Below, in pieces: positions 1 through 64,000 of a stretch of 64,000 nt of DNA. The DNA lies in NCBI RefSeq assembly GCF_014640175.1, contig NZ_BMGL01000002.1:124001-188000 (forward strand). The letters are read 5' to 3'. The position numbers and the translations under genes are program-made. Every line of letters begins with the position of its first letter. The first letter of the stretch is position 1. The DNA is from Psychroflexus salis. Its GTDB lineage: Bacteria > Bacteroidota > Bacteroidia > Flavobacteriales > Flavobacteriaceae. Under the pieces are notes generated by a model. It saw only the letters and a program-made list of their open reading frames with translations, ran no database searches and was not told where the DNA came from.

Positions 1-1
1 A

Positions 2-1027
2 GGAGGAACTACAGGTAAATCTTTAGAAGTTGTGTTCACAAAAGAAGATATGCAAGAGCGCTTTGCCATGCTTGATGCCTTTAGAATGAAACAAGGGTAC
101 AAGCTCGGTAAAAAAACAGCTTGGTTTTCTGGTAAATCTATTATTTCAAAAAGAGATATTAGTAAAAATAGATTTTGGAAGACTGATTATTTGTACAAGG
201 TTAGATATTACTCTACTTTTCATATAAGTGAAAAATACCTTAGTTATTACTTAGAAGATTTAATAAAATATCAACCTGAGTTTTTTGTAGGTTTTCCATC
301 TACAATTTTAGAAATTGCTAAATATGGAATTAAATATAATATTAAATTTCCTTCTAACATAGTAAAAGCTATTTTTCCAACCGCTGAAACTATTACAACT
401 GAAACTAGAAATATTATTGAGACTTACTTCAATACAAAAATGTTTGATCAGTATGCATCATCAGAAGGTGCACCTTTTATTTTTGAATGTGAAAAAAGAA
501 ATTTACATTTAGAATTGCAAAGTGGGGTGTTTGAAGTTTTAGATGATAATGATCTTCCTGTGTATTCTGGTCGACTTATAGTTACATCATTCACAACTCA
601 TGGTACTCCATTAATTCGTTATGATATTGGCGACCGTATTACCTTAGAAGATGAGAATAAAGTGTGTGATTGTGGTAATAATAACCCTATGGTAAAGGAA
701 ATTTTAGGTCGTATAGATGATTTCATATATTCACCTGAAAATGGTAAAATTAATTTAGGAAATATTTCAAATACATTAAAAGGAACCCTTGGAATAAAAA
801 AATTTCAGGTAATTCAGGACTCTTTAGATGAGATTCAAATACTAATAGAAATTGATGACAATTTTACTGAAAAAAGTAAAAAGGTATTCATTGATAATTG
901 GATAGATAGAGTTGGTAATAAGATGGTTATAGAGGTTAGTCCAGTTGAAAAAATAAAAGTAGAAAATAGTGGTAAGTTTAGAATTGTTAAGAATAATATC
1001 AAGCACCTAATAAATGGGTATGCCTAA
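2..1027 (+). CDS. CapK/phenylacetate-CoA-ligase-like adenylate-forming enzyme (5' truncated)
   Basis: The reading frame is open from the left edge, so the gene begins outside the window; an internal GTG at 32 is not the true start. The first visible residues, GGTTGK, are the phosphate-binding loop of the ANL (adenylate-forming) superfamily. Further on, the segment TPLIRYDIGDR and a Cys-rich stretch with CDCG resemble the phenylacetate-CoA ligase/CapK branch. CapK-like proteins are common in capsule and exopolysaccharide loci, where they are thought to activate a carboxylic acid; the substrate here is unknown. The stop overlaps the start of the following glycosyltransferase, which implies translational coupling. 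It is clearly more AT-rich than the next gene. Family assignment is good, function is inferred. Confidence 0.8.
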   Translation, partial: GGTTGKSLEVVFTKEDMQERFAMLDAFRMKQGYKLGKKTAWFSGKSIISKRDISKNRFWKTDYLYKVRYYSTFHISEKYLSYYLEDLIKYQPEFFVGFPSTILEIAKYGIKYNIKFPSNIVKAIFPTAETITTETRNIIETYFNTKMFDQYASSEGAPFIFECEKRNLHLELQSGVFEVLDDNDLPVYSGRLIVTSFTTHGTPLIRYDIGDRITLEDENKVCDCGNNNPMVKEILGRIDDFIYSPENGKINLGNISNTLKGTLGIKKFQVIQDSLDEIQILIEIDDNFTEKSKKVFIDNWIDRVGNKMVIEVSPVEKIKVENSGKFRIVKNNIKHLINGYA

Positions 1028-2186
1028 ACTCATCCGCTTAACCACAGTGCCGCTATCCCTTCAGTTTTTAATCAAAGGGCAACCTAGATTTATGAGTAAG
1101 TTTTTTGAGGTGCTGTGTGTGTCTTCAGGACCTAAAGAAGAGCTGGAAAAAGTGTCGGTTTATGAACAGGTAGGGGTGAGAGAAGTCCACATGACGCGCC
1201 AGATCACGCCGGTGAAAGATTTAGTGTCTTTGGTTAAGCTTATACGCTTGTTCAGAAAAGATAAACCCGCTGTTGTTCACACTCACACTCCAAAAGCGGG
1301 AATTTTAGGGATGCTGGCAGCAAATCTAGCTAATGTGCCTATACGTTTACACACCGTTGCAGGAATGCCACTCATGGAAGCAGAGGGTGGTAAAAGAAAA
1401 TTGCTAGATGCTGTAGAAAAACTAACCTACGCTTGCGCCACTAAAATATATCCCAACAGCAAAGGATTAGAGCACTTTATCTTAGAAAATAACTATGCTA
1501 AAAAAGAAAAAATAAAAGTCATTGCCAACGGAAGCTCTAATGGCATAGACACTTCCTATTTCAATCCAGAAAACTACACACAACAACAAAACCAAACATT
1601 ACGAAAGCAATTAGGCATCCAAGAAGAAGATTTTGTCTTCATATTCGTAGGTCGTTTAGTTGGAGATAAAGGGATAAATGAGTTGGTTCAAGCTTTTAAG
1701 TCCCTTTCCTTTGGAGAGGGATTTAGGGTGAGGCTTTTACTCGTCGGTCCCCAAGAATCTGAACTTGACCCCTTACTCCCCGAAACTTTACAAGAAATAC
1801 AAAACAATCCGAATATCATTGCCGTAGGATTTCAAGAAGATGTACGGCCTTATTTTGCTATTTCAGATGCGTTAACTTTTCCAAGTTATCGAGAAGGATT
1901 TCCTAATGTGGTCATGCAAGCAGGAGCAATGGGCTTGCCTAGTATAGTGTCGGATATTAATGGTTGTAATGAAATTATTATTGAAGGCAAAAACGGATTG
2001 ATTATTCCAGTTAAAAATACCGAAACTTTACAAACAGCGATGTTAAGTCTTCTAGAAGATCAAGACTTGTATCAGCAGCTCAAAAGCAATGCTCGCGAGA
2101 TGATTACTTCCAGATACAAGCAAAAAGTAGTTTGGGAAGCCTTGTTGGAAGAGTATAAAAGTTTGTTGAAAGAGATTCCGAGTTAG
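1014..2186 (+). CDS. Family 4 glycosyltransferase (surface polysaccharide)
   Basis: A 390-residue GT-B fold glycosyltransferase. The N-terminal half carries VHTHTPKAGILGMLAA, the usual acceptor-side loop of PglA/CapM-like enzymes. The C-terminal half has FVFIFVGRLVGDKG and the donor-site region SYREGFPNVVMQAGAMGLP. The second acid of the usual EX7E motif is Gln here, which is common in this subgroup as far as I recall. It should transfer a sugar from a nucleotide donor to a lipid-linked glycan at the cytoplasmic membrane. The start overlaps the previous gene by 14 nt; ATG at 1020 is an alternative. The last codons and the stop (I-P-S-stop) lie inside the first copy of the downstream repeat module, so the C-terminus may have been altered by that repeat. 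Confidence 0.88.
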   Translation: MGMPKLIRLTTVPLSLQFLIKGQPRFMSKFFEVLCVSSGPKEELEKVSVYEQVGVREVHMTRQITPVKDLVSLVKLIRLFRKDKPAVVHTHTPKAGILGMLAANLANVPIRLHTVAGMPLMEAEGGKRKLLDAVEKLTYACATKIYPNSKGLEHFILENNYAKKEKIKVIANGSSNGIDTSYFNPENYTQQQNQTLRKQLGIQEEDFVFIFVGRLVGDKGINELVQAFKSLSFGEGFRVRLLLVGPQESELDPLLPETLQEIQNNPNIIAVGFQEDVRPYFAISDALTFPSYREGFPNVVMQAGAMGLPSIVSDINGCNEIIIEGKNGLIIPVKNTETLQTAMLSLLEDQDLYQQLKSNAREMITSRYKQKVVWEALLEEYKSLLKEIPS

Positions 2187-2676
2187 TCGCTCCGCTTCAT
2201 TGCGAGTTTTTGTTTATTAATCTACTTAGAGGTCACTAAGTGTCCAGGTACTAATCGGGATGTACCGAAGTACGGCCACTGAATGATTTCAAACATGATG
2301 AAGTTGAAGCCATACACCCTTTAGGGCCGGGGCAAAATGGCTTAATTTCAACGAACGAGAGTAGAGTTGAAATTGTACCTAGAAGTGTTTACACTGAGTG
2401 ATTTCAACGAACGCGAGTAGAGTTGAAATAGTACCTAGAAGTGTTTACACTGAGTGATTTTAACGAACGCGAGTGGATTTGAAATAGTACCTAGAAGTGT
2501 TTACACTGAGTGATTTCAACGAACGCGAGTGGAGTTGAAATAGTACCTAGAAGTGTTTACACTGAGTGATTTCAACGAACGCGAGTGGATTTGAAATAGT
2601 ACCTAGAAGTGTTTACACTGAGTGATTTCAACGAACGAGAGTAGAGTTGAAATTGTATCGAAGTGAACCCGCAATA
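2175..2676 (+). repeat. Repeat module A: 170-nt head plus six 56-nt hairpin units
   Basis: First and longest of four related modules. A head of about 170 nt begins with ATTCCGAGTTAG, which also encodes the end of the glycosyltransferase. It is followed by six tandem 56-nt units whose hairpins start at 2345, 2401, 2457, 2513, 2569 and 2625, an exact 56-nt period. Each unit holds ATTTCAAC, a 13-nt loop, then GTTGAAAT (or TTTGAAAT), joined by GTACCTAGAAGTGTTTACACT. The module ends with a tail of about 23 nt containing GAACCCGCAATA. I see no long ORF and no known RNA family. Strand is arbitrary. Confidence 0.9.
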
Positions 2677-2954
2677 ATTCCGAGTTAGTCGCTGCGCTCC
2701 ATTGCTAGTTTTTGTTTATTAATCTACTTAGAGGTCACTAAGTGTCCCGGTGCTAATCGGGATGTACCGAAGTACGGCCAGTGAATGATTTCAAACATGA
2801 TGAAGTTGAAGACATACACCCTTTAGGGCCGGGGCAAAATGGCGTAATTTCAACGAACGAGAGTAGATTTGAAATAGTACCTAGAAGTGTTTACACTGAG
2901 TGATTTCAACGAACGATAGTAGAGTTGAAATTGTACCGAAGTGAACCCGCAATA
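2677..2954 (+). repeat. Repeat module B: head plus two hairpin units
   Basis: Second copy, directly abutting module A. The 170-nt head differs from A at only a handful of positions. Two 56-nt hairpin units start at 2847 and 2903, and the same tail (GAACCCGCAATA) closes it. The head carries a short inverted repeat, TCCCG then eight nt then CGGGA, which is imperfect in module A. The head also ends in a diverged hairpin-unit copy (ATTTCAAACATGATGAAGTTGAAG), suggesting that the head itself grew from the same unit. Confidence 0.9.
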
Positions 2955-3265
2955 ATTCCGAGTTAGTCGCTCCGCTCCATTTCTAGTTTTTGTTTATTAA
3001 TCTACTTAGAGGTCACTAATTGTCCCGGTACTAATCGGGATGTACCGAAGTGCGACCACTGAATGATTTCAAACATGATGAAGTTGAAGCCATTCACCCT
3101 TTAGGGCCGGGGCAAAATGGCTTAATTTCAACGAACGCGAGTGGAGTTGAAATAGTACCTAGAAGTGTTTACACTGAGTGATTTCAACGAACGCGAGTGG
3201 AGTTGAAATAGTACCTAGAAGTGTTTACACTGAGTGATTTCAACGAACGCGAGTGGAGTTGAAAT
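2955..3265 (+). repeat. Repeat module C: head plus three hairpin units, tail lost
   Basis: Third tandem copy. Hairpins start at 3125, 3181 and 3237, again at a 56-nt period. Unlike A, B and D, the last unit is not followed by the GAACCCGCAATA tail. The sequence breaks into GTACCGAAGTGTTTG and then unrelated AT-rich DNA that leads to the AbiE genes. This marks the left junction of the toxin-antitoxin cassette. Confidence 0.88.
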
Positions 3266-3375
3266 AGTACCGAAGTGTTTGTTTGAAAGCTTATAAATGA
3301 ACTCAAGGTGCATTAAAATAAATTAAAATAAACTATATAAAAGAATTTGTTTAATTTAGTGCATAAAAATGAACT

Positions 3376-4158
3376 ATGAGTACCGTTAAACCATCTAAAA
3401 TAAACAAGTTATTAAAATTACAGCCTCCCGGAGTTGTGTTAATTAGTAGTTGGCTGGTGGGGCAAGGCTACAGTCCAGAATTACTCAGGAAGTACCGCAA
3501 TAGTAATTGGTTAACATCCATAGGTACTGGAGCAATGATAAGAGAAAAGGACCAAGTTAATTACCTTGGTGCCATTTTCGGTCTCCAACGGCAATTAGGT
3601 TTGAGCATACATCCTGGAGCTAAAACAGCCTTATCGCTTCATGGAAAAGCTCATTTTTTAGATTTTGACCAGCAACAAGTTTACTTATTTGGACATTCGA
3701 AAGAAAATTTACCCCTTTGGTTTCAAAAGTATGATTGGAAAGTAGATATAAATTATTATACCACTTCTTTTCTTCCTGCAGATGAAGGAATGACATCTAT
3801 TCGTATCGATAACTTTGAACTGAGCATATCATCACCTGCTCGTGGGTTAATGGAATGTCTATTTTTAGCTCCACAATCACAAGATTTGATGGAGTGTCTT
3901 CAAATTATGCAAGGGCTTAATAATCTTCATCCAAAACAAGTACAGCCTTTGTTGGAACAATGTACCTCCGTGAAAGTGAAACGTTTATTTCTTTACTTAG
4001 CAGAATCGTGTAGTCATACCTGGTTTAAACACTTAAATTTAAAACAAATTGATTTAGGAAAAGGGAACAGAAGTTTGTCGAAAAAAGGAGTTTATATACC
4101 AAAATATAAAATCACCGTTCCGCAAGAAATGCAAAAAGATGAGTCCCCAGAATTATAA
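3376..4158 (+). CDS. AbiEi-family antitoxin (type IV toxin-antitoxin)
   Basis: A 260-residue protein resembling AbiEi antitoxins. The N-terminal ~60 residues look like a winged helix-turn-helix (LISSWLVGQGYSPELLRKY, then a wing-like segment with SIGTGAMIR). The rest resembles the AbiEi C-terminal domain, including HPGAKTALSLHG. In characterised AbiE systems the antitoxin represses its own promoter and offsets the toxin without forming a stable complex. The gene overlaps the toxin gene by 20 nt, so the two are coupled. The 110-nt AT-rich leader between the repeat array and this ATG should hold the promoter, but I see no convincing operator. The whole cassette lies between repeat modules C and D. 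Confidence 0.82.
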   Translation: MSTVKPSKINKLLKLQPPGVVLISSWLVGQGYSPELLRKYRNSNWLTSIGTGAMIREKDQVNYLGAIFGLQRQLGLSIHPGAKTALSLHGKAHFLDFDQQQVYLFGHSKENLPLWFQKYDWKVDINYYTTSFLPADEGMTSIRIDNFELSISSPARGLMECLFLAPQSQDLMECLQIMQGLNNLHPKQVQPLLEQCTSVKVKRLFLYLAESCSHTWFKHLNLKQIDLGKGNRSLSKKGVYIPKYKITVPQEMQKDESPEL

Positions 4159-5065
4159 AGCGCAAGTAGATTTATTGTTAAGAGTTCTTCCTGAAGTTGC
4201 TAAGGAAAATTGTTTTGCCTTACATGGTGGTACAGCAATCAACTTATTTATTAGAAATATGCCTCGGTTGTCGGTAGATATAGACCTTACCTACCTACCA
4301 TTGGAAAATAGAAATAATGCGTTACAAGGAATAAGCAAAGCCTTGTTGCAGATTAAGAAAAATATTGAACAAGCTTTCACTTTATTCAAGGTTCAACATC
4401 TGGAGAACGAAGCTAAACTTTTGGTAAGCAGTGAGGATGCAACGATCAAAATGGAAGTCAATTTAATTAAAAGAGGTTGCTATTCTCCACCTCAGCATTT
4501 AGCATTATGCGAAAAAGCACAAGATGATTTTGAGGTTTACACAGAGATAGCAGTTGTTGAACAAGGGCATTTATTTGGTGGTAAAATATGTGCAGCCTTA
4601 GACCGTCAGCATCCTCGTGATTTGTTCGATATCAAATACATGCTAGAAAAAGATGGTTTTTCACCTGAAATAAAGAAAGGCTTTCTGTTCTATTTAATTA
4701 GCTCCAATAGACCTATCGTTGAAGTATTGTTTCCTATATTTAAAGATCAAAATCTAGCATTTAGTAATCAATTTGAAGGAATGTCGCAGGCTAAGTTTGA
4801 TTATTTAGAATATGAAAAAACAAGAGAAACCTTAGTTCGTACTGTAAACTCAGCTTTAACAAAAGAAGACAAGGCGTTTTTAGTAAGCATAGAGGTTGGA
4901 GAACCTGATTGGAATACGTATGATTTTAGCCAATTCCCAGCTGTCCAGTGGAAATTGCAAAATATCAATAAGCTAAGCAAGAAAAACCCAGCAAAGCACA
5001 AAAAGCTTTATAATAAACTTGAAATGGAGTTTTCTAAATTTGAGAATAATAAAGACTTAAACTAA
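4139..5065 (+). CDS. AbiEii/AbiGii-family nucleotidyltransferase toxin
   Basis: A 308-residue protein with the DNA polymerase beta-like nucleotidyltransferase core of AbiEii toxins: HGGTAI at residues 29-34 and the metal-binding acids in SVDIDL (Asp47, Asp49). A downstream stretch, LDRQHPRDLFDIKYML, is typical of the family. AbiEii toxins cause reversible growth arrest and abort phage infection. The start ATG at 4139 lies inside the antitoxin gene. The C-terminus is Lys-rich (NKLSKKNPAKHKKLYNK). Both family and pairing are clear; activity in this organism is inferred. Confidence 0.86.
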   Translation: MSPQNYKAQVDLLLRVLPEVAKENCFALHGGTAINLFIRNMPRLSVDIDLTYLPLENRNNALQGISKALLQIKKNIEQAFTLFKVQHLENEAKLLVSSEDATIKMEVNLIKRGCYSPPQHLALCEKAQDDFEVYTEIAVVEQGHLFGGKICAALDRQHPRDLFDIKYMLEKDGFSPEIKKGFLFYLISSNRPIVEVLFPIFKDQNLAFSNQFEGMSQAKFDYLEYEKTRETLVRTVNSALTKEDKAFLVSIEVGEPDWNTYDFSQFPAVQWKLQNINKLSKKNPAKHKKLYNKLEMEFSKFENNKDLN

Positions 5066-5087
5066 ATAATGAAAAAAAACTGTATTA

Positions 5088-5478
5088 ATTCCAAGTTAGT
5101 CGCTCCGCTCCATTGCTAGTTTTTGTTTATTAATCTACTTAGAGGTCACTGAGTGTCCCGGTACTAATCGGGATGTACCGAAGTGCGACCACTGAATGAT
5201 TTCAAACATGATGAAGTTGAAGCCATTCACCCTTTAGGGCCGGGGCAAAATGGCTTAATTTCAACGAACGCGAGTGGATTTGAAATAGTACCTAGAAGTG
5301 TTTAGACTGAGTGATTTCAACGAACGCGAGTGGATTTGAAATAGTACCTAGAAGTGTTTAGACTGAGTGATTTCAACGAACGCGAGTGGATTTGAAATAG
5401 TACCTAGAAGTGTTTACACTGAGTGATTTCAACGAACGAGAGTAGAGTTGAAATTGTATCGAAGTGAACCCGCAATAA
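5088..5478 (+). repeat. Repeat module D: head plus four hairpin units and tail
   Basis: Fourth copy, on the far side of the AbiE genes. The head starts at ATTCCAAGTTAG and hairpins start at 5258, 5314, 5370 and 5426. Two linkers read GTTTAGACTG where the other modules have GTTTACACTG. The usual tail is present, followed by extra CCCGCAA repeats up to the next gene. The module supplies an in-frame TTG at 5448 ahead of the sugar transferase, but that is almost certainly not the real start. Confidence 0.9.
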
Positions 5479-5501
5479 TCCAACCCGCAACCCGCAATAA
5501 A

Positions 5502-6104
5502 ATGTACAAATCATCCCTAAAACCCACATTCGATTTTCTCGCTGCATTTTTCGGCTTGTTAGTGCTAAGTCCAATTTTTATAGTAACCACAATTGCATTG
5601 GCTATTGCCAACAATGGGAAACCTTTTTTCTTTCAAAAACGACCTGGGAAAAACGAACATATTTTTAGTATTATCAAGTTCAAGACCATGAACGATAAAA
5701 AGGATGCTCATGGTGATTTGTTATCGGATGCAGAACGTTTAACCGCAGTAGGTAAATTTGTCCGTAAGACCTCTTTAGATGAAATACCGCAATTGCTCAA
5801 CGTGTTAAAGGGTGACATGAGTTTAATTGGTCCAAGGCCTCTACTGCCTGAATATTTACCATTGTATAATCTAGAACAAAAAAAACGTCACAATGTAAAA
5901 CCTGGAATCACTGGCTGGGCGCAAGTCAATGGCAGAAATGCTATTTCTTGGGATGATAAATTTAAATTAGATGTTGAATATGTTAATCAACAAAGTTTTT
6001 TATTTGATTTAAAAATCCTAATATTAACTTTTAAAAAGGTTTTTGTCTCAGAAGGAATTAATCAAGCTGGTCAAGCTACAGCTACTAAATTTGAAGGGAA
6101 TTAA
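5502..6104 (+). CDS. Initiating undecaprenyl-phosphate sugar-1-phosphate transferase (PglC/WcaJ type)
   Basis: A 200-residue monotopic phosphoglycosyl transferase. It has one N-terminal hydrophobic segment (LAAFFGLLVLSPIFIVTTIA), the basic motif RPGKNEHIFSIIKFKTM, the catalytic Asp-Glu pair at residues 93-94 in SLDEIPQLLNVLKGDMSLIG, and GPRP. It transfers a sugar phosphate from a UDP-sugar to undecaprenyl phosphate, the first membrane step of glycan assembly. ATG at 5502 is preferred because it gives the family's usual N-terminus; the longer TTG start at 5448 would translate repeat sequence. The next gene overlaps by one base. With an acetyltransferase partner the sugar is plausibly bacillosamine-like, but that is inference. 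Confidence 0.9.
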   Translation: MYKSSLKPTFDFLAAFFGLLVLSPIFIVTTIALAIANNGKPFFFQKRPGKNEHIFSIIKFKTMNDKKDAHGDLLSDAERLTAVGKFVRKTSLDEIPQLLNVLKGDMSLIGPRPLLPEYLPLYNLEQKKRHNVKPGITGWAQVNGRNAISWDDKFKLDVEYVNQQSFLFDLKILILTFKKVFVSEGINQAGQATATKFEGN

Positions 6105-6718
6105 TGAAAAAAATCAACTTATTTGGTGCTAGCGGTCACGCTAAAGTAATAATAGACATCATTGAAAGTAACGGCTTTGAAGTCGGTTACATCTTTGATG
6201 ATAATCCTGATATTAAGCTTTTTTTGGGTCGAGAAGTGATTTCTAATTACAATGATGTACAGTTAAATTCCAATCCACTAATTATAAGTATTGGTGATAA
6301 TGCAGTTAGAAAAAAAATAGTTAAAAAATTAAATGCTGTTCAACTTTCGCCCGGTATAGCTCATCCAAGTGCTATTATTTCACCCTATTCCAAAATTGGA
6401 AAGGGTACAGTTATAATGCCTAATGCTGTAATCAACTCAGATGCGTATATTGGTGAGAATTGCATAATTAACACCTCCGCTGTGATTGAACACGATTGTA
6501 TTATTGAAGATTTTGCTCATATTTCACCTAATGTTTCTTTAGCAGGTGGAGTGAAAATAGGCGAAAGTTCACACGTAGGAATAGGCACATCTATTATCCA
6601 ATGTATAAAAATAGGGAAAAACACAATTGTGGGAGCAGGAGCTGTAGTTTCAAAATCACTTCCTCCCAATTGCACCGCCGTAGGCATACCCGCAAAGCCC
6701 ATTAAATTTCATAAATAG
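6104..6718 (+). CDS. NeuD/PglD-like sugar O/N-acetyltransferase
   Basis: A 204-residue acyltransferase. The N-terminal nucleotide-sugar domain starts with LFGASGHAKVIIDII. It is followed by left-handed beta-helix hexapeptide repeats such as IGKGTVIMPNAVI and IGKNTIVGAGAVV. The conserved catalytic His lies in VIEHDC. PglD-type enzymes acetylate the amino sugar of UDP-linked bacillosamine precursors; NeuD acts on sialic acids. Pairing with the preceding PglC-like transferase favours the PglD role. The aminotransferase (PglE) expected in such a pathway is not in this window. The start overlaps the upstream stop (TAATG). Confidence 0.87.
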   Translation: MKKINLFGASGHAKVIIDIIESNGFEVGYIFDDNPDIKLFLGREVISNYNDVQLNSNPLIISIGDNAVRKKIVKKLNAVQLSPGIAHPSAIISPYSKIGKGTVIMPNAVINSDAYIGENCIINTSAVIEHDCIIEDFAHISPNVSLAGGVKIGESSHVGIGTSIIQCIKIGKNTIVGAGAVVSKSLPPNCTAVGIPAKPIKFHK

Positions 6719-6804
6719 TAAATTTTAAGAAATCAAAATTCATCATACACTTAGTTTTTAGCTTAACTAAATCATCTATCCTAAACCAGTTTTTCAAAAT
6801 AAAC

Positions 6805-6837
6805 AAGCCCTGTTACTTTTAAGTAGCAGGGCTTCTT
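6805..6837 (+). terminator. Hairpin downstream of the polysaccharide genes
   Basis: AAGCCCTGTTACTT and AAGTAGCAGGGCTT form a 14-bp stem with one G-T pair. It is followed only by CTTCTTC and not a clean T run, so it is a weak intrinsic terminator or a processing stem. Confidence 0.5.
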
Positions 6838-6970
6838 CAGTTAAACACATTAGATTTACATACTCACTTGCAAGAGATTCAAACAATTAAACGCATTGTT
6901 TTTAAATGCATATTAGCAATTATAACCCCTTTCTATAAAAAGCTTAAATCAGTTTAAAGATTTAAAATAA

Positions 6971-7004
6971 AAAAGCCCTTATTGGTTTATCCATAAGGGC
7001 TTTT
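6971..7004. terminator. Bidirectional terminator between converging genes
   Basis: A perfect 12-bp stem (AAAAGCCCTTAT / ATAAGGGCTTTT) with a 10-nt loop and A/T runs on both sides. It sits between the acetyltransferase (+) and the small sorting-tail protein (-), so it can stop transcription from either side. The 6719-7025 gap contains no other feature I can support. Confidence 0.75.
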
Positions 7005-7025
7005 GTGTTTATATAGGTAAAAAAA

Positions 7026-7250
7026 TTATTTTTCTTTTTGGTTTAGTTTTCGTATTCCATAAACACCACCAGCCACTAAACTAAGTAATAATAACGAATT
7101 AATCGGAACAATTTCGTCATCAACATCATCATCAAAACCTGGATCAGGAGTTGGTGGGCCACCAAGTCCTTGGCTTACCACTATAAGTGGCGAAAGCGTA
7201 CAAAAGAAAACTAGACTAGTTATTATTATTGACTTTATTTGCTTACTCAT
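7026..7250 (-). CDS. Small exported protein with PID-CTERM-like tail
   Basis: A 74-residue protein. It has an N-terminal signal segment (IIITSLVFFCTLSPLIVVSQ), a short Gly-Pro-rich and Asp-rich centre (PTPDPGFDDDVDDE), then PINSLLLLSLVAGGVYGIRKL and a basic end. The three-part tail (a Pro-Ile-polar signature, a hydrophobic helix, Lys/Arg) resembles the PID-CTERM class of small Bacteroidota proteins and, more broadly, exosortase-type sorting tails. Such proteins often sit next to polysaccharide genes, as here. There is nothing between signal and tail that looks like an enzyme. A -7-like box on the minus strand lies at 7317-7324. The role is unknown. Confidence 0.65.
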   Translation of the reverse strand: MSKQIKSIIITSLVFFCTLSPLIVVSQGLGGPPTPDPGFDDDVDDEIVPINSLLLLSLVAGGVYGIRKLNQKEK

Positions 7251-7725
7251 ATCCTAAAATTCTTAATCGATTGGTATTTTGCAATTTAGTAAAATATCTT
7301 TATACACAACAATCTGCAAATATATAACTGATTCATTTACGTTAAGTAAATTAATTGTAGAATTTTGTTTAACTAAATTACAGTCAAATATACTACTATA
7401 ACTACATACAAAAGGTAAAAACCAGGATTTATTAATTAAATAAAATAACTTAAAGTTTAGCTAATAAATTGATTTTGAATATAATTGCTTGCTTAAAATT
7501 TATAAAAGTACACTATTGCTTCTAAAAACCTAAAGCTTTATGAGTAGCTTCAGCTATAAAAAAGACGACAGTTTCTGCATTTTTTTCTTTAAAGCTGACG
7601 CAATTGTAGGTAAATTTCTAAAAATTTAATTTAAAATAGTCAAGCATTCATAATTTACAAGTTACTGTTTTGCAATTCACTTACAACCAACAACCATTCA
7701 CCAGAAACCAGCAAGCAACTTTTCG
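7251..7725. other. Intergenic stretch without a supportable gene
   Basis: These 475 nt are AT-rich and separate two minus-strand genes. A minus-strand TATATTTG box at 7317-7324 may serve the small protein. A 29-codon ORF (plus strand, near 7540-7629) has no recognisable content. The last ~65 nt (about 7657-7720) are a C/A-rich low-complexity run of CAACCA-like words. Confidence 0.6.
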
Positions 7726-8718
7726 CTAAGCAATCTTAAACCTATGTACTAAATATTCTGCTATTTGTACGGTATTGGTTGCGGCTCCTTTTCTTAAATT
7801 ATCGGCAACTATCCATAAATTCAAAGCATTTTCTCTGGTAAAATCTTCTCGGATTCTACCTACAAAAACTTCATCCCTTCCTTCGGCATAAATCGGCATG
7901 GGGTATTGATTTACTTCTGGTTGGTCTTGCACTACAATGCCAGGAGTTTCACTTAGTAATTTTTTTAGGTCTTTAAGCTCAAAACTCGAATTAAGCTCTA
8001 AGTTAACAGCTTCGCTATGGCCACCAACAACAGGTATTCTAACTGCTGTTGCCACAACTTGTACAGATTCGTCTCCAAGTATTTTCTTGGTTTCGTTGGT
8101 AAGCTTCATTTCTTCTTTGGTGTAGTCGTTGTCTAAAAACACATCGCAATGCGGAATTGCATTTTTGTGAATTGGATAAGGATAAGCCATTTCGCCTTCA
8201 AGCTTTCTAAATTCATTTTCTAGTTGTTGTACAGCTTTTACTCCAGTTCCTGTAATAGACTGATAAGTTGAAACAATAGCACGCTTTATTCCATAAGTTT
8301 TATGAATAGGATGCAATGCCATTAATAATTGAATGGTAGAACAATTAGGATTGGCAATAATATAATCGTCTTGAGTTAATTCGTACGCATTAATTTCTGG
8401 AATTATTAACTTTTTGTCTGCGTGCATCCGCCAAGCAGACGAATTATCTACTACTCGAGTTCCTACGGCTGCAAACTTTGGCGCCCAGGCTAAGGATGTT
8501 TCGCCGCCAGCCGAAAACAATGCAATATCCGGTTTCATTTCTACAGCGGTTGCTAAATCGACTACTTTGTATTTTTTGGACTGAAATTCAATTTCTTTTC
8601 CAACTGATTTTTTAGAAGCTACAGGAATTAATTCCGTTAATGGAAAATTACGTTCTGCAAGCACTTGAAGCATAACTTGTCCTACCATTCCAGTAGCACC
8701 AACAACAGCTATTTTCAT
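7726..8718 (-). CDS. asd: Aspartate-semialdehyde dehydrogenase
   Basis: A 330-residue enzyme that reduces aspartyl phosphate to aspartate semialdehyde with NADPH, the shared step of lysine, threonine, methionine and diaminopimelate synthesis in the cytoplasm. The NADP-binding loop GATGMVG (residues 7-13), catalytic Cys126 in NPNCSTIQ and the substrate-binding GGHSEAV segment are present. Length is normal for the family. A minus-strand TACATTTG box lies at 8738-8745, 20 nt upstream of the ATG. It is a single gene, not part of an amino-acid operon in this window. Confidence 0.96.
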   Translation of the reverse strand: MKIAVVGATGMVGQVMLQVLAERNFPLTELIPVASKKSVGKEIEFQSKKYKVVDLATAVEMKPDIALFSAGGETSLAWAPKFAAVGTRVVDNSSAWRMHADKKLIIPEINAYELTQDDYIIANPNCSTIQLLMALHPIHKTYGIKRAIVSTYQSITGTGVKAVQQLENEFRKLEGEMAYPYPIHKNAIPHCDVFLDNDYTKEEMKLTNETKKILGDESVQVVATAVRIPVVGGHSEAVNLELNSSFELKDLKKLLSETPGIVVQDQPEVNQYPMPIYAEGRDEVFVGRIREDFTRENALNLWIVADNLRKGAATNTVQIAEYLVHRFKIA

Positions 8719-8737
8719 TTTTTTATTTTTAAGGATG

Positions 8738-8745
8738 CAAATGTA
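8738..8745 (-). promoter_or_regulatory. Bacteroidota-type -7 box for asd
   Basis: The minus strand reads TACATTTG, matching TAnnTTTG, 20 nt before the asd start codon. No clear -33 TTTG is seen. Confidence 0.35.
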
Positions 8746-8875
8746 CTAATTTGGGAAATAGTTTAAGCTAGTTTATCATTTAGTTAATACACATAATTTT
8801 TCTACCAAACTAGCAAACAAGAAACAATATCACAGCTCTCAAATCTGTTTCTTCAAGTCAACATAAAAATCCCCA

Positions 8876-8956
8876 ACCTGTCTTTTTCTCATTTCAGTCT
8901 TTTTGTCTTTCAAGTCTTTTCATCTCTTAAGTCTTTCTCAGTCCTTTTCTCTTGTT
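8876..8956. repeat. Pyrimidine-rich degenerate microrepeat (AGTCTTT)
   Basis: About 80 nt of almost pure pyrimidine on the plus strand, built from loosely repeated AGTCTTT/CTTTTCTC words (for example CAAGTCTTTTCATCTCTTAA). It lies between the end of the membrane-protein gene and the asd promoter. No hairpin or ORF of note. Confidence 0.6.
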
Positions 8957-8980
8957 TTGTACATGAACCCATACCGCAAA

Positions 8981-10201
8981 TTAGTCAACTATCTGCACTA
9001 CTTTTCGGTACGGATAAGGCAAACTGTAGAATCGAGTTTCTCCAAAGCTCATTTTGGACCGTACGGTTTGTTTTATTTTTTTGTGAAGCCAAGGTATAGA
9101 AGCAACAGGAACATTAAATTCAGAAAAAGTAATTTGTCTGCATAGTGAAGTATAAAGCCCTTGGTTTTCGGGCATTAATTTTTGGTATTTTTCTTGATGA
9201 AATGCAGCCAGTTTATTTGAAGCACTTTGCATAATTAAATAAGTATCTTTTCCTTGATATAGTTGAAAAGCAGCGTAAGGGTGATAGTAATTTGTGAAAC
9301 CTAGAATTGGAAAAACAAACAAGAAGCTGAGGTATATTTTTTGATAAAAAGCTTTAAAATGAATCTGATTAAACGATAAATGTCTTTGTTTTGCAAAGTA
9401 AAAAAGCAGAAGAATCATACTTAAATTCCATGGCCAAACAGCATGATTGAGGGCTAGATGAAACGGACTAATATAGACTAGCGTGGCCAAGTGAAATACA
9501 ATTAAGCCTATACAAGCTATTTTTCTGTATTTGGTTAGCAAAACTATACCGGCAAGTGTTTCTAAGAAAGGAATAATAAAACCCAATGCTTTTATTATAG
9601 GAATTTGAGTGAAACTACGTTGAATACCTAATGTTTGTTCTAAAAATAAATAAGACCAATTTACATTAATAAAACCTAAATTGAATTTACATAAACCTGC
9701 AAATAAATAGGTAGCACTTAAGAGCAATAATAAATTTAAATTAAATTTTTTGGGCTGAAGCACATAAATGAAGCTTAATAAAATCATTTGAAATTGAAGA
9801 GGTTGTATGCGAATTACATCAAAAAAACACAATACAATTTCTATAAAGATAAAACTCAAAATAATTTTTGAATTGATTTTGTATAAACTGAAGGCAATAC
9901 ACAAAAAACTGATAAAAGCCAAACTAACATCAACAAATGCTAAAGCTTCAAAATCGATAAAATCAACGGCAGTTATTCTTGGAAAGACCCGGTACAATTG
10001 AAACCACAGTTTAAAGCTAATGAGCTTGGTAACTAACCAAGTAAGCAACAAAAGTCGGAAAACTTGTAGCGTATTTACCTCATTTAAACCAAATTGAATA
10101 AAGTATTTAAGCAAATGTTTAATTCGGCGATAAGCGAAGATTTTGAAACCAAATAGATAGATGTGCATAGCTATGAATGGATTGATATTTACTTTAATCA
10201 A
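8981..10201 (-). CDS. Multi-pass membrane protein, possibly HTTM-related
   Basis: A 406-residue protein with about nine to eleven hydrophobic segments spread over residues 50-320 and a soluble C-terminal tail of about 90 residues. Segments such as YLFAGLCKFNLGF and HLALNHAVWPWNLSMILLL recall the HTTM (horizontally transferred transmembrane) domain, related to vitamin K-dependent carboxylases. The match is weak and I cannot identify catalytic residues. A second, clearer HTTM protein lies at 48497-49816. The gene stands alone; degenerate microrepeats lie on both sides (8876-8956 and 10202-10268). Function unknown. Confidence 0.6.
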   Translation of the reverse strand: MIKVNINPFIAMHIYLFGFKIFAYRRIKHLLKYFIQFGLNEVNTLQVFRLLLLTWLVTKLISFKLWFQLYRVFPRITAVDFIDFEALAFVDVSLAFISFLCIAFSLYKINSKIILSFIFIEIVLCFFDVIRIQPLQFQMILLSFIYVLQPKKFNLNLLLLLSATYLFAGLCKFNLGFINVNWSYLFLEQTLGIQRSFTQIPIIKALGFIIPFLETLAGIVLLTKYRKIACIGLIVFHLATLVYISPFHLALNHAVWPWNLSMILLLFYFAKQRHLSFNQIHFKAFYQKIYLSFLFVFPILGFTNYYHPYAAFQLYQGKDTYLIMQSASNKLAAFHQEKYQKLMPENQGLYTSLCRQITFSEFNVPVASIPWLHKKIKQTVRSKMSFGETRFYSLPYPYRKVVQIVD

Positions 10202-10268
10202 AAATCCTAAATCCCCAATCTTAAATCATCAATTCCAAATCGAAAAATCCTAAATCGAAAAATCTTAG
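10202..10268. repeat. Degenerate microrepeat (AAATCGAAAAATCCTA)
   Basis: Loosely repeated AAATC/CCTAAATC words, including AAATCGAAAAATC twice in close succession. It fills the gap between the ABC ATPase stop and the membrane-protein start. Confidence 0.55.
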
Positions 10269-10960
10269 CCTTCAAAATAAGCTTCTAATTCTTTTAATGT
10301 AGCATCGTTTGTTTTTAAGTCCTTTACCAATTCGCCTTTATCTATTACAACAATACGTTCACAAACATCGGTAACATGCATTAAATCGTGGCTTGAAACT
10401 AAGATGCTAACTCCTTTTTGTTGGCTGAGGTCTTTAATTATTTTTTTTAAACGAATTTGAGTTGTTGGATCTAAATTGGCAAAAGGCTCATCTAAAATAA
10501 TAACTTCTGGGTTGCCGATTAATGCAGCTACAATACCTGCTTTTTTTTGGTTTCCTTTAGAAAGGTCGCGAAGGTATTTTTTTTGATTGAGAATTTCTCC
10601 ATGAAAAAAATCTTCAAATTGAGCAAGTAGTTGGTCTACATCAGCTTTACTTTGGTTGCGTAAATCGCCAACAAAATAAAAATACTCTTCTGGAGTTAGG
10701 TAACCTATTAAAAAACTTTCGTCTATAAACGAAGATGTAAAAGGTTTCCATGCTTCGCTTTGATGCACTTCAATTCCGTTATTGCTAATGCTGCCCGTAC
10801 TTGGCTGAATTAAATCTAGTAACAAACTAAATAGGGTTGTTTTACCAGCGCCATTATTGCCTACTAAGCCAAAACTTTGCCCTTTAGGAATGCTTAGTTG
10901 ATCGATGTTTAATACGCTTTTGCCGTTATATACTTTACTAATTTGGTTAATTTCTATCAT
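10265..10960 (-). CDS. ABC transporter ATP-binding protein
   Basis: A 231-residue ATPase with Walker A GNNGAGKTT (residues 34-42), signature LSKGNQKK (133-140) and Walker B VIILDEP (153-159), followed by an SSHD switch region. It most resembles exporter ATPases of the CcmA/NatA type. Its partner is the DUF5687 membrane protein encoded just upstream at 11082-12569 on the same strand, with a 121-nt gap. The transported substrate cannot be told from sequence. Confidence 0.92.
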   Translation of the reverse strand: MIEINQISKVYNGKSVLNIDQLSIPKGQSFGLVGNNGAGKTTLFSLLLDLIQPSTGSISNNGIEVHQSEAWKPFTSSFIDESFLIGYLTPEEYFYFVGDLRNQSKADVDQLLAQFEDFFHGEILNQKKYLRDLSKGNQKKAGIVAALIGNPEVIILDEPFANLDPTTQIRLKKIIKDLSQQKGVSILVSSHDLMHVTDVCERIVVIDKGELVKDLKTNDATLKELEAYFEG

Positions 10961-11081
10961 GCTTGTTTTGTTTTTAGTTCACTTACCGACGGAGACTTTG
11001 TTTGAGTTCTTACCCAAGGCTTTTAGTTAGGTAAAACTACTCCCTACTATAAGATCGAGGAAGCTTCAAATTACATTAAAT

Positions 11082-12569
11082 TTATTTTTCTGCAAATGCT
11101 GCAATGGTTTTATATTTTCCTTTTTGGTATGTTTTTTCAATAAATTTTAAAAAGAATTTTGTAAAAACAAGTCCCAATATTCCACTTAGGCTTAACGCAA
11201 TAATTCCTGCTTTAAAACCAATAAAATAATAAGGTACGATAAAAATTACGTAAGGTCCAATCATTTTAGGTAATGAGATGAGTAGTTGGGTGGCATTAAA
11301 GCCTTGCGTATTACCAAAAGCACTAGCTTTTACATTTAATTCTACAGGCACACGGTTTAAAGCTCCGCCGTATAAGGTTATAAATGAATTTAAACCAACA
11401 TTAAATACCGCAGCTGCACTAATCATAGCGAAAATTTTAATTCCAAAATATATGTAGGGAATGCTTAACACGTAGGCAATTAATACGCCTACCACCATTA
11501 ACGACCATTTGGATTTTAGGTATTGGTAATAGGGTATATTTTGACTCATCATGAGTTTATAGTATTCGCTATCCCACGAAGGTACATACTGTCCGAAGGT
11601 AAGTAAAAACCCACCAGTTATAAAAATGGAGGCAAAAGAAGTAAAGAAAAGATTGTCTTTATAAATTTCGAAGGTGAAGAAAAATAAACCATAAAACACA
11701 AAAAATACAGCAGTAAATAAAACTTGCTTGGGTCTTTTGTTTCGCCAAATCATCCGAATATCGTTCTTTAAGAAAGGAGCGATATCGCCAAATTGATCCA
11801 TGAAACTCAGGTCTTTGGTTTCTACTTTTTCTATTTTTTTACGTATAATTCCATCTAAATAAAAATGTTTAGCCAGTAGGTTGTAATTGGACTTGTATAA
11901 AATAAAAGCGAGTAGCAAGGGAAAGACAACTAAATATGGAAATTGATACAAAGCATAAAAAATGCTTTCCGAAATCTTGGTAAAGGATATAATATTGTAG
12001 TTGTTTAGCAATACAGACAAAACGGCAAAGCTGGCAATAACATAAAAATAGGTGTTGTTTTTGTTAATTAAAAAATTTATGAAATTTAAACACAATACAA
12101 TACCCATTAAACTAAGTAACCACGCGGCTACTTGAAGTGGTGCATAACCAAAATAAATCAAGGCAGCAGAAAATGGAATAAAAAACAGAATACCAATTAA
12201 ATTGAAAAAGGAAAAAATGGTTTTATTTAATAAAAACTGAATTACTTTGCTGCGCTTTATAGGAAGCGTCATTAATGGTTTAATATTCATGACAGGCATT
12301 TGGTGCATAAAAAAACGCAAAGCTAATTCGCCTAAAACCCAATAAAGTAAAAACTGGTTTAAAGTAATTAACGGATCGACATCGGGTACTGCTTTTTGGA
12401 GAATTTTAAAACCAATACCGCCCATAAAAATGGCAATACCACCAAAATATAAGGCTCCAAAAATCATTAAAATTTTAATGACCAGGCCTTTGGAAAATGC
12501 GGCAGATCGGGAAAACTTTTTCCACTCTAAAGATAAAAAGGTTTTAGTCATTTTGAGTTGGTTTTGCAA
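11082..12569 (-). CDS. DUF5687-family ABC transporter permease
   Basis: A 495-residue integral membrane protein with about ten to twelve hydrophobic segments in two halves. A soluble loop around residues 240-280 contains FLKNDIRMIWRNKRPKQVLF, a typical cytoplasmic coupling-loop sequence. The family is largely restricted to Bacteroidota and is usually encoded beside a NatA-like ATPase, as here. The pair probably forms an ABC-2-like exporter; the cargo is unknown. Confidence 0.8.
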   Translation of the reverse strand: MQNQLKMTKTFLSLEWKKFSRSAAFSKGLVIKILMIFGALYFGGIAIFMGGIGFKILQKAVPDVDPLITLNQFLLYWVLGELALRFFMHQMPVMNIKPLMTLPIKRSKVIQFLLNKTIFSFFNLIGILFFIPFSAALIYFGYAPLQVAAWLLSLMGIVLCLNFINFLINKNNTYFYVIASFAVLSVLLNNYNIISFTKISESIFYALYQFPYLVVFPLLLAFILYKSNYNLLAKHFYLDGIIRKKIEKVETKDLSFMDQFGDIAPFLKNDIRMIWRNKRPKQVLFTAVFFVFYGLFFFTFEIYKDNLFFTSFASIFITGGFLLTFGQYVPSWDSEYYKLMMSQNIPYYQYLKSKWSLMVVGVLIAYVLSIPYIYFGIKIFAMISAAAVFNVGLNSFITLYGGALNRVPVELNVKASAFGNTQGFNATQLLISLPKMIGPYVIFIVPYYFIGFKAGIIALSLSGILGLVFTKFFLKFIEKTYQKGKYKTIAAFAEK

Positions 12570-12680
12570 ATTGTATGTTGTATCAGTAGCATCATCTTAA
12601 AATTTGTTACAGCTTAGTAGGTAATTTTTTAGACCATATTTAGGGTGTTTTTGTAGGCATTAAAATAATAATTTTTAACT

Positions 12681-12688
12681 TATGTTTG
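12681..12688 (+). promoter_or_regulatory. -7 box for the thioredoxin-fold gene
   Basis: TATGTTTG matches TAnnTTTG and lies 24 nt before the ATG at 12713, within the 143-nt divergent gap shared with the ABC permease. No good -33 element is visible. Confidence 0.3.
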
Positions 12689-12712
12689 AAATATAATTAT
12701 GTAGCAATTTAA

Positions 12713-13153
12713 ATGGATATTCATTTCAACTCACAACTTAAAACTTTAGAAGCAAATAATTTTGTTTTTTCTAAGAAAAGCTTAGCCCACAAAGCCTACT
12801 TATTGTTGTTTTACCATACGCAATGCTTGGGGTGTACCGGCAGAGCAATTCCGTTAGCCTATCAATTTCAACAAGATTATCCTGAGTTACAAGTCCTGCT
12901 TATTCATTCAAATTTAGGAAATTCAAAACCTAGTACAGCAGAGATTTTAAGCGTTTTTATTGAAGGAAAAAGTCCATTGCCGATATATATAGATGAAAAA
13001 GCAGAATTATATCATCAATTTAAATGTGAAGGGACTCCGCATTGGATTTTATTAAATGAAGCTGCCGAAGTACAAAATTCCATTTTTGGATCTCAAGCCA
13101 ACGCCCAAAACCGTTTAATGTATAGTTTAGACCAGCTAAGCAATGTGGATTAA
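12713..13153 (+). CDS. Thioredoxin-fold protein (CxxC)
   Basis: A 146-residue cytoplasmic protein with the pattern of a thioredoxin/AhpC-TSA-like domain. It has a beta strand AYLLLFYHTQ leading to the redox motif CLGC, a helix, a second strand VLLIHSN and the cis-Pro region GTPHWILLNEAAEV. No signal peptide is visible. It is probably a thiol-disulfide oxidoreductase or a minimal peroxiredoxin-like protein; the partner is unknown. It is transcribed divergently from the ABC permease. Confidence 0.75.
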   Translation: MDIHFNSQLKTLEANNFVFSKKSLAHKAYLLLFYHTQCLGCTGRAIPLAYQFQQDYPELQVLLIHSNLGNSKPSTAEILSVFIEGKSPLPIYIDEKAELYHQFKCEGTPHWILLNEAAEVQNSIFGSQANAQNRLMYSLDQLSNVD

Positions 13154-13203
13154 AAAGCACACCGAGTTTATCCTAAATTTTGTGCTTTCGAAAAATAATT
13201 TCA

Positions 13204-13270
13204 AAACTACTCACTACTCACTAATCACTACTAACTACTCAATACTCAATACTCACTACTAACTAACAAC
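13204..13270. repeat. Degenerate microrepeat (CTCACTACTAACTA)
   Basis: About 65 nt made of loosely repeated ACTCACTACTAACTACTCAAT-like words between the thioredoxin-fold gene and dusB. It is of the same style as the runs at 8876 and 10202 but with a different word. Confidence 0.6.
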
Positions 13271-13302
13271 AAGCAATATAAATGAGCAAATATTTTTTTA
13301 TG

Positions 13303-13310
13303 TAGCTTTG
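13303..13310 (+). promoter_or_regulatory. -7 box for dusB
   Basis: TAGCTTTG matches the TAnnTTTG consensus and lies 17 nt before the GTG start at 13328. Confidence 0.35.
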
Positions 13311-13327
13311 CAAAAAAAAAAATAGCT

Positions 13328-14329
13328 GTGGCTAAGATTGGTAATATAGATGTAGGAAACTTCCCTTTGCTGCTCGCGCCGATGGAAGATGTAAGCGATC
13401 CGCCATTTCGAGCACTGTGTAAAGAACAAGGAGCAGATGTGGTGTATACCGAGTTTATTTCGTCGGAAGGTTTAATTCGCGATGCAGCCAAAAGCCTAAT
13501 TAAATTAGATATTTACGAAAAAGAACGACCTGTAGGCATTCAAATTTTTGGAGCAAATTTAGATTCGATGTTACGTTCTGTAGAAATTGTTGAAAAAACC
13601 AAGCCAGATATTATCGATATCAATTTTGGTTGTCCGGTTAAAAAAGTAGTTTCAAAAGGAGCAGGTGCAGGAATATTAAAAGATATCGACCTTATGGTTT
13701 CTTTAACAGAAGCTATGGTAAAACATACTGATGTACCCATTACAGTTAAAACACGCTTAGGATGGGATCACGATTCTATAAAAATTGTTGAAGTAGCCGA
13801 ACGTTTGCAAGATGTAGGATGTAAAGCCATTTCTATACATGGCAGAACACGTGCGCAAATGTATAAAGGTGATGCCGACTGGAATCCGATTGCCAAAGTA
13901 AAAAACAACCCCAGAATGCATATTCCTGTATTTGGAAATGGCGATGTAAACACACCAGAGCGTGCTGTAGAGATGCGAGATAAATATGGATTAGACGGTG
14001 CTATGATTGGAAGAGCGAGTATTGGCAATCCTTGGTTTTTTAGAGAAGTAAAACACTTTTTTGAAACAGGAGAGCATTTAGCTCCACCTAGCATGCAAGA
14101 ACGAATTGATATTGCTAGAAGACACCTACAAATGGCGATAGATTGGAAAGGTGAAAAATTGGGAGTTTTTGAAACACGACGCCACTATACCAATTATTTT
14201 AAAGGAATCCCAGATTTTAAACCCTATAGAACTAAAATGGTAACTTGCGACAATCCGGCTGATGTGTTTGCTGCTTTCGATGAGGTTGAACAACTTTTTG
14301 GAGACTATCAATTCGAATCTGTTGTTTAA
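13328..14329 (+). CDS. dusB: tRNA-dihydrouridine synthase
   Basis: A 333-residue FMN enzyme that reduces uridine to dihydrouridine in tRNA D-loops. The start is GTG. Visible hallmarks are APMEDVSDPPFR at the N-terminus, the catalytic Cys102 in NFGCPVKKVVSKGAG, KTRLGW, the phosphate-binding SIHGRTRAQMYKG, and the FMN site GNGDV with MIGRASIGNPW. Length and motif order are those of the DusB branch. It is a single gene following a low-complexity gap. Confidence 0.93.
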   Translation: MAKIGNIDVGNFPLLLAPMEDVSDPPFRALCKEQGADVVYTEFISSEGLIRDAAKSLIKLDIYEKERPVGIQIFGANLDSMLRSVEIVEKTKPDIIDINFGCPVKKVVSKGAGAGILKDIDLMVSLTEAMVKHTDVPITVKTRLGWDHDSIKIVEVAERLQDVGCKAISIHGRTRAQMYKGDADWNPIAKVKNNPRMHIPVFGNGDVNTPERAVEMRDKYGLDGAMIGRASIGNPWFFREVKHFFETGEHLAPPSMQERIDIARRHLQMAIDWKGEKLGVFETRRHYTNYFKGIPDFKPYRTKMVTCDNPADVFAAFDEVEQLFGDYQFESVV

Positions 14330-14468
14330 GATATTGATTGTACTGTTAAACAAAAACAAAACCTAATTTAATCCTTTGCATTTAAGTTATATTTGAATTA
14401 AGTAACGCAAATATTTTTTTAAAGCATACTTTTACAGATATTTGCACCACCTAACTAAAAACAAAACC

Positions 14469-15404
14469 ATGAAAGGTCCTTTATTTTATTCTAAAATTCT
14501 TTTGTTTGGCGAATATGGAATTATAAAAGATTCTAAAGGCTTATCCATTCCTTATAATTTTTACAACGGAGCTTTAAAAATAGAGTCTAACCTTACAGGT
14601 AGCGCAAAAAAATCCAATCTAGAACTTTTTAAATTTGCAGCTCATTTAGAGCAATTACAAAAACAAAACGACTTAGCTCAATTCGATTTAACCGCTTTAA
14701 ATCAAGATATTTCAAAAGGAATGTATTTTGATAGTAGCATTCCACAGGGTTATGGCGTAGGAAGTAGTGGCGCTTTAGTAGCTGCTATTTACGACAAGTA
14801 TGCACTTAATAAAATTACTGTTCTAGAAAATTTAGAAAAGCAAAAATTAACTACTTTAAAAGAAATTTTTGCTGCGATGGAATCCTTTTTCCATGGAAAA
14901 TCGTCTGGACTAGACCCATTAAATTCATATTTAAGTTTGCCTATACTTATTAATTCTAAAGAAAATATTGAACCAGCTGGCATTCCATCGCAATCACAGA
15001 ATGGAAAAGGTGCTGTGTTTTTATTAGATAGTGGTATTGTAGGAGAAACAGCGCCAATGGTAAATATTTTTATGGAAAACATGAAGCAGGAAAGCTTCAA
15101 AAAAGTGATGAAAGACAAATTTATTACCAAAACCAATGCCTGTGTAGATAATTTCTTATCTGGCGATTTTAAATCTTTATTTGGTAATGTAAAAGAACTT
15201 TCTAATGTAGTCTTAGAAAACTTTAAGCCTATGATTCCTCAACAATTTCACCAATTATGGAAACAAGGAATAGAAAGCAATGCCTACTACTTAAAATTAT
15301 GTGGCTCCGGTGGAGGTGGTTATATTCTTGGTTTTACTGAAAATTTAGAAGAAGCTAAAAAAGCCTTACAAGGCCATAAATTAGAAGTAGTTTACACCTT
15401 CTAA
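14469..15404 (+). CDS. GHMP kinase, probable mevalonate kinase
   Basis: A 311-residue GHMP-superfamily kinase. Motif 1 is GEYGII near residue 14, the ATP-binding motif is PQGYGVGSSGA (92-102), and motif 3 is LCGSGGGGYILGF near the C-terminus. The context of a prenyltransferase 14 nt downstream favours mevalonate kinase, which phosphorylates mevalonate for isoprenoid synthesis. ATG at 14469 is chosen over an upstream TTG at 14442 because it places the first beta strand correctly. Specificity within the GHMP family is inferred. Confidence 0.82.
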   Translation: MKGPLFYSKILLFGEYGIIKDSKGLSIPYNFYNGALKIESNLTGSAKKSNLELFKFAAHLEQLQKQNDLAQFDLTALNQDISKGMYFDSSIPQGYGVGSSGALVAAIYDKYALNKITVLENLEKQKLTTLKEIFAAMESFFHGKSSGLDPLNSYLSLPILINSKENIEPAGIPSQSQNGKGAVFLLDSGIVGETAPMVNIFMENMKQESFKKVMKDKFITKTNACVDNFLSGDFKSLFGNVKELSNVVLENFKPMIPQQFHQLWKQGIESNAYYLKLCGSGGGGYILGFTENLEEAKKALQGHKLEVVYTF

Positions 15405-15418
15405 ATCAATTCCTATAC

Positions 15419-16324
15419 ATGCCTACGAAAAAGCCTAATCTATTTCTCAAATTATTGAGTTTGTTTTCGGTAGTTCGTGGATATAATATCTTGGTAATTG
15501 CTATTGCTCAATATTTAGCATCGGTTTTTATTATTGCACCGAGTTACTTGCCTGTAAAAAAAATAGTTTTCGATATCAATTTGTTTTTAATTGTTTTAAC
15601 TAGTACTTTGGTTATTGCTTCGGGCTATATCATTAATAATTTTTACGATTCGGCCAAAGATTTAATAAACCGCCCTAGGAAAACCTATTTAGATAATATG
15701 GTGAGTCAGCAAACCAAATTATCACTTTATTTTATACTTAACTTTGTCAGTATTTTTATAGCGAGTTCAATTTCTTTTCAAAGTGTGCTGTTTTTTACGG
15801 CTTACATTTTTGCAATATGGTTGTATTCTCATCGATTAAAGCGCAATGTATTTGTGGGTAATCTAACAGCTTCAATATTAGCTGTAACTCCTTTTTTTGC
15901 GGTTTTTATTTATTATAAAAATTTCGATTTAGTAATTTTTGTTCATGCAACTTTTTTATTCTTATTAATTAGTTTGCGCGAATTAACCAAAGATTTAGAA
16001 AATGTAAAAGGAGATTTTGCCCAAAATTACCAAACCATTCCTGTTAAATTTGGTAGTAAATTGGCGAAACAAATGGCCACATTATTGGTTTTGTTTTCGG
16101 GAATTCCTGTAGTTGTTTTACTTTTTAAATTTGATATGGGCTACATGAATTATTACTTTATATTAAGCTCCGCTATTTTATTGTTGTACCTTATTTTACT
16201 TTGGAAATCCTCTTCTAAACAACAGTATCTTTGGCTACATAATTTATTGAAATTTAATATTGTACTAGGTGTATTTTGCATTTTATTAATCGATGTAGAT
16301 TTGGTAATTAAGCGATTTCTATAA
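15419..16324 (+). CDS. UbiA-family prenyltransferase, possible geranylgeranylglycerol-phosphate geranylgeranyltransferase
   Basis: A 301-residue membrane protein with about eight or nine hydrophobic segments. It carries the two Asp-rich UbiA motifs: NNFYDSAKD (residues 73-81) and KDLENVKGD (191-199), which bind prenyl diphosphate through magnesium. The gene follows a probable mevalonate kinase by 14 nt. In Flavobacteriaceae this gene pair is usually annotated as an archaeal-type (D)GGGP synthase. The acceptor cannot be read from sequence; a quinone or other lipid is possible. Confidence 0.8.
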   Translation: MPTKKPNLFLKLLSLFSVVRGYNILVIAIAQYLASVFIIAPSYLPVKKIVFDINLFLIVLTSTLVIASGYIINNFYDSAKDLINRPRKTYLDNMVSQQTKLSLYFILNFVSIFIASSISFQSVLFFTAYIFAIWLYSHRLKRNVFVGNLTASILAVTPFFAVFIYYKNFDLVIFVHATFLFLLISLRELTKDLENVKGDFAQNYQTIPVKFGSKLAKQMATLLVLFSGIPVVVLLFKFDMGYMNYYFILSSAILLLYLILLWKSSSKQQYLWLHNLLKFNIVLGVFCILLIDVDLVIKRFL

Positions 16325-16383
16325 CTTTATAAAACAACAATTTAGTTTTAAGTTTTCTTAAAGACTTATTCTACTTTATTCTG

Positions 16384-16391
16384 TACTTTTG
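16384..16391 (+). promoter_or_regulatory. -7 box for the outer-membrane barrel gene
   Basis: TACTTTTG matches TAnnTTTG, 18 nt before the chosen ATG at 16410. Confidence 0.35.
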
Positions 16392-16409
16392 CATTTTAAA
16401 ATTATTTTG

Positions 16410-17027
16410 ATGCGGATATGCATTTTTTGTATTGTAATCCTTACAAGTGTTGCAGGCCTTTCTCAAAACCAACCATCTGAAGTAGATAAAATCGATTTTG
16501 GTGTGCGTTTTGGTTTGTCGCTTTCAGATTTGGTAACTTCTTCAAATACTGTGCAACCGCGAGCTACATTTTTAATAGGAATACATGCCAATTATAAAAT
16601 TAATTCAATTTGGTCTATTCAGCCAGAATTACTTTATCTTAGAAAAGGAGAGTCTGTTAGAACAACAGCTTCAACTAATACTACAAAAATTGAAAATAGA
16701 ATTCTCTTAAATTATATCGAAATGCCTATTCTTGCTAAGTATAAGTTTATACAAGATTTGCATTTAGAAGCTGGACCTTACTTTTCTAGTTTAGTTGCTG
16801 CTAAGCAAGAAGACATAGAAGGTGAAAATTTTCAGAGCAATAGTATAAAAAACGATATTTCATCTTTCGATATGGGTTTTGCTTTTGGAGCTTCATATGT
16901 AACTGAATGGAATTTTTTTGTAGGACTTCGTTACACAAGGGGTTTTATTGATGTTTCAGAAAATCAAAATAACTTTACAGAAAGTTACCATACTCAACTA
17001 CAACTGTATGTAGGGTATTCATTTTAA
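16410..17027 (+). CDS. PorT-like outer-membrane beta-barrel protein
   Basis: About 205 residues. It starts with a signal peptide (ICIFCIVILTSVAGLSQ), followed by alternating amphipathic strands, a YLRKGES strand typical of the outer-membrane beta-barrel/PorT-like family, and a C-terminal aromatic ending (LQLYVGYSF) expected for BAM-inserted barrels. The ATG at 16410 is preferred over a TTG at 16389 because it directly precedes the signal sequence. It leads a run of closely spaced genes on the same strand. Specific role unknown. Confidence 0.8.
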   Translation: MRICIFCIVILTSVAGLSQNQPSEVDKIDFGVRFGLSLSDLVTSSNTVQPRATFLIGIHANYKINSIWSIQPELLYLRKGESVRTTASTNTTKIENRILLNYIEMPILAKYKFIQDLHLEAGPYFSSLVAAKQEDIEGENFQSNSIKNDISSFDMGFAFGASYVTEWNFFVGLRYTRGFIDVSENQNNFTESYHTQLQLYVGYSF

Positions 17028-17037
17028 TTAAAAAACC

Positions 17038-17847
17038 ATGAAAAAGAACGAAAACAAACATAAAAAAACCAATAAAAGTGGTTTTACAAGAAAAGAAGTT
17101 GCACAGTCTAAAGTAGATCAGCAGCTCAAAAACCCTGAAGCAGGAATGCGTCTAAATAAATACATTTCTAATTCTGGAATTTGCTCACGCCGAGACGCCG
17201 ATATTTACATAAAAGCTGGTAATGTTACGGTTAACGATAAAGTGGTTACCGAAATGGGCTACAAAGTACAACTAAAAGATGAAGTTAAATTTGATGGCCG
17301 CCGCATTAATCCAGAGCCAAAAGCTTATGTATTGTTGAATAAACCTAAAGGATTTTATGTAACGGGTAGCTACGAAAAATCCAACAAAACAGTAATGGAT
17401 TTAGTAGCTAACGCTTCTAAATCTCGAATTGCTCCGGTTGGAAAACTAGAAACTTCTGCCATGGGGCTTCTTCTTTTTACCAACGACGGTACTTTGTCTA
17501 AAAAACTGAGTAATGCTAAAAAGGGAGTTAAACAAATTTACCAAATTGAATTAAACCGTCCATTCCGAAAAGAAGATTTAGAAAAAATGGCTGAAGGTCC
17601 ATTTATTGAAGGTAAAAAAGTAATTATTGAAGAAATTAGCTATGTAGATAACAAACCACCTCATGTTGTTGGTATAGAGTTACGCAGTCAACGCTCGCAT
17701 ATTGTGCAGCGAATTTTTAAGAAATTCGACTACGAAATTATTAAATTAGACCGCGTGGTTTTTGCTAATTTAGATAAAATGAACTTACCGCGTGGCCATT
17801 ATCGCCATTTAACCAAGCAGGAAGTAATTAACTTGGGAATGTTTTAA
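17038..17847 (+). CDS. RsuA/RluB-like pseudouridine synthase family protein with altered catalytic position
   Basis: A 269-residue protein. After a basic, Lys-rich N-terminus of about 35 residues comes an S4 RNA-binding domain (RLNKYISNSGICSRRDADIY), then the synthase domain starting LLNKPKG. The family's catalytic motif, normally G-R-L-D, here reads PVGKLETSAMGLLLFTNDG, so the universally used Asp appears as Glu138. The rest of the fold, including QIYQIEL and IVQRIFKKF, looks intact. Either the Glu supports an unusual active site or the protein is an RNA-binding paralogue without synthase activity. It is spaced 10 nt from the preceding gene and 14 nt from the next. Confidence 0.85.
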   Translation: MKKNENKHKKTNKSGFTRKEVAQSKVDQQLKNPEAGMRLNKYISNSGICSRRDADIYIKAGNVTVNDKVVTEMGYKVQLKDEVKFDGRRINPEPKAYVLLNKPKGFYVTGSYEKSNKTVMDLVANASKSRIAPVGKLETSAMGLLLFTNDGTLSKKLSNAKKGVKQIYQIELNRPFRKEDLEKMAEGPFIEGKKVIIEEISYVDNKPPHVVGIELRSQRSHIVQRIFKKFDYEIIKLDRVVFANLDKMNLPRGHYRHLTKQEVINLGMF

Positions 17848-17861
17848 TTAAAACTTCAAAC

Positions 17862-19838
17862 ATGAATATGAATCGTATTAAAAATAGAAATTTATTTTCT
17901 AAACTTGTTTTAGCTAGCTTTAGCGTTATCTTGTTTTACACAACAAATGCGCAAGAAGTTACCAAAGCTAAAACAATAAACGATAGTATAAATGGAGAAG
18001 TGCATTACCAATATTATTTAGCAAACCAAGATACCATTTACAACGGAAAATTTGAGTTTAATTCCACAAAAAAAATTCAAGATACTAAGCAAATAGTATC
18101 TTATAATTACGAAGGAAACTACTCCGATAATCAACTATCAGGCAATTGGGTGTTTAGCCATAAAAAATTAGCTCCTTTGTCTTCCTTTAAAGAAAAAGAC
18201 TATAAAGTAATTTTTTCAACTTCGGGAGAAGAGTTTAAAATTAAAGCGAATTTTAAAGATGGACTAGCTGATGGAAACTGGCAAGTAATTCGTCAAACAT
18301 TTGAAGCTTCAAAACCTACCGATACAATTTTTACTATCAATGCTAATTTTCAAAATGCAAAAATGATAGGTGCTTTGCAGGCAAAATTAAATGCGACTAC
18401 AATTCAAGGCTATTTTACAGAAGAAGGCGTACTCGATGGCGATTGGAAGATTAATCACCGAATTAATAATGAAGATTTTGTAGAGGTAAGAAATTATGCC
18501 AATGGGGTTTTTAAAGCGCATTATTTTTTAAAAGATCAGCAAAAATATACAATTCAACATAAAGGTTTAGACCACGTTGTAGATGAAGAAGAAACATGGG
18601 AATATATAGATATGAATAATGATTATTTTCAAATTTTGGAATTAACCAACATCGGATTTGAAAATAACACCACCCCATTTAAAGAAGTTAAATCGGTTAC
18701 TAACAAAACCAATCGGTTTTTAAAAAACACCCTACTTTCATTTAGCTATTTTAAAGATTATAAAGTTTGGAACAGTCTTCAAAATAAAGAAGCAATTGAG
18801 TTTGGGCAGTTTAAGGTTCGCAAATACCCATACACTAATACCGAAAAAAAGCAACTAAAAGGCATAGTAAAAAAAGCAGCTGAAGTAGAACAAATCTTAA
18901 ATAACTTTTTTTCCAATTCAAAAATAGAAATAGGAAAATTAACGTATCAGTCTTTAAACGCATACGAGAATGTGCTTTATCAGTACCAAGAAATTCTTCC
19001 ACAATTAAAAAATCTAATTCACATTATTCAAAAACCTGCTTTCGAATATGTAGACAGAAAACTTTTGTTTTCTGAATATAAATTGAAATTCAGTTTTAAT
19101 TCAACAATAGAGTACACATTTCAAAAAGAACAGATTTTAACAGAACATGATTTTCCGAGCTTACCTGATTCCGAACATTTAAGTATAGCTAACTTTTATG
19201 TATTAATCAACCAAATGCATCAGGATGTTTCTGAAATTGATGCCGATGTACAACGCATTCTAAAAGATTTATCTAAACAGGAAGAATTAAATGAAGATGA
19301 AGAACGATTAGTAGCTAAAAAAGAGAAAATCAACAAACTATTTTCGAATGCAAAAAAAGATGAAAACTTCAACGAATACCACGAAGCAATTGCCCAAAAT
19401 GTAATTGAATTTGCCAACCAAAGCTTCGAAAATTATGTAAAATTACCTGTAAGTAAGAAAAAAGATGAAATTCAACCTACTTTAATTTGCTTCGAAAAGT
19501 TAATCAGTGCATATACAGAATTATCCGATATTCCAAGAAAATTAGATCGATTAGACGATGTATATACACGAACTTCTTTTAATCCTTACGTTATGGTCGA
19601 CATGTCAGAGCGTATTAAAGAACGGATTTATAAGGCATTCGAAAATTATTTATTTCCAGCTATTATGCGAGAAGTTCAACAAAACATTAATTGTAGTTCA
19701 TTTTCTGAATCTTTAAATGAATTAGAAAAAACATACAACCGAATGGTCGAACTAAGTGATGAAGATACTTCAGCAATAGAAAAAGAATTGCGAAGAGAAA
19801 AAGATGCCAATGCAATTAAAAAAATTCTTTTCAAGTAA
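17862..19838 (+). CDS. Secreted protein with MORN-like repeats and coiled coil, function unknown
   Basis: A 658-residue protein I do not recognise beyond its architecture. A signal peptide (residues ~1-30, ending TTNAQ) is followed by roughly 200 residues with repeated G-N-W/G-D-W patterns (for example QLSGNWVFSHK, LADGNWQVIRQ, VLDGDWKINH), which resemble degenerate MORN-type beta hairpins. The C-terminal 350 residues are largely helical and charged, with coiled-coil character (QEELNEDEERLVAKKEKINK). The stop lies immediately before the next gene's ATG. ATG at 17868 is an alternative start. Confidence 0.7.
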   Translation: MNMNRIKNRNLFSKLVLASFSVILFYTTNAQEVTKAKTINDSINGEVHYQYYLANQDTIYNGKFEFNSTKKIQDTKQIVSYNYEGNYSDNQLSGNWVFSHKKLAPLSSFKEKDYKVIFSTSGEEFKIKANFKDGLADGNWQVIRQTFEASKPTDTIFTINANFQNAKMIGALQAKLNATTIQGYFTEEGVLDGDWKINHRINNEDFVEVRNYANGVFKAHYFLKDQQKYTIQHKGLDHVVDEEETWEYIDMNNDYFQILELTNIGFENNTTPFKEVKSVTNKTNRFLKNTLLSFSYFKDYKVWNSLQNKEAIEFGQFKVRKYPYTNTEKKQLKGIVKKAAEVEQILNNFFSNSKIEIGKLTYQSLNAYENVLYQYQEILPQLKNLIHIIQKPAFEYVDRKLLFSEYKLKFSFNSTIEYTFQKEQILTEHDFPSLPDSEHLSIANFYVLINQMHQDVSEIDADVQRILKDLSKQEELNEDEERLVAKKEKINKLFSNAKKDENFNEYHEAIAQNVIEFANQSFENYVKLPVSKKKDEIQPTLICFEKLISAYTELSDIPRKLDRLDDVYTRTSFNPYVMVDMSERIKERIYKAFENYLFPAIMREVQQNINCSSFSESLNELEKTYNRMVELSDEDTSAIEKELRREKDANAIKKILFK

Positions 19839-20705
19839 ATGGGTTTATTAATGCTAACAAAATTTAACTTCCGTGTTTACGCTTTTTTAGTGCTATGCAT
19901 TTTTGCTTATGTAGAGTTAGCTTCCGCACAAGGAATTGGGCAGCTCGAATCTGGAATGCAAAAGTCCGATGCAGAAGCTTCGGTAGTGAGAGAAGCACAA
20001 ACTTTAGCTTGGTTGGGTGCTTACGGAACCTTTCGCTTAAGCGAAAAATGGTATTGGCATGGCGAATTGCATTACAGAAGAAACGAAACCAACAAATACC
20101 TTTTTCTTGGTGAAATGGCTCAGATATATAACCGACACGGAATTAAATATATTCCAACTAAAAATTTTAGTGCAACTGCTGGTGGAGTTTTGCGTTTAGA
20201 TTTTAATCCTAATGCAAATGAAGCTGATAAAGGCTTTATTGTAGAACCGCGAATTTGGCACGAATACATTTGGACCATGCCTTTTGAGCGCTTTAGAATT
20301 TACCACAGATTAAGATTTGAGCACCGATGGAAAAGAAAATTTACCAAAGGAAGTGAGTACCAATTTGGTAACCGTTGGCGATATAAATTTTTAATGAAAA
20401 TACCACTGAATAAACCTAAATTAGAGCCAGGTGCTTTTTATTTTAGCCCAGATGTTGAGTTGATTATGCAAACCGGAAGTACCATTACAGATAATCCAGT
20501 TGAAGATTTACGTATTTTTCCAACTTTTGCTTACATTGCCAATCCTAGAACAACGTATTCGGCTGGTTTAATGTACACTACAGGCCAGACATCCGATGCA
20601 GGTTTTATTTATAGGGAACGGTGGATTCTGAGATTTAATGTATATTTTAATCTCGATTTCAGAAAATTTGACGATAAAATACCAGAAACAAGTTTTTACG
20701 ATTAA
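19839..20705 (+). CDS. DUF2490 family outer-membrane protein
   Basis: A 288-residue predicted outer-membrane barrel. The signal peptide is AFLVLCIFAYVELASAQ. It then has strands with the DUF2490 pattern: LAWLGAYGTFRLSEKWYWHGELHYRRN, EPRIWHEYIW, and YHRLRFEHRW. The C-terminus ends on an aromatic-rich strand (FNLDFRKFDDKIPETSFYD). It follows the upstream gene without any gap, so the two are probably co-translated. A second in-frame ATG at 19851 is possible. Role unknown. Confidence 0.75.
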   Translation: MGLLMLTKFNFRVYAFLVLCIFAYVELASAQGIGQLESGMQKSDAEASVVREAQTLAWLGAYGTFRLSEKWYWHGELHYRRNETNKYLFLGEMAQIYNRHGIKYIPTKNFSATAGGVLRLDFNPNANEADKGFIVEPRIWHEYIWTMPFERFRIYHRLRFEHRWKRKFTKGSEYQFGNRWRYKFLMKIPLNKPKLEPGAFYFSPDVELIMQTGSTITDNPVEDLRIFPTFAYIANPRTTYSAGLMYTTGQTSDAGFIYRERWILRFNVYFNLDFRKFDDKIPETSFYD

Positions 20706-20710
20706 TTATT

Positions 20711-21601
20711 ATGAGTACAAATTCAAAAAAAAATATATTTAAAATATTGTTTTTCATTGTGTTGATTGCTTTTATAGGTCTAAGCCTAGTATATATCTCT
20801 TCTCAGGATAAAAACACAAACCCTTCCAGCCAGTACAACGCATTGCAAAAAGAACTTGATAATGCTACATCTAAAAATCAAACTTTAATAGCTGTTTTAG
20901 AAGCTGATAACTTGCTTATAACTAGGTCTAATCCTAAGGAAGCGCTTCAAAAATACCAGTCTGTTATAGAAACAACCGAAGGCAACTTACGCAGCTTAAT
21001 TTTATCTAGAATTGATTATACAACACAAGTTATCGAATCGAATACAGACGATGAAATTTCAAGAATTAATCTGCGAACTCAATTGGCTAATTTACAAGAT
21101 GAAATCGATTCGCTCTCAAGTTACACTGATAGTTTAAGTAGAAATAGTATTGCAGAAAAAACAATTGTAAATAAAAAAATAGATAGTTTAAAACAAAAAA
21201 ATACAAAACTGACTAAAGAACTTAATCGAAAGGAAGCGAAACAAGTAATTAGTTTTACCAACGAAAACGGAAACCTAATTCATTATCTAGGTGAAGTAGA
21301 AAATGGAAAAGCCAATGGCGGGGGCATCGGCATTTGGAACACAGGCTCAATTTATAAAGGCGAATGGAAAAATAACCAAAGACACGGAAAAGGTGAATTT
21401 AAATGGGCTGATGGGCAAGTTTATAATGGTGAATTTAAAAACGATACACGTTCTGGTACAGGAACTTACTACTGGCCGAGTGGAGAAAAATATGAAGGTG
21501 AATTTGCCAATAACCGAATGAATGGCGAAGGAATCTTATTCGACCCCGACGGAAATAAAAAATACGAAGGGCAATGGAAAAATGATAAACCAAAGCAATA
21601 A
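20711..21601 (+). CDS. Membrane-anchored coiled-coil protein with C-terminal MORN repeats
   Basis: A 296-residue protein. One N-terminal membrane helix (IFKILFFIVLIAFIGLSLVYI) is followed by a long helical/coiled-coil stretch (residues ~35-180), then about five MORN repeats (for example IYKGEWKNNQRHGKGEFKW, VYNGEFKNDTRSGTGTYYW, KYEGEFANNRMNGEGILF). MORN repeats often mediate lipid or protein contacts. It closes the run of genes starting at 16410, with a 5-nt gap to the DUF2490 gene. Confidence 0.78.
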   Translation: MSTNSKKNIFKILFFIVLIAFIGLSLVYISSQDKNTNPSSQYNALQKELDNATSKNQTLIAVLEADNLLITRSNPKEALQKYQSVIETTEGNLRSLILSRIDYTTQVIESNTDDEISRINLRTQLANLQDEIDSLSSYTDSLSRNSIAEKTIVNKKIDSLKQKNTKLTKELNRKEAKQVISFTNENGNLIHYLGEVENGKANGGGIGIWNTGSIYKGEWKNNQRHGKGEFKWADGQVYNGEFKNDTRSGTGTYYWPSGEKYEGEFANNRMNGEGILFDPDGNKKYEGQWKNDKPKQ

Positions 21602-21641
21602 ATAATTTACATTTGTGCTTATCAATACTTTAATATTTTCG

Positions 21642-21674
21642 TTTGCATTGTTTCTAAGTGATTAATTAACTTTG
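21642..21674 (+). promoter_or_regulatory. Promoter of the polyamine operon
   Basis: TTTG at 21642-21645 and TAACTTTG at 21667-21674, 21 nt apart, fit the Bacteroidota -33/-7 promoter (TTTG, TAnnTTTG). The -7 box ends 19 nt before the ATG at 21694. This is the best promoter match I found in the window. Confidence 0.55.
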
Positions 21675-21693
21675 TGTATGGATACAATTTAAT

Positions 21694-23094
21694 ATGAACA
21701 CAAAATACATTGACTTAATCAGTCAAACTTACGATTTTCCGCAGGAGGAATTTCAATTACAAAACAACCAACTCAGCTTTCATGGTATAGATTTAATGAA
21801 GTTGGTGAAGCAATATGGAGCTCCATTGAAGTTTACCTATTTGCCAAAAATTTCAGATAACATTCAACGCGCTAAAAAGTGGTTTTCTGAAGCTATAGAA
21901 AAACACAATTACAAAGGAGATTATCATTACTGTTATTGTACCAAATCTTCGCATTTTAAGCATGTTTTAAATGAAGCTTTAAAAAACAATATTCATATTG
22001 AAACATCTTCTGCTTTCGATATAGATATCGTTAACCACTTAAAACAATCGGGTAAAATTTCCGACCAAAACTATATTATTTGCAATGGTTTTAAGCGGGA
22101 TCAATACGTGCAAAACATAGCTGAATTAATTAATAGTGGGCATAAAAAATGCGTTCCTATTATCGATAATTACGAAGAATTAAACTTGCTTACGAATGTT
22201 ACAAACAAAGATTTTCAAATTGGAATTCGAATAGCTTCAGAAGAAGAACCTAAATTTGAGTTTTATACATCTCGACTTGGTATTGGATATAAAAATATTA
22301 TTCCTTTTTTTGAAGACCAAATTAAAAATAATGAGCAAGTAGAATTGAAAATGCTTCATTTTTTTATTAACACAGGAATTAGAGATAATGCATATTACTG
22401 GAACGAATTGCAAAAATGCTTACGCGTTTATACACGCTTAAAAAAAGTTTGTCCAAGTTTAGATAGCCTTAACATAGGCGGTGGCTTTCCCATTAAAAAT
22501 TCACTTGCTTTTGAGTATGATTATGCATATATGATTGACGAAGTGATCAACCAAATAAAGCAAACCTGCGAAGAAGAAGATGTTCCAGTACCACATATTT
22601 TTACAGAATTTGGAAGTTTTACCGTAGGCGAAAGCGGTGGTGCTATTTATGAAGTTTTATACCAAAAACAACAAAATGACCGCGAAAAATGGAACATGAT
22701 TAACTCATCTTTTATTACCACTTTGCCAGACTCTTGGGCCATTAGCAAACGTTTTATTATGTTGGCTATTAATCGCTGGTCAGATCGTTACGAACGCGTT
22801 TTGTTAGGTGGATTAACCTGCGATAGCGACGATTATTACAATTCTGAACAACACATGAATGCTATTTATTTACCCAAGTATGAAAAAGAAAAGCCTTTAT
22901 ATATTGGTTTTTTTAATACAGGTGCGTATCAAGAAACTATTGGAGGTTATGGCGGTTTACAACATTGCTTAATACCAGCACCCAAGCATATTTTAATACA
23001 GAAAGATGAATATGGAAATATTTCGACCGAATTATTTAAAGAACAACAAACTAGTAAAGCATTTTTAAACATTTTAGGTTATCATGAAAGTTAA
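21694..23094 (+). CDS. speA: PLP-dependent (fold III) arginine decarboxylase
   Basis: A 466-residue alanine-racemase-fold decarboxylase. The PLP-binding Lys is probably in YCYCTKSSHFKHV near residue 90. The glycine-rich SLNIGGGFPI and EFGSFTVGESGG segments bind PLP phosphate, and CDSDDYY holds the conserved active-site Cys/Asp. It should convert arginine to agmatine, since the next gene is agmatinase and overlaps by 11 nt. It is much shorter than the enterobacterial SpeA (about 630 residues), as is usual for Bacteroidota. Confidence 0.85.
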   Translation: MNTKYIDLISQTYDFPQEEFQLQNNQLSFHGIDLMKLVKQYGAPLKFTYLPKISDNIQRAKKWFSEAIEKHNYKGDYHYCYCTKSSHFKHVLNEALKNNIHIETSSAFDIDIVNHLKQSGKISDQNYIICNGFKRDQYVQNIAELINSGHKKCVPIIDNYEELNLLTNVTNKDFQIGIRIASEEEPKFEFYTSRLGIGYKNIIPFFEDQIKNNEQVELKMLHFFINTGIRDNAYYWNELQKCLRVYTRLKKVCPSLDSLNIGGGFPIKNSLAFEYDYAYMIDEVINQIKQTCEEEDVPVPHIFTEFGSFTVGESGGAIYEVLYQKQQNDREKWNMINSSFITTLPDSWAISKRFIMLAINRWSDRYERVLLGGLTCDSDDYYNSEQHMNAIYLPKYEKEKPLYIGFFNTGAYQETIGGYGGLQHCLIPAPKHILIQKDEYGNISTELFKEQQTSKAFLNILGYHES

Positions 23095-23959
23095 AACCAA
23101 TTACGCCGGCATACCCGATAAATATGGCCGTCTAGATGAAGCAAAAGTTGTGCTTATTCCTGTTCCGTACGATGGAACAAGTTCTTGGCAAAAAGGAGCA
23201 GACAAAGGTCCAGATGCTTTTTTGCACGCATCAGAAAATATGGAGTTGTACGATATTGAAACTAAATCTGAAGTTTACAAGAAAGGAGTATATTTAGCTC
23301 CTGCTGTTTCTGAAAATTCTTCTCCAGAGAAAATGGTTGAAGCAGTTCACAAAACCATTAAATCGTACTTGCAACAAGATAAGTTTGTTACCTTATTTGG
23401 TGGCGAACATTCCATATCAATTGGAAGCATTCGTGCGTTTAATGAACATTTTGAAGACTTAACTGTTGTACAAATCGATGCACATGCCGATTTGAGACCA
23501 AGTTACGATGGCTCTACTTGTAATCATGCCTGTGCTTTGCATGAAGCCAGTAAAAACACCAATTTAATTCAAGTAGGAATTCGTTCGATGGACAGTAGTG
23601 AAGTAGAACACATGGACGAAGGTAGAACATATTTTGCCCACGATTTGTACGAGGATTGGATGGACGACGCCATTGGACAAATGACGCCCAATGTGTTTAT
23701 AACTATTGATTTAGATGCGTTTGATCCTTCCATTTTGCCATCTACAGGAACCCCTGAACCAGGTGGATTGTTTTGGTATGAAACCTTAGATTTCTTAAAA
23801 CTCATCTTTAAGAAGAAAAATGTTGTAGGATTTGATATTGTTGAGCTCTGCCCCAATGAGAATGAGAAATCTTCCGACTTTTTAGCTGCGAAATTATATT
23901 ATAAGATGCTTAGTTATAAATTTTATACCCACCGGATCTTAATAGATGAAGAAGATTAA
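23084..23959 (+). CDS. speB: Agmatinase
   Basis: A 291-residue ureohydrolase that cleaves agmatine to putrescine and urea with two Mn ions. All metal motifs are visible: GGEHSI, QIDAHADLR, and TIDLDAFDPSILPSTGTPEP. It overlaps the arginine decarboxylase gene by 11 nt, which supports agmatine as substrate over arginine or guanidinobutyrate. Length is normal. Confidence 0.92.
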   Translation: MKVKTNYAGIPDKYGRLDEAKVVLIPVPYDGTSSWQKGADKGPDAFLHASENMELYDIETKSEVYKKGVYLAPAVSENSSPEKMVEAVHKTIKSYLQQDKFVTLFGGEHSISIGSIRAFNEHFEDLTVVQIDAHADLRPSYDGSTCNHACALHEASKNTNLIQVGIRSMDSSEVEHMDEGRTYFAHDLYEDWMDDAIGQMTPNVFITIDLDAFDPSILPSTGTPEPGGLFWYETLDFLKLIFKKKNVVGFDIVELCPNENEKSSDFLAAKLYYKMLSYKFYTHRILIDEED

Positions 23960-23982
23960 AAGCTTAATTATTATGTCTATAA

Positions 23983-23999
23983 TTTGCGTTTTTGCGTGA
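23983..23999. repeat. Fragment of a dispersed TTTGCG repeat
   Basis: TTTGCGTTTTTGCGTGA resembles the longer copy at 25168-25195. It lies in the 68-nt gap between agmatinase and the DHS-like gene. Confidence 0.4.
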
Positions 24000-24027
24000 T
24001 TTTTTAAATTTCATATAATAAACAACC

Positions 24028-25008
24028 ATGAGTAAACCCATTACCAACTTCATAGAAAAATATTTTTTACACTTTAATGCTGCTAGTCTAGTCGATGCGG
24101 CTAAAGGCTACGAAGCACAACTCAATCAAGGCAATAAAATGCTGGTTTCTTTAGCTGGGGCAATGAGTACGGCTGAACTTGGTAAGATTTTTGCAGAAAT
24201 GATACGCCAAGATAAAGTGCACATTGTTTCTTGTACAGGTGCTAATTTAGAAGAAGATGTAATGAATCTTGTGGCGCATTCGCATTATAAGCGTGTTCCT
24301 GAATATCGCGATTTAACCCCACAAGACGAATGGAATCTGTTAGAAAAAGGGCTCAATAGAGTTACCGATACATGTATCCCAGAAGAAGAAGCCTTTAGAC
24401 GAATTCAACAGCATATTGTAAAAATCTGGAAGGATGCCGAAGCTAAAGGCGAGCGTTATTTTCCACACGAATACTTGTATAAATTGTTATTGTCTGGTGT
24501 TTTAGAAGAACATTACGAAATTGATTTGAAGGATTCTTGGATGTACGCAGCTGCAGAAAAAAACTTACCTATTGTTGTGCCTGGTTGGGAAGATTCTACT
24601 TTAGGAAATATTTTTGCTAGTTATGTTCTAAAAGGCGAGTTGAAAGCATCAACTATGAAATCGGGGATTGAATATATGACTTTTTTAGCCGATTGGTATA
24701 CGGAAAACACCCATCCCAAAGTCATGGGAGGAATTGGTTTTTTTCAAATTGGTGGAGGCATTGCAGGCGATTTTCCTATTTGCGTAGTGCCGATGTTGTA
24801 TCAAGATATGGAACGTACAGATACACCATTTTGGAGTTACTTCTGTCAAATTTCCGATTCAACTACCAGTTATGGTTCGTACTCTGGAGCCGTTCCCAAC
24901 GAAAAAATTACTTGGGGAAAACTAGATATTAGCACACCAAAATTTATAATTGAAAGCGATGCAACCATTGTTGCTCCTTTAGTTTTTGCTTACTTGTTGG
25001 AAATGTAG
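24028..25008 (+). CDS. Deoxyhypusine synthase-like polyamine enzyme
   Basis: A 326-residue member of the deoxyhypusine synthase (DHS) family. Family landmarks include CTGANLEEDVM, PGWEDSTLGN, GGGIAGDFPI and the catalytic-Lys motif SYSGAVPNEKITWGK, where the last Lys matches the enzyme-imine Lys of eukaryotic DHS. Bacteria lack eIF5A, so a protein-modifying role is unlikely. The gene directly follows arginine decarboxylase and agmatinase, which suggests the aminobutyl group is passed to a small acceptor, for example to make homospermidine. Acceptor identity is inferred. Confidence 0.85.
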   Translation: MSKPITNFIEKYFLHFNAASLVDAAKGYEAQLNQGNKMLVSLAGAMSTAELGKIFAEMIRQDKVHIVSCTGANLEEDVMNLVAHSHYKRVPEYRDLTPQDEWNLLEKGLNRVTDTCIPEEEAFRRIQQHIVKIWKDAEAKGERYFPHEYLYKLLLSGVLEEHYEIDLKDSWMYAAAEKNLPIVVPGWEDSTLGNIFASYVLKGELKASTMKSGIEYMTFLADWYTENTHPKVMGGIGFFQIGGGIAGDFPICVVPMLYQDMERTDTPFWSYFCQISDSTTSYGSYSGAVPNEKITWGKLDISTPKFIIESDATIVAPLVFAYLLEM

Positions 25009-25396
25009 TTGTATTTGAAGAAAAACAGAAGACTCATTTTAATCGACTTTTATAATGCTGTATCTAAACGAAGTTTTTATAAAATAATTACTTAGTTGTT
25101 TTATAACTGCTTTTAATTTATTGATAATTATCAATTCATACATATGTTACACAATAAAGTTGTAAAGCTTTGCGATCATTGCGTTTCTGCGGTGAGAATT
25201 AATAATTACAAAGACGCTAAGTTCGCAGAGAAAGTGAATTAGTTCTACTATTAAGCAAGTGCCTAGGTCAATAAAACAATTTCTAAAATTCTTTTATTTT
25301 CTTTACACAAACATTTATAAAGTTGGTTTTAACCCAAATATTTTTTGAAGTTAGGATATACTTATATTTGGATAAAATCAATTGAAAAAAGAAACG
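25009..25396. other. Intergenic stretch with dispersed repeat and palindrome
   Basis: No gene is seen in these 388 nt. It contains an inverted pair of a dispersed repeat (25168-25236) and a perfect 14-nt palindrome, TTGATAATTATCAA, at 25121-25134. The palindrome loosely recalls Fur-type sites but is over 260 nt from the next start codon. Confidence 0.5.
25168..25236. repeat. Inverted pair of the TTTGCG dispersed repeat
   Basis: The left arm (25168-25195) reads TTGCGATCATTGCGTTTCTG and the right arm (25208-25236) reads ACAAAGACGCTAAGTTCGCA. They are recognisable inverse copies of a TTTGCGTCTTTGCGG-like word, with many mismatches. Fragments also occur at 23983-23999 and 31771-31804. Confidence 0.5.
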
Positions 25397-25915
25397 ATGA
25401 CATTAAAAACTGACCGTATTCAATTAAGAAAAATTACCCAATCCGACCTTGAAAATATCTACATCGGACTTTCCAATCCTGATGTGATTAAATATTACGG
25501 GATAAGTTTTAGCAATTTAGAATCGACTAAAGAACAAATGACTTGGTTTACTGAACTCGAAAAAACCAAGACCGGAATTTGGTGGGCAATTTGCTCACAC
25601 GACAACCGAATTTTTTACGGTGCAGGCGGATTAAACAATAAATCAGAAGAGCATAAAAAAGCAGAAATAGGGCTTTGGTTACTTCCTGAATTTTGGGGTA
25701 AAGGTATTATGGCTGAATCAATGCCTTTGATTTGCAATTATGGTTTTAATCAACTCGGATTACACCGAATTGAAGGATTAGTAGAATCTAATAATCAGAA
25801 TTGTAAAAAAGCAATTGCTAAACTTGATTTCCATTTTGAAGGAACAATGAGAGACTGCGAAATAAAAAATGGAAAATTTATTAGTCTTGATATTTATGCA
25901 AAACTAAAAACATAA
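25397..25915 (+). CDS. RimJ/RimL-type GNAT N-acetyltransferase
   Basis: About 172 residues. It begins TLKTDRIQLRKITQSDLENIY, the standard entry of RimJ/RimL-like GNAT enzymes. The acetyl-CoA region reads IGLWLLPEFWGKGIMAESM and the closing segment is LGLHRIEGLVESNNQNCKKAI. ATG at 25397 is preferred over a TTG at 25382. The acceptor (a ribosomal N-terminus or small amine) cannot be inferred. The gene stands alone. Confidence 0.88.
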   Translation: MTLKTDRIQLRKITQSDLENIYIGLSNPDVIKYYGISFSNLESTKEQMTWFTELEKTKTGIWWAICSHDNRIFYGAGGLNNKSEEHKKAEIGLWLLPEFWGKGIMAESMPLICNYGFNQLGLHRIEGLVESNNQNCKKAIAKLDFHFEGTMRDCEIKNGKFISLDIYAKLKT

Positions 25916-26031
25916 CTCAATAAAGCCCGATGCCAATAGCGAATTAAAAAAAGGCTTAATCCTTTACTTTTTTAAATTATTGAAATACTTTATAAATATT
26001 AGTTTTTTAATTCACGTCAATGTTTATAATC

Positions 26032-26052
26032 AAGCACTTAGTTTTGGTGCTT
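26032..26052. terminator. Weak hairpin between converging genes
   Basis: AAGCAC and GTGCTT form a short 6-bp stem followed by CATTTTTATTT, in the gap between the acetyltransferase (+) and the lipoprotein (-). A marginal terminator. Confidence 0.3.
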
Positions 26053-26120
26053 CATTTTTATTTCTAAAATAGGAGTGGTCTAATTAGTTTCAAAGAATAA
26101 GGATATTTCTAAACCTTTTA

Positions 26121-26666
26121 TTAGAAATTGTTACGTAAAGCTTCAAATTCGCCAACGACGTTTATTTCGCCAATTACATTAAAATCTTCATCTACATGTG
26201 CTGCTGTAAATTCAAAACTGCCAGTAACAACATCATTGTCGGAAGAATCGATAGTTAGCGTACCACCATAGTTTTCATTGAGCGTAGTGTATTCTTTACT
26301 TTCGCTAAGGTTTCCATTAGGAACATCTATATAAAATGCAGTAAAAACTGAGTTGCTATTGGTTTCAAAGCCAATTTCATAAGTGCCGGGTGTTGGGCGC
26401 TGAATAGCCTGATTAACAGAGTTTAAAACAAAGCGCAAATTAAATGTTTGTGGGTTAATATCACTCATATTTAATTCCCATGAATTAGTCGATCCTATAT
26501 CGATTAAACCAAAATCTGCAATACCCAGTTTTTCTGCTTCAAAATCTCCAGTAACCTCTATGCTAACTGTGTTAAGATTTCCAGAAGATGAGCTATCGTC
26601 TCCACTGCAAGACGATAATAATACTAAAAGGCCTATACTTACTAAAAACTTTTTCATCTTAATCAT
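26121..26666 (-). CDS. Putative lipoprotein, function unknown
   Basis: A 181-residue lipoprotein. The signal sequence ends in the lipobox LLSSCSGDDSSSSG, so Cys is the likely lipidated residue, and the following Asp/Ser-rich stretch is typical of Bacteroidota surface lipoproteins. The remainder predicts as beta strands (for example YGGTLTIDSSDNDVVTGSFEF), resembling small extracellular beta-sandwich or DUF6252-like proteins; I would not commit to a family. ATG at 26657 is an alternative start (MKKFLV). Confidence 0.75.
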   Translation of the reverse strand: MIKMKKFLVSIGLLVLLSSCSGDDSSSSGNLNTVSIEVTGDFEAEKLGIADFGLIDIGSTNSWELNMSDINPQTFNLRFVLNSVNQAIQRPTPGTYEIGFETNSNSVFTAFYIDVPNGNLSESKEYTTLNENYGGTLTIDSSDNDVVTGSFEFTAAHVDEDFNVIGEINVVGEFEALRNNF

Positions 26667-26791
26667 TTAAAATTCATGCATAAATAGTAACAAAGCTAGT
26701 AATTAACAAATAAAGTATGCTATTTGACTAAAATTTATTTGTGAATCTAATGCAAAGCTCCAGTAATTAATAATTAACCTATTTTTGTAGT

Positions 26792-28324
26792 ATGGAAAAC
26801 AGAATCGAACAAGTAGAGCTAAAATACCTTTCGTTAAGCGATTTTGAAGCTTTAAAAGAAGTCTTTATTGAAATTTATGGTGATGCAACAGATGCTTATT
26901 GGAAAAAAAGCGAGCTCAAACAACTCATTGCTAAATTTCCTGATGGGCAAGTAGTTTTAAAAGTAAATGGCGAATTAGCAGGTTGTGCATTCTCTATTAT
27001 TGTAGATGAAGCTAAAGTAAGTAGAAAACATACCTATGATGATATTGCAGGCGACACAAAATTTAAAATGCATACTTCCAACGGAAATATGTTGTATGGT
27101 ATCGATATTATTATTAAAAAAGAATACCGAGGCTTAAAACTCGGAAGAAGATTATACGATTACAGAAAAGAATTATGCGAAAAACTCAACTTAAAAGGAA
27201 TTGTTTTTGGGGGCAGAATCCCGAATTACTATAAATTTTCAAGTGAACTTACTCCAAGACAATACATAGAAAAGGTTCGCTTTAAGGAAATTGAAGACCC
27301 CGTTTTAAACTTTCAGTTGTCTAACGATTTTCGTCCTGTGCGAATATTATCTAACTATCTCGAAGGCGATATAGCTTCAAAAGAATATGCCGTTTGGATG
27401 CAGTGGGATAATATGTACTACCAAGAAGAAACAGCGCAACCTTCTTCACAAAAAACCGAAGTGCGTTTAGGATTGGTACAATGGCAAATGCGTTCGTATT
27501 CAGATTTAGATGAGTTACTGCATCAAGTAGAATATTTTGTGGAATCACTTTCGGGTTATCGTTCTGATTTTGCTTTGTTTCCTGAATTTTTTAATGCACC
27601 GCTTATGGCTAAATACAATCATTTAAGCGAGCCTGAAGCCATTCGTGAATTAGCCAAGTTTACACAACGCATTAAAGAAAAAATGACGGAATTATCTATT
27701 GCTTATAATATCAATATTATATCTGGAAGTATGCCCGAAGTAATCGATGATAAGTTGTACAATGTTGGCTATTTATGCAAACGCGATGGTAGTGTAGAGC
27801 GCTTTGAAAAAATACATGTAACTCCAGATGAAGCTAAAGTTTGGGGAATGCAACGCGGTAGTCAATTAAAAACTTTTGATACTGATTGTGGGAAAATTGG
27901 CATCTTAATTTGCTACGATGTAGAGTTCCCAGAATTATCTAGGCTACTCGCTTTGGAAGGCATGAATATTTTATTTGTTCCTTTCTTAACCGATACGCAA
28001 AACGGATTTTCGCGCGTAAAGTTATGCGCACAAGCTAGAGCGGTAGAAAATGAATGTTACGTTGCCATAGCTGGAAGTGTCGGTAATTTACCAAAAGTAC
28101 ACAACATGGATATTCAATATGCACAGTCGGCTGTTTTTACACCTTCCGATTTTTCTTTTCCTAGTAACGGTGTAAAAGCAGAAACTACACCCAACACCGA
28201 AATGATTTTAATTGCCGATGTAGATTTAGACGACTTAACAGAGTTGCATAATTTTGGAAGCGTTCGCAATTTAAAAGATAGAAGGGAAGATGTGTATACG
28301 CTGGAACGAAAAAGTAAAGTTTAG
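26792..28324 (+). CDS. GNAT acetyltransferase-carbon-nitrogen hydrolase fusion
   Basis: A 510-residue two-domain protein. Residues ~1-215 form a GNAT domain (YGIDIIIKKEYRGLKLGRRL is the acetyl-CoA loop). Residues ~225-500 form a nitrilase-superfamily hydrolase with the expected Glu-Lys-Cys triad: Glu in FPEFF, Lys in EKIHVTPDE, and Cys in ILICYDVEFPE. Such fusions occur in Bacteroidota and Proteobacteria; natural substrates are poorly known. A TATTTTTG box at 26780-26787 lies only 4 nt before the ATG, so it is unlikely to be the -7 element for a normal leader. Confidence 0.88.
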   Translation: MENRIEQVELKYLSLSDFEALKEVFIEIYGDATDAYWKKSELKQLIAKFPDGQVVLKVNGELAGCAFSIIVDEAKVSRKHTYDDIAGDTKFKMHTSNGNMLYGIDIIIKKEYRGLKLGRRLYDYRKELCEKLNLKGIVFGGRIPNYYKFSSELTPRQYIEKVRFKEIEDPVLNFQLSNDFRPVRILSNYLEGDIASKEYAVWMQWDNMYYQEETAQPSSQKTEVRLGLVQWQMRSYSDLDELLHQVEYFVESLSGYRSDFALFPEFFNAPLMAKYNHLSEPEAIRELAKFTQRIKEKMTELSIAYNINIISGSMPEVIDDKLYNVGYLCKRDGSVERFEKIHVTPDEAKVWGMQRGSQLKTFDTDCGKIGILICYDVEFPELSRLLALEGMNILFVPFLTDTQNGFSRVKLCAQARAVENECYVAIAGSVGNLPKVHNMDIQYAQSAVFTPSDFSFPSNGVKAETTPNTEMILIADVDLDDLTELHNFGSVRNLKDRREDVYTLERKSKV

Positions 28325-28503
28325 CCTGTTGAATAATGCTTCATATAGCAAAAAACACAACTATATTTCGTTCTGTTTTAAATGCATTTGATGATAATTT
28401 TTTAAAATACTTCAATAATTAAAAATATTATAACTAATTTTATTGATGTCTAATTGTTTGCTTTTGAGAGTTTTGTTATTCAAAAGTAGCTTATTTCTTG
28501 ACC

Positions 28504-29988
28504 ATGAAAAATATTTACTTTGCATTTTGTGTATTATTTTCTACTGTAGTATTTAGCCAGAATCATTGGAAACAATACAACAATAAACCCCTTAAAAAAG
28601 TTACATATTATAATACAGAACAAAGTTTAGATACTACAAATGCACCAAAAACTGAACTTTATTATTATCCTAATGGATTTATTGAAAAGTCGATTTATGT
28701 AAATCCAAATTTTCAACAAAAGCGATTTTACTTCTACAAAAATGATACGCTTCAAAAAGTCGTTACCCAATTTGTAGAACAAGGCGAAGTAAGTAGTTAT
28801 GATGTAGAGCAAGTACTTCAAAATCATCAAAAAATTTACCTAAAATCGGCTAAAGTCTTTAGTCAATACAATTTTTATACAAATGAGACTTCAGGTGAAG
28901 TGGTTAGATTAGAAAATGCGTATAATAAAGATGATTACATGATTCAATCTACCAAACAAAATGAATCTTATAACGACCGAAATTATTTCGAAATTTCCAA
29001 AAACACCTACCATAAAGGAGACATTCAAAATTCATCTTTTAAAATTTTTAGTGTAGATCAAATCACAAATGATACGGTGGTAGAATACCACATGGAAAGT
29101 GAATACAACGTACTAGATAAAAATAAAATAGGGCCTACCGCTTTTCGAATTATAAATCAACAAGATACAGTCTACCAAAAAATTGTTTACAGCCTATATA
29201 AAAAAAATGAAGTAAAAAACCCTGATATTAATTATACATCGCTTCAAGATATTTTACCGGTTAATTTAGAAGAATTAAGCTATGTAGATTTATCTGAACA
29301 AGGCTTCAATTTGCTCTTAAGTCAATTTGAAGAAGTAGACTTTAATAAAGCTTTACCAGCTCAAAATAAATCGAATACCATTGAAGATTGGGAACAAGTT
29401 TTTGCTATTTATATTGAAAAATCTTTAGATAGATTGGATTTTGTATTTGCTCTAGCTGCAATTGAAGCATTGCTTAGTGTAGAGGTTAATCAGTTTTCTT
29501 TTCAAACTTTATTTGCTTTACATTCTGTTGCTTTTGGGATTAATTCTGACCAAGAAAACTGGAGAGAAGCTAAAAAACATGTTCAACAGTTAATTCAATT
29601 ACAGCAAGAAGCCGAAAATAAGTTTGGTGCAGAAATGCTACGTGCAGAACTAGCAAAAATAGAAGTGAAGCTCAACAACAAAGAAGAAGCTCAGTCTTTA
29701 TTAAACCAACTTCTCAACTATCAAGAACAACTCAAAGAAAAAACCATTAAGTTAAAAGGAATTGTAAATTTAAGCTATGAAGAAGTTGAATATCAAGTAA
29801 ATTATAACAATTTTACATTCCGTATTGCAGATTTGTATGCATTAATGGGAGAAACTGAACAAGCTAAAAAGATTGCTCAAGACAACTTGAAAGATTTGAA
29901 TTTTATTGAAGAAGCAGGATATCCAGAGGATTTTTTTTACAAAGCAATTGACCAAAATCAAGCACTTTTAAACGATTTAAATAAATAA
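28504..29988 (+). CDS. Secreted protein, function unknown
   Basis: About 494 residues. The signal peptide is NIYFAFCVLFSTVVFSQ. The N-terminal third has repeated strand pairs (ELYYYPNGFIEKSIYV, KRFYFYKNDTLQKVV) like the YwqK/MORN-2 type of beta hairpin. The C-terminal half is helical with TPR-like spacing (EDWEQVFAIYIEKSLDRLDF, YALMGETEQAKKIAQDNL). ATG at 28504 is chosen over the TTG at 28498. It probably forms an operon with the LRR protein 2 nt downstream. Confidence 0.7.
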   Translation: MKNIYFAFCVLFSTVVFSQNHWKQYNNKPLKKVTYYNTEQSLDTTNAPKTELYYYPNGFIEKSIYVNPNFQQKRFYFYKNDTLQKVVTQFVEQGEVSSYDVEQVLQNHQKIYLKSAKVFSQYNFYTNETSGEVVRLENAYNKDDYMIQSTKQNESYNDRNYFEISKNTYHKGDIQNSSFKIFSVDQITNDTVVEYHMESEYNVLDKNKIGPTAFRIINQQDTVYQKIVYSLYKKNEVKNPDINYTSLQDILPVNLEELSYVDLSEQGFNLLLSQFEEVDFNKALPAQNKSNTIEDWEQVFAIYIEKSLDRLDFVFALAAIEALLSVEVNQFSFQTLFALHSVAFGINSDQENWREAKKHVQQLIQLQQEAENKFGAEMLRAELAKIEVKLNNKEEAQSLLNQLLNYQEQLKEKTIKLKGIVNLSYEEVEYQVNYNNFTFRIADLYALMGETEQAKKIAQDNLKDLNFIEEAGYPEDFFYKAIDQNQALLNDLNK

Positions 29989-29990
29989 TT

Positions 29991-31385
29991 ATGAAATTAA
30001 AGCATCTCACCTTTAGTCTTATTTTTCTGTTTTTTGCAAATCAATTATTAGCACAAAACAACGATGATTTTAAACGTTTGCAACTTAGGTTAAGAGCAGA
30101 TAGTTTAGTTCTGGATGCATACAATGGCGATGGAGTTTTTATTGCCCGCCAAAAGAGCTCACAAAAATGGGCCATGTTTCAAGGGGTTAGCGACCGAAAA
30201 TTGGATCGTTTTACTCCTTTTGCATACGATAGTTTAGGCTTTTTTGATAAGCATCCGCATTTCACAATTGTGAAGAAAAACAACAAATACGGTGTAATTT
30301 TAAGTCCATGGAGAAATGATGGTAAAGCAATTGAAAGTATAGCTTGCACTTTCGACAAATTAGCCATCGTTGAAGATGAAGGTTGGGGAGGAAGTCAGAA
30401 TATGTTAGCCGCCCAAAAAGATGGGAAATGGGGTTATATTCATGAAGAAACCGGAGCAACATTAATACCTTTTGTATTTAAGACAAAAGCTGAATTACCC
30501 AGCCCTAATCGGAACTTTTACAAAGATCCTACCGAAACATTTTCTGTTGAAATGATGCGTCTTTTTAATAGGCCAGACACCATTACCAAATTAAATTTAG
30601 CTTATCAAAATTTGGCTTTTGTTCCTAAACAAATAAAAAAATGCACCAACTTAACTTTTCTAAATCTAGAAGGAAATAAGCTAACCCAACTTCCCGAAGA
30701 AGTAGGAGAATTACACAATTTAAAAACCTTGTATTTAGGATTTAACCATGATTTATTTACAGGATATGAAAAACAAAAAAACCTAGATGTGCTTCAAAAA
30801 CTTAGTAATTTAGAGTACTTAAGCATCGGGAATATCAAAAAAACAGATAATAAAAGAACTAGTGCAATGTATAGCTGTAATATTGATATTCCAGCTGATT
30901 TTCAAATTTCACAAAAATTAAAAGGCTTGAGTATTGGTTGTGCTTTTTATACAGAAGAAGTGCCAGCATTTATATATCAATTAAATCATCTTGAAGAATT
31001 AATAATCCACAATGCTTTACCAAATAATCCCATCAATTTTAATTTTGATCAATTTAAATCTAAATCAACTATCCAAATATTGAGTTTGGGTAAAGTTTCT
31101 TCCTTAGAAAATTTCAATCAAAACATTCATCATTACCAAAACTTAAAAGAATTAAGCTTGTTTTTATTAAAGCCCAAAGGTAAACTAGATGGATTGAAAA
31201 AGCTTAAAAAATTAGAAGACTTATACATTAAGATAGATGAAAAAATATCGGAAGGCAGTAAGTATTATAAGGTAATTACAATTGCAGATTATTCTATGCA
31301 CACTTACAGAAGCGATAAACCCATAACTGAAGAACAACTACTAAAAACCATCGCTGAATATAATATGCATTTGCAAGAAAAATAA
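29991..31385 (+). CDS. Secreted WG-repeat and leucine-rich-repeat protein
   Basis: A 464-residue protein with a signal peptide (LTFSLIFLFFANQLLAQ). Residues ~35-165 hold WG-type repeats (for example KDGKWGYIHEETGATLIPF). From residue ~195, leucine-rich repeats follow: LNLAYQNLAFVPKQIKKCTN, LTFLNLEGNKLTQLPEEVGE, LHNLKTLYLGFNHDLF. LRR arcs usually bind proteins. No type IX sorting tail is seen. It follows the preceding gene by 2 nt. Confidence 0.8.
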   Translation: MKLKHLTFSLIFLFFANQLLAQNNDDFKRLQLRLRADSLVLDAYNGDGVFIARQKSSQKWAMFQGVSDRKLDRFTPFAYDSLGFFDKHPHFTIVKKNNKYGVILSPWRNDGKAIESIACTFDKLAIVEDEGWGGSQNMLAAQKDGKWGYIHEETGATLIPFVFKTKAELPSPNRNFYKDPTETFSVEMMRLFNRPDTITKLNLAYQNLAFVPKQIKKCTNLTFLNLEGNKLTQLPEEVGELHNLKTLYLGFNHDLFTGYEKQKNLDVLQKLSNLEYLSIGNIKKTDNKRTSAMYSCNIDIPADFQISQKLKGLSIGCAFYTEEVPAFIYQLNHLEELIIHNALPNNPINFNFDQFKSKSTIQILSLGKVSSLENFNQNIHHYQNLKELSLFLLKPKGKLDGLKKLKKLEDLYIKIDEKISEGSKYYKVITIADYSMHTYRSDKPITEEQLLKTIAEYNMHLQEK

Positions 31386-31500
31386 TACATATAAACTTGT
31401 AGTAGCGCATTAATTAAAAAAAACGTATCAGTTCGAGCCCCCGAAAATTTCGCAAATTTTATTTAAATACTTTGTGACAATTTTTAGCTTTGTTTGAACA

Positions 31501-31543
31501 TCGAGCGGAGTCGAGATGTAAGACGTTTCTCGACTCCGCTCGA
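31501..31543. repeat. Perfect 16-bp inverted repeat (TCGAGCGGAGTCGAGA)
   Basis: TCGAGCGGAGTCGAGA at 31501-31516 pairs exactly with TCTCGACTCCGCTCGA at 31528-31543 across an 11-nt loop. The element is much more GC-rich than its surroundings, as expected for a REP-like dispersed palindrome. It could also act as a strong terminator for the LRR operon, though no T run follows. Confidence 0.7.
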
Positions 31544-31656
31544 ACTTGAAACAAGGTGCTTATAATCATTTTTTATAAAAGATTTCATCGTTAGTAAATT
31601 TCAGTGAGAAATTTGTATTGAAAACTGCGTTTTTGTTCTAAATCTTATTCTCGATA

Positions 31657-31680
31657 GTTCTGCTGAGCTTAGTCGAAGTG
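31657..31680. repeat. Short dispersed element (GCTGAGCTTAGTCGAAGTG)
   Basis: GTTCTGCTGAGCTTAGTCGAAGTG resembles a short intergenic word I associate with flavobacterial genomes (TTCGACTxxGCTCAGC and its inverse). Only one copy is visible here, so the repeat status rests on recall. Confidence 0.3.
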
Positions 31681-31770
31681 CAATTTTTTTACTAACGCAT
31701 CAGAAAATCACTTGATAGACAGATTTTTTCAATATTTCTAGATAACGAACTATGGGTGAATATAATTTTT

Positions 31771-31804
31771 CATTTTCTCTACGTTCTTAGCGCCACAACG
31801 GTTA
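31771..31804. repeat. Fragment of the TTTGCG dispersed repeat
   Basis: TTTTCTCTACGTTCTTAGCG followed by CCACAACGGTTA is a diverged version of the right arm of the element at 25208-25236 read on the other strand. Confidence 0.4.
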
Positions 31805-31963
31805 GATTTTTATTACAGTAAAATTATAATGTTTAGTTACATTTTATATTATTTAGTAAGATTTACAAATTTTGATAAAATTGCTAAATCATTAATTTTT
31901 AGAGATTAAAGTTTCTGTATTTTCTTGAATCATCTATTTTTACAGAAACTAATTTTTCTAAAT

Positions 31964-33109
31964 ATGAACATCTACGATATCGCCATTATTGGCAGTGGGC
32001 CATCGGGAGCAAGCGCAGCATTTCAAGCCGCAAAAAAAGGATTACAAGTGGTAATAATTGAAAAAGAACATTTACCACGCTACAAAACCTGTGGTGGCGG
32101 ATTTGTTTTTCGCGGTAGAAGAAACATGCCATTTGATGTGTCTAGCTCTGTAGAACGCGAATTTTTTGATGTCGATATTCGTTTTGATGCCAAAAAGCTA
32201 GCACTAAACACCGTTCGTAAAAATCCGATTATCAGCATGATTATGCGTGATGAGTTTGATTACCTAATCGTACAAAGAGCAGAAGAATTGGGCGTAGAAG
32301 TCTTACAGGGTGAAAAATTAATTTCATTAGATTTTAAAAGTGAATATACCATATTAACCACAACTAATAAACAAGTCAAGGCTAAATTTATTATTGCTGC
32401 CGATGGCGCTTTAAGCCCTACAGCAAAAATGGCAGGTTGGGAAGAATCACGTTTAATGTGCCCCGCCTTAGAATACGAAATTAAAGTACCCGAAGAAGAT
32501 TTTGAACGCTTGTCGAAATCGGCTCGATTTGATATTGATGTTGTGCCCTATGGATATGGTTGGAGTTTTCCGAAGAAAAATCATTTATCGGTTGGTGTGG
32601 GCAACTTTACAAAGTCTACTAAAAAAATCAATTTAAAAGAAAATTACCGTGATTACCTAAAAATACTGGGAATTGAAACTATACTCGAAGAAGAAGCTCA
32701 CGGATTTATAATTCCAATCTCTCCACGAAAAGATGGATTTGTAAAGCAAAATGTATTTTTGATTGGTGATGCTGCTGGTTTTGCAGATCCGCTGACGGCC
32801 GAAGGAATTTCCAATGCCATTTATAGTGGAAAACTTGCTGCAGAAGCCATAGCAGAAAGTAATTTAAATGTAGTTGAAGCCGAAAAATCTTACCTAGAAA
32901 AACTAAATCAAAAACTCATACCCGAATTAGAATTGGGCGTAAAATTAGCAGCCTTGTTTTATGAGAATAAAAACTTACGTAATTTATTACTTAAAAAGTT
33001 TGGTCAACGAGCAGCCGAGTTAATGACCGATATATTTATGGGCGATAGAATTTATCCGCATGATTTTAAAGAAAAAGTAAAAAAGAAATTGAAAGTTTCT
33101 TTATTTTAA
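31964..33109 (+). CDS. Geranylgeranyl reductase-family FAD oxidoreductase
   Basis: About 381 residues. The N-terminal FAD-binding motif is IIGSGPSGASAA. The ADP-binding tail is reached at FLIGDAAGFADPLTAEGI, the standard DG/GD motif of the GGR family, and PRYKTCGGG matches the conserved R-x-K-x-C-G-G segment. The family saturates isoprenoid chains (chlorophyll or archaeal-type lipids) or acts on quinone-like substrates. Together with the UbiA gene at 15419 it hints at isoprenoid lipid modification, but the two genes are 15 kb apart. ATG at 31964 is preferred over a TTG at 31925. Confidence 0.85.
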   Translation: MNIYDIAIIGSGPSGASAAFQAAKKGLQVVIIEKEHLPRYKTCGGGFVFRGRRNMPFDVSSSVEREFFDVDIRFDAKKLALNTVRKNPIISMIMRDEFDYLIVQRAEELGVEVLQGEKLISLDFKSEYTILTTTNKQVKAKFIIAADGALSPTAKMAGWEESRLMCPALEYEIKVPEEDFERLSKSARFDIDVVPYGYGWSFPKKNHLSVGVGNFTKSTKKINLKENYRDYLKILGIETILEEEAHGFIIPISPRKDGFVKQNVFLIGDAAGFADPLTAEGISNAIYSGKLAAEAIAESNLNVVEAEKSYLEKLNQKLIPELELGVKLAALFYENKNLRNLLLKKFGQRAAELMTDIFMGDRIYPHDFKEKVKKKLKVSLF

Positions 33110-33136
33110 ATAAACCTACCTAATTTAACAATAACT

Positions 33137-33274
33137 TTAAGTTTTAGATATTAAGTTACCAATAAAACATTTGATATTTACTTCTTTAGGAGTTGCTAAT
33201 TTCTTTTTGAGTCGGTATTTATGCTGATTTACCGATTTTGGAGAAATACTTAAGAAATTAGTAATTTGTATATT
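33137..33274 (-). pseudogene. Remnant of a LuxR-type helix-turn-helix
   Basis: A 45-codon minus-strand frame, closed upstream by TGA, reads ITNFLSISPKSVNQHKYRLK then KKL. This matches the second half of a LuxR-family HTH as found at the C-terminus of Bacteroidota TPR or Y_Y_Y regulators (I-A-x-x-L-x-I-S-P-K-S-V-x-x-x-R-Y-R-L-x-K-K-L). There is no start codon and no upstream regulator sequence in any minus-strand frame up to about 33380. It is therefore a decayed 3' end. Confidence 0.6.
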
Positions 33275-33386
33275 TCAGGTATAAGTGGAAGTTTATTTAA
33301 TAAAAGTTGAAGATTTAGAAAACAGTTTCACTCAAAAAATTATTAAAAAGTAAGTGAAATGGGGAGATGAAATTAAATCAAAAAAG

Positions 33387-33419
33387 AAAAAGCAGCACTT
33401 ATTTAAAGTGCTGCTTTTT
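33387..33419. terminator. Bidirectional terminator
   Basis: AAAAAGCAGCACTT and AAGTGCTGCTTTTT make a perfect 14-bp stem with a 5-nt loop and A/T flanks. It lies 20 nt from the stop of the saccharopine dehydrogenase-like gene (-) and also downstream of the flavoprotein gene (+). Confidence 0.8.
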
Positions 33420-33439
33420 TATGTTAAATAGAATAATAA

Positions 33440-34807
33440 CTAATTTAATTGGTCTGGATTGTATCCCATATAAGCTTTTTCAGTTTCATTAAATTGAATA
33501 TCAAAATCTTCTAATTCTTTTAAAATGGGTTCGTAAACTTCTGGGTAAATAGGACGTAAAACACCTGTTTTTGTAATTTCTTTATTTAAGATTTTTAAAC
33601 AAGCTATACCAACGGGAATACCAACGGTTTTAGCCATAGCTGTATATTTTTGGTCTTCGCCTATGCTTACCATGGTTGAGTCGATTTGTTTTTTCTCTCC
33701 GTTTAATTCGTAACCAAATTTGTGGTACATTACAATCATATCTTTATCATCTGCTCCCAAGGTCCACTTTTCTTCTAGAATTTTCTGAAGCGCTTGCGCA
33801 GGAGTAGCCTTTTTAAGACCAATTTTTTTCTTAGCGTTAAAAATATCAAGTTCTAAAAGTTTATCCCAAATTAAGTCGTCTTGGTCAATTTTAAGACTAT
33901 GTCTTAATTTTAGTTCAACAGAATCGTAAGGCGAGTAAGGTAAAAATGAGTTGACAAATTCTCGATAACTCATTTCTTCCGTATTTTGCATTTCGTAGGT
34001 ATCATCTGTCATGCCTAATTGCACAAACACATTCCAAGCCTTGCTAAAGCCAACACGACGTAGCGTGCCTCGATAAAGAGTAGGAATGTTTTCTAATCCA
34101 TAAACTTCTCGGTATGCTAAAGAATTACGGTTGGCTAAGCCTTCAAATCTACCATAACCAGGTACTTCTAAAAATTCTGTTCTTCTAAATAAGCGTTGGT
34201 AAGGTATGTATTTGTACTTGCCTTCTTGTATAAATTCGGCAGCGCCACCTTGACCAGCCACAACTACATTTCGGGGATTCCAAGTAAATTTGTAATGCCA
34301 TAAATTGTCGTCGCTTTCTGGAGCTACTAAACCACCCGTAAAGGATTCAAATAAAATTAATTTTCCACCTTTCTCTCTTATTCGGTCTATAACTTGCATG
34401 GCACTCATGTGGTCAATACCTGGGTCAACTCCAATTTCATTCATAAAAGTAAGTTTACTCTGTTTAACCTTTTCATCTAAAGCAAGCATCTCTTTAGATA
34501 CATACGAAGCAGTCACCATGTTTTTACCAAATTTTAAACAATCTTGGGCCGCTTCAATATGAAAACGAGCAGGAAGCATTGAAATAACAATATCTGCATT
34601 TTGAATGGCGTCTTGTCGTTGTTTTTGGTCGAAAATATCTAGTTGAAATGCTTCACAAGCATCGAAGCCTTCAGCCATTTTTTGCGCCGATTCCAATTGT
34701 ACATCGCCTATTTTAATATGTAGGTTTTCAGTTGAAGCTTTTTTAGCTAAAAAACGAATTAAAGATGATGTTGATTTTCCTGCACCAATTATTAATATAT
34801 TTTTCAT
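33440..34807 (-). CDS. Saccharopine dehydrogenase-family protein
   Basis: A 455-residue protein. A Rossmann motif IIGAGKSTSSLIRFLAKK opens the N-terminus and a conserved FMNEIGVDPGIDHMSAM segment follows around residue 145. The C-terminal part contains GMTDDTYEM and KIGLKKATPAQAL as in LYS9-type enzymes. In lysine metabolism the family interconverts saccharopine and glutamate/aminoadipate semialdehyde. Flavobacteria often carry one such gene without a full aminoadipate pathway, so the reaction here is uncertain. It is a single gene. Confidence 0.85.
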   Translation of the reverse strand: MKNILIIGAGKSTSSLIRFLAKKASTENLHIKIGDVQLESAQKMAEGFDACEAFQLDIFDQKQRQDAIQNADIVISMLPARFHIEAAQDCLKFGKNMVTASYVSKEMLALDEKVKQSKLTFMNEIGVDPGIDHMSAMQVIDRIREKGGKLILFESFTGGLVAPESDDNLWHYKFTWNPRNVVVAGQGGAAEFIQEGKYKYIPYQRLFRRTEFLEVPGYGRFEGLANRNSLAYREVYGLENIPTLYRGTLRRVGFSKAWNVFVQLGMTDDTYEMQNTEEMSYREFVNSFLPYSPYDSVELKLRHSLKIDQDDLIWDKLLELDIFNAKKKIGLKKATPAQALQKILEEKWTLGADDKDMIVMYHKFGYELNGEKKQIDSTMVSIGEDQKYTAMAKTVGIPVGIACLKILNKEITKTGVLRPIYPEVYEPILKELEDFDIQFNETEKAYMGYNPDQLN

Positions 34808-34880
34808 AAAATGAATACTATTTTTAGAATTTATTAAATTTGTATACTACGAAAGTAGGAAATTTAAAAATTCCTTAATA

Positions 34881-35276
34881 ATGGATGTGCAAAGAAAATT
34901 TTTAGTTTTGGGTTGTTTTTTCGGTTTAACGGCCGTAATTTTAGGGGCTTTTGGAGCCCATGCGCTCAAGGAAATACTTAATGCAGAACAACTTACTAGT
35001 TTTGAAACAGGAGTGAAATACCAAATGTATCATGCTTTAGTTTTGTTGTTTTTAGGTTTAGAAAATAAAATTAAACCTAAGTTTAAACAACTTATTTATT
35101 ATCTTTTAATGATTGGGCTCGTTTTGTTTTCATTTTCTATTTATGGATTAGCCACCAATCAATTCACTTCTTTCGATTTTAAACGCATTGCTTTTATTAC
35201 ACCCATAGGAGGAAGTTTGTTAATTTTTGCTTGGATTATGATGTTGATCAGCTTTCTGAAAAAAGAAAAAAAATAA
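34881..35276 (+). CDS. DUF423 family membrane protein
   Basis: A 131-residue protein with four hydrophobic helices. The N-terminal LTAVILGAFGAHALKEIL followed by FETGVKYQMYHALVLLFLG is the DUF423 (YgdD/YwdK) signature. Function is unknown in all organisms. A TAAATTTG box at 34835-34842 could be the -7 element, 38 nt before the ATG. It is divergent from the saccharopine dehydrogenase-like gene. Confidence 0.88.
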   Translation: MDVQRKFLVLGCFFGLTAVILGAFGAHALKEILNAEQLTSFETGVKYQMYHALVLLFLGLENKIKPKFKQLIYYLLMIGLVLFSFSIYGLATNQFTSFDFKRIAFITPIGGSLLIFAWIMMLISFLKKEKK

Positions 35277-35311
35277 ACACAATATTTATAGTGCTATTTC
35301 ATAAAAGTCTT

Positions 35312-35319
35312 TAAATTTG
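35312..35319 (+). promoter_or_regulatory. -7 box for pckA
   Basis: TAAATTTG matches TAnnTTTG and lies 28 nt before the pckA ATG at 35348. No clear -33 TTTG at the expected spacing. Confidence 0.35.
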
Positions 35320-35347
35320 TTTGCCATATAATAGATAACTATTTCTT

Positions 35348-36952
35348 ATGGAATTAAATTCTCAATTTACGAAAACGTTTTCGCTAGAAAAAGAATTCGG
35401 AATTAAAAATGCAAAAATGCATTATCAACTTTCTCCCGAAGAACTTCATGAAATTTCCATTAATAAAGGACAAGGTGTAGAAGCAAATTCTGGCGCTTTG
35501 GCTATTAATACAGGTAAATTTACTGGAAGAGCCCCAAAAGATCGATTTATTGTTAAAGATGAAATAACCAAAGATGATGTATGGTGGGGAAAGGTAAACA
35601 TGCCTTTTGATCCCGATAAATTTGATAACTTATATAATAAGGTAATAGACTACCTAAGTGGCAAAGAATTGTTTGTGCGAGACTCTTATGTGTGTGCAGA
35701 TAAGAATTACCGAACCAATATTAGAGTAGTTAATGAGCATCCCTGGAGTAATTTGTTTTGTTACAATATGTTTTTACGTCCAGATAACTCAGAGTTAGCT
35801 AATTTTACTCCCGACTGGAAAATTGTGAATGCACCCGATTTTCAAGCCGATCCAGAAATTGATGGCACGCGTTCTAAAAACTTTGCTATTTTAAATTTTA
35901 CAAAAAAAATAGCTTTAATTGGTGGTACTGGTTATACTGGAGAGATGAAAAAAGGAATTTTCTCTGCCTTAAACTTTATCTTGCCAACTCAAAAAAATAC
36001 ATTGCCTATGCATTGCTCTGCAAATGTTGGAGAAGATGGAGACACAGCTATTTTCTTTGGCTTGTCTGGTACTGGCAAAACAACCTTGTCTGCCGATCCA
36101 AGCCGAAAACTAATTGGAGATGATGAGCATGGTTGGACAAAAGAAAATACAGTTTTTAATTTTGAAGGAGGCTGTTATGCAAAAGTTATCGACCTTACAG
36201 AAGAAAAAGAGCCCGATATTTATCGAGCTATTAAAAAAGGAGCCATTCTAGAAAATGTTATCATAGACGATAAGGGTAACGTAGATTTTGAAGACGATAG
36301 CATTACACAAAATACACGTGTTAGTTATCCCATACATCATATAGACAACGTTCAGCCGAATTTGGTAGGCGAAAATCCGAAGAATATTTTCTTTTTAACA
36401 GCAGATGCCTTTGGTGTGTTGCCTCCAATTTCAAAATTAACTCCTGGTCAAGCAGCTTACCATTTTATTAGTGGTTACACCGCTAAAGTTGCAGGAACAG
36501 AGGCAGGAATAAATGAACCTGTACCGAGTTTTTCAGCATGTTTTGGTGCTCCATTTATGCCTTTACATCCAACGCGATATGCAGAAATGTTAAGCGATAA
36601 AATGAGAGAAGCTGGTGTAAATGTTTGGTTAATTAATACCGGTTGGACGGGAGGTCCTTATGGTACAGGTAACCGAATGAAGTTGAAATATACAAGAGCA
36701 ATGATTAATGAAGCCTTGCTTGGAAATTTGAAGAATGTTGATTTTGAGCAGCATGAAATTTTTGGTTTGCACATGCCAAAAGAATGTCCAAATGTACCTT
36801 TAGAAGTATTAAATCCAAAAAAAACCTGGAAAGATAAAGATGCATACGATGCTAAAGCCAAGCATTTAGCAAAATCTTTTAAAGATAATTTTGAAAAGTT
36901 TGAAGCCTATGCCAACGATGAGATTATGGCAGGAGCTCCCAAGTTTGAATAG
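35348..36952 (+). CDS. pckA: ATP-dependent phosphoenolpyruvate carboxykinase
   Basis: A 534-residue gluconeogenic enzyme that converts oxaloacetate and ATP to phosphoenolpyruvate, ADP and CO2. The kinase loop GLSGTGKTTLSADP, the metal-binding IGDDEHGW, the substrate site TGRAPKDRFIV and the NTGWTGGPYGTG segment are all intact. Length is normal for the ATP-using class. It is followed by a terminator at 36977-36999. Confidence 0.97.
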   Translation: MELNSQFTKTFSLEKEFGIKNAKMHYQLSPEELHEISINKGQGVEANSGALAINTGKFTGRAPKDRFIVKDEITKDDVWWGKVNMPFDPDKFDNLYNKVIDYLSGKELFVRDSYVCADKNYRTNIRVVNEHPWSNLFCYNMFLRPDNSELANFTPDWKIVNAPDFQADPEIDGTRSKNFAILNFTKKIALIGGTGYTGEMKKGIFSALNFILPTQKNTLPMHCSANVGEDGDTAIFFGLSGTGKTTLSADPSRKLIGDDEHGWTKENTVFNFEGGCYAKVIDLTEEKEPDIYRAIKKGAILENVIIDDKGNVDFEDDSITQNTRVSYPIHHIDNVQPNLVGENPKNIFFLTADAFGVLPPISKLTPGQAAYHFISGYTAKVAGTEAGINEPVPSFSACFGAPFMPLHPTRYAEMLSDKMREAGVNVWLINTGWTGGPYGTGNRMKLKYTRAMINEALLGNLKNVDFEQHEIFGLHMPKECPNVPLEVLNPKKTWKDKDAYDAKAKHLAKSFKDNFEKFEAYANDEIMAGAPKFE

Positions 36953-36976
36953 TTTAGTTTAGTTTATACATTGATT

Positions 36977-36999
36977 AAAGCGGCCGTAAAGGTCGCTTT
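36977..36999 (+). terminator. Terminator of pckA
   Basis: AAAGCGGCC and GGTCGCTTT form a 9-bp stem with one G-T pair and a 5-nt loop, followed by further T residues. Confidence 0.75.
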
Positions 37000-37040
37000 T
37001 TTTTGTATGTGTTGTCCTTATAAAAAAGTACTTTTACCAC

Positions 37041-38813
37041 ATGGAAAATGTGAAGCAAATATACCAAGAACGAATTACAGCTTTTAATAAAGCAAAAAAC
37101 AAAATACAACAACAATTGCTAATTTTTAGCTTGCTACGCCTTAGCGTTTTTGCTATTTGTGTTTTTTTAATATTTCAATTTTGGGGAGAAGCCAGATCAA
37201 TAGGATTAATAGTTGTAATAAGTGCCTTAGTTTTTATAATGCTTATTCGTTTTTTTGCAAAGGCCAAGTATGAAAAACAAAAACTAGAAGCCCTTATACA
37301 AATAAATAAAACAGAACAAAAAACCAACTTGTCCAACTTTGGGTTTTATGCGAATGGTGAGCAGTATCAAGATGGCCTGCATGAGTTTTCTGAAGATACA
37401 GATTTGTTTGGCGAAAGATCTTTTTTTCAGTACATAAACCGAACTCAGCTAGTTGAAGGGGAGAGAAATTTAGCTAATCAACTAAAATCTAATCACATTA
37501 AAGCTATTTTAGATAAGCAGGAATTTGTAAAAGAAATGGCTCAAAAAATTGATTTTAGGCAAGAATTTGCTGCTCATGCTCAACTCTTACAAACCGAAGA
37601 AAAAATACAGACCATTATTACTTGGATCAATACATACAAAACTCATGTTCCAAAATGGATGAAATGGTTTCCATATGTGTTTAGTTTAGCTTCTTTAGTT
37701 GTTATCTTTTTGTTTTTTACAGAAATAATTCAATTAACACAATTTTTACTTTGGATTTTTATTGGTTTAGTTATAACGGGCTTTTATATAAAAAAATCTA
37801 ATGCTTTGTCTCAAGCTCTAGGAAGAGTTCAAGCTAGTTTTCAACAATATGCCAAACTGCTTCAATTAATTGAAGATGCTGAATTTACTTCAAAAAAAGG
37901 GAGAGCATATCAAACACAAATTAAAGAAGACCAACAAAACTTTTCGGTATTGCTACAGCAATTCTCTAAGCAAATTGACAATTTTGAACAGCGAAATAAC
38001 ATGCTACTCGGGCTTGTATTTAATGGTTTTTTTCTTTGGGATTTAATGCAGTCGTATAAAATTGAACAATGGATTTTAGCACATCGTTTAAAAGTAGAAA
38101 ATGTATTTAATGTAATAGCAGACCTAGATGCTTGGTGCAGCTTAGGAAATTTTTGTTTTAATCACATAGATTACGTTTTTCCAGAAATTAACACCAAAGC
38201 AACTACTCAACTACAGGTAGATAAAGCAATACATCCTTTACTAAATACAAAGATTACTGTTGCAAACGATATAGGTTTAGAAGCTAAAAACTTTGTTATT
38301 TTAACTGGAGCTAACATGGCCGGAAAAAGTACATTTTTGCGTACGCTAGCACTCCAAATAATCATGGCCAACACTGGACTTCCTGTTCGGGCTTCAAAAT
38401 GTATTTATCGTCCTATCAAATTAATTACAAGTATGCGCACATCCGATTCCTTAGCCGATGAATCATCTTACTTTTATGCTGAGTTAACGCGTTTAAAACA
38501 AATTGTAGATACTTTGCAAAAAGAGCCTTATTTTGTAATTTTAGATGAAATTTTAAAAGGAACCAATTCTAAAGATAAGGCCATTGGAGCCCAAAAATTT
38601 GTTAAGCGTTTATGGAAAGAAAATGCAGTTGGAATTATTGCTACACACGATTTAAGCTTATGTAGTTTGGCAGACGAATCGACAAATATTGAAAATTATT
38701 ATTTTGATGCAGAAATAGAAAACGATGAGCTTCATTTTGATTATACTTTAAAAAAAGGCATTTGTCAAAATATGAATGCTTCATTTTTGTTGGAGAAAAT
38801 GGGCTTGGTTTAG
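37041..38813 (+). CDS. Membrane-anchored MutS-like ATPase
   Basis: A 590-residue protein. Two hydrophobic segments near residues 25-75 and two more near 205-250 are followed by a helical lever region and a C-terminal MutS-type ATPase: Walker A GANMAGKS (423-430), then SMRTSDSLADESSYFYAEL, Walker B YFVILDEILKGTNS and ATHDLSL. It lacks the mismatch-recognition domain of MutS and has no MutS2 Smr domain. The family is common in Bacteroidota and is often mis-named MutS; the membrane segments argue against classical mismatch repair. The actual role is unknown. Confidence 0.82.
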   Translation: MENVKQIYQERITAFNKAKNKIQQQLLIFSLLRLSVFAICVFLIFQFWGEARSIGLIVVISALVFIMLIRFFAKAKYEKQKLEALIQINKTEQKTNLSNFGFYANGEQYQDGLHEFSEDTDLFGERSFFQYINRTQLVEGERNLANQLKSNHIKAILDKQEFVKEMAQKIDFRQEFAAHAQLLQTEEKIQTIITWINTYKTHVPKWMKWFPYVFSLASLVVIFLFFTEIIQLTQFLLWIFIGLVITGFYIKKSNALSQALGRVQASFQQYAKLLQLIEDAEFTSKKGRAYQTQIKEDQQNFSVLLQQFSKQIDNFEQRNNMLLGLVFNGFFLWDLMQSYKIEQWILAHRLKVENVFNVIADLDAWCSLGNFCFNHIDYVFPEINTKATTQLQVDKAIHPLLNTKITVANDIGLEAKNFVILTGANMAGKSTFLRTLALQIIMANTGLPVRASKCIYRPIKLITSMRTSDSLADESSYFYAELTRLKQIVDTLQKEPYFVILDEILKGTNSKDKAIGAQKFVKRLWKENAVGIIATHDLSLCSLADESTNIENYYFDAEIENDELHFDYTLKKGICQNMNASFLLEKMGLV

Positions 38814-38953
38814 AATGCTAAACGAAATAGACTTCCTAATTATTCAGTTTTTCTTTTAACTAGAAGTAGCGTAAACAAAATATGCATTATCCGTAAATAT
38901 AAAATACCCCAAGACAATTAAAAATTGTTTAAGGTGTTGTTCTTATTCTTATT

Positions 38954-39172
38954 ATGACAGCTCTTATTTGGAAATGGTTAGGTATTGCATCGATTGGAGC
39001 GTTTGCAGCTATGACTATAGGGCTAATAATTGCAGCAAGTTCTGCTGTAAGTGTTTACAAGAAAAGTAGACTTACCGATTATCATAAATGGATATATTTT
39101 CTGTCAATTGGTTACATAGGATTCGTTATGTTTACAACTTGTGCATCTCAAATTTATAATGGAATACAATAA
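38954..39172 (+). CDS. Small two-helix membrane protein, unknown
   Basis: A 72-residue protein with two hydrophobic helices (SIGAFAAMTIGLIIAASSAV and WIYFLSIGYIGFVMFTTC) joined by a basic loop. I do not recognise the family. A stem-like sequence (AAGACAATT / AATTGTTT) lies just upstream at about 38912-38932 and may be a terminator for the MutS-like gene. It borders the restriction island. Confidence 0.5.
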   Translation: MTALIWKWLGIASIGAFAAMTIGLIIAASSAVSVYKKSRLTDYHKWIYFLSIGYIGFVMFTTCASQIYNGIQ

Positions 39173-39301
39173 AAAAACGGTACACAACAACTAACCAACA
39201 ATTTAAGATGAATAAAGTCAAAGTGGGTAATTAGTTTTCAAAAAAAATCCTATTTTTAAGAATTCAACAAAAACACAACCAAAATTTAATCCGAAATATA
39301 C

Positions 39302-42300
39302 ATGGCATTATTTCAATCTACTGTTGTTCAGAAGTATTTAAAAGCACAAGACCAAAACGAACTGCAACATAAATGGGAAGCCTTTCAAGCGCACTTTCAT
39401 AACCCCAGTATTCAACAGAACATTCGCAATGCCAAAGAAGAACAATACCAGGAAGGTTTTCTTCGGGATTTGTTCGTCAACATATTAGGTTACACGCTTA
39501 ATCCAGATACCAATTTCAATTTAACTACCGAGCTTAAAAATGTAAAAGATGCCAAAAAAGCAGATGGTGGTATTTTGGTGAAAGATAAGGTAGTTGGTGT
39601 AATCGAATTAAAAGGAACCAACACCACCGATTTAAGTAAAGTAGAAACACAGGCTTTTGGCTACAAAAACAACCAAACCAATTGTACCTATGTAATTACA
39701 TCTAATTTCGAAAAACTTCGCTTTTATATCGATAATGCTATCGAGCATCAAGCCTTTAATTTGTTTGAGCTTACCCAAGCGCAATTCAATTTAATGTATT
39801 TATGTTTAGCCTATAAAAACATAAGTAAGGATACCCCTAAAAAAATAAAAACCGATTCCTTAAGCCAAGAAGATGCGGTTACCAAGCAACTGTATAAAGA
39901 TTACAGCTTGTTTAAAAGAGAATTATTCAACAACCTTACACAACTTAATCCCGATGTAGATGCCTTGTTGCTCTTCAAAAAATCACAGAAATTATTAGAC
40001 CGATTCTTGTTTTTATTTTTTGCTGAAGATCGGCATTTGTTGCCACCCAATTCAGTTAGAATGATTTTAAAGCAATGGAAACAATTGCAAGAATTAGATG
40101 CGTACACGCCATTGTATAAACGTTTCAAAAAATACTTTGGCTATTTGAACTCAGGACACAAAGGCAAGCAATACGATGTTTATCCTTACAATGGTGGCTT
40201 ATTTAAACCCGATGAAGTTTTAGATAAAATTAGTATTGATGATGATTTACTTTACAAACATACCTTGAAGCTTTCGGAATACGATTTTGATAGCGAAGTA
40301 GATGTAAACATACTCGGACACATTTTTGAAAACTCGCTCAACGAAATTGAAGAAATACAAACTCAACTTGAAGAAAATTATTCTTCTCCCAATGGGTTTA
40401 AACCCATTGAAACAGTAAGCAAACGAAAAAAAGATGGTGTTTTTTACACGCCCAAATACATTACCAAATACATTGTAGAAAATACGGTAGGCAAACTTTG
40501 CGAAGAACAAAAAGAAACGCTCAACTTAGTTGAAGATGATTACCAACTCAACAGGAAAAAGAAAACCAAAGAGCAACTTTTACAAAAACTGAAAGATTAC
40601 CGAGATTGGTTATTACAACTCACAATAGTAGATCCTGCTTGTGGTTCTGGCGCATTCTTAAATGAAGCTTTAAACTTCTTAATTGCCGAGCACCAATATG
40701 TAGATGAATTAGAAACCAAACTCATGGGCGGCGGATTGATTTTCCCAAATGTAGAAAACAGCATTTTAGAAAATAACCTATACGGAGTTGACATTAACAA
40801 CGAATCGGTAGAAATTGCTAAGCTTTCTTTATGGCTTCGTACCGCCCAACCCAACCGAAAGCTAAACGATTTAAGTGGAAATATAAAATGTGGTAACTCC
40901 TTAATAGACGATCCTGAAGTTGCAGGCGATAAAGCTTTTAATTGGGAAAAGGAATTTCCACAAGTATTTGCCAAAGCTAGTGCTGAGCAAGGTCGAAGTA
41001 GTGGATTTGATGTGGTAATTGGCAATCCGCCTTATGTACCTGCTGAATTAATTTCTCAAAAAGACAAAAACTATTTAGATAAAAAATATGTATCTGCTTT
41101 TGGAAGAATTAATTTATATCCATTATTTTACGAGAAAGGTATTAAAATACTAAAGTATAATGGTATTCTTTCATACATAACTCCCTACACAATTTTAAAA
41201 AATAAGTATTTTGTTGAGTCAAGAAAATTTATTTTACAAAACAGTTCTATTTTGAATCTTATTGATTTTAAAGGTGAAATTGTATTTGCCGATGCTGCTG
41301 TTGATTCAATCATTTTAACTCTTGAAAAATCCTTAAATGATAACTCGGAGTTTAAATATGTCGGCGACACGTCAAAATTTATAATTGGAGATTATAGTTA
41401 TATAAATGTAAAACAAAAATCCATACTTAATAAAAAAGATTTTTCATTTAATATTTCTATTCATGATGCTTTGATAAAGCGACTTAGTGAAGGTTGTAAA
41501 CCAATGAAAGAGATAGTTAATTTTAAACAAGGCATAATTACAGGTGGAAATAAAAAATTCTTGACTGATTTAGAAGATGAAACAACTGAGAAAGTAATTA
41601 CGGGTAGTAATTTTAATCGTTATTTTATAACTAATTCATTAGAATACATAAAGTATTTACCTGAAAAGTTACATAGACCTAGAACTAGAGACATTTTTGA
41701 AGTAAGTGAAAAAATTCTACTTCGTCAAACTAGTTCGTTTCCAATTTGTACAATTGACTACAATCAACTTTATAGTTTAGATACCGTCCACAATGGCATA
41801 TTAATAGATCAAAATTTTCTAATTGAATATGTGGTAGCTTTATTAAATAGTAAGTTTTTTAAATTTCTATATGAAAACTCAATCAATGAAACTGGAAAGA
41901 TTTTTGCACAAGTAAAAATTATTTATGTTGCAGAATTGCCAATCAAAAAAAGTGATAAGGAAATACAACTATCTTTTAGAGAAATAACAGTTCAAATACT
42001 ATCTTTAAATAAAGATTTAGAAGTTGTATCATCAAAATTTCAACGCAATCTCCAACGCCAATTCCCAGAAGAATTAGAAAAACTACCTAAAAAGCTACAA
42101 GATTGGTACGAGTTGAGTTTTGCTGATTTCATCAAAGAATTAAAAAAGAAAAAAATTAAACTGAGCCTAAGCCAAGAAGCGGAGTGGGAAGATTATTTTT
42201 TAGCTGAGCAACAAAAAGCAACAAGCCTTAAAAACCAAATAGACCAAACCGATAAAGAAATCGACCAAATGGTTTACGAGTTGTATGGGTTGACGGATGA

Positions 42301-42328
42301 AGAGATTAAAATAGTTGAAGAATCATGA
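39302..42328 (+). CDS. Single-chain restriction-modification enzyme (type IIG-like)
   Basis: A 1008-residue protein combining nuclease, adenine methyltransferase and specificity regions. The N-terminal ~150 residues hold a PD-(D/E)xK-like site (Asp88, then Glu102-x-Lys104 in VIELKGT). The methyltransferase has S-adenosylmethionine motif DPACGSGAFL (444-453) and catalytic NPPY (575-578). The C-terminal ~350 residues, including FKQGIITGGNKKFLTDLEDE, resemble a TaqI/Eco57I-like target-recognition domain and end in a helical tail. It should both methylate and cut a specific DNA sequence to block phage DNA. The recognition sequence cannot be predicted here. An RloC-like gene follows 114 nt downstream. 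Confidence 0.87.
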   Translation: MALFQSTVVQKYLKAQDQNELQHKWEAFQAHFHNPSIQQNIRNAKEEQYQEGFLRDLFVNILGYTLNPDTNFNLTTELKNVKDAKKADGGILVKDKVVGVIELKGTNTTDLSKVETQAFGYKNNQTNCTYVITSNFEKLRFYIDNAIEHQAFNLFELTQAQFNLMYLCLAYKNISKDTPKKIKTDSLSQEDAVTKQLYKDYSLFKRELFNNLTQLNPDVDALLLFKKSQKLLDRFLFLFFAEDRHLLPPNSVRMILKQWKQLQELDAYTPLYKRFKKYFGYLNSGHKGKQYDVYPYNGGLFKPDEVLDKISIDDDLLYKHTLKLSEYDFDSEVDVNILGHIFENSLNEIEEIQTQLEENYSSPNGFKPIETVSKRKKDGVFYTPKYITKYIVENTVGKLCEEQKETLNLVEDDYQLNRKKKTKEQLLQKLKDYRDWLLQLTIVDPACGSGAFLNEALNFLIAEHQYVDELETKLMGGGLIFPNVENSILENNLYGVDINNESVEIAKLSLWLRTAQPNRKLNDLSGNIKCGNSLIDDPEVAGDKAFNWEKEFPQVFAKASAEQGRSSGFDVVIGNPPYVPAELISQKDKNYLDKKYVSAFGRINLYPLFYEKGIKILKYNGILSYITPYTILKNKYFVESRKFILQNSSILNLIDFKGEIVFADAAVDSIILTLEKSLNDNSEFKYVGDTSKFIIGDYSYINVKQKSILNKKDFSFNISIHDALIKRLSEGCKPMKEIVNFKQGIITGGNKKFLTDLEDETTEKVITGSNFNRYFITNSLEYIKYLPEKLHRPRTRDIFEVSEKILLRQTSSFPICTIDYNQLYSLDTVHNGILIDQNFLIEYVVALLNSKFFKFLYENSINETGKIFAQVKIIYVAELPIKKSDKEIQLSFREITVQILSLNKDLEVVSSKFQRNLQRQFPEELEKLPKKLQDWYELSFADFIKELKKKKIKLSLSQEAEWEDYFLAEQQKATSLKNQIDQTDKEIDQMVYELYGLTDEEIKIVEES

Positions 42329-42442
42329 ATTAGTTTATAAGCTGTAATAATTTTTATTCACGAGCTCCGCAAAGTAAAATATAAATGAAGCGAGCTAAAT
42401 TGAGATTGTTGAAAATAGTTAATAATTGTTTTTTATAAATAT

Positions 42443-44686
42443 ATGGAAGATATAAAAAAATGTATAAAGATAAAATTAAAAAATATTGGTCCTTATGATA
42501 ATTGGGATAGTTCAGTAAAATCAATTGGGTATAATCCAATTAAAATTGGAGTGTTTGCTAAAAATGGAACTGGTAAATCAACAATAGCTAAACAAATACA
42601 GTACACATATGATCAAGATACATTTGAATCAAAAAAACTAATAAAAAACGGTACTACTCAAGGAGACTTCTTATTTGAAATAAAAAACAATAATAATTCA
42701 GTTGAAAAAAATACACTTAAAGTCAGCCATTATAATTCGAAAAATTCATCAGTAAAGAAGGAAGGAAGTTTCATTTACTATGTGTTTAATAAAGAATATA
42801 CAAAAAAAAATATATCAAAATTTGAAGATGACATAAAAGGTTTTATTGTTGGTGAAAAGAAAAAAAATGAAACTGAAATAGAAAATAAGGTTAAAAAACT
42901 AGAAGGCGATAGATCAAAGATTTTCAGTGAAATTCAGAATAAAATTGATAAAAATAAAGCTATATTAAAAGATATTGGTATAAGAACTAATACAAAAGAA
43001 TTTGCTTTGTTATCGTTTGAAAATCTAAAGTATAGAAATGATTTTGATAATACCTTGATTGAAAATTTTGAAAGTCATAAAAAAGCTTATTTAAAGTTTA
43101 GTAAAATAGACGAATCAACTCTAGAAACTGAAATTCTTGAAGTTAAAGAACCATCTATTAGTCTAATTGATGTCATGCCAAGCATAGACAATCAGTTAAA
43201 TGAAATTATTACAATCTCAAATACTTCTAAAGAATTAAAAGATAGAATAGATTCAAATAAAGATTTTATAATTAAGGGTGTAGAACTTTCTAGAAGTAAT
43301 GATTTTAAAGAATGTCCATTTTGTGAGAGTGAAATAGATGCTAACAAAAGTCCATTGGATGATTATATCTCCTATTTAAAAAATCAGGAATCTATATTAA
43401 AATCTAATATAAAATCTACAATATCAGAACTTAAATCTATTAGTGAAGAACTTAAATCATTTAGAAATGATTTACTTGATAAAAGTAACACTTTAAATAC
43501 TCTATCAGTAAGTTTTCCACAACTTGATAGAAATTTAAAATGTCCAAAAAATAATGCGGTTGATGATTTTAAATCTATAATACAAATTCTTGAAAAGAAA
43601 TTAAATAATGTTATTTACGAAGCAAGTAATAGTGATTTTATAAAGATTGATTCTTGCCATACTAATATTAATATAAGTATTAAAGAGTTAAAAGATTTCA
43701 GAATATCAGTAAACTTAGTTATTACCAAGTACAATAATATTAGATTAAACTATAAAAAAGAGATAACTAAGCTTAGAAAAAACCTTATTCTATGCAAGTG
43801 CAAAGAATTAAAAGAAGAAGTATCAGATGATATAAATGCATATAATACAATTGAAAAAGATATTTATGATCTTCAAATTAAACTTGAAGGTGTAAAAGAA
43901 AAAATCAACAAAGAAAAAGTAGTAACAGAGACTTTTAGTGAATTGATTAAAGCAGTATTTCATGATAAATTTTATTTTGCAAAAGAAGCATCAATACTAA
44001 AGTCATCTGATAATTTTGAAATTGATGATGCTGATTCATTCCTGAGCGAAGGAGAACTTAAAATAATATCATTTTTACATTACTTAAGTTCAGTTCACAC
44101 ATACGTTAAGAATAAAACAGATTATAAAAATCTGTTTTTAGTTATAGATGATCCAGTTACAAGCGTTGATTTTCAATATTCATATTCAATATGCACAATT
44201 ATAAATAATTTGAAAAGTCATTTAAATACTATTTCTGATTTGAATTTTATGATTTTCACTCATAATTTAGAATTTATGGAGATACTATCTTCAAACAGGA
44301 TTATTAAGGACGGATTTGAAATGACACCAAATAAATTAATAAAATTAAATAAAACTTTTTTACCTTATTTTGAACATTTGAGAGATATAATGATGGTTTC
44401 TGAAAATAGTGAAAAAGCTTGTCATACAACTGCAAATTCCTTAAGGTATATCTTAGAATATATTTCTAAGTTTGAGAATCCATTAAGTAAAGTAGAAAAT
44501 TTGATTAATCAAAATAAAGAGCTTTCAGAATGTGCTTTTATTAAAACATATATTCATAATGAGTCTCACGGTACTTTTAAAAAGACTGAGAGTGTTTCAA
44601 AAGAATATGTGAGTGATGGCTGTAAGAGTCTAATGAATTTTATAGGCAATAAATATCCTGAACAACTAAAATCTATAAAAAAATAA
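42443..44686 (+). CDS. RloC/PrrC-like ATPase, candidate anticodon nuclease
   Basis: A 747-residue protein of the AAA_13 (PrrC/RloC-like) ABC-ATPase type. Walker A is AKNGTGKS (39-46). Long coiled coils then flank a CPFC pair at residues 291-294, resembling the zinc hook of RloC. The ABC signature is LSEGE (534-538), Walker B is LFLVIDDP (564-571), and FTHN follows. The C-terminal ~80 residues contain Arg668-x3-Glu672 and His705 (HNESHG, with His709 close by), near the Arg-Glu-His spacing described for the PrrC/RloC anticodon nuclease site. PrrC and RloC cut tRNA when restriction is disabled by phage. Placement beside a restriction enzyme fits that role. Nuclease activity is inferred. Confidence 0.72.
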   Translation: MEDIKKCIKIKLKNIGPYDNWDSSVKSIGYNPIKIGVFAKNGTGKSTIAKQIQYTYDQDTFESKKLIKNGTTQGDFLFEIKNNNNSVEKNTLKVSHYNSKNSSVKKEGSFIYYVFNKEYTKKNISKFEDDIKGFIVGEKKKNETEIENKVKKLEGDRSKIFSEIQNKIDKNKAILKDIGIRTNTKEFALLSFENLKYRNDFDNTLIENFESHKKAYLKFSKIDESTLETEILEVKEPSISLIDVMPSIDNQLNEIITISNTSKELKDRIDSNKDFIIKGVELSRSNDFKECPFCESEIDANKSPLDDYISYLKNQESILKSNIKSTISELKSISEELKSFRNDLLDKSNTLNTLSVSFPQLDRNLKCPKNNAVDDFKSIIQILEKKLNNVIYEASNSDFIKIDSCHTNINISIKELKDFRISVNLVITKYNNIRLNYKKEITKLRKNLILCKCKELKEEVSDDINAYNTIEKDIYDLQIKLEGVKEKINKEKVVTETFSELIKAVFHDKFYFAKEASILKSSDNFEIDDADSFLSEGELKIISFLHYLSSVHTYVKNKTDYKNLFLVIDDPVTSVDFQYSYSICTIINNLKSHLNTISDLNFMIFTHNLEFMEILSSNRIIKDGFEMTPNKLIKLNKTFLPYFEHLRDIMMVSENSEKACHTTANSLRYILEYISKFENPLSKVENLINQNKELSECAFIKTYIHNESHGTFKKTESVSKEYVSDGCKSLMNFIGNKYPEQLKSIKK

Positions 44687-44704
44687 TTTACACTTTTATT
44701 AGTA

Positions 44705-44860
44705 ATGATAGCAACACAACTTCCCATCAATAAATTTTTACAAGCACCTTATGTACAATTTGTCATTCCTGTTTACCAACGTAATTACGATTGGACAACA
44801 ACAGAATGTAAAAAATTGTTGCAAGATGTTGTTGCAGTGATCAACGATTTAATAATATGA
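44705..44860 (+). pseudogene. 5' stub of a DUF262 (GmrSD-like) protein
   Basis: A 51-codon frame starting ATG and ending TGA. It reads QFVIPVYQRNYDWTTTECKK then LLQDV, the N-terminal signature of DUF262 proteins (I-P-x-Y-Q-R-x-Y-x-W, then an acidic/cysteine helix). Intact family members, including GmrS-type restriction subunits, run to hundreds of residues; here the frame leaves the family after about 45 residues and nothing similar follows. It lies 18 nt after the RloC-like gene, at the end of the defence island, so it is probably the residue of a lost type IV restriction gene. Confidence 0.72.
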
Positions 44861-44934
44861 AATTATTTTCATGTAGTTTTTAGGTACAAAAACTAATTTT
44901 TTCGGAATAAAATCAGAATTAAACGCAACAAAAA

Positions 44935-44973
44935 AAAACCGTAAACAATTCAATTATAAGTGTTTACGGTTTT
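44935..44973 (-). terminator. Terminator of tRNA-Leu
   Basis: A 13-bp stem (AAAACCGTAAACA / TGTTTACGGTTTT) begins 7 nt beyond the 3' end of the tRNA. On the minus strand it is followed by a T run (the A run at 44931-44938), so it fits an intrinsic terminator for the tRNA. Confidence 0.75.
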
Positions 44974-44979
44974 ATTTTG

Positions 44980-45061
44980 TACTCAAGGCGGGAATCGAAC
45001 CCGCACTCCCGAAAGAACTGGATTTTGAATCCAGCGCGTCTACCAGTTCCGCCACTTGAGC
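44980..45061 (-). tRNA. tRNA-Leu, anticodon CAA
   Basis: On the minus strand the sequence begins GCTCAAGTGGCGGAACTGGT, has anticodon arm CTGGATTCAAAATCCAG (anticodon CAA), a short variable arm, T-arm GCGGGTTCGATTCCCGC and acceptor end CTTGAGT with discriminator A. The GGCGGAA D-arm and GGTAGACGCGC segment are characteristic of leucine tRNAs. CCA is not encoded. The 3' end faces the restriction island. Confidence 0.93.
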
Positions 45062-45146
45062 ATTTTAAGTGTGCAAAAGTAAATATTTTTTTTAATCTCG
45101 GTCTAAATTCATTTAAAATAATCAAATTTACTTCCGATTTAATTTC

Positions 45147-45154
45147 TATTTTTG
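45147..45154 (+). promoter_or_regulatory. -7 box for prs
   Basis: TATTTTTG matches TAnnTTTG, 35 nt before the ATG of prs at 45190. Confidence 0.35.
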
Positions 45155-45189
45155 CGACCAATTAAACACAACAACACAACCTTTTAGAT

Positions 45190-46131
45190 ATGAATGATGT
45201 AGAGAAAGTCGCTAAAATTTTTGCTTGCTCTCAAAGTACTGTATTAGCCGAAGCTATTGCTAAACAATATGGTTTGCCTTTAGGTAAAGTAATTACTTCG
45301 CATTATAGCGATGGCGAGTTTCAACCTTCATTTGAAGAGTCTGTGCGTGGGTCTCGAGTTTTTATAATTGGTTCTACATTTCCGAGTTCAGACAACTTAA
45401 TGGAAATGCTACTTATGTTAGACGCAGCTAAGCGTTCTTCAGCTAGACATATTACAGCTGTTTTGCCTTATTTTGGCTGGGCACGACAAGATAGAAAAGA
45501 CAAACCAAGAGTTCCCATTGCGGCTAAATTAGTTGCTAAAATGCTTGAAACGGCTGGTGCAACCCGAATTATAAGTATGGATTTACATGCCGATCAAATT
45601 CAAGGTTTCTTCGAAAAACCAGTCGATCATTTATATGCTTCAACGGTGTTTTTACCTTACTTAAAAAGTTTAAATCTAGATAATCTTACTATTGCTTCGC
45701 CAGATATGGGTGGGTCTAAAAGAGCTTATGCGTATTCTAAAGCCTTAGAAAGCGACGTGGTTATTTGTTATAAACAGCGTGCAAAAGCTAATGTAATTTC
45801 ACATATGGAATTAATCGGCGATGTTACGGGTAAAAATGTAGTTTTGGTAGACGATTTAGTCGATACAGCTGGAACCTTAACTCATGCTGCTAATTTAATG
45901 ATGGAGCGTGGAGCCAAAAGCGTAAGAGCTATTTGTACACATCCAGTTCTTTCTGGTAACGCATACCAAAAAATTAAAGATTCGAAGTTGGAAGAGCTCA
46001 TTGTAACCGATAGTATTCCACAAAAAGAAGAGAGTGAAAAAATACGTGTGGTTAGTTGTGCTGAATTATTTGCAGACGTAATGAAAGCAGTACACTACAA
46101 TAAGTCAATTAGCTCTAAGTTTTTAATGTAG
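45190..46131 (+). CDS. prs: Ribose-phosphate pyrophosphokinase
   Basis: A 313-residue enzyme making PRPP from ribose-5-phosphate and ATP for nucleotide, histidine and tryptophan synthesis. The ATP/metal region SMDLHADQIQGFF, the flexible-loop area YFGWARQDRKDKPRVPIAAK, and the PRPP-binding loop VVLVDDLVDTAGT are all present. Full length. It is divergent from the tRNA-Leu gene and precedes rplY, a common neighbour. Confidence 0.97.
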   Translation: MNDVEKVAKIFACSQSTVLAEAIAKQYGLPLGKVITSHYSDGEFQPSFEESVRGSRVFIIGSTFPSSDNLMEMLLMLDAAKRSSARHITAVLPYFGWARQDRKDKPRVPIAAKLVAKMLETAGATRIISMDLHADQIQGFFEKPVDHLYASTVFLPYLKSLNLDNLTIASPDMGGSKRAYAYSKALESDVVICYKQRAKANVISHMELIGDVTGKNVVLVDDLVDTAGTLTHAANLMMERGAKSVRAICTHPVLSGNAYQKIKDSKLEELIVTDSIPQKEESEKIRVVSCAELFADVMKAVHYNKSISSKFLM

Positions 46132-46185
46132 CTTTTTAATATTAATTTATTTTAATTAAATATTAGTATTGTTATATTATATAAC

Positions 46186-46193
46186 TAAATTTG
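46186..46193 (+). promoter_or_regulatory. -7 box for rplY
   Basis: TAAATTTG matches TAnnTTTG and lies 38 nt before the rplY ATG at 46232. Confidence 0.35.
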
Positions 46194-46231
46194 CAAAATT
46201 TTAAAAGAGAATTAATAAATAAACATTTAAC

Positions 46232-46870
46232 ATGAAATCACTTACGATCAATGGATCTAAAAGAGAAAGCGTAGGCAAAAAGTCAACAAAAGCCTTACGT
46301 AATGCTGGAGAGGTTCCTTGCGTAGTTTACGGAGGGAAAAACGTTGTTCATTTCAACGCGCCAGAAGTTGCTTTCAAAGATTTAATTTACACACCCGATG
46401 TGCATACGGTAAATCTTGAATTAAACGATGGAACCAAAATGAATGCGGTACTCCAAGATATTCAATTTCACCCAGTAACCGACGAAATTCTTCACATGGA
46501 TTTTTACCAGTTTGAAGATGATCAGGCTATTACAATGGAAATTCCAGTTCACGCCGAAGGTGTGCCAAAAGGTGTAAAAAATGGAGGTGTATTACGTTTC
46601 AACCTACGTAGAATGACAGTTCGCGGTTTAGCAAATAAATTGCCAGATTATATTGTTGCAGATGTAACTCCACTTAAAATTGGTAATAAATTGTATGTTA
46701 CTGCTGTAGCTAATGAAGATTATAGCATACTCCATCCGGACAATACTGTAATTTGCCAAGTTAAAACATCTAGAAATGTGGCTGCTATTGGTGCAACCGA
46801 CGATGAAGATGAAGATGGAACTACAGAAGAAGGAGCAGAAGAAACTCCAAAAGAAAATGCAGAAGATTAA
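46232..46870 (+). CDS. rplY: 50S ribosomal protein L25/general stress protein Ctc
   Basis: A 212-residue long-form (Ctc-like) L25. The N-terminal L25 domain begins [20 protein letters not shown] and has the [10 protein letters not shown] and ILHMDFYQF segments that contact 5S rRNA. A TL5-type C-terminal domain follows, then an acidic tail ([15 protein letters not shown]). Position after prs is a conserved arrangement in many bacteria. Confidence 0.95.
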
Positions 46871-46890
46871 ACTGCTGCAAATATTTAATA

Positions 46891-46919
46891 AAAAGCATCC
46901 TTTTTTTAAGGATGCTTTT
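46891..46919 (+). terminator. Terminator of rplY
   Basis: AAAAGCATCCTT and AAGGATGCTTTT form a perfect 12-bp stem with a short T loop, followed by TTATTTTT. Confidence 0.8.
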
Positions 46920-46994
46920 TTATTTTTAGCAAAAAAATAAATGCGTCTTTGGGCAACATTATTTGCTAAAAAATCAAAAAACAAGATAGATTCT

Positions 46995-47561
46995 ATGAAA
47001 AAAATACTCGTGGTTGGTCTTGGTAATCCTGGTCCTAAATATGCAGAAACACGACATAACATCGGATTTAAAATTTTAGATTTTCTAGCGGAAAAAAAGC
47101 AACTTACTTTTGAAGCAAAACGCTACGGCGAAGTAGCTAAGTTTAACTACAAAGGAAAAAACTTTACCTTGCTTAAACCTTCAACATTTATGAATTTAAG
47201 TGGGAATGCAGTCCGCTATTGGCTAGATAAGGAAAATATACAAATAAATAATGTGTTGGTAATTACAGACGATTTGAATCTTCCCTTCGGAACTCTTCGT
47301 TTAAAAGCTAAAGGAAGCGACGGTGGCCACAATGGGTTAAAAGATATTCAAGCTAAACTTGGAACGACTACCTATCCAAGATTTAGATTTGGAATTAGTG
47401 ATGAGTTTGCAAAAGGAAACCAAGTAGATTATGTCTTGGGTGAGTGGGACGTAAGCGAACGCTATAAACTCAACGAACGCTTAGAAAAATCATCTGAATT
47501 AATACAGCAATTTGGCTTAGCAGGAATTAATGAGACTATGAATCAATTTAATGGAAAATAA
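46995..47561 (+). CDS. pth: Peptidyl-tRNA hydrolase
   Basis: A 188-residue hydrolase that recycles peptidyl-tRNA released from stalled ribosomes. The N-terminal [20 protein letters not shown] contains the catalytic His, and [16 protein letters not shown] and [12 protein letters not shown] complete the site. ATG at 46995 gives the normal family N-terminus. An upstream in-frame ATG at 46941 would add 18 basic residues; its start sits right after the rplY terminator and cannot be ruled out. The ribF gene follows after 3 nt. Confidence 0.95.
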
Positions 47562-47564
47562 CTA

Positions 47565-48491
47565 GTGAAAGTATATAATAAAGCATCAGATTTTAATCCA
47601 GAAATTCCAACGGTAATTACCATCGGTACATTCGATGGTGTTCATATCGGACATCGAAAAATAATTGAACGACTTGTAAATTCTGCTCAACAAAGTAATT
47701 GCCAATCTGCTTTGTTAACTTTTTTTCCACATCCACGAATGGTTTTGCAACAAAGTGAAGATCTACACTTAATCAATACCATAGAAGAGCGTAAAAGCAT
47801 TTTAGCTTCAACCGGATTAGAGCATTTAATTATTCATCCATTTACAAAATCCTTTTCTAGATTAACCGCTCAACAATACGTAGAAGAGTTTTTAATTGGA
47901 AAGCTTAATGCCAAAAAAATAATTATTGGTTACGACCACCGTTTTGGCAGAAATCGTACAGCCGATATTTCAGATTTGAAAAAATTTGCAGATGAATTTA
48001 ATTTTGAAGTTGAAGAAATTTCAAAACAAGATATTGAAGAAGTAGCCATTAGTTCAACTAAAATTAGAACTGCACTCCAAAATGGTGAAATTGAAAAGGC
48101 AAATCAGTACTTAGCCAGTAATTTTTCTTTAAGTGGAGAAGTGGTGCATGGCAAAGGCCTTGGTAAAGGCTTGGGTTACGCTACAGCAAATATTCACTTA
48201 AAAGAAACATATAAACTCATACCTAAAAATGGGGTTTATGTGGTAAAAGCCATGATTGAAGGTAAGCATCAAAAAGGCATGATGAATATTGGAACAAACC
48301 CTACGGTTGGCGGTACGAGTAAAAGTATAGAAGTTCATGTTTTAGATTTTAATGAAGATTTATACGGAAAAAACATTGAAGTAGAAGTGCTTCATTATTT
48401 AAGAAATGAAGAAAAATTTGATGGAGTTGAAGCACTAAAAAAAGCAATGCTTCAAGATGAATTAGTTACTCGAAGATATTTCAATAGCTAA
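47565..48491 (+). CDS. ribF: Bifunctional riboflavin kinase/FAD synthetase
   Basis: A 308-residue enzyme that makes FMN and then FAD. The N-terminal adenylyltransferase has TIGTFDGVHIGHR and FFPHPRMV. The C-terminal kinase has GKGLGKGLGYATANI, where most homologues read GF/YPTAN, followed by NGVYVV and MNIGTNPTVG. The start is GTG at 47565, 3 nt after pth. The Pro-to-Ala change in the kinase motif is mild and the enzyme is probably active. Confidence 0.95.
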   Translation: MKVYNKASDFNPEIPTVITIGTFDGVHIGHRKIIERLVNSAQQSNCQSALLTFFPHPRMVLQQSEDLHLINTIEERKSILASTGLEHLIIHPFTKSFSRLTAQQYVEEFLIGKLNAKKIIIGYDHRFGRNRTADISDLKKFADEFNFEVEEISKQDIEEVAISSTKIRTALQNGEIEKANQYLASNFSLSGEVVHGKGLGKGLGYATANIHLKETYKLIPKNGVYVVKAMIEGKHQKGMMNIGTNPTVGGTSKSIEVHVLDFNEDLYGKNIEVEVLHYLRNEEKFDGVEALKKAMLQDELVTRRYFNS

Positions 48492-48496
48492 TATTT

Positions 48497-49816
48497 ATGA
48501 AAAACTGGCTCTTTAAACGCATCGATAATTCATCTTTAATTATTTTTAGAATTATTTTTGGACTACTAATTACCTTAGAAGCTTGGGGAGCAATTGCAAC
48601 AGGATGGGTTAATGAAGTTTTAGTTAGTCCTGATTTTACCTTTAATTTTTTAGGATTAGATTTTCTGCAATATTTACAAGGGCCATACATGTATATCCAT
48701 TTCGTAATAATGGGTTGTTTTGGTTTAATGGTAATGTTGGGTTTTCGATATAAAATCGGAATTTACGGCTATACTATTTTTTGGATGGCTGCTTATTTTA
48801 TGCAAAAATCAGCTTACAATAACCACTACTACTTATTGATTTTAATTTTGTTTTTTATGTGTTTGGCACCTGCACATCGCTATTTTTCTCTAGATGTGAA
48901 GCGAAATCCCGAATTAGCTCGCATAAGCATGCCTAATTGGATTAGGGTTTTTATTATAGGCCAACTCTGGGTAGTTTACACTTTTGCATCGGTAGCTAAA
49001 TTTTATCCAGATTGGTTAGATGGCACCTTCCCAGAATTATTAATGAATGGAAAACGCAATTTAATTTGGGTGGGCGATTGGTTACAGACCGATTTTGCAC
49101 ACCAATCTATTATTTATGTAGGTGTTTTATTCGATTTATTGGTTATTCCCTTACTGTTATGGAAACCTACACGAAAATTTATTTTTGTATTTAGCATCTT
49201 TTTCCACTTGTTCAATAGCTTGGTATTTCATATTGGTATTTTTCCTTATTTGTCCTTAGCATTTACTTTGTTTTTCTTTTCAGCTGAAAGCATTAACCGA
49301 AATTTTATAAATCGAAAGCCACTTTATACAAATCAGGAAGTAAAACTTCCGGGGCAAGAAAAACAAAACATCATTCCAGTTTTTATGGCAATTTGGTTTT
49401 TTATTCAAATAGCTTTGCCTTTGCGACATCATTTTATTAAAAGTGATGTGTTGTGGAGCGAAGAAGGACATAGGCTAAGTTGGCGGATGATGCTGCGTGC
49501 TAAACAAGGGATTACCACTTATAGAGTAGTAGATAAGCAAACTGGAGAAGAAACTAAAATTCAGCCAGCAAAATACATTAGCAATCGTCAACATAAAGTA
49601 ATGTCTAAGCCTGATTGCATTTGGCAACTGGCACAGCGAATACATAAAGATTTTCTTGAAACAGGAAGAGATGTAGAAGTATATGCCAATACTAAAATTA
49701 AAGTAAATGCTAGGCCTTATTATCGGCTTATCGATCCTAATGTAGATTTAGCTCGTGCTAAATTTAATTACTTCACTACAAATACGTGGATTTTACCTAC
49801 ACCAGAAAATTTTTGA
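48497..49816 (+). CDS. HTTM-domain membrane protein (vitamin K-dependent carboxylase-like)
   Basis: A 439-residue protein. It opens with a helix (SSLIIFRIIFGLLITLEAWG), then several membrane segments including SAYNNHYYLLILILFFMCL, a motif typical of HTTM proteins, and WVVYTFASVAKFYPDWLDG. The C-terminal ~150 residues are soluble and include EGHRLSWRMMLRAK, as in gamma-carboxylase-like homologues. The family relates to vitamin K-dependent gamma-glutamyl carboxylase, but bacterial substrates are unknown. It starts 5 nt after ribF, so it is probably co-transcribed with pth and ribF. Confidence 0.85.
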   Translation: MKNWLFKRIDNSSLIIFRIIFGLLITLEAWGAIATGWVNEVLVSPDFTFNFLGLDFLQYLQGPYMYIHFVIMGCFGLMVMLGFRYKIGIYGYTIFWMAAYFMQKSAYNNHYYLLILILFFMCLAPAHRYFSLDVKRNPELARISMPNWIRVFIIGQLWVVYTFASVAKFYPDWLDGTFPELLMNGKRNLIWVGDWLQTDFAHQSIIYVGVLFDLLVIPLLLWKPTRKFIFVFSIFFHLFNSLVFHIGIFPYLSLAFTLFFFSAESINRNFINRKPLYTNQEVKLPGQEKQNIIPVFMAIWFFIQIALPLRHHFIKSDVLWSEEGHRLSWRMMLRAKQGITTYRVVDKQTGEETKIQPAKYISNRQHKVMSKPDCIWQLAQRIHKDFLETGRDVEVYANTKIKVNARPYYRLIDPNVDLARAKFNYFTTNTWILPTPENF

Positions 49817-49984
49817 TGTTTAAAATAAGTTGGCAAAACTTCCGACTTTGATTATTTAAAAAATCAGATTACTACAAATATATCTTTTCAATTAATGCAC
49901 TTGCCTTCTGTAAGCAGATTCGTAGCAAGTTTCATCCAAATATGATAGTGAATTCATTCTTCATTATTGAAATTGAAAGCGTTT

Positions 49985-51211
49985 TTAACTTTCATCTTCA
50001 GGTAAATAAGCATCGTATTCTGGGTACAAAAAATTATTGTAAGGAAATCGGGTAATATGGATTTCACGAACTTTATCGTACACTTTTTTTCGAAAACTTT
50101 CAATGTTTTCTTTTTCAATTGCCGATATAAAAAGAACATTATCTTCAAGTTTATTCATCCAAGTTTTTTTCCACTCTTGCAAAGTATAATGCTGACTACT
50201 TCTTTCGGTTGTTAAATCATCTTCATCAAAATCTTCAGCTTCATAAGCATCAATTTTATTAAAAACCATAATACTAGGTTTGTCTTGGCATTTAATTTCT
50301 TCTAAAATACCTTCAACTGAAGCAATATGGTCTTCAAAACTTTTGTGTGAAATATCAACAACATGTAATAATAAGTCAGCTTCTCGTACTTCATCTAGTG
50401 TAGACTTAAACGATTCTACAAGTTGTGTAGGTAATTTTCGAATAAAACCAACGGTGTCAGTTAATAAAAATGGAAGATTTCGAATTACAACTTTTCTAAC
50501 CGTTGTATCTAAGGTAGCAAATAATTTATTCTCGGCAAATACTTCGCTTTTGCTAATTAAATTCATTAGAGTAGATTTTCCTACATTGGTATATCCAACT
50601 AAGGCAACTCGCACTAAGCTTCCTCGATTACCGCGTTGTACTTCCATTTGCTTATCGATGGTTTCTAGCTTTTTCTTTAAGAGTGCAATTTTATCGCGAA
50701 CAATTCTACGGTCGGTTTCAATTTCAGTTTCACCAGGACCGCGCATTCCAATTCCACCGCGTTGGCGTTCAAGGTGAGTCCACAATCCAGCTAAGCGAGG
50801 TAATAAATATTCGTATTGCGCTAATTCTACTTGTGTTCTTGCATAACTTGTTTGAGCGCGTTGGGCAAAAATATCGAGAATTAAATAAGTACGGTCTACC
50901 ACCTTACACTTTAGAATTTTTTCAATATTCTTTTGTTGAGCTGGCGATAATTCGTCGTCGAAAACAGCTGTGCCAATTTCGTTTTCTTCAACGTAAACCC
51001 TTACATCGTCTAGTTTACCGGTTCCAATAAATGTTTTAGGGTTGGGCTTGTCTAGTTTTTGTTGAAAACGTTGGGTTACTTCACCTCCAGCTGTAAAAGA
51101 TAGAAATTCTAACTCGTCTAAATACTCTTTAGATTTTTCTTCGTCTTGCTTTTGATTTATAATTCCTATTAAAATTACTTTTTCGTATGTCGATTCTTGC
51201 TTTTCAATCAT
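49985..51211 (-). CDS. hflX: Ribosome-associated GTPase HflX
   Basis: A 408-residue GTPase. The N-terminal HflX domain contains FIGTGKLDDVRVYV and the linker RQRGGIGMRGPGETEIETDRR. The G domain has G1 GYTNVGKSTLMN, G3 DTVGFI and G4 NKID. HflX splits stalled or stressed ribosomes. It is transcribed away from the large sorting-domain gene that follows. Confidence 0.96.
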   Translation of the reverse strand: MIEKQESTYEKVILIGIINQKQDEEKSKEYLDELEFLSFTAGGEVTQRFQQKLDKPNPKTFIGTGKLDDVRVYVEENEIGTAVFDDELSPAQQKNIEKILKCKVVDRTYLILDIFAQRAQTSYARTQVELAQYEYLLPRLAGLWTHLERQRGGIGMRGPGETEIETDRRIVRDKIALLKKKLETIDKQMEVQRGNRGSLVRVALVGYTNVGKSTLMNLISKSEVFAENKLFATLDTTVRKVVIRNLPFLLTDTVGFIRKLPTQLVESFKSTLDEVREADLLLHVVDISHKSFEDHIASVEGILEEIKCQDKPSIMVFNKIDAYEAEDFDEDDLTTERSSQHYTLQEWKKTWMNKLEDNVLFISAIEKENIESFRKKVYDKVREIHITRFPYNNFLYPEYDAYLPEDES

Positions 51212-51383
51212 GTATATATATTGTTTTACAAAAGTACTGAACTTCTTGTAAACCTAGTCGTATATAATTTCTTTGTTATTGATAATCAAACCGAAAAAAT
51301 AATTTTGTCAGATTTTTTTTTGGTTTTGTTAACTTTACGCTAACAAATTGCTATATTGAACCCCAAAATAAAACCAAAAATAG

Positions 51384-54300
51384 ATGCTTGTAAAAATACT
51401 CCGCTGTTTTATATTCTTATTAACTTTAAATGTTGCTGCGCAAGCAACTACTATAGATTGTCAAACTCCATTAAGTGATACTTTTTGTTATGGGGATAAT
51501 GAAAATGCAACCTTAGAATTTGTAAGTGATGATGGTTCTTCTTTAAATTTAACTTTTAGTGCTGGTACTATAGAAGGTGCTCCATTTGATACTATGATTG
51601 TTTTTGATACAGATGGAACGGAGCTTTTTAATAGTGATAATGGTGTTGAAAACTTTACTGGTTTAAGTTTTCAGTCTTCTGGCGATAGTATCTCATTTCA
51701 AATTACTTCAGATGGATCTGTTTCTTGCGAATCTGGAGCTGAAGATTTAATAGATTATACAGTAGTTTGTGCAACTTGTGCCAATCCAACGGTTGAGTTT
51801 ACCCAAGTAAACGACTGTTTAAATGCACCACAATTTTTTGTAGATGTTAATATAACGGATTTAGGTTCTGCATCATCTTTAGAAATCACCGATTCTGAAG
51901 GAGTTTCAACCGAAACAGTTACTACAATTGGAGTTGTTCAAGTTGGTCCTTATCCAAATGGTGCTAATGTTACGGTAGATGTGCAAAGTTTAGACGACGC
52001 AAACTGCTCTACTACTTCATCTGTATTTACGCAAGAATTTTGTACGCTAACAGAAATTGAATGTGCACAGCCATTTTCTTCTACTTATTGCTATGGCGAT
52101 AATGACGATACCACTTTTGAGTTTATTAGCGAAGATGGGTCTCCGCTAAACTTAACCTTTGATGCTGGTGATGTTGAAGCCGGTTGGGATGTGATTACGG
52201 TTTTTGATACAGATGGTTCTATTTTATTTACAGGCGATGGTGTTATTGCTGGTTTAACTTTTCAGTCATCAGGAGATAGCATTTCTTTTCAGATTGATTC
52301 TGATGGTTCTGTTTCTTGTGAATCTGGTGCAAGACCAGAAATTGAATATACAGTTAATTGTGCAACTTGTACCAATCCAACGGTTGAGTTTACCCAAGTA
52401 AATGACTGTTTAAATGCACCACAATTTTTTGTAGATGTTAATATAACGGATTTAGGTTCTGCATCATCTTTAGAAATTACCGATTCTGATGGGGTTTCCA
52501 CAGAAACGGTGACTTCAACAGGTGTTGTTCAAATGGGTCCTTATCCTAATGGTTCTCAGGTTACCGTAAATGTGCAAAGCTTAGATGATGCCAATTGTTC
52601 GGTTACTTCAAATGTATTTGAGCAAGAATTCTGTACTTTAACAGAAATAGAATGTAGTCAGCCTTTTGCAGGTACTTATTGTTATCCTAATAATGATGAT
52701 ACTACGCTTGAATTTGTCAGTGAAGATGGTTCGCCTTTAAACTTAAATTTTACAGCTGGTAATATTGATGGTTTTGATGGAATTATTGTTTTTGATACCG
52801 ATGGTTCAATTTTATTCGATGGTGATGGCGATATGACAGGATTGAGTTTTCAATCTACGGGCGATACCATTTCTTTTCAAATTACATCAAGTGGTTTTAA
52901 TTCTTGTGATACCGGGCAACAACCAGAATTAGCATATAGTGTAGTTTGTGCTACCTGTGTAAATCCAAGCGTTGATTTTGAATTGGTGAGCGACTGTTTA
53001 AATGCACCACAATTTTTTATTGATGTAGATGTTACCGATTTAGGTTCTGCTACTTCCCTAGAAATCACCGATTCTGAAGGAGTTTCAACCGAAACAGTTA
53101 CTACAATTGGAGTTGTTCAAGTTGGTCCTTATCCAAATGGTGCTAATGTTACGGTAGATGTGCAAAGTTTAGACGACGCAAACTGCTCTACTACTTCATC
53201 TGTATTTACGCAAGAATTTTGTACATTAACTGAAGTAATTTGTGATACTCCTTTAGACGAAACTTTTTGTTATGGAGAAAATGAAGATGTTACTATTGAA
53301 TATATAAGTGAAGATGGAACACCCTTAAACTTTAATATTAATGCAGGTACCATTGAAGCTGGTTTTGATGATTTTATAGTATTTGATAGCGATGGCACTA
53401 TTCTTTTTGATGGCGATGGCGAATTGTCTGGTCTTTCTTTTCAGTCTTCTGGCGATTCAATTTCGTTTCAAATTACATCAGACGGTTCAGTTTCTTGTGA
53501 GTCGGGAAGTCAGGACTTGTTAGAATATACTATAGTTTGTGCTACCTGTGTAAATCAAGATGTTACTTTTGAAGTAATCGATGATTGTGCTAGTGGCGAA
53601 GATCAATTTTTTATCGATGTCAATATTTCCGATTTAGGCTCAGCTGCTGGTTTAGATGTTACGGATAATCAAGGAAACGAAATTTTAGGCCTAACTCAAA
53701 CTGGTGTTCAACAATTTGGGCCTTATCCCAATACTACCAATGTGGAAATTACAGTAGCGAATGTAGATGATGCCAATTGTATTATTGAAAGTGGGAATTT
53801 AACACAGCTTGCCTGCCCGCCAGATAATAATTCATGTGAGAATGCAGAAGAAGCTGTGATTAATCCAGAAAATTTATGTGTAGAATTAAATGCTGGGACT
53901 TTATTTCAAGCAGGAGCAACAAGCGTGCCTTCGTCTTGTCATCCTAACATTATTCAAGATATTTGGTATGAGTTTACAGCAACCGCTGATGTGCATACCA
54001 CCACTGTTATACCTTCGCAAACCGGATTTGGTGCTCCGCAATATGGTTCAGCTATTTATGCAAACGATTGTGATAGTTTAACCGAATTGTATTGTAGTAC
54101 AGAATTTGATAATTTTGGAAATAGTAACTCTATTACAGCTGAAGGTTTAACCCCAGGAGAGACTTATTATCTTAGAATTTATAATTTTGGTAATAACGAA
54201 TTCAATCAAGCTGATGCTGCCTTCGATTTATGTGTTACTACTCCACAATTCTTTGAAGATAATCAATTGTGTTCTGATTTAGAGCCTTTTTGTGCTCCAG

Positions 54301-56822
54301 TAGACGAAGACGGAAACCCAACACCGCTTGTTTTTCCTAATGGTTATTTTTATTTAAATGAACAATTGTCTGAAGATGGTCCAGATTACGACTGTCTATT
54401 TACACAGCCAAACCCAGCTTGGTTTTACATTACTGTTGAACAAGAGGGAGATTTAGAGTTCTTAATAACACAGTCAACTGCTTTTGATGAGAACGGACAA
54501 TCTGTAGGAGAATTACTAGATGTGGATTTCATTACTTGGGGCCCTTTTGATGAAGTAGACACCAACTGTAACAACTTAAATTCTTCTACTCAAGTAGACT
54601 GTAGTTATAGTTTTGTTTCTGAAGAAGTAATGACTATACCCGATGCCGAAATAGGTGAAATTTATATCGTATTAATAACAAACTTTAACCAATCACCTGG
54701 GTATATATCACTTAACCAAACCAACCTCGGTCAGCCAGGTAGTGGTTCTACTAATTGTGATGATGTATTTGGTGTAATTAATGGTTGTGCTTCAGAGGGC
54801 GTAATTATATCGTCTGAAATCGCTGATGGAAATGCCTATCAATGGTTTATCTTAGAAGATCCAGAAGCCGATCCAACCGATACATCTAACTATGTTCCTG
54901 TAGAAGATGGTGAAAACCAAGATTACTTAGCTACGCAATCAGGAACTTACTTTGTGTTGTCACAAGCTCAAGATAATTCGTTTAACGAAGAGTTTTTTAA
55001 TGTTCGTTTATCTGAAGCTCCTGAATTATCTTTCGACTTAAACCAAAACTTATGTGAAGGGGAAACACTAACATTAGATGCAACTCCTATAAATAGTGCC
55101 GATTATACTGTTGTAACTTACCAATGGTTTGACGAAAATGGAGAAATTACGGGTGCTACAAATCCCGATTTAACCATTAATGATACAGGTGCTTATACAC
55201 TTGAAATTACTACAGAAGAATTGTTAGGAAGTACCAACTTTGAATGTATTAACTTATTTGATATTACAGTTAATGGTCCTGTATTTGCTTTAGACTTAGG
55301 TGGAGACCAAACATTTTGTGAAGATGTCGGGGCTCAAACCATAACTGCTAACTTAAGTGGAGATGTAGCTAGTGATGCTGTAATTACTTATAATTGGAGT
55401 ACAGGTGAAGAAACAGAATCTATTGAAGTTACAGAATCGGGAATTTACAGTGTAGAAGTTTCGGTTGACGGTTGTGTAGAAACTGCTGAAGTAGTTTATG
55501 GATTTAGTGAAGCGCCAGAAGTACAATTTGATTTAGAACAAAATTTATGTGAAGGAGAAGAATTAACTTTAGATGCTACACTAGTAAATGATTCAGATTT
55601 TGCATCGGTTTCATATCAATGGCAAGACACAAATGGGCCAATAGTAGGAGAGACCAATGCAACTTACACGTTTAATGAAACTGGGATTTACAGTGTTGAA
55701 GTTACTACAGCATTTGCTGTTGGTACAGAAACCTTTGAATGTGTAAACTTATTTGAAATTAATATTCAAGGTGCAAATTATCAAATTGATTTAGGAGGAG
55801 ATGCTACTTTCTGTGATGAAGAAAATGCACAAACTATTAATGCTAACTTAACAGGAGAAATACAAGATAATGCAGTAATTACATATTTATGGAGTACAAG
55901 TGAAGAAACTTCTTCAATTCAAGTTACTGAATCTGGTACTTACAGCGTAGAAGTGTCTGTAGATGGATGTATAGAAACCGCAGAAGTTGAATATATATTC
56001 AATGAATCTCCAATCATCAATTTACCAACGGATATTGAAACTTGTGATTTGTCTACCGCCGTATTTGATGCAACCCCTAGTAATGTTGAAGCAGCGATAA
56101 CTACATTCGAATGGAGACTAGATGGTGTGCTCTTACAAGATGAATTTATGGAGTTAATTTCTGCAGCCGATTATGGTTTTGGAACTTACGAACTAACTGC
56201 ATATAGCGATTCGGAAGATTGTGCTTTTGTTCAAGAAATTGAAGTATCTCCTCGTTTTGTAAGCGCAAATCTTACTACCGATTCATTCGATGATTTATTC
56301 TGCGTAGGTGAAGAGGTGCTAATCGCTTCTGAAGTTACAGGTGTAGAAGGAGACGATGTAACTTATACTTGGTTTGTAAATGGAGTAGAACAATCTAATC
56401 AAAATCAAACAGAATTAGTTTACGAAATTGGTAGTGATTCGACTAATCCAAATCAAGATGTAATTTCTTTAAGCGTTAATGTTGGTGGAGATTGTGTCGC
56501 CAATATGGTAGCGGTAGATTTAGGTCGTTACGAACTAGACAATTGTATTATTCCAGAAGGGATGTCTCCAGACGGAATTAACCATACTTTAGATTTACGT
56601 TTCTTAGCAGATCGTTCAGGCATAAAAAGCCTAGAAATATTTAATCGTTTTGGTAAGTCCGTTTTTAAACAAAATAATTATACAGACGAATTTATTGGTC
56701 AAAATGAAAATGGCTCTGGTTTAGTAACAGGAACCTATTTTTATGTCATTAAATTTGTAAAAGAGGATCCAGTTTATGGTAAAGAGCACCGTGGTTGGAT
56801 ATATATAAATAGAGAAGAATAA
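51384..56822 (+). CDS. Giant type IX-secreted protein with four CUB-like modules and type-B sorting domain
   Basis: A 1812-residue surface protein. After a signal peptide (LRCFIFLLTLNVAAQA) come four tandem modules of about 200 residues starting near 24, 225, 422 and 618. Each has a Cys-bearing CUB-like half (for example GLSFQSSGDSISFQITSDGS) and a second half ending in a conserved Cys-Thr. A pre-peptidase-like domain follows (from ~815), then Ig-like repeats (SVEVSVDGCVETAEV). It ends in a CHU_C/gliding-motility-associated sorting domain (LEIFNRFGKSVFKQ, GLVTGTYFYVIKF). Modules 1 and 3 share an exact 166-bp DNA block. It is probably an adhesin exported by the type IX system. Confidence 0.88.
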   Translation: MLVKILRCFIFLLTLNVAAQATTIDCQTPLSDTFCYGDNENATLEFVSDDGSSLNLTFSAGTIEGAPFDTMIVFDTDGTELFNSDNGVENFTGLSFQSSGDSISFQITSDGSVSCESGAEDLIDYTVVCATCANPTVEFTQVNDCLNAPQFFVDVNITDLGSASSLEITDSEGVSTETVTTIGVVQVGPYPNGANVTVDVQSLDDANCSTTSSVFTQEFCTLTEIECAQPFSSTYCYGDNDDTTFEFISEDGSPLNLTFDAGDVEAGWDVITVFDTDGSILFTGDGVIAGLTFQSSGDSISFQIDSDGSVSCESGARPEIEYTVNCATCTNPTVEFTQVNDCLNAPQFFVDVNITDLGSASSLEITDSDGVSTETVTSTGVVQMGPYPNGSQVTVNVQSLDDANCSVTSNVFEQEFCTLTEIECSQPFAGTYCYPNNDDTTLEFVSEDGSPLNLNFTAGNIDGFDGIIVFDTDGSILFDGDGDMTGLSFQSTGDTISFQITSSGFNSCDTGQQPELAYSVVCATCVNPSVDFELVSDCLNAPQFFIDVDVTDLGSATSLEITDSEGVSTETVTTIGVVQVGPYPNGANVTVDVQSLDDANCSTTSSVFTQEFCTLTEVICDTPLDETFCYGENEDVTIEYISEDGTPLNFNINAGTIEAGFDDFIVFDSDGTILFDGDGELSGLSFQSSGDSISFQITSDGSVSCESGSQDLLEYTIVCATCVNQDVTFEVIDDCASGEDQFFIDVNISDLGSAAGLDVTDNQGNEILGLTQTGVQQFGPYPNTTNVEITVANVDDANCIIESGNLTQLACPPDNNSCENAEEAVINPENLCVELNAGTLFQAGATSVPSSCHPNIIQDIWYEFTATADVHTTTVIPSQTGFGAPQYGSAIYANDCDSLTELYCSTEFDNFGNSNSITAEGLTPGETYYLRIYNFGNNEFNQADAAFDLCVTTPQFFEDNQLCSDLEPFCAPVDEDGNPTPLVFPNGYFYLNEQLSEDGPDYDCLFTQPNPAWFYITVEQEGDLEFLITQSTAFDENGQSVGELLDVDFITWGPFDEVDTNCNNLNSSTQVDCSYSFVSEEVMTIPDAEIGEIYIVLITNFNQSPGYISLNQTNLGQPGSGSTNCDDVFGVINGCASEGVIISSEIADGNAYQWFILEDPEADPTDTSNYVPVEDGENQDYLATQSGTYFVLSQAQDNSFNEEFFNVRLSEAPELSFDLNQNLCEGETLTLDATPINSADYTVVTYQWFDENGEITGATNPDLTINDTGAYTLEITTEELLGSTNFECINLFDITVNGPVFALDLGGDQTFCEDVGAQTITANLSGDVASDAVITYNWSTGEETESIEVTESGIYSVEVSVDGCVETAEVVYGFSEAPEVQFDLEQNLCEGEELTLDATLVNDSDFASVSYQWQDTNGPIVGETNATYTFNETGIYSVEVTTAFAVGTETFECVNLFEINIQGANYQIDLGGDATFCDEENAQTINANLTGEIQDNAVITYLWSTSEETSSIQVTESGTYSVEVSVDGCIETAEVEYIFNESPIINLPTDIETCDLSTAVFDATPSNVEAAITTFEWRLDGVLLQDEFMELISAADYGFGTYELTAYSDSEDCAFVQEIEVSPRFVSANLTTDSFDDLFCVGEEVLIASEVTGVEGDDVTYTWFVNGVEQSNQNQTELVYEIGSDSTNPNQDVISLSVNVGGDCVANMVAVDLGRYELDNCIIPEGMSPDGINHTLDLRFLADRSGIKSLEIFNRFGKSVFKQNNYTDEFIGQNENGSGLVTGTYFYVIKFVKEDPVYGKEHRGWIYINREE
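51880..52045 (+). repeat. 166-bp exact intragenic repeat, copy 1
   Basis: Identical to 53059-53224, with an offset of 1179 nt (393 codons), so recombination between copies stays in frame and would delete two modules. It covers the second half of module 1. Confidence 0.85.
53059..53224 (+). repeat. 166-bp exact intragenic repeat, copy 2
   Basis: Identical to 51880-52045. Sequence on both sides of the block has diverged, which points to gene conversion or a recent module shuffle and not to selection on the protein alone, since silent sites are also identical. Confidence 0.85.
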
Positions 56823-56836
56823 TAAAACTAATTAAC

Positions 56837-59659
56837 ATGAAACAAATTAACTATTTATTTTTGTTGGGTATGATTCCTATCTGGAGTTTTGCTCAGCAAA
56901 TTACAATAAACCCTGTGCCAGCTCCCACTAGTGGATATACACCAGAGTTTTTAATTAATGAAGTTTTAATCGAAGGAGATTGTGCTCAGGTAGATAATGT
57001 AATTTCTCCAATGAATGCAAGTTTTGATGGACAAGCTTTTGAAAGTTATGCCTATTTTGAGTCCAATGGAGCTGATTTTCCTTTTGAAGATGGTATTGTT
57101 TTAGCTAGTGCAGATGTTACAACTATTCCTAACGGTCCTATTGGTGGTGGTTTTGGTGGTTGGACTGGTGATCCAGATCTCGCAGCATTGAGTGGAGAAA
57201 ATTCAAATAACGCAACAACTATTGAATTTGATTTTGTTCCTTTTGTGAATGAAATTTCGTTTAATTATTTAATGGCATCACAAGAATATGATGACTTTTT
57301 TAATTTTCCTTGTACTTATGAAGATACTTTTGCTTTTATTATTAGTGGTCCATACGATGCAGATGGGAATCTAATTATAGATGATTTTCCAGAAGGTACA
57401 CCTGGTGTTTTTCAAAATATAAACTCATACAATACAGATGCAAACCCAAATACTCCTGATGTTGAAGTAGACATGGGCGGGTTAAATATTGCAACACTAC
57501 CAGGAACAAACATTCCTGCAACTGTTACTAATATTCATAACTTTACAAATTGTAATCCTGGAGATCCTGGAGAGTTTGCAGCGGCACAGTTCTATGATGC
57601 TGCTAATTCTGGAAATGGTTCTACTGCTTTTAATGGTCAAACTATACCGTTAGTTGCATCGACAAATGTTATAGCTGGACAGTTATATAAAATTAAATTA
57701 TCTATTGGAGATAGTAGAGATACAGCTTTTAATTCTGCAGTTTTCATCGAAGGTGAAAGTTTTAACTTAGGAGATATTGATTTAGGAGACCCTATTACCT
57801 TACAAGATCCAGATGCAGAATGTACAGGTACTGTAATAATTTTAGATACAGGTCTTCCAGCAAATACAGAAATTGTATTTGAATGGTATTTTAATGAAGA
57901 AGTAGGTGCTAATCCAACAGAGTTAATTGTAGGCGAAGAAGGCCCTTCTTTGAATGTAACTGAAACTGGAACTTATGCTGTATTTGCTTTTATTCCTGGA
58001 CCGGATGGAGCGCCCCTTGGTTGTTTTAATACTGGTTTTACTAGTTTAGAATTTTTTGATACACCAGAAGGTAATTTAGAAGATACTTTGATTTGTCCTA
58101 GCGGTGAAGTTGACTTAAATGCAACACCAACAAACCTAGATGATTTGTTAGCACAAGATGAAAATGGACCTACTTATACATGGTTTCTAAATGCAAACGA
58201 AATAGAAGGAGAAAATGGACCAATTCTTACAGCAACTGAACCAGGAGAATATGAAGTTGAAATTGATTTCAATGCATGTTCTGTAAATTTAACTTCTTCT
58301 GTTACTTTAGTCGATTATGATATGACACTTGGAGAAGATGTGTCTAGTTGTGTTGCTGTTTCAGATGCTCCTAGTTTTGAAATTACTCCTGAATTTTCAA
58401 ACTTAACAGAAGCTGAATTACTTAACGTGGATTATTTATGGAGCACAGGAGAAACTTCACCCACTATAACCGTTAATTCATCAGGTGTTTATACCTTAAC
58501 TACCACTTATGAAAGTTGTGAGATAACTGCAGAAGTAACTATTAATTTTATACCTACTCCAGATATTACTTTGGAAGATGTCGCAATTTGTGATGATAGT
58601 TCTGTTACACTTGATGCCGAAATAAATAATATAAACGAACTAAACGCCATAGATCCTGATGGAATTACATACACTTGGTTTCAAAATGGTACAGAAATAA
58701 GTGGAGAAAACGAATCTAGCCTTGTTGTTAATGAAGCAGATTTTTACTCTGTTGAAGTTGACTTTTTAGGCTGTGATGCTTCTGAAGAAGTAGAAATTTC
58801 TATTCTAAATTATTTTGTTGATTTAGGTGATGCTCCATTACCTTGTATCCAAGAAGGGCAATCTCCAGAATTTACTATTATTCCAGATTTAGTTGGAGTT
58901 GATGATTCAGACTTAGATTTAGTTGAATACCAATGGAGTACAGGAGAGACTTCTTCAAGTATTACAGTAACTGAATCTGGAACCTATTCTTTAACTACAA
59001 GCTTAAACGGATGTATTGAAACTGATGAAGTTGAAGTGATATTTACAGAAGCTCAAGATGTTTTTGTTCCTAACTTTGTGGTATGTTTTGATGAAGCTAG
59101 TTTGGAAATCAAAAGCAATTACACATTTAATACTGCCGACGAAATTATATGGGAAGACCCTAATGGAATCATAACCCAAGACCAAGCTAATCTTAATTTA
59201 GATTGGAGTTTAACTTCTGGTGTAAGTAATGCTGAAAATGAAATTGTTGGAGAATATTCATTAACGGTTATCATCGGTGGCTGTGAAGTTTCTACCACAT
59301 TTGAAGTTGATTTTAGAAGACAAAGTGAAGTTGACTCAGCTATGAATAGTGGAAATATTATGATAAGCTGTTCTTTACCAGAAGGAATATCACCAAATGC
59401 TGACGGTGTTAACGATTGTTTTGACTTAAGCTTTTTAGCAATAGAGCCTGGAATAAATAATTTACAGATATTTAACCGATATGGACGTAAAGTTTTTGAA
59501 GCTGACTCGTCGTATACTAATCAATTTTGTGGTCAAGACGATGGCGGAAATAATTTAGTAACAGGTACTTATTTTTACGTTCTTAAACTAAATGAAGCTG
59601 GACAAGGTTTCGAGCAAGTTGAACGTGGATGGGTTTATATTAATAGAGAAGAACAATAA
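56837..59659 (+). CDS. Choice-of-anchor L protein with Ig-like repeats and type-B sorting domain
   Basis: A 940-residue exported protein with signal peptide INYLFLLGMIPIWSFAQ. Residues ~30-310 form a choice-of-anchor L domain (ESNGADFPFEDGIVLASADV and later EISFNYLMASQEYDDFF). Two or more Ig-like repeats follow, each with a W-S-T-G-E-T-S turn (YQWSTGETSSSITVTESGTY). The C-terminal domain (LPEGISPNADGVNDCFDL, LQIFNRYGRKVFE, LVTGTYFYVLKL) is the gliding-motility-associated type-B signal of the type IX system. It starts 14 nt after the previous gene and leads to the PorP/SprF gene 27 nt on. Confidence 0.88.
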   Translation: MKQINYLFLLGMIPIWSFAQQITINPVPAPTSGYTPEFLINEVLIEGDCAQVDNVISPMNASFDGQAFESYAYFESNGADFPFEDGIVLASADVTTIPNGPIGGGFGGWTGDPDLAALSGENSNNATTIEFDFVPFVNEISFNYLMASQEYDDFFNFPCTYEDTFAFIISGPYDADGNLIIDDFPEGTPGVFQNINSYNTDANPNTPDVEVDMGGLNIATLPGTNIPATVTNIHNFTNCNPGDPGEFAAAQFYDAANSGNGSTAFNGQTIPLVASTNVIAGQLYKIKLSIGDSRDTAFNSAVFIEGESFNLGDIDLGDPITLQDPDAECTGTVIILDTGLPANTEIVFEWYFNEEVGANPTELIVGEEGPSLNVTETGTYAVFAFIPGPDGAPLGCFNTGFTSLEFFDTPEGNLEDTLICPSGEVDLNATPTNLDDLLAQDENGPTYTWFLNANEIEGENGPILTATEPGEYEVEIDFNACSVNLTSSVTLVDYDMTLGEDVSSCVAVSDAPSFEITPEFSNLTEAELLNVDYLWSTGETSPTITVNSSGVYTLTTTYESCEITAEVTINFIPTPDITLEDVAICDDSSVTLDAEINNINELNAIDPDGITYTWFQNGTEISGENESSLVVNEADFYSVEVDFLGCDASEEVEISILNYFVDLGDAPLPCIQEGQSPEFTIIPDLVGVDDSDLDLVEYQWSTGETSSSITVTESGTYSLTTSLNGCIETDEVEVIFTEAQDVFVPNFVVCFDEASLEIKSNYTFNTADEIIWEDPNGIITQDQANLNLDWSLTSGVSNAENEIVGEYSLTVIIGGCEVSTTFEVDFRRQSEVDSAMNSGNIMISCSLPEGISPNADGVNDCFDLSFLAIEPGINNLQIFNRYGRKVFEADSSYTNQFCGQDDGGNNLVTGTYFYVLKLNEAGQGFEQVERGWVYINREEQ

Positions 59660-59686
59660 CAACAACAATAATTTAAAGATTTCGCA

Positions 59687-60607
59687 ATGAGAAAAATTTA
59701 TGTTTTAATCTGTGTGATTGGCTTAGCGCTTTTTCCAGAAGCAAATGCACAACAAAATCCACAATACACACAATATATGTATAATATGAATGTGGTGAAT
59801 CCTGCTTACGCAGGTTCTAAAGAAAGCCTTTCTGTAGGTGCTCTTTTTAGAGACCAATGGTCTGGTATTTCTGGTGCACCACGTACTTTTACATTTACCG
59901 CACATTCCCCAATTGGAAATAATATTGGAATAGGACTTTCAGGTATAAACGACCAGATTGGGCCGGTAGAACAAACCGATTTAATGGCTGATATTTCTTA
60001 TACCTTACGATTAGGTGGAGAATGGAATTTAGCATTTGGTGTAAAAGCTGGGGCAACATTTCACGATATTGGCTTAGCTAGTGTTAATACCCAAATCGCA
60101 TTAGATCCAGCTTTTGGAGCTAATTACAATGAAACTTATGGTATTTTTGGAGCTGGTATGTTTTTATACTCAGATCGCTTTTATGTAGGTTTATCTGTAC
60201 CAAACTTTCTAGAATCAACACATTTTGTAACCGATGGAGAAACTGCTTTTGGAAATCAAGAGCGACACTTTTTTGGAACAATGGGATATGTTTTCGACTT
60301 AAATGATTTTATTAAGTTTAAGCCTTCGACATTTGTGAAAACACAAATTTCGAATTTCGATTCAAGTTACTTATCTTACGATTTTAATGCTAATTTCTTA
60401 TTTTACGAACGTTTTGAAATTGGTGCATCTTACCGTGTAGACGACGCATTTAGTGCTTTGGTCGGTGTTAAACCTTTCGACTGGATGCATGTTGGGTTTG
60501 CTTACGATGCAACACAAACCGACTTAAATGAACCATCGTATGAAGCATTTATTATTTTCGATATCTTCTTCAAGAAAAAAGCATACTTATCACCAAGATA
60601 CTTCTAA
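59687..60607 (+). CDS. PorP/SprF-family type IX secretion outer-membrane protein
   Basis: A 306-residue outer-membrane barrel. The signal peptide ends ANAQ. It is followed by the family hallmark QNPQYTQYMYNMNVVNPAYA and GALFRDQWSGISGAPRTFTF. The C-terminus ends in an aromatic strand region. In Flavobacterium, SprF is needed to deliver the SprB adhesin, and paralogues are paired with particular large type-B substrates; here it sits right behind two such substrates. It probably acts with the OmpA protein 25 nt downstream. Confidence 0.92.
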   Translation: MRKIYVLICVIGLALFPEANAQQNPQYTQYMYNMNVVNPAYAGSKESLSVGALFRDQWSGISGAPRTFTFTAHSPIGNNIGIGLSGINDQIGPVEQTDLMADISYTLRLGGEWNLAFGVKAGATFHDIGLASVNTQIALDPAFGANYNETYGIFGAGMFLYSDRFYVGLSVPNFLESTHFVTDGETAFGNQERHFFGTMGYVFDLNDFIKFKPSTFVKTQISNFDSSYLSYDFNANFLFYERFEIGASYRVDDAFSALVGVKPFDWMHVGFAYDATQTDLNEPSYEAFIIFDIFFKKKAYLSPRYF

Positions 60608-60632
60608 TCATTAAATTCAATAATATAGAATT

Positions 60633-62564
60633 ATGAAAAAAATTATAAATATATCGTTCGTTTTCTTGATGGCAATCACCGCTTTACAAGCACAAGATCG
60701 AACCACAGCAAAAGCAGATAAATATTTTGATAATCTCGCTTTTTATGATGCAGCTGATAATTATCAGAAAATTGTAGACAAAGGTAACGGAACTCCTTAT
60801 GTTTATAGAAGATTAGCTGAGTCTTATTATAACTTAGTTGAGATGAAACAAGCTGAACGTTTCTATAAATTGGCAATGCGAACTGAAGATGATTTAGTAG
60901 CGGAAGATTATTTTAGATATGCTCAAGCTTTAAAAACTAACGCAAAGTTTGACGAGTCGAATAAAGTGATGCAACAATTTGCCGAAAAAGCACCTAACGA
61001 CCAAAGAGCTAAGTTTTTTAAAGCCAATCCTAATTACTTAGAAGATCTTCAAAACAAGCAGCCTAATTTTACAGAAGATATGCTCGAGTTAAGTGCTAAA
61101 GAATATTCAGATTTTGGAGCATACGAGTTCAACGGCTTATTTTATTTCGTTTCTACAAGAAACGAATCAAGAAGCACATATGGTTGGAATGATCAACCTG
61201 GTACCGATGTTTTTGTTGCACAAAATGTTGGTGGAACCTTCAAAAATGAAATTGAATTACCTGGCGAAGTAAATTCTAATTATAATGAAGGTTCACTTAC
61301 GATTACCAATGATGGTAAAACCATGTATTTTACTCGTAATGATTATACAGGGAGAAAATACCAAACTAATTCAGAAGGTGTTGGTCAACTTAGACTTTAT
61401 AAGGCTACTTTAGTAACTGGAGAATGGAAAGATGTTGAAGCCTTATCCTTTACGGGTTCCGAGTACTCCTACAGTCACCCAGCATTAAGTCCAGATAATG
61501 ACTATTTATATTTTTCTAGCGATATGCCAGGAGGATTTGGTCAATCTGATTTATATCGTGTGGCCATTAACGAAGATGGTAGCTTTGGAGAGCCTGAAAA
61601 TTTAGGAGACAAAATCAATACACCTGGAAGAGAGAGTTTCCCTTTTATGGATTCTGATGAAGTTCTATACTTTTCAACCGATGGACATCTTGGGCTTGGT
61701 GGGTTAGATATTTTTTATACCAGAGAAATGAAATCTGGTTTTGCGTACCCAACAAACTTAGGTGCACCAGTAAATACAAAAGCAGACGATTTTTCTTTTA
61801 GCTATTACCCAGCAAAAAAAGCTGGATACGTAGCTTCAAATCGCAAAGGATTAGGAACGGTTGATAATATTTATACTTTAGATTTAGTACAACCTATGGA
61901 TGAAACCATGCTTGTAGTAAGTATTATAGATGCTGAAACGAATCAACCGATAGAAGGCGCTGAAGTAATTGTTTACGATGATGAAGAAAATGAAGTAAAA
62001 AGAGCTAAAACTAAAAATGATGGAATTGCAAAATTATTAGTAGTAAGCTATGAAGACTACGACGTGCAAGCCAATAGAAAAGGTTACAATAGTGGTTCGG
62101 AAACTATTTCTGCTAAAGGTACAGAACAGCCAGTTAAACTTTTATTAGAGCCTATAGAGCCATTAATAGTTGAGCGTAAAGTGATTCTAGATGAAATTTA
62201 TTTCGAATTCGATAAATACGAAATTCAAGCAAAATCTGCTTTAGGTTTAGATCAGTTAATCGAAACACTTAAAAAACACGAAGATATTCGATTAAGAGTA
62301 GAGAGTCATACTGACCGTAGAGGTCCAGCAGAATACAATCAACAATTATCAGAAAAACGTGCGCAAAGTACAGTTGCTTATATGGTTGAAAATGGTATTG
62401 CTGAAGATAGACTCGAAGCGGCTGGCTTAGGTGAATCTAAACCAATTAACGATTGTAGCTCAGGTTGTACAGAAGAGCAACATAGAGAAAATAGAAGAAG
62501 TGAGTTTACTATTATTGAAGAAAAAGAAGGTGTTGAAACCACAGTTGAATCTTCAAAAGAGTAA
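60633..62564 (+). CDS. OmpA-family protein with TPR, PD40 and carboxypeptidase-like domains
   Basis: A 643-residue envelope protein. A signal peptide (ISFVFLMAITALQAQ) is followed by TPR-like helices to about residue 130 and PD40/WD40-like propeller repeats (HPALSPDNDYLYFSSDMPGG). Next come a carboxypeptidase-regulatory-like beta domain (IDAETNQPIEGAEVIVYD) and a C-terminal OmpA peptidoglycan-binding domain (YFEFDKYEIQ, VESHTDRRGPAEYNQQLSEK). This is the standard partner of PorP/SprF proteins. The Lys/Glu-rich end follows the OmpA domain directly. Confidence 0.9.
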   Translation: MKKIINISFVFLMAITALQAQDRTTAKADKYFDNLAFYDAADNYQKIVDKGNGTPYVYRRLAESYYNLVEMKQAERFYKLAMRTEDDLVAEDYFRYAQALKTNAKFDESNKVMQQFAEKAPNDQRAKFFKANPNYLEDLQNKQPNFTEDMLELSAKEYSDFGAYEFNGLFYFVSTRNESRSTYGWNDQPGTDVFVAQNVGGTFKNEIELPGEVNSNYNEGSLTITNDGKTMYFTRNDYTGRKYQTNSEGVGQLRLYKATLVTGEWKDVEALSFTGSEYSYSHPALSPDNDYLYFSSDMPGGFGQSDLYRVAINEDGSFGEPENLGDKINTPGRESFPFMDSDEVLYFSTDGHLGLGGLDIFYTREMKSGFAYPTNLGAPVNTKADDFSFSYYPAKKAGYVASNRKGLGTVDNIYTLDLVQPMDETMLVVSIIDAETNQPIEGAEVIVYDDEENEVKRAKTKNDGIAKLLVVSYEDYDVQANRKGYNSGSETISAKGTEQPVKLLLEPIEPLIVERKVILDEIYFEFDKYEIQAKSALGLDQLIETLKKHEDIRLRVESHTDRRGPAEYNQQLSEKRAQSTVAYMVENGIAEDRLEAAGLGESKPINDCSSGCTEEQHRENRRSEFTIIEEKEGVETTVESSKE

Positions 62565-62588
62565 TATTCATAAATATTCTTATCAACA

Positions 62589-62618
62589 AAAAAGCTTCAG
62601 TTTTTACTGAAGCTTTTT
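62589..62618 (+). terminator. Terminator of the type IX locus
   Basis: AAAAAGCTTCAGT and ACTGAAGCTTTTT form a perfect 13-bp stem with a 4-nt loop and a following T run. Confidence 0.82.
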
Positions 62619-62682
62619 TTTGTTGGTTTTATTTTTAGCTGTGCTTTACAATTTATTTTTTATATTTAGTTAAAATTTAATT

Positions 62683-63030
62683 ATGGATAGGCTGTGTAAA
62701 GAATGTGGTGTGAAATTAACAGGTAGAGCAGATCAAAAATACTGCTCAGATTATTGCAGGAATGCCTATAATAACCGTATTAATTCAGATTCAAAGAACC
62801 TTATTCGTAACACTAACAATCAATTAAGAAAAAACTACCGTATTCTTGAAAAATTAAATCCAGATCCAACTACCAAGACTTCCAGAAATAATTTACTCTC
62901 TAAAGGTTTCGATTTTAATTTAATTACTAGCTTGTATACTACTAAAAAAGGACAAACTTATTTTTTTGTTTACGATTATGGGTACTTGCCTTTAAAAGAT
63001 GATTTACTTGCAATTGTAAAGAAAAATTAG
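62683..63030 (+). CDS. Small zinc-ribbon protein (DUF2116-like N-terminus)
   Basis: A 115-residue protein. The first 30 residues carry four Cys in two pairs (CKECGVKL and KYCSDYCRNAY), typical of a treble-clef/zinc-ribbon as in DUF2116-like proteins. The remainder is basic and helical and ends in a short beta segment (KKGQTYFFVYDYGYLPL). It may bind nucleic acid or protein; nothing more specific can be said. It is followed by the M28 peptidase gene after 1 nt. Confidence 0.72.
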   Translation: MDRLCKECGVKLTGRADQKYCSDYCRNAYNNRINSDSKNLIRNTNNQLRKNYRILEKLNPDPTTKTSRNNLLSKGFDFNLITSLYTTKKGQTYFFVYDYGYLPLKDDLLAIVKKN

Positions 63031-63031
63031 A

Positions 63032-64000
63032 ATGAAATTCATAAAAAATTTTTTTCAACTATTTGTTTTTGGATTAACAATCTACATTAGCTTTAATAGT
63101 CTTCAACCTTCAATTGTACAGAACACTTCGGTAGAACATTTTTCAATTAAAAATGCTTTAAACCATGTAAATAAAATTGCAAAGCAACCCCATTTTACAG
63201 GAACAAAAGCCCATGCTAATGTTCGAAATTATTTAATTTCAGAATTAGAAAATCTTGGTCTTAAAGCACATATACAACAGGATTTTAGTACAACACATAA
63301 CAATGGTTTGAGTATTGCTATTCCAGAGAATATAATTGCTAAAATAGAAGGAGAAGATCCAGACGAGCCTGCTTTAGTTCTTATGTCTCATTATGATTCT
63401 GCAGTGCATTCTGCAATAGGTGCTGCAGATGCAGCTAGTGGAGTTGCAGCAATTTTAGAAGCAGTTCGTGCTTTTAAACAAACAGGGACCACCCCTAAGC
63501 AAGATGTTATTATTTTATTTACCGACACCGAAGAAATAGGATTAAATGGTGCTAATTTATTTGTGGGTAAGCATCCTTGGGCAAAGAATGTAGGCTTAGT
63601 AGTAAATTTTGAAGCACGTGGAACATCTGGACCTAGTTCCATGATTTTAGAAGTGAATGGAGGTAATAAAAATTTAATTCAGCATTTTGCAAATGCACAG
63701 GCAAATAATCCGTTTGCAAATTCTCTTATGTATTCAGTTTATAAGCTATTACCTAATGATACAGATTCAACGATCTTTAGAGAAAATGCAAATGTTCCAA
63801 GTATGTTTTTTGCATTTATAGATAAGCATTTTTATTACCACACTCAACTAGATACTGTTGAAAACTTAGACTTAGCTTCCTTAAACCAGCAAGGAGAGTA
63901 TGCTTTAAGCATGTTAAATTATTTTTCAAGTACTTCATTAAAAAATTTGCATACAGAAGAAGATCATGTGTATTTTAATTTCCCATTTCTTGGTATAATT
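63032..64000 (+). CDS. M28-family metallopeptidase (3' truncated by window end)
   Basis: The ATG at 63032 opens a frame that stays open to the right edge (323 codons visible). An N-terminal membrane or signal helix (FFQLFVFGLTIYISF) is followed by an M28 peptidase domain with zinc ligands in VLMSHYDSA, GAADAASGVAAI, the catalytic/ligand Glu pair in FTDTEEIGL, and PNDTDSTIF. The HTQLDTVENL segment carries the final His ligand. Related Bacteroidota proteins continue with several membrane helices; that part lies outside. It probably cleaves amino acids from peptides at the envelope. Confidence 0.88.
   Translation, partial: MKFIKNFFQLFVFGLTIYISFNSLQPSIVQNTSVEHFSIKNALNHVNKIAKQPHFTGTKAHANVRNYLISELENLGLKAHIQQDFSTTHNNGLSIAIPENIIAKIEGEDPDEPALVLMSHYDSAVHSAIGAADAASGVAAILEAVRAFKQTGTTPKQDVIILFTDTEEIGLNGANLFVGKHPWAKNVGLVVNFEARGTSGPSSMILEVNGGNKNLIQHFANAQANNPFANSLMYSVYKLLPNDTDSTIFRENANVPSMFFAFIDKHFYYHTQLDTVENLDLASLNQQGEYALSMLNYFSSTSLKNLHTEEDHVYFNFPFLGII

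Follow-up and report, generated by a model that had tools for sequence, protein, structure and literature searches.

What kind of element forms the tandem hairpin array between a glycosyltransferase gene and a sugar transferase gene, and why does an AbiE toxin-antitoxin pair sit inside it? The question was addressed in the window (the whole 64-kb stretch of DNA analysed), in its source genome and in related genomes. Coordinates of the features are given in Table 1.

Composition of the modules

Four modules, starting at 2175, 2677, 2955 and 5088, were recovered as a 300-nt direct-repeat family, B, C and D being 87%, 96% and 94% identical to module A in the direct-repeat comparison. TRF scored the 56-nt arrays at 298-556 and a 278-nt repeat at 1168, and on these measures the array described in the original prediction is real and correctly placed. 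The proposed counts of 6, 2, 3 and 4 hairpin units were recovered (starts from 2345 to 2625 in A, at 2847 and 2903 in B, from 3125 to 3237 in C and from 5258 to 5426 in D), but four of the 15, the final ones of the modules, diverge past about position 31, which leaves 11 full 56-mers. The distance from head to first hairpin is exactly 170 nt in all four modules, as claimed. A shared head of about 170 nt is likewise present in every module but is not one thing: it is a composite of a 5' repeat of about 55 nt (F3), a complete hairpin unit (u0), half a unit and an unrelated hairpin repeat (F4). F3, F4 and the hairpin family (F1) occur in every module, and the predicted tail (F5) in A, B and D. 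Module C has no tail, and the AbiE cassette shared with Psychroflexus maritimus starts at 3277. At least three types of dispersed repeat make up the mosaic of each module.

The 11 internal units all share the sequence GTACCTAGAAG, which is the core with a 2-nt TA insertion; the insertion is absent from the four terminal units. Since the core of the internal units is broken, growth of the array did not need an intact core. Growth by duplication, as originally supposed, is supported by the pattern of copies.

The suggested search of the source genome and its relatives recovered four copies of the head in the source genome, the only one in which the complete module was found, and partial matches of at most 180 bp in 9 of 26 other Psychroflexus genomes. 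Confinement to one strain applies to the complete module and not to the hairpin unit, which recurs in two congeners (G315 and G300). One exact pattern recovered the wider family in 9 of 299 family genomes, and a looser one recovered it in 18 of the 27 genomes from the genus, with the source genome counted in both, so the proposal of a dispersed repeat stands.

The other repeats were also compared with gene neighbourhoods. One locus hinted that F3 and F5 might be repeats of the 23S-IVP four-helix gene; this candidate was rejected as a general rule, as neither adjoined the gene at any of 29 IVP loci (of 30, L291 being left out). By standalone DUF559 genes, F4 was counted 8 times in 8,640 bp of near sequence and 0 times in 12,600 bp of far sequence (4 of 9 loci). 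For DUF559 inside large ORFs the counts were 8 near and 3 far (7 of 9 loci), and for the IVP controls 5 near and 7 far (3 of 29).

Table 1. Features of the array and its surroundings (positions in the window; R1, held-out family model).
Feature	Position	Strand	Remarks
Glycosyltransferase (PF00534), upstream of array	1014..2186	+	In-frame F4-like repeat near 1700-1735
Module A, F3 (CCGAGTTAGTCGCTCCGCTTCATTGCGAG...)	2175..2230	+	Overlaps glycosyltransferase stop codon
Module A, F1 unit u0 (GGTCACT..GTACCGAAG)	2231..2275	+	R1 E 9.9e-06
Module A, F4 hairpin GCCAT-ACACCCTTTAGGGCCGGGGCAAA-ATGGC	2309..2341	+	After half F1 unit starting 2277
Module A, five internal 56-nt units, TA-interrupted core (GTACCTAGAAG)	2345..2624	+	
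Module A, terminal F1 unit, intact core	2616..2665	+	R1 E 1.6e-07; then tail AACCCGCAATAATT (F5 word)
Module B	2677..2954	+	F3, u0 2733-2777, F4, one internal unit, terminal unit 2894-2943, tail; F1 units R1 E 1.2e-08 and 4.3e-07
Module C	2955..3277	+	F3, u0 3011-3055, F4, two internal units, terminal unit 3228-3277, no tail; F1 units R1 E 2e-05 and 6.3e-06
Cassette common to P. maritimus	3277..5122	+	1,852 aligned bp, 90.7%; right edge within module D F3
AbiEi antitoxin	3376..4158	+	PF11459, PF17194; PADLOC AbiEi
AbiEii nucleotidyltransferase toxin	4139..5065	+	PF08843; PADLOC AbiEii
Module D	5088..5478	+	F3, u0 5144-5188 (CTGAG and CGAAG both intact), F4, three internal units, terminal unit 5417-5466, tail; F1 units R1 E 2.3e-11 and 1.6e-07
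Bacterial sugar transferase (PF02397), downstream of array	5502..6104	+	

The hairpin family and GIY-YIG nuclease genes

The F1 pattern is arm-CTGAG-tip-YCGAAG-arm'; its core is constant, and the changes in arms and tip are compensatory. A family model (R1) was built with the source genome held out. It matched eight units in the window, exactly two per module (u0 and the terminal unit), at E values from 2e-05 to 2.3e-11; no further match was obtained in the 64 kb at E up to 1, the 11 core-interrupted internal units being missed. Over 49 F1 units, 87.6% of 727 cells were paired (65.0 when shuffled) and covariation was 0.579 against 0.191 in shuffled and at most 0.197 in slid alignments, although two of five covariation measures did not rise above the shuffles (double-change pairs, 238/500; further pair types, 86/500). 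The family is diverse, with 114 distinct tips among 143 distinct units.

Carriage of the family by phages was considered and rejected: 85 exact pattern matches were found in IMG/VR, one per stretch, without arrays and mostly attributable to chance, and of the 80 stretches tested with R1 three reached E 0.01.

Among the best 80 of 204 GIY-YIG loci, 74 have an F1 motif no more than 400 bp from the gene, and 72 still do when at least three of four arm pairs are required; the loose motif is absent at 6 of these 80 loci and the paired motif at 8. For the same best 80, the loose motif was counted 417 times in 62,910 bp near the genes and 93 times in 283,924 bp beyond 1 kb, the distant flanks being about 20-fold poorer. 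Paired-arm F1 density was 4.29 per kb near and 0.166 per kb far from the genes. Among control genes, the loose motif was present at 2 of 11 AbiE, 2 of 29 IVP and 1 of 9 DUF559 loci. The assertion that no named element has this organisation was too strong, because the hairpin is a member of a repeat family found beside GIY-YIG nuclease genes; searches of the open-licence literature listed no description of the repeat family itself.

In the source genome, the contig with the array also carries such a gene, 16 kb upstream (C2:109971-110258, corresponding to L082:9971-10258). It is bracketed by inverted F1 units (L082 9915-9959 on the + strand and 10264-10308 on the - strand), and its protein matches PF01541 and the UPF0213 structures 1zg2 and 1ywl. 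Tip subtypes cluster on the nuclease tree, with 24 changes against 39.0 when shuffled and none of 200 shuffles as low, on a tree with poor resolution (6 of 87 branches starred). Of five distant nucleases (39-44% identity), one has F1; three carry a different repeat, F1 being absent from the 400 bp around them, and the fifth has neither. At one of the three loci with another repeat (L093), an F1 unit lies about 450 bp away. The available part of a paper on the GIY-YIG superfamily mentions neither UPF0213 nor such repeats (PMC1564403).

The AbiE cassette and its borders

The AbiEi/AbiEii cassette sits between modules C and D. Its counterpart in P. maritimus is 90.7% identical over 1,852 bp, against 79.0% for one aligned piece of neighbouring orthologues, and lies two genes further on. 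In both genomes the cassette is flanked on both sides by F3 in direct orientation, and the repeat common to the two sites is F3 and not the nuclease-linked F1; in the P. maritimus stretch, F1 units are 6.6 kb from the cassette. In genome G309 the site that the cassette occupies in the window holds other cargo, again between F3 copies. A second cassette example, VapBC, is 95.8% identical, and genes on one side of it are likewise 89.8-93.5% identical. One genome per species was used in these comparisons, of which the AbiE case favours the recombination platform of the original prediction.

AbiE as an inherent cargo of F1 was ruled out. In 397 genomes, including only two others of the Psychroflexus group and not P. 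maritimus, AbiEii relatives were found at 11 loci in 10 other genera; at none of them was F1 present with three of four arm pairs, and three loose matches were the only ones obtained.

Interpretation and comparison with known systems

The best reading of these data, to which we assign a probability of roughly 0.6, is that the hairpins are repeats of the site targeted by an Ssn-like GIY-YIG single-strand nuclease, amplified locally, that short non-autonomous DNA repeats gather in a surface-polysaccharide gene cluster and form the mosaic modules there, and that the mosaic repeats act as recombination borders for exchangeable cassettes. Each hairpin unit would be a copy of the site at which a small UPF0213-like enzyme acts. 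Their CTGAG/YCGAAG core may be read as C-G, T-A, two G.A mismatches, G-C and an extra pyrimidine, set inside freely changing paired arms and tip. By analogy with Ssn of Neisseria, the enzyme probably cuts the F1 hairpin in single-stranded DNA, and cleavage may contribute to spread. Copies of the unit would then multiply locally by slippage or unequal recombination. Direct F3 copies, joined in the window by the hairpin array, border the AbiEi/AbiEii cassette, and homologous recombination between them would exchange it between sites and species. More tentatively, hairpins cut as single strands by small GIY-YIG enzymes could form an integrase-free platform, serving as exchange borders for toxin-antitoxin cassettes within surface-polysaccharide and other Bacteroidota loci, long arrays being protected or stabilised by units with an interrupted core.

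The repeats could instead be old, immobile and inert intergenic sequences multiplied by slippage, the AbiE pair having been inserted by ordinary homologous recombination. The interrupted core of all 11 internal units, the confinement of the full module to one locus and the lack of such borders at AbiE relatives in other genera are in keeping with this account. We nevertheless regard it as doubtful, since an active family is suggested by the compensatory arms and tips across many genomes and by the close linkage of the motif to nuclease genes, and since in two genomes the edges of the cassette fall at repeats. Transcription with the operon would allow the hairpins to act in cis as RNA, ending or stabilising the mRNA and so limiting expression of the sugar transferase; strong pairing would suit such a role, as would the sense orientation of the window units between co-directional genes (5 of 5 counted). 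Family-wide, however, units between co-directional genes show no strand bias (41 sense, 48 antisense). Rfam gave no relevant match at the gathering threshold; a relaxed search (E up to 10) gave two matches at chance level, both within the AbiE genes. Between 2100 and 5600, terminator-like sites were confined to the - strand, where three were counted, a number not above that of shuffled sequences. A cis-acting RNA is accordingly unlikely, and the suggestion of a structured RNA was not borne out.

Chromosomal integron arrays hold toxin-antitoxin cassettes separated by folded repeats, and a similar arrangement is seen on contig G299:C4, where F1 units lie between several of the genes in the series ParE, PIN, PemK, ParE, PemK and DUF5615; a smaller, reordered set occupies the corresponding place on G306:C8. 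Shuffling of such cassettes by a tyrosine recombinase acting on attC-like hairpins is still highly improbable, given that the genes of G299:C4 lie on both strands, that the inner stem of F1 has no constant sequence across the 143 units, and that none of these units has the RYYYAAC and GTTRRRY cores, on which ground identity with attC was rejected.

The preferred reading, of nuclease target sites within recombination borders, links intergenic repeats found at many Bacteroidota loci with one particular nuclease family, on the strength of co-location, covariation and the clustering of subtypes, which makes the partner of the repeats directly testable. It also offers a concrete example of a toxin-antitoxin cassette, placed differently in two species, whose edges are marked by repeats, and bears on the exchange of defence and surface genes without an obvious integrase.

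Ssn of Neisseria is reportedly a site-specific single-strand GIY-YIG nuclease whose genomic repeats are called NTS. Set beside that description, the present system is alike in having a small GIY-YIG gene with a matching adjoining repeat and a repeat subtype that tends to follow the nuclease subgroup; it differs in that the tip is an expanded hypervariable hairpin and in its tandem arrays with interrupted cores. REP elements with RAYT are described as short extragenic palindromes, single and grouped, with GTAG and CGTC families, the latter without a dedicated transposase (PMC3733652). F1 units resemble them, so far as that account goes, in being short extragenic palindromes that occur singly and in groups, whereas the F1 consensus core has no GTAG or CGTC tag and the partner gene is GIY-YIG. 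A RAYT/REP origin was rejected because the single Y1_Tnp gene of the source genome has no adjoining F1 hairpin; within 1.5 kb of it, two overlapping loose matches were the only ones found, about 1.4 kb away and with tips longer than 50 nt.

For the mosaic as a whole, a close parallel is offered by the NIMEs of Neisseria, which are characterised as arrays of 200-2700 bp in which several unrelated types of short repeat are combined; they border inserted genes such as pilC1 and have been suggested to favour recombination (PMC3898611). Within the limits of that description, the window holds a comparable intergenic mosaic of several repeat families (F1, F3, F4 and F5) bordering the AbiE cassette, but the families are others, the NIME repeat dRS3, ATTCCC(N8)GGGAAT, having no match in the 64 kb, and the cargo is a toxin-antitoxin pair. 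Mosaic intergenic repeats are a known kind of element, and the array in the window is a variant of that kind.

Organisation of the array

The four modules of the original prediction were all found as it described them, with a head of 170 nt in 4/4 modules followed by 6, 2, 3 and 4 hairpin units (see table). Its 56-nt unit held for the 11 internal units, which are full 56-mers, and not for the four terminal units, which diverge after about position 31. The reading is GTACCTAGAAG in 11/11 full 56-nt units and GTAYCGAAG in the 4 terminal units. In Psychroflexus maritimus (G315) the hairpin type of the window was spaced at 54 nt without TA (C43:3542, 3596, 3650), and for this reason the 56-nt unit has the look of a 54-nt one whose core carries 2 inserted nucleotides. 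Read from the sequence, modules and units appear to have been duplicated.

Coordinates of the array and neighbouring genes in the window (G000:C2:124001-188000 of P. salis)
Feature	Position	Relation to the array
Glycosyltransferase gene	1014-2186	One flank
Modules A, B and C	2175-3265	
Module D	5088-5478	
Sugar transferase gene	5502-6104	Other flank
Acetyltransferase-like gene	6104-6718	After sugar transferase

Each full 56-nt unit makes a promoter-like match, TTGAAA-17-TACACT or TAGACT (window 2175-5600, + strand), probably as a by-product of the repeat; promoter-like sites in window 2100-5600 numbered 22 vs 9.5 expected. At one glycosyltransferase linker, in-frame repeat-like insertions differ among congeners (window 1700-1735; locus L214, 8080-8520). 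The window insertion is CCCTTTCC..GGAGAGGG, with identical residues in G307; the G309 linker holds an F1 unit and AACCCGYAA words (about 65 extra residues), and that of G303 another repeat-like stretch.

The F1 hairpin family and related repeats

The array hairpins belong to a family of paired repeats, F1, with the core CTGAG/YCGAAG. By genome search, the complete head was present in 4 copies in the P. salis genome, all in the array locus, and the module gave partial matches only, in 9/26 other genomes of the genus. The pattern CTGAGTG-N10..40-TGTACCGAAG was found in 9/299 family genomes (reversed control, 0 matches) and CTGARTG-N8..38-GTAYCGAAG in 18/27 genus genomes (reversed control, 3 matches in all), P. 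salis included in both counts; the window's own hairpin sequence also occurred in G315 and G300. F1 tips differ strongly among copies, yet are paired (114 distinct tips in 143 distinct units). Pairing was tested by five measures on 49 units of other genomes. The drawn structure was paired in 87.6% of 727 cells (65.0 shuffled) and covariation was 0.579 (0.191 shuffled, at most 0.197 slid); two measures, pairs with a double change (238/500) and number of pair types (86/500), did not exceed shuffles. The core would pair as C-G, T-A, tandem G.A/A.G and G-C, with an extra pyrimidine. A covariance model built without P. salis sequences, and with many from congeners, recovered 8 units in the window. 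In every module these were the head unit (u0) and the terminal unit, with E of 2e-05 to 2.3e-11; at a cut-off of E 1, the 64 kb gave no further match.

A structured RNA had been one of the options proposed, and the counted units inside the window are all sense. Across 151 F1 units, however, strands were mixed: co-directional genes flanked 41 units in sense and 48 in antisense orientation, the others being convergent (28), divergent (16), in ORFs of at least 100 aa (15) or at edges (3). This argues against the RNA option, and we read F1 as a DNA element.

The second hairpin repeat, F4, is CACCCTTTAGGGCCGGGGCAA flanked by arms GCCAT/ATGGC, with diverged P. salis copies at C1:193228 and C7:121764. 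Its motif CACCCTTTAGGGCCGGGGCAAC also forms an array of ~14 tandem ~65-nt units with arms CTTTTG/CAAAAG (G000:C3:233710-234600; L015 2210-3100), the 65-nt array being located at C3:233720-234321. F4-like repeats were found at 4/9 standalone DUF559 genes (8 near, 0 far) and, similarly, at 7/9 loci with DUF559 domains in large ORFs (8 near, 3 far). The 5' repeat F3 (CCGAGTTAGTCGCT..) occurs together with the tail word AACCCGYAATAA in G174, G309 and P. maritimus.

GIY-YIG genes as partners of F1

F1 is associated with GIY-YIG genes. On the array contig, 16 kb upstream, a 95-aa GIY-YIG protein (L082; PF01541) is encoded between inverted F1 units; two solved structures match it by sequence, the UPF0213 proteins 1zg2 and 1ywl. 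A scan of genome contigs gave 204 relatives, and the best 80 loci were analysed. Among these 80, CTGAG-N4..60-CGAAG lay within 400 bp of the gene at 74; the loose motif was upstream at 57, downstream at 71 and on both sides at 54, at 6.63 per kb near the gene vs 0.33 beyond 1 kb. F1 with at least 3/4 arm pairs was present at 72/80, at 4.29 vs 0.166 per kb near vs far, gene ends being approximate for most rows. Control loci carried the loose motif at 2/11 (AbiE), 2/29 (the 23S-IVP four-helix gene, IVP) and 1/9 (DUF559). Tip subtype was clustered on the nuclease tree (24 changes vs 39.0 shuffled; 0/200 as low), a weakly resolved tree of 92 rows, 12 unlabelled and one spurious.

Among five distant nucleases (39-44% identity), three (L210, L213, L093) had a TCATnCTGA..TTCAGnATC repeat and no F1 within 400 bp, with one F1 unit about 450 bp off at L093; L090 had F1, and L184 neither repeat. 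A second P. salis GIY-YIG gene (L182, C14:92895) has its own subtype, CTGAGCGGAGTCGAAG, with tandem GTTGACTGAGCGGAGTCGAAGTCAAC units; four other small GIY-YIG loci of this genome had no F1 within 1.5 kb. From the co-location, and from work on the Neisseria single-strand nuclease Ssn and its NTS repeats, we infer that the nuclease may cleave F1.

Cassettes between repeats and comparison with known systems

The genes between modules C and D are firmly identified as the toxin-antitoxin pair AbiEi and AbiEii. Window 3277-5122 was 90.7% identical over 1,852 bp to P. maritimus (L226 4832-6679); neighbouring orthologues, in a single aligned piece covering mostly the sugar transferase gene, were 79.0% identical over 580 bp. 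The cassette precedes the sugar transferase and acetyltransferase genes in the window and follows them in P. maritimus. F3 copies surround it in equal orientation (window 2958 and 5091; L226 4710 and 6648), and the F1 units of the P. maritimus stretch lie off the cassette, at 13186-13446. AbiE relatives in 10 other genera had no such borders. The P. salis and P. maritimus genomes suggest cassette exchange through recombination at F3/F1 borders. The repeat common to both sites is F3 and not the nuclease-linked F1; therefore, the nuclease may matter for F1 only.

The glycosyltransferase-sugar transferase junction varied among congeners: it was nearly gapless in G307, whereas G299 and G318 carry GIY-YIG genes there, G303 has an IVP fragment, and G309 has a HAD_SAK_2 gene with one more gene between F3 copies. 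GIY-YIG genes of another subgroup lie at this junction between TCATCCTGAA..TTTCAGGATC repeats (L210 7800-8500, L213 7540-8140).

A ParE, PIN, PemK, ParE, PemK, DUF5615 row adjoins trp genes in G299 (L238 3994-10860; G299:C4:74993-81859), with F1 units between several of its genes. G306 (L237, C8) has a smaller set in changed order, and DUF433 was confirmed there only. Between the two genomes a VapBC piece was 95.8% identical and trpA 82.8%; this is a weaker example of exchange than the AbiE cassette, because genes on the other side of VapBC were also 89.8-93.5% identical.

The NIME repeat dRS3 was absent from the window. The nearest organisations are those of the neisserial intergenic mosaic elements (NIMEs; PMC3898611) and REP groups (PMC3733652); the array is like both in organisation, and differs from both in sequences, partner gene and cargo.
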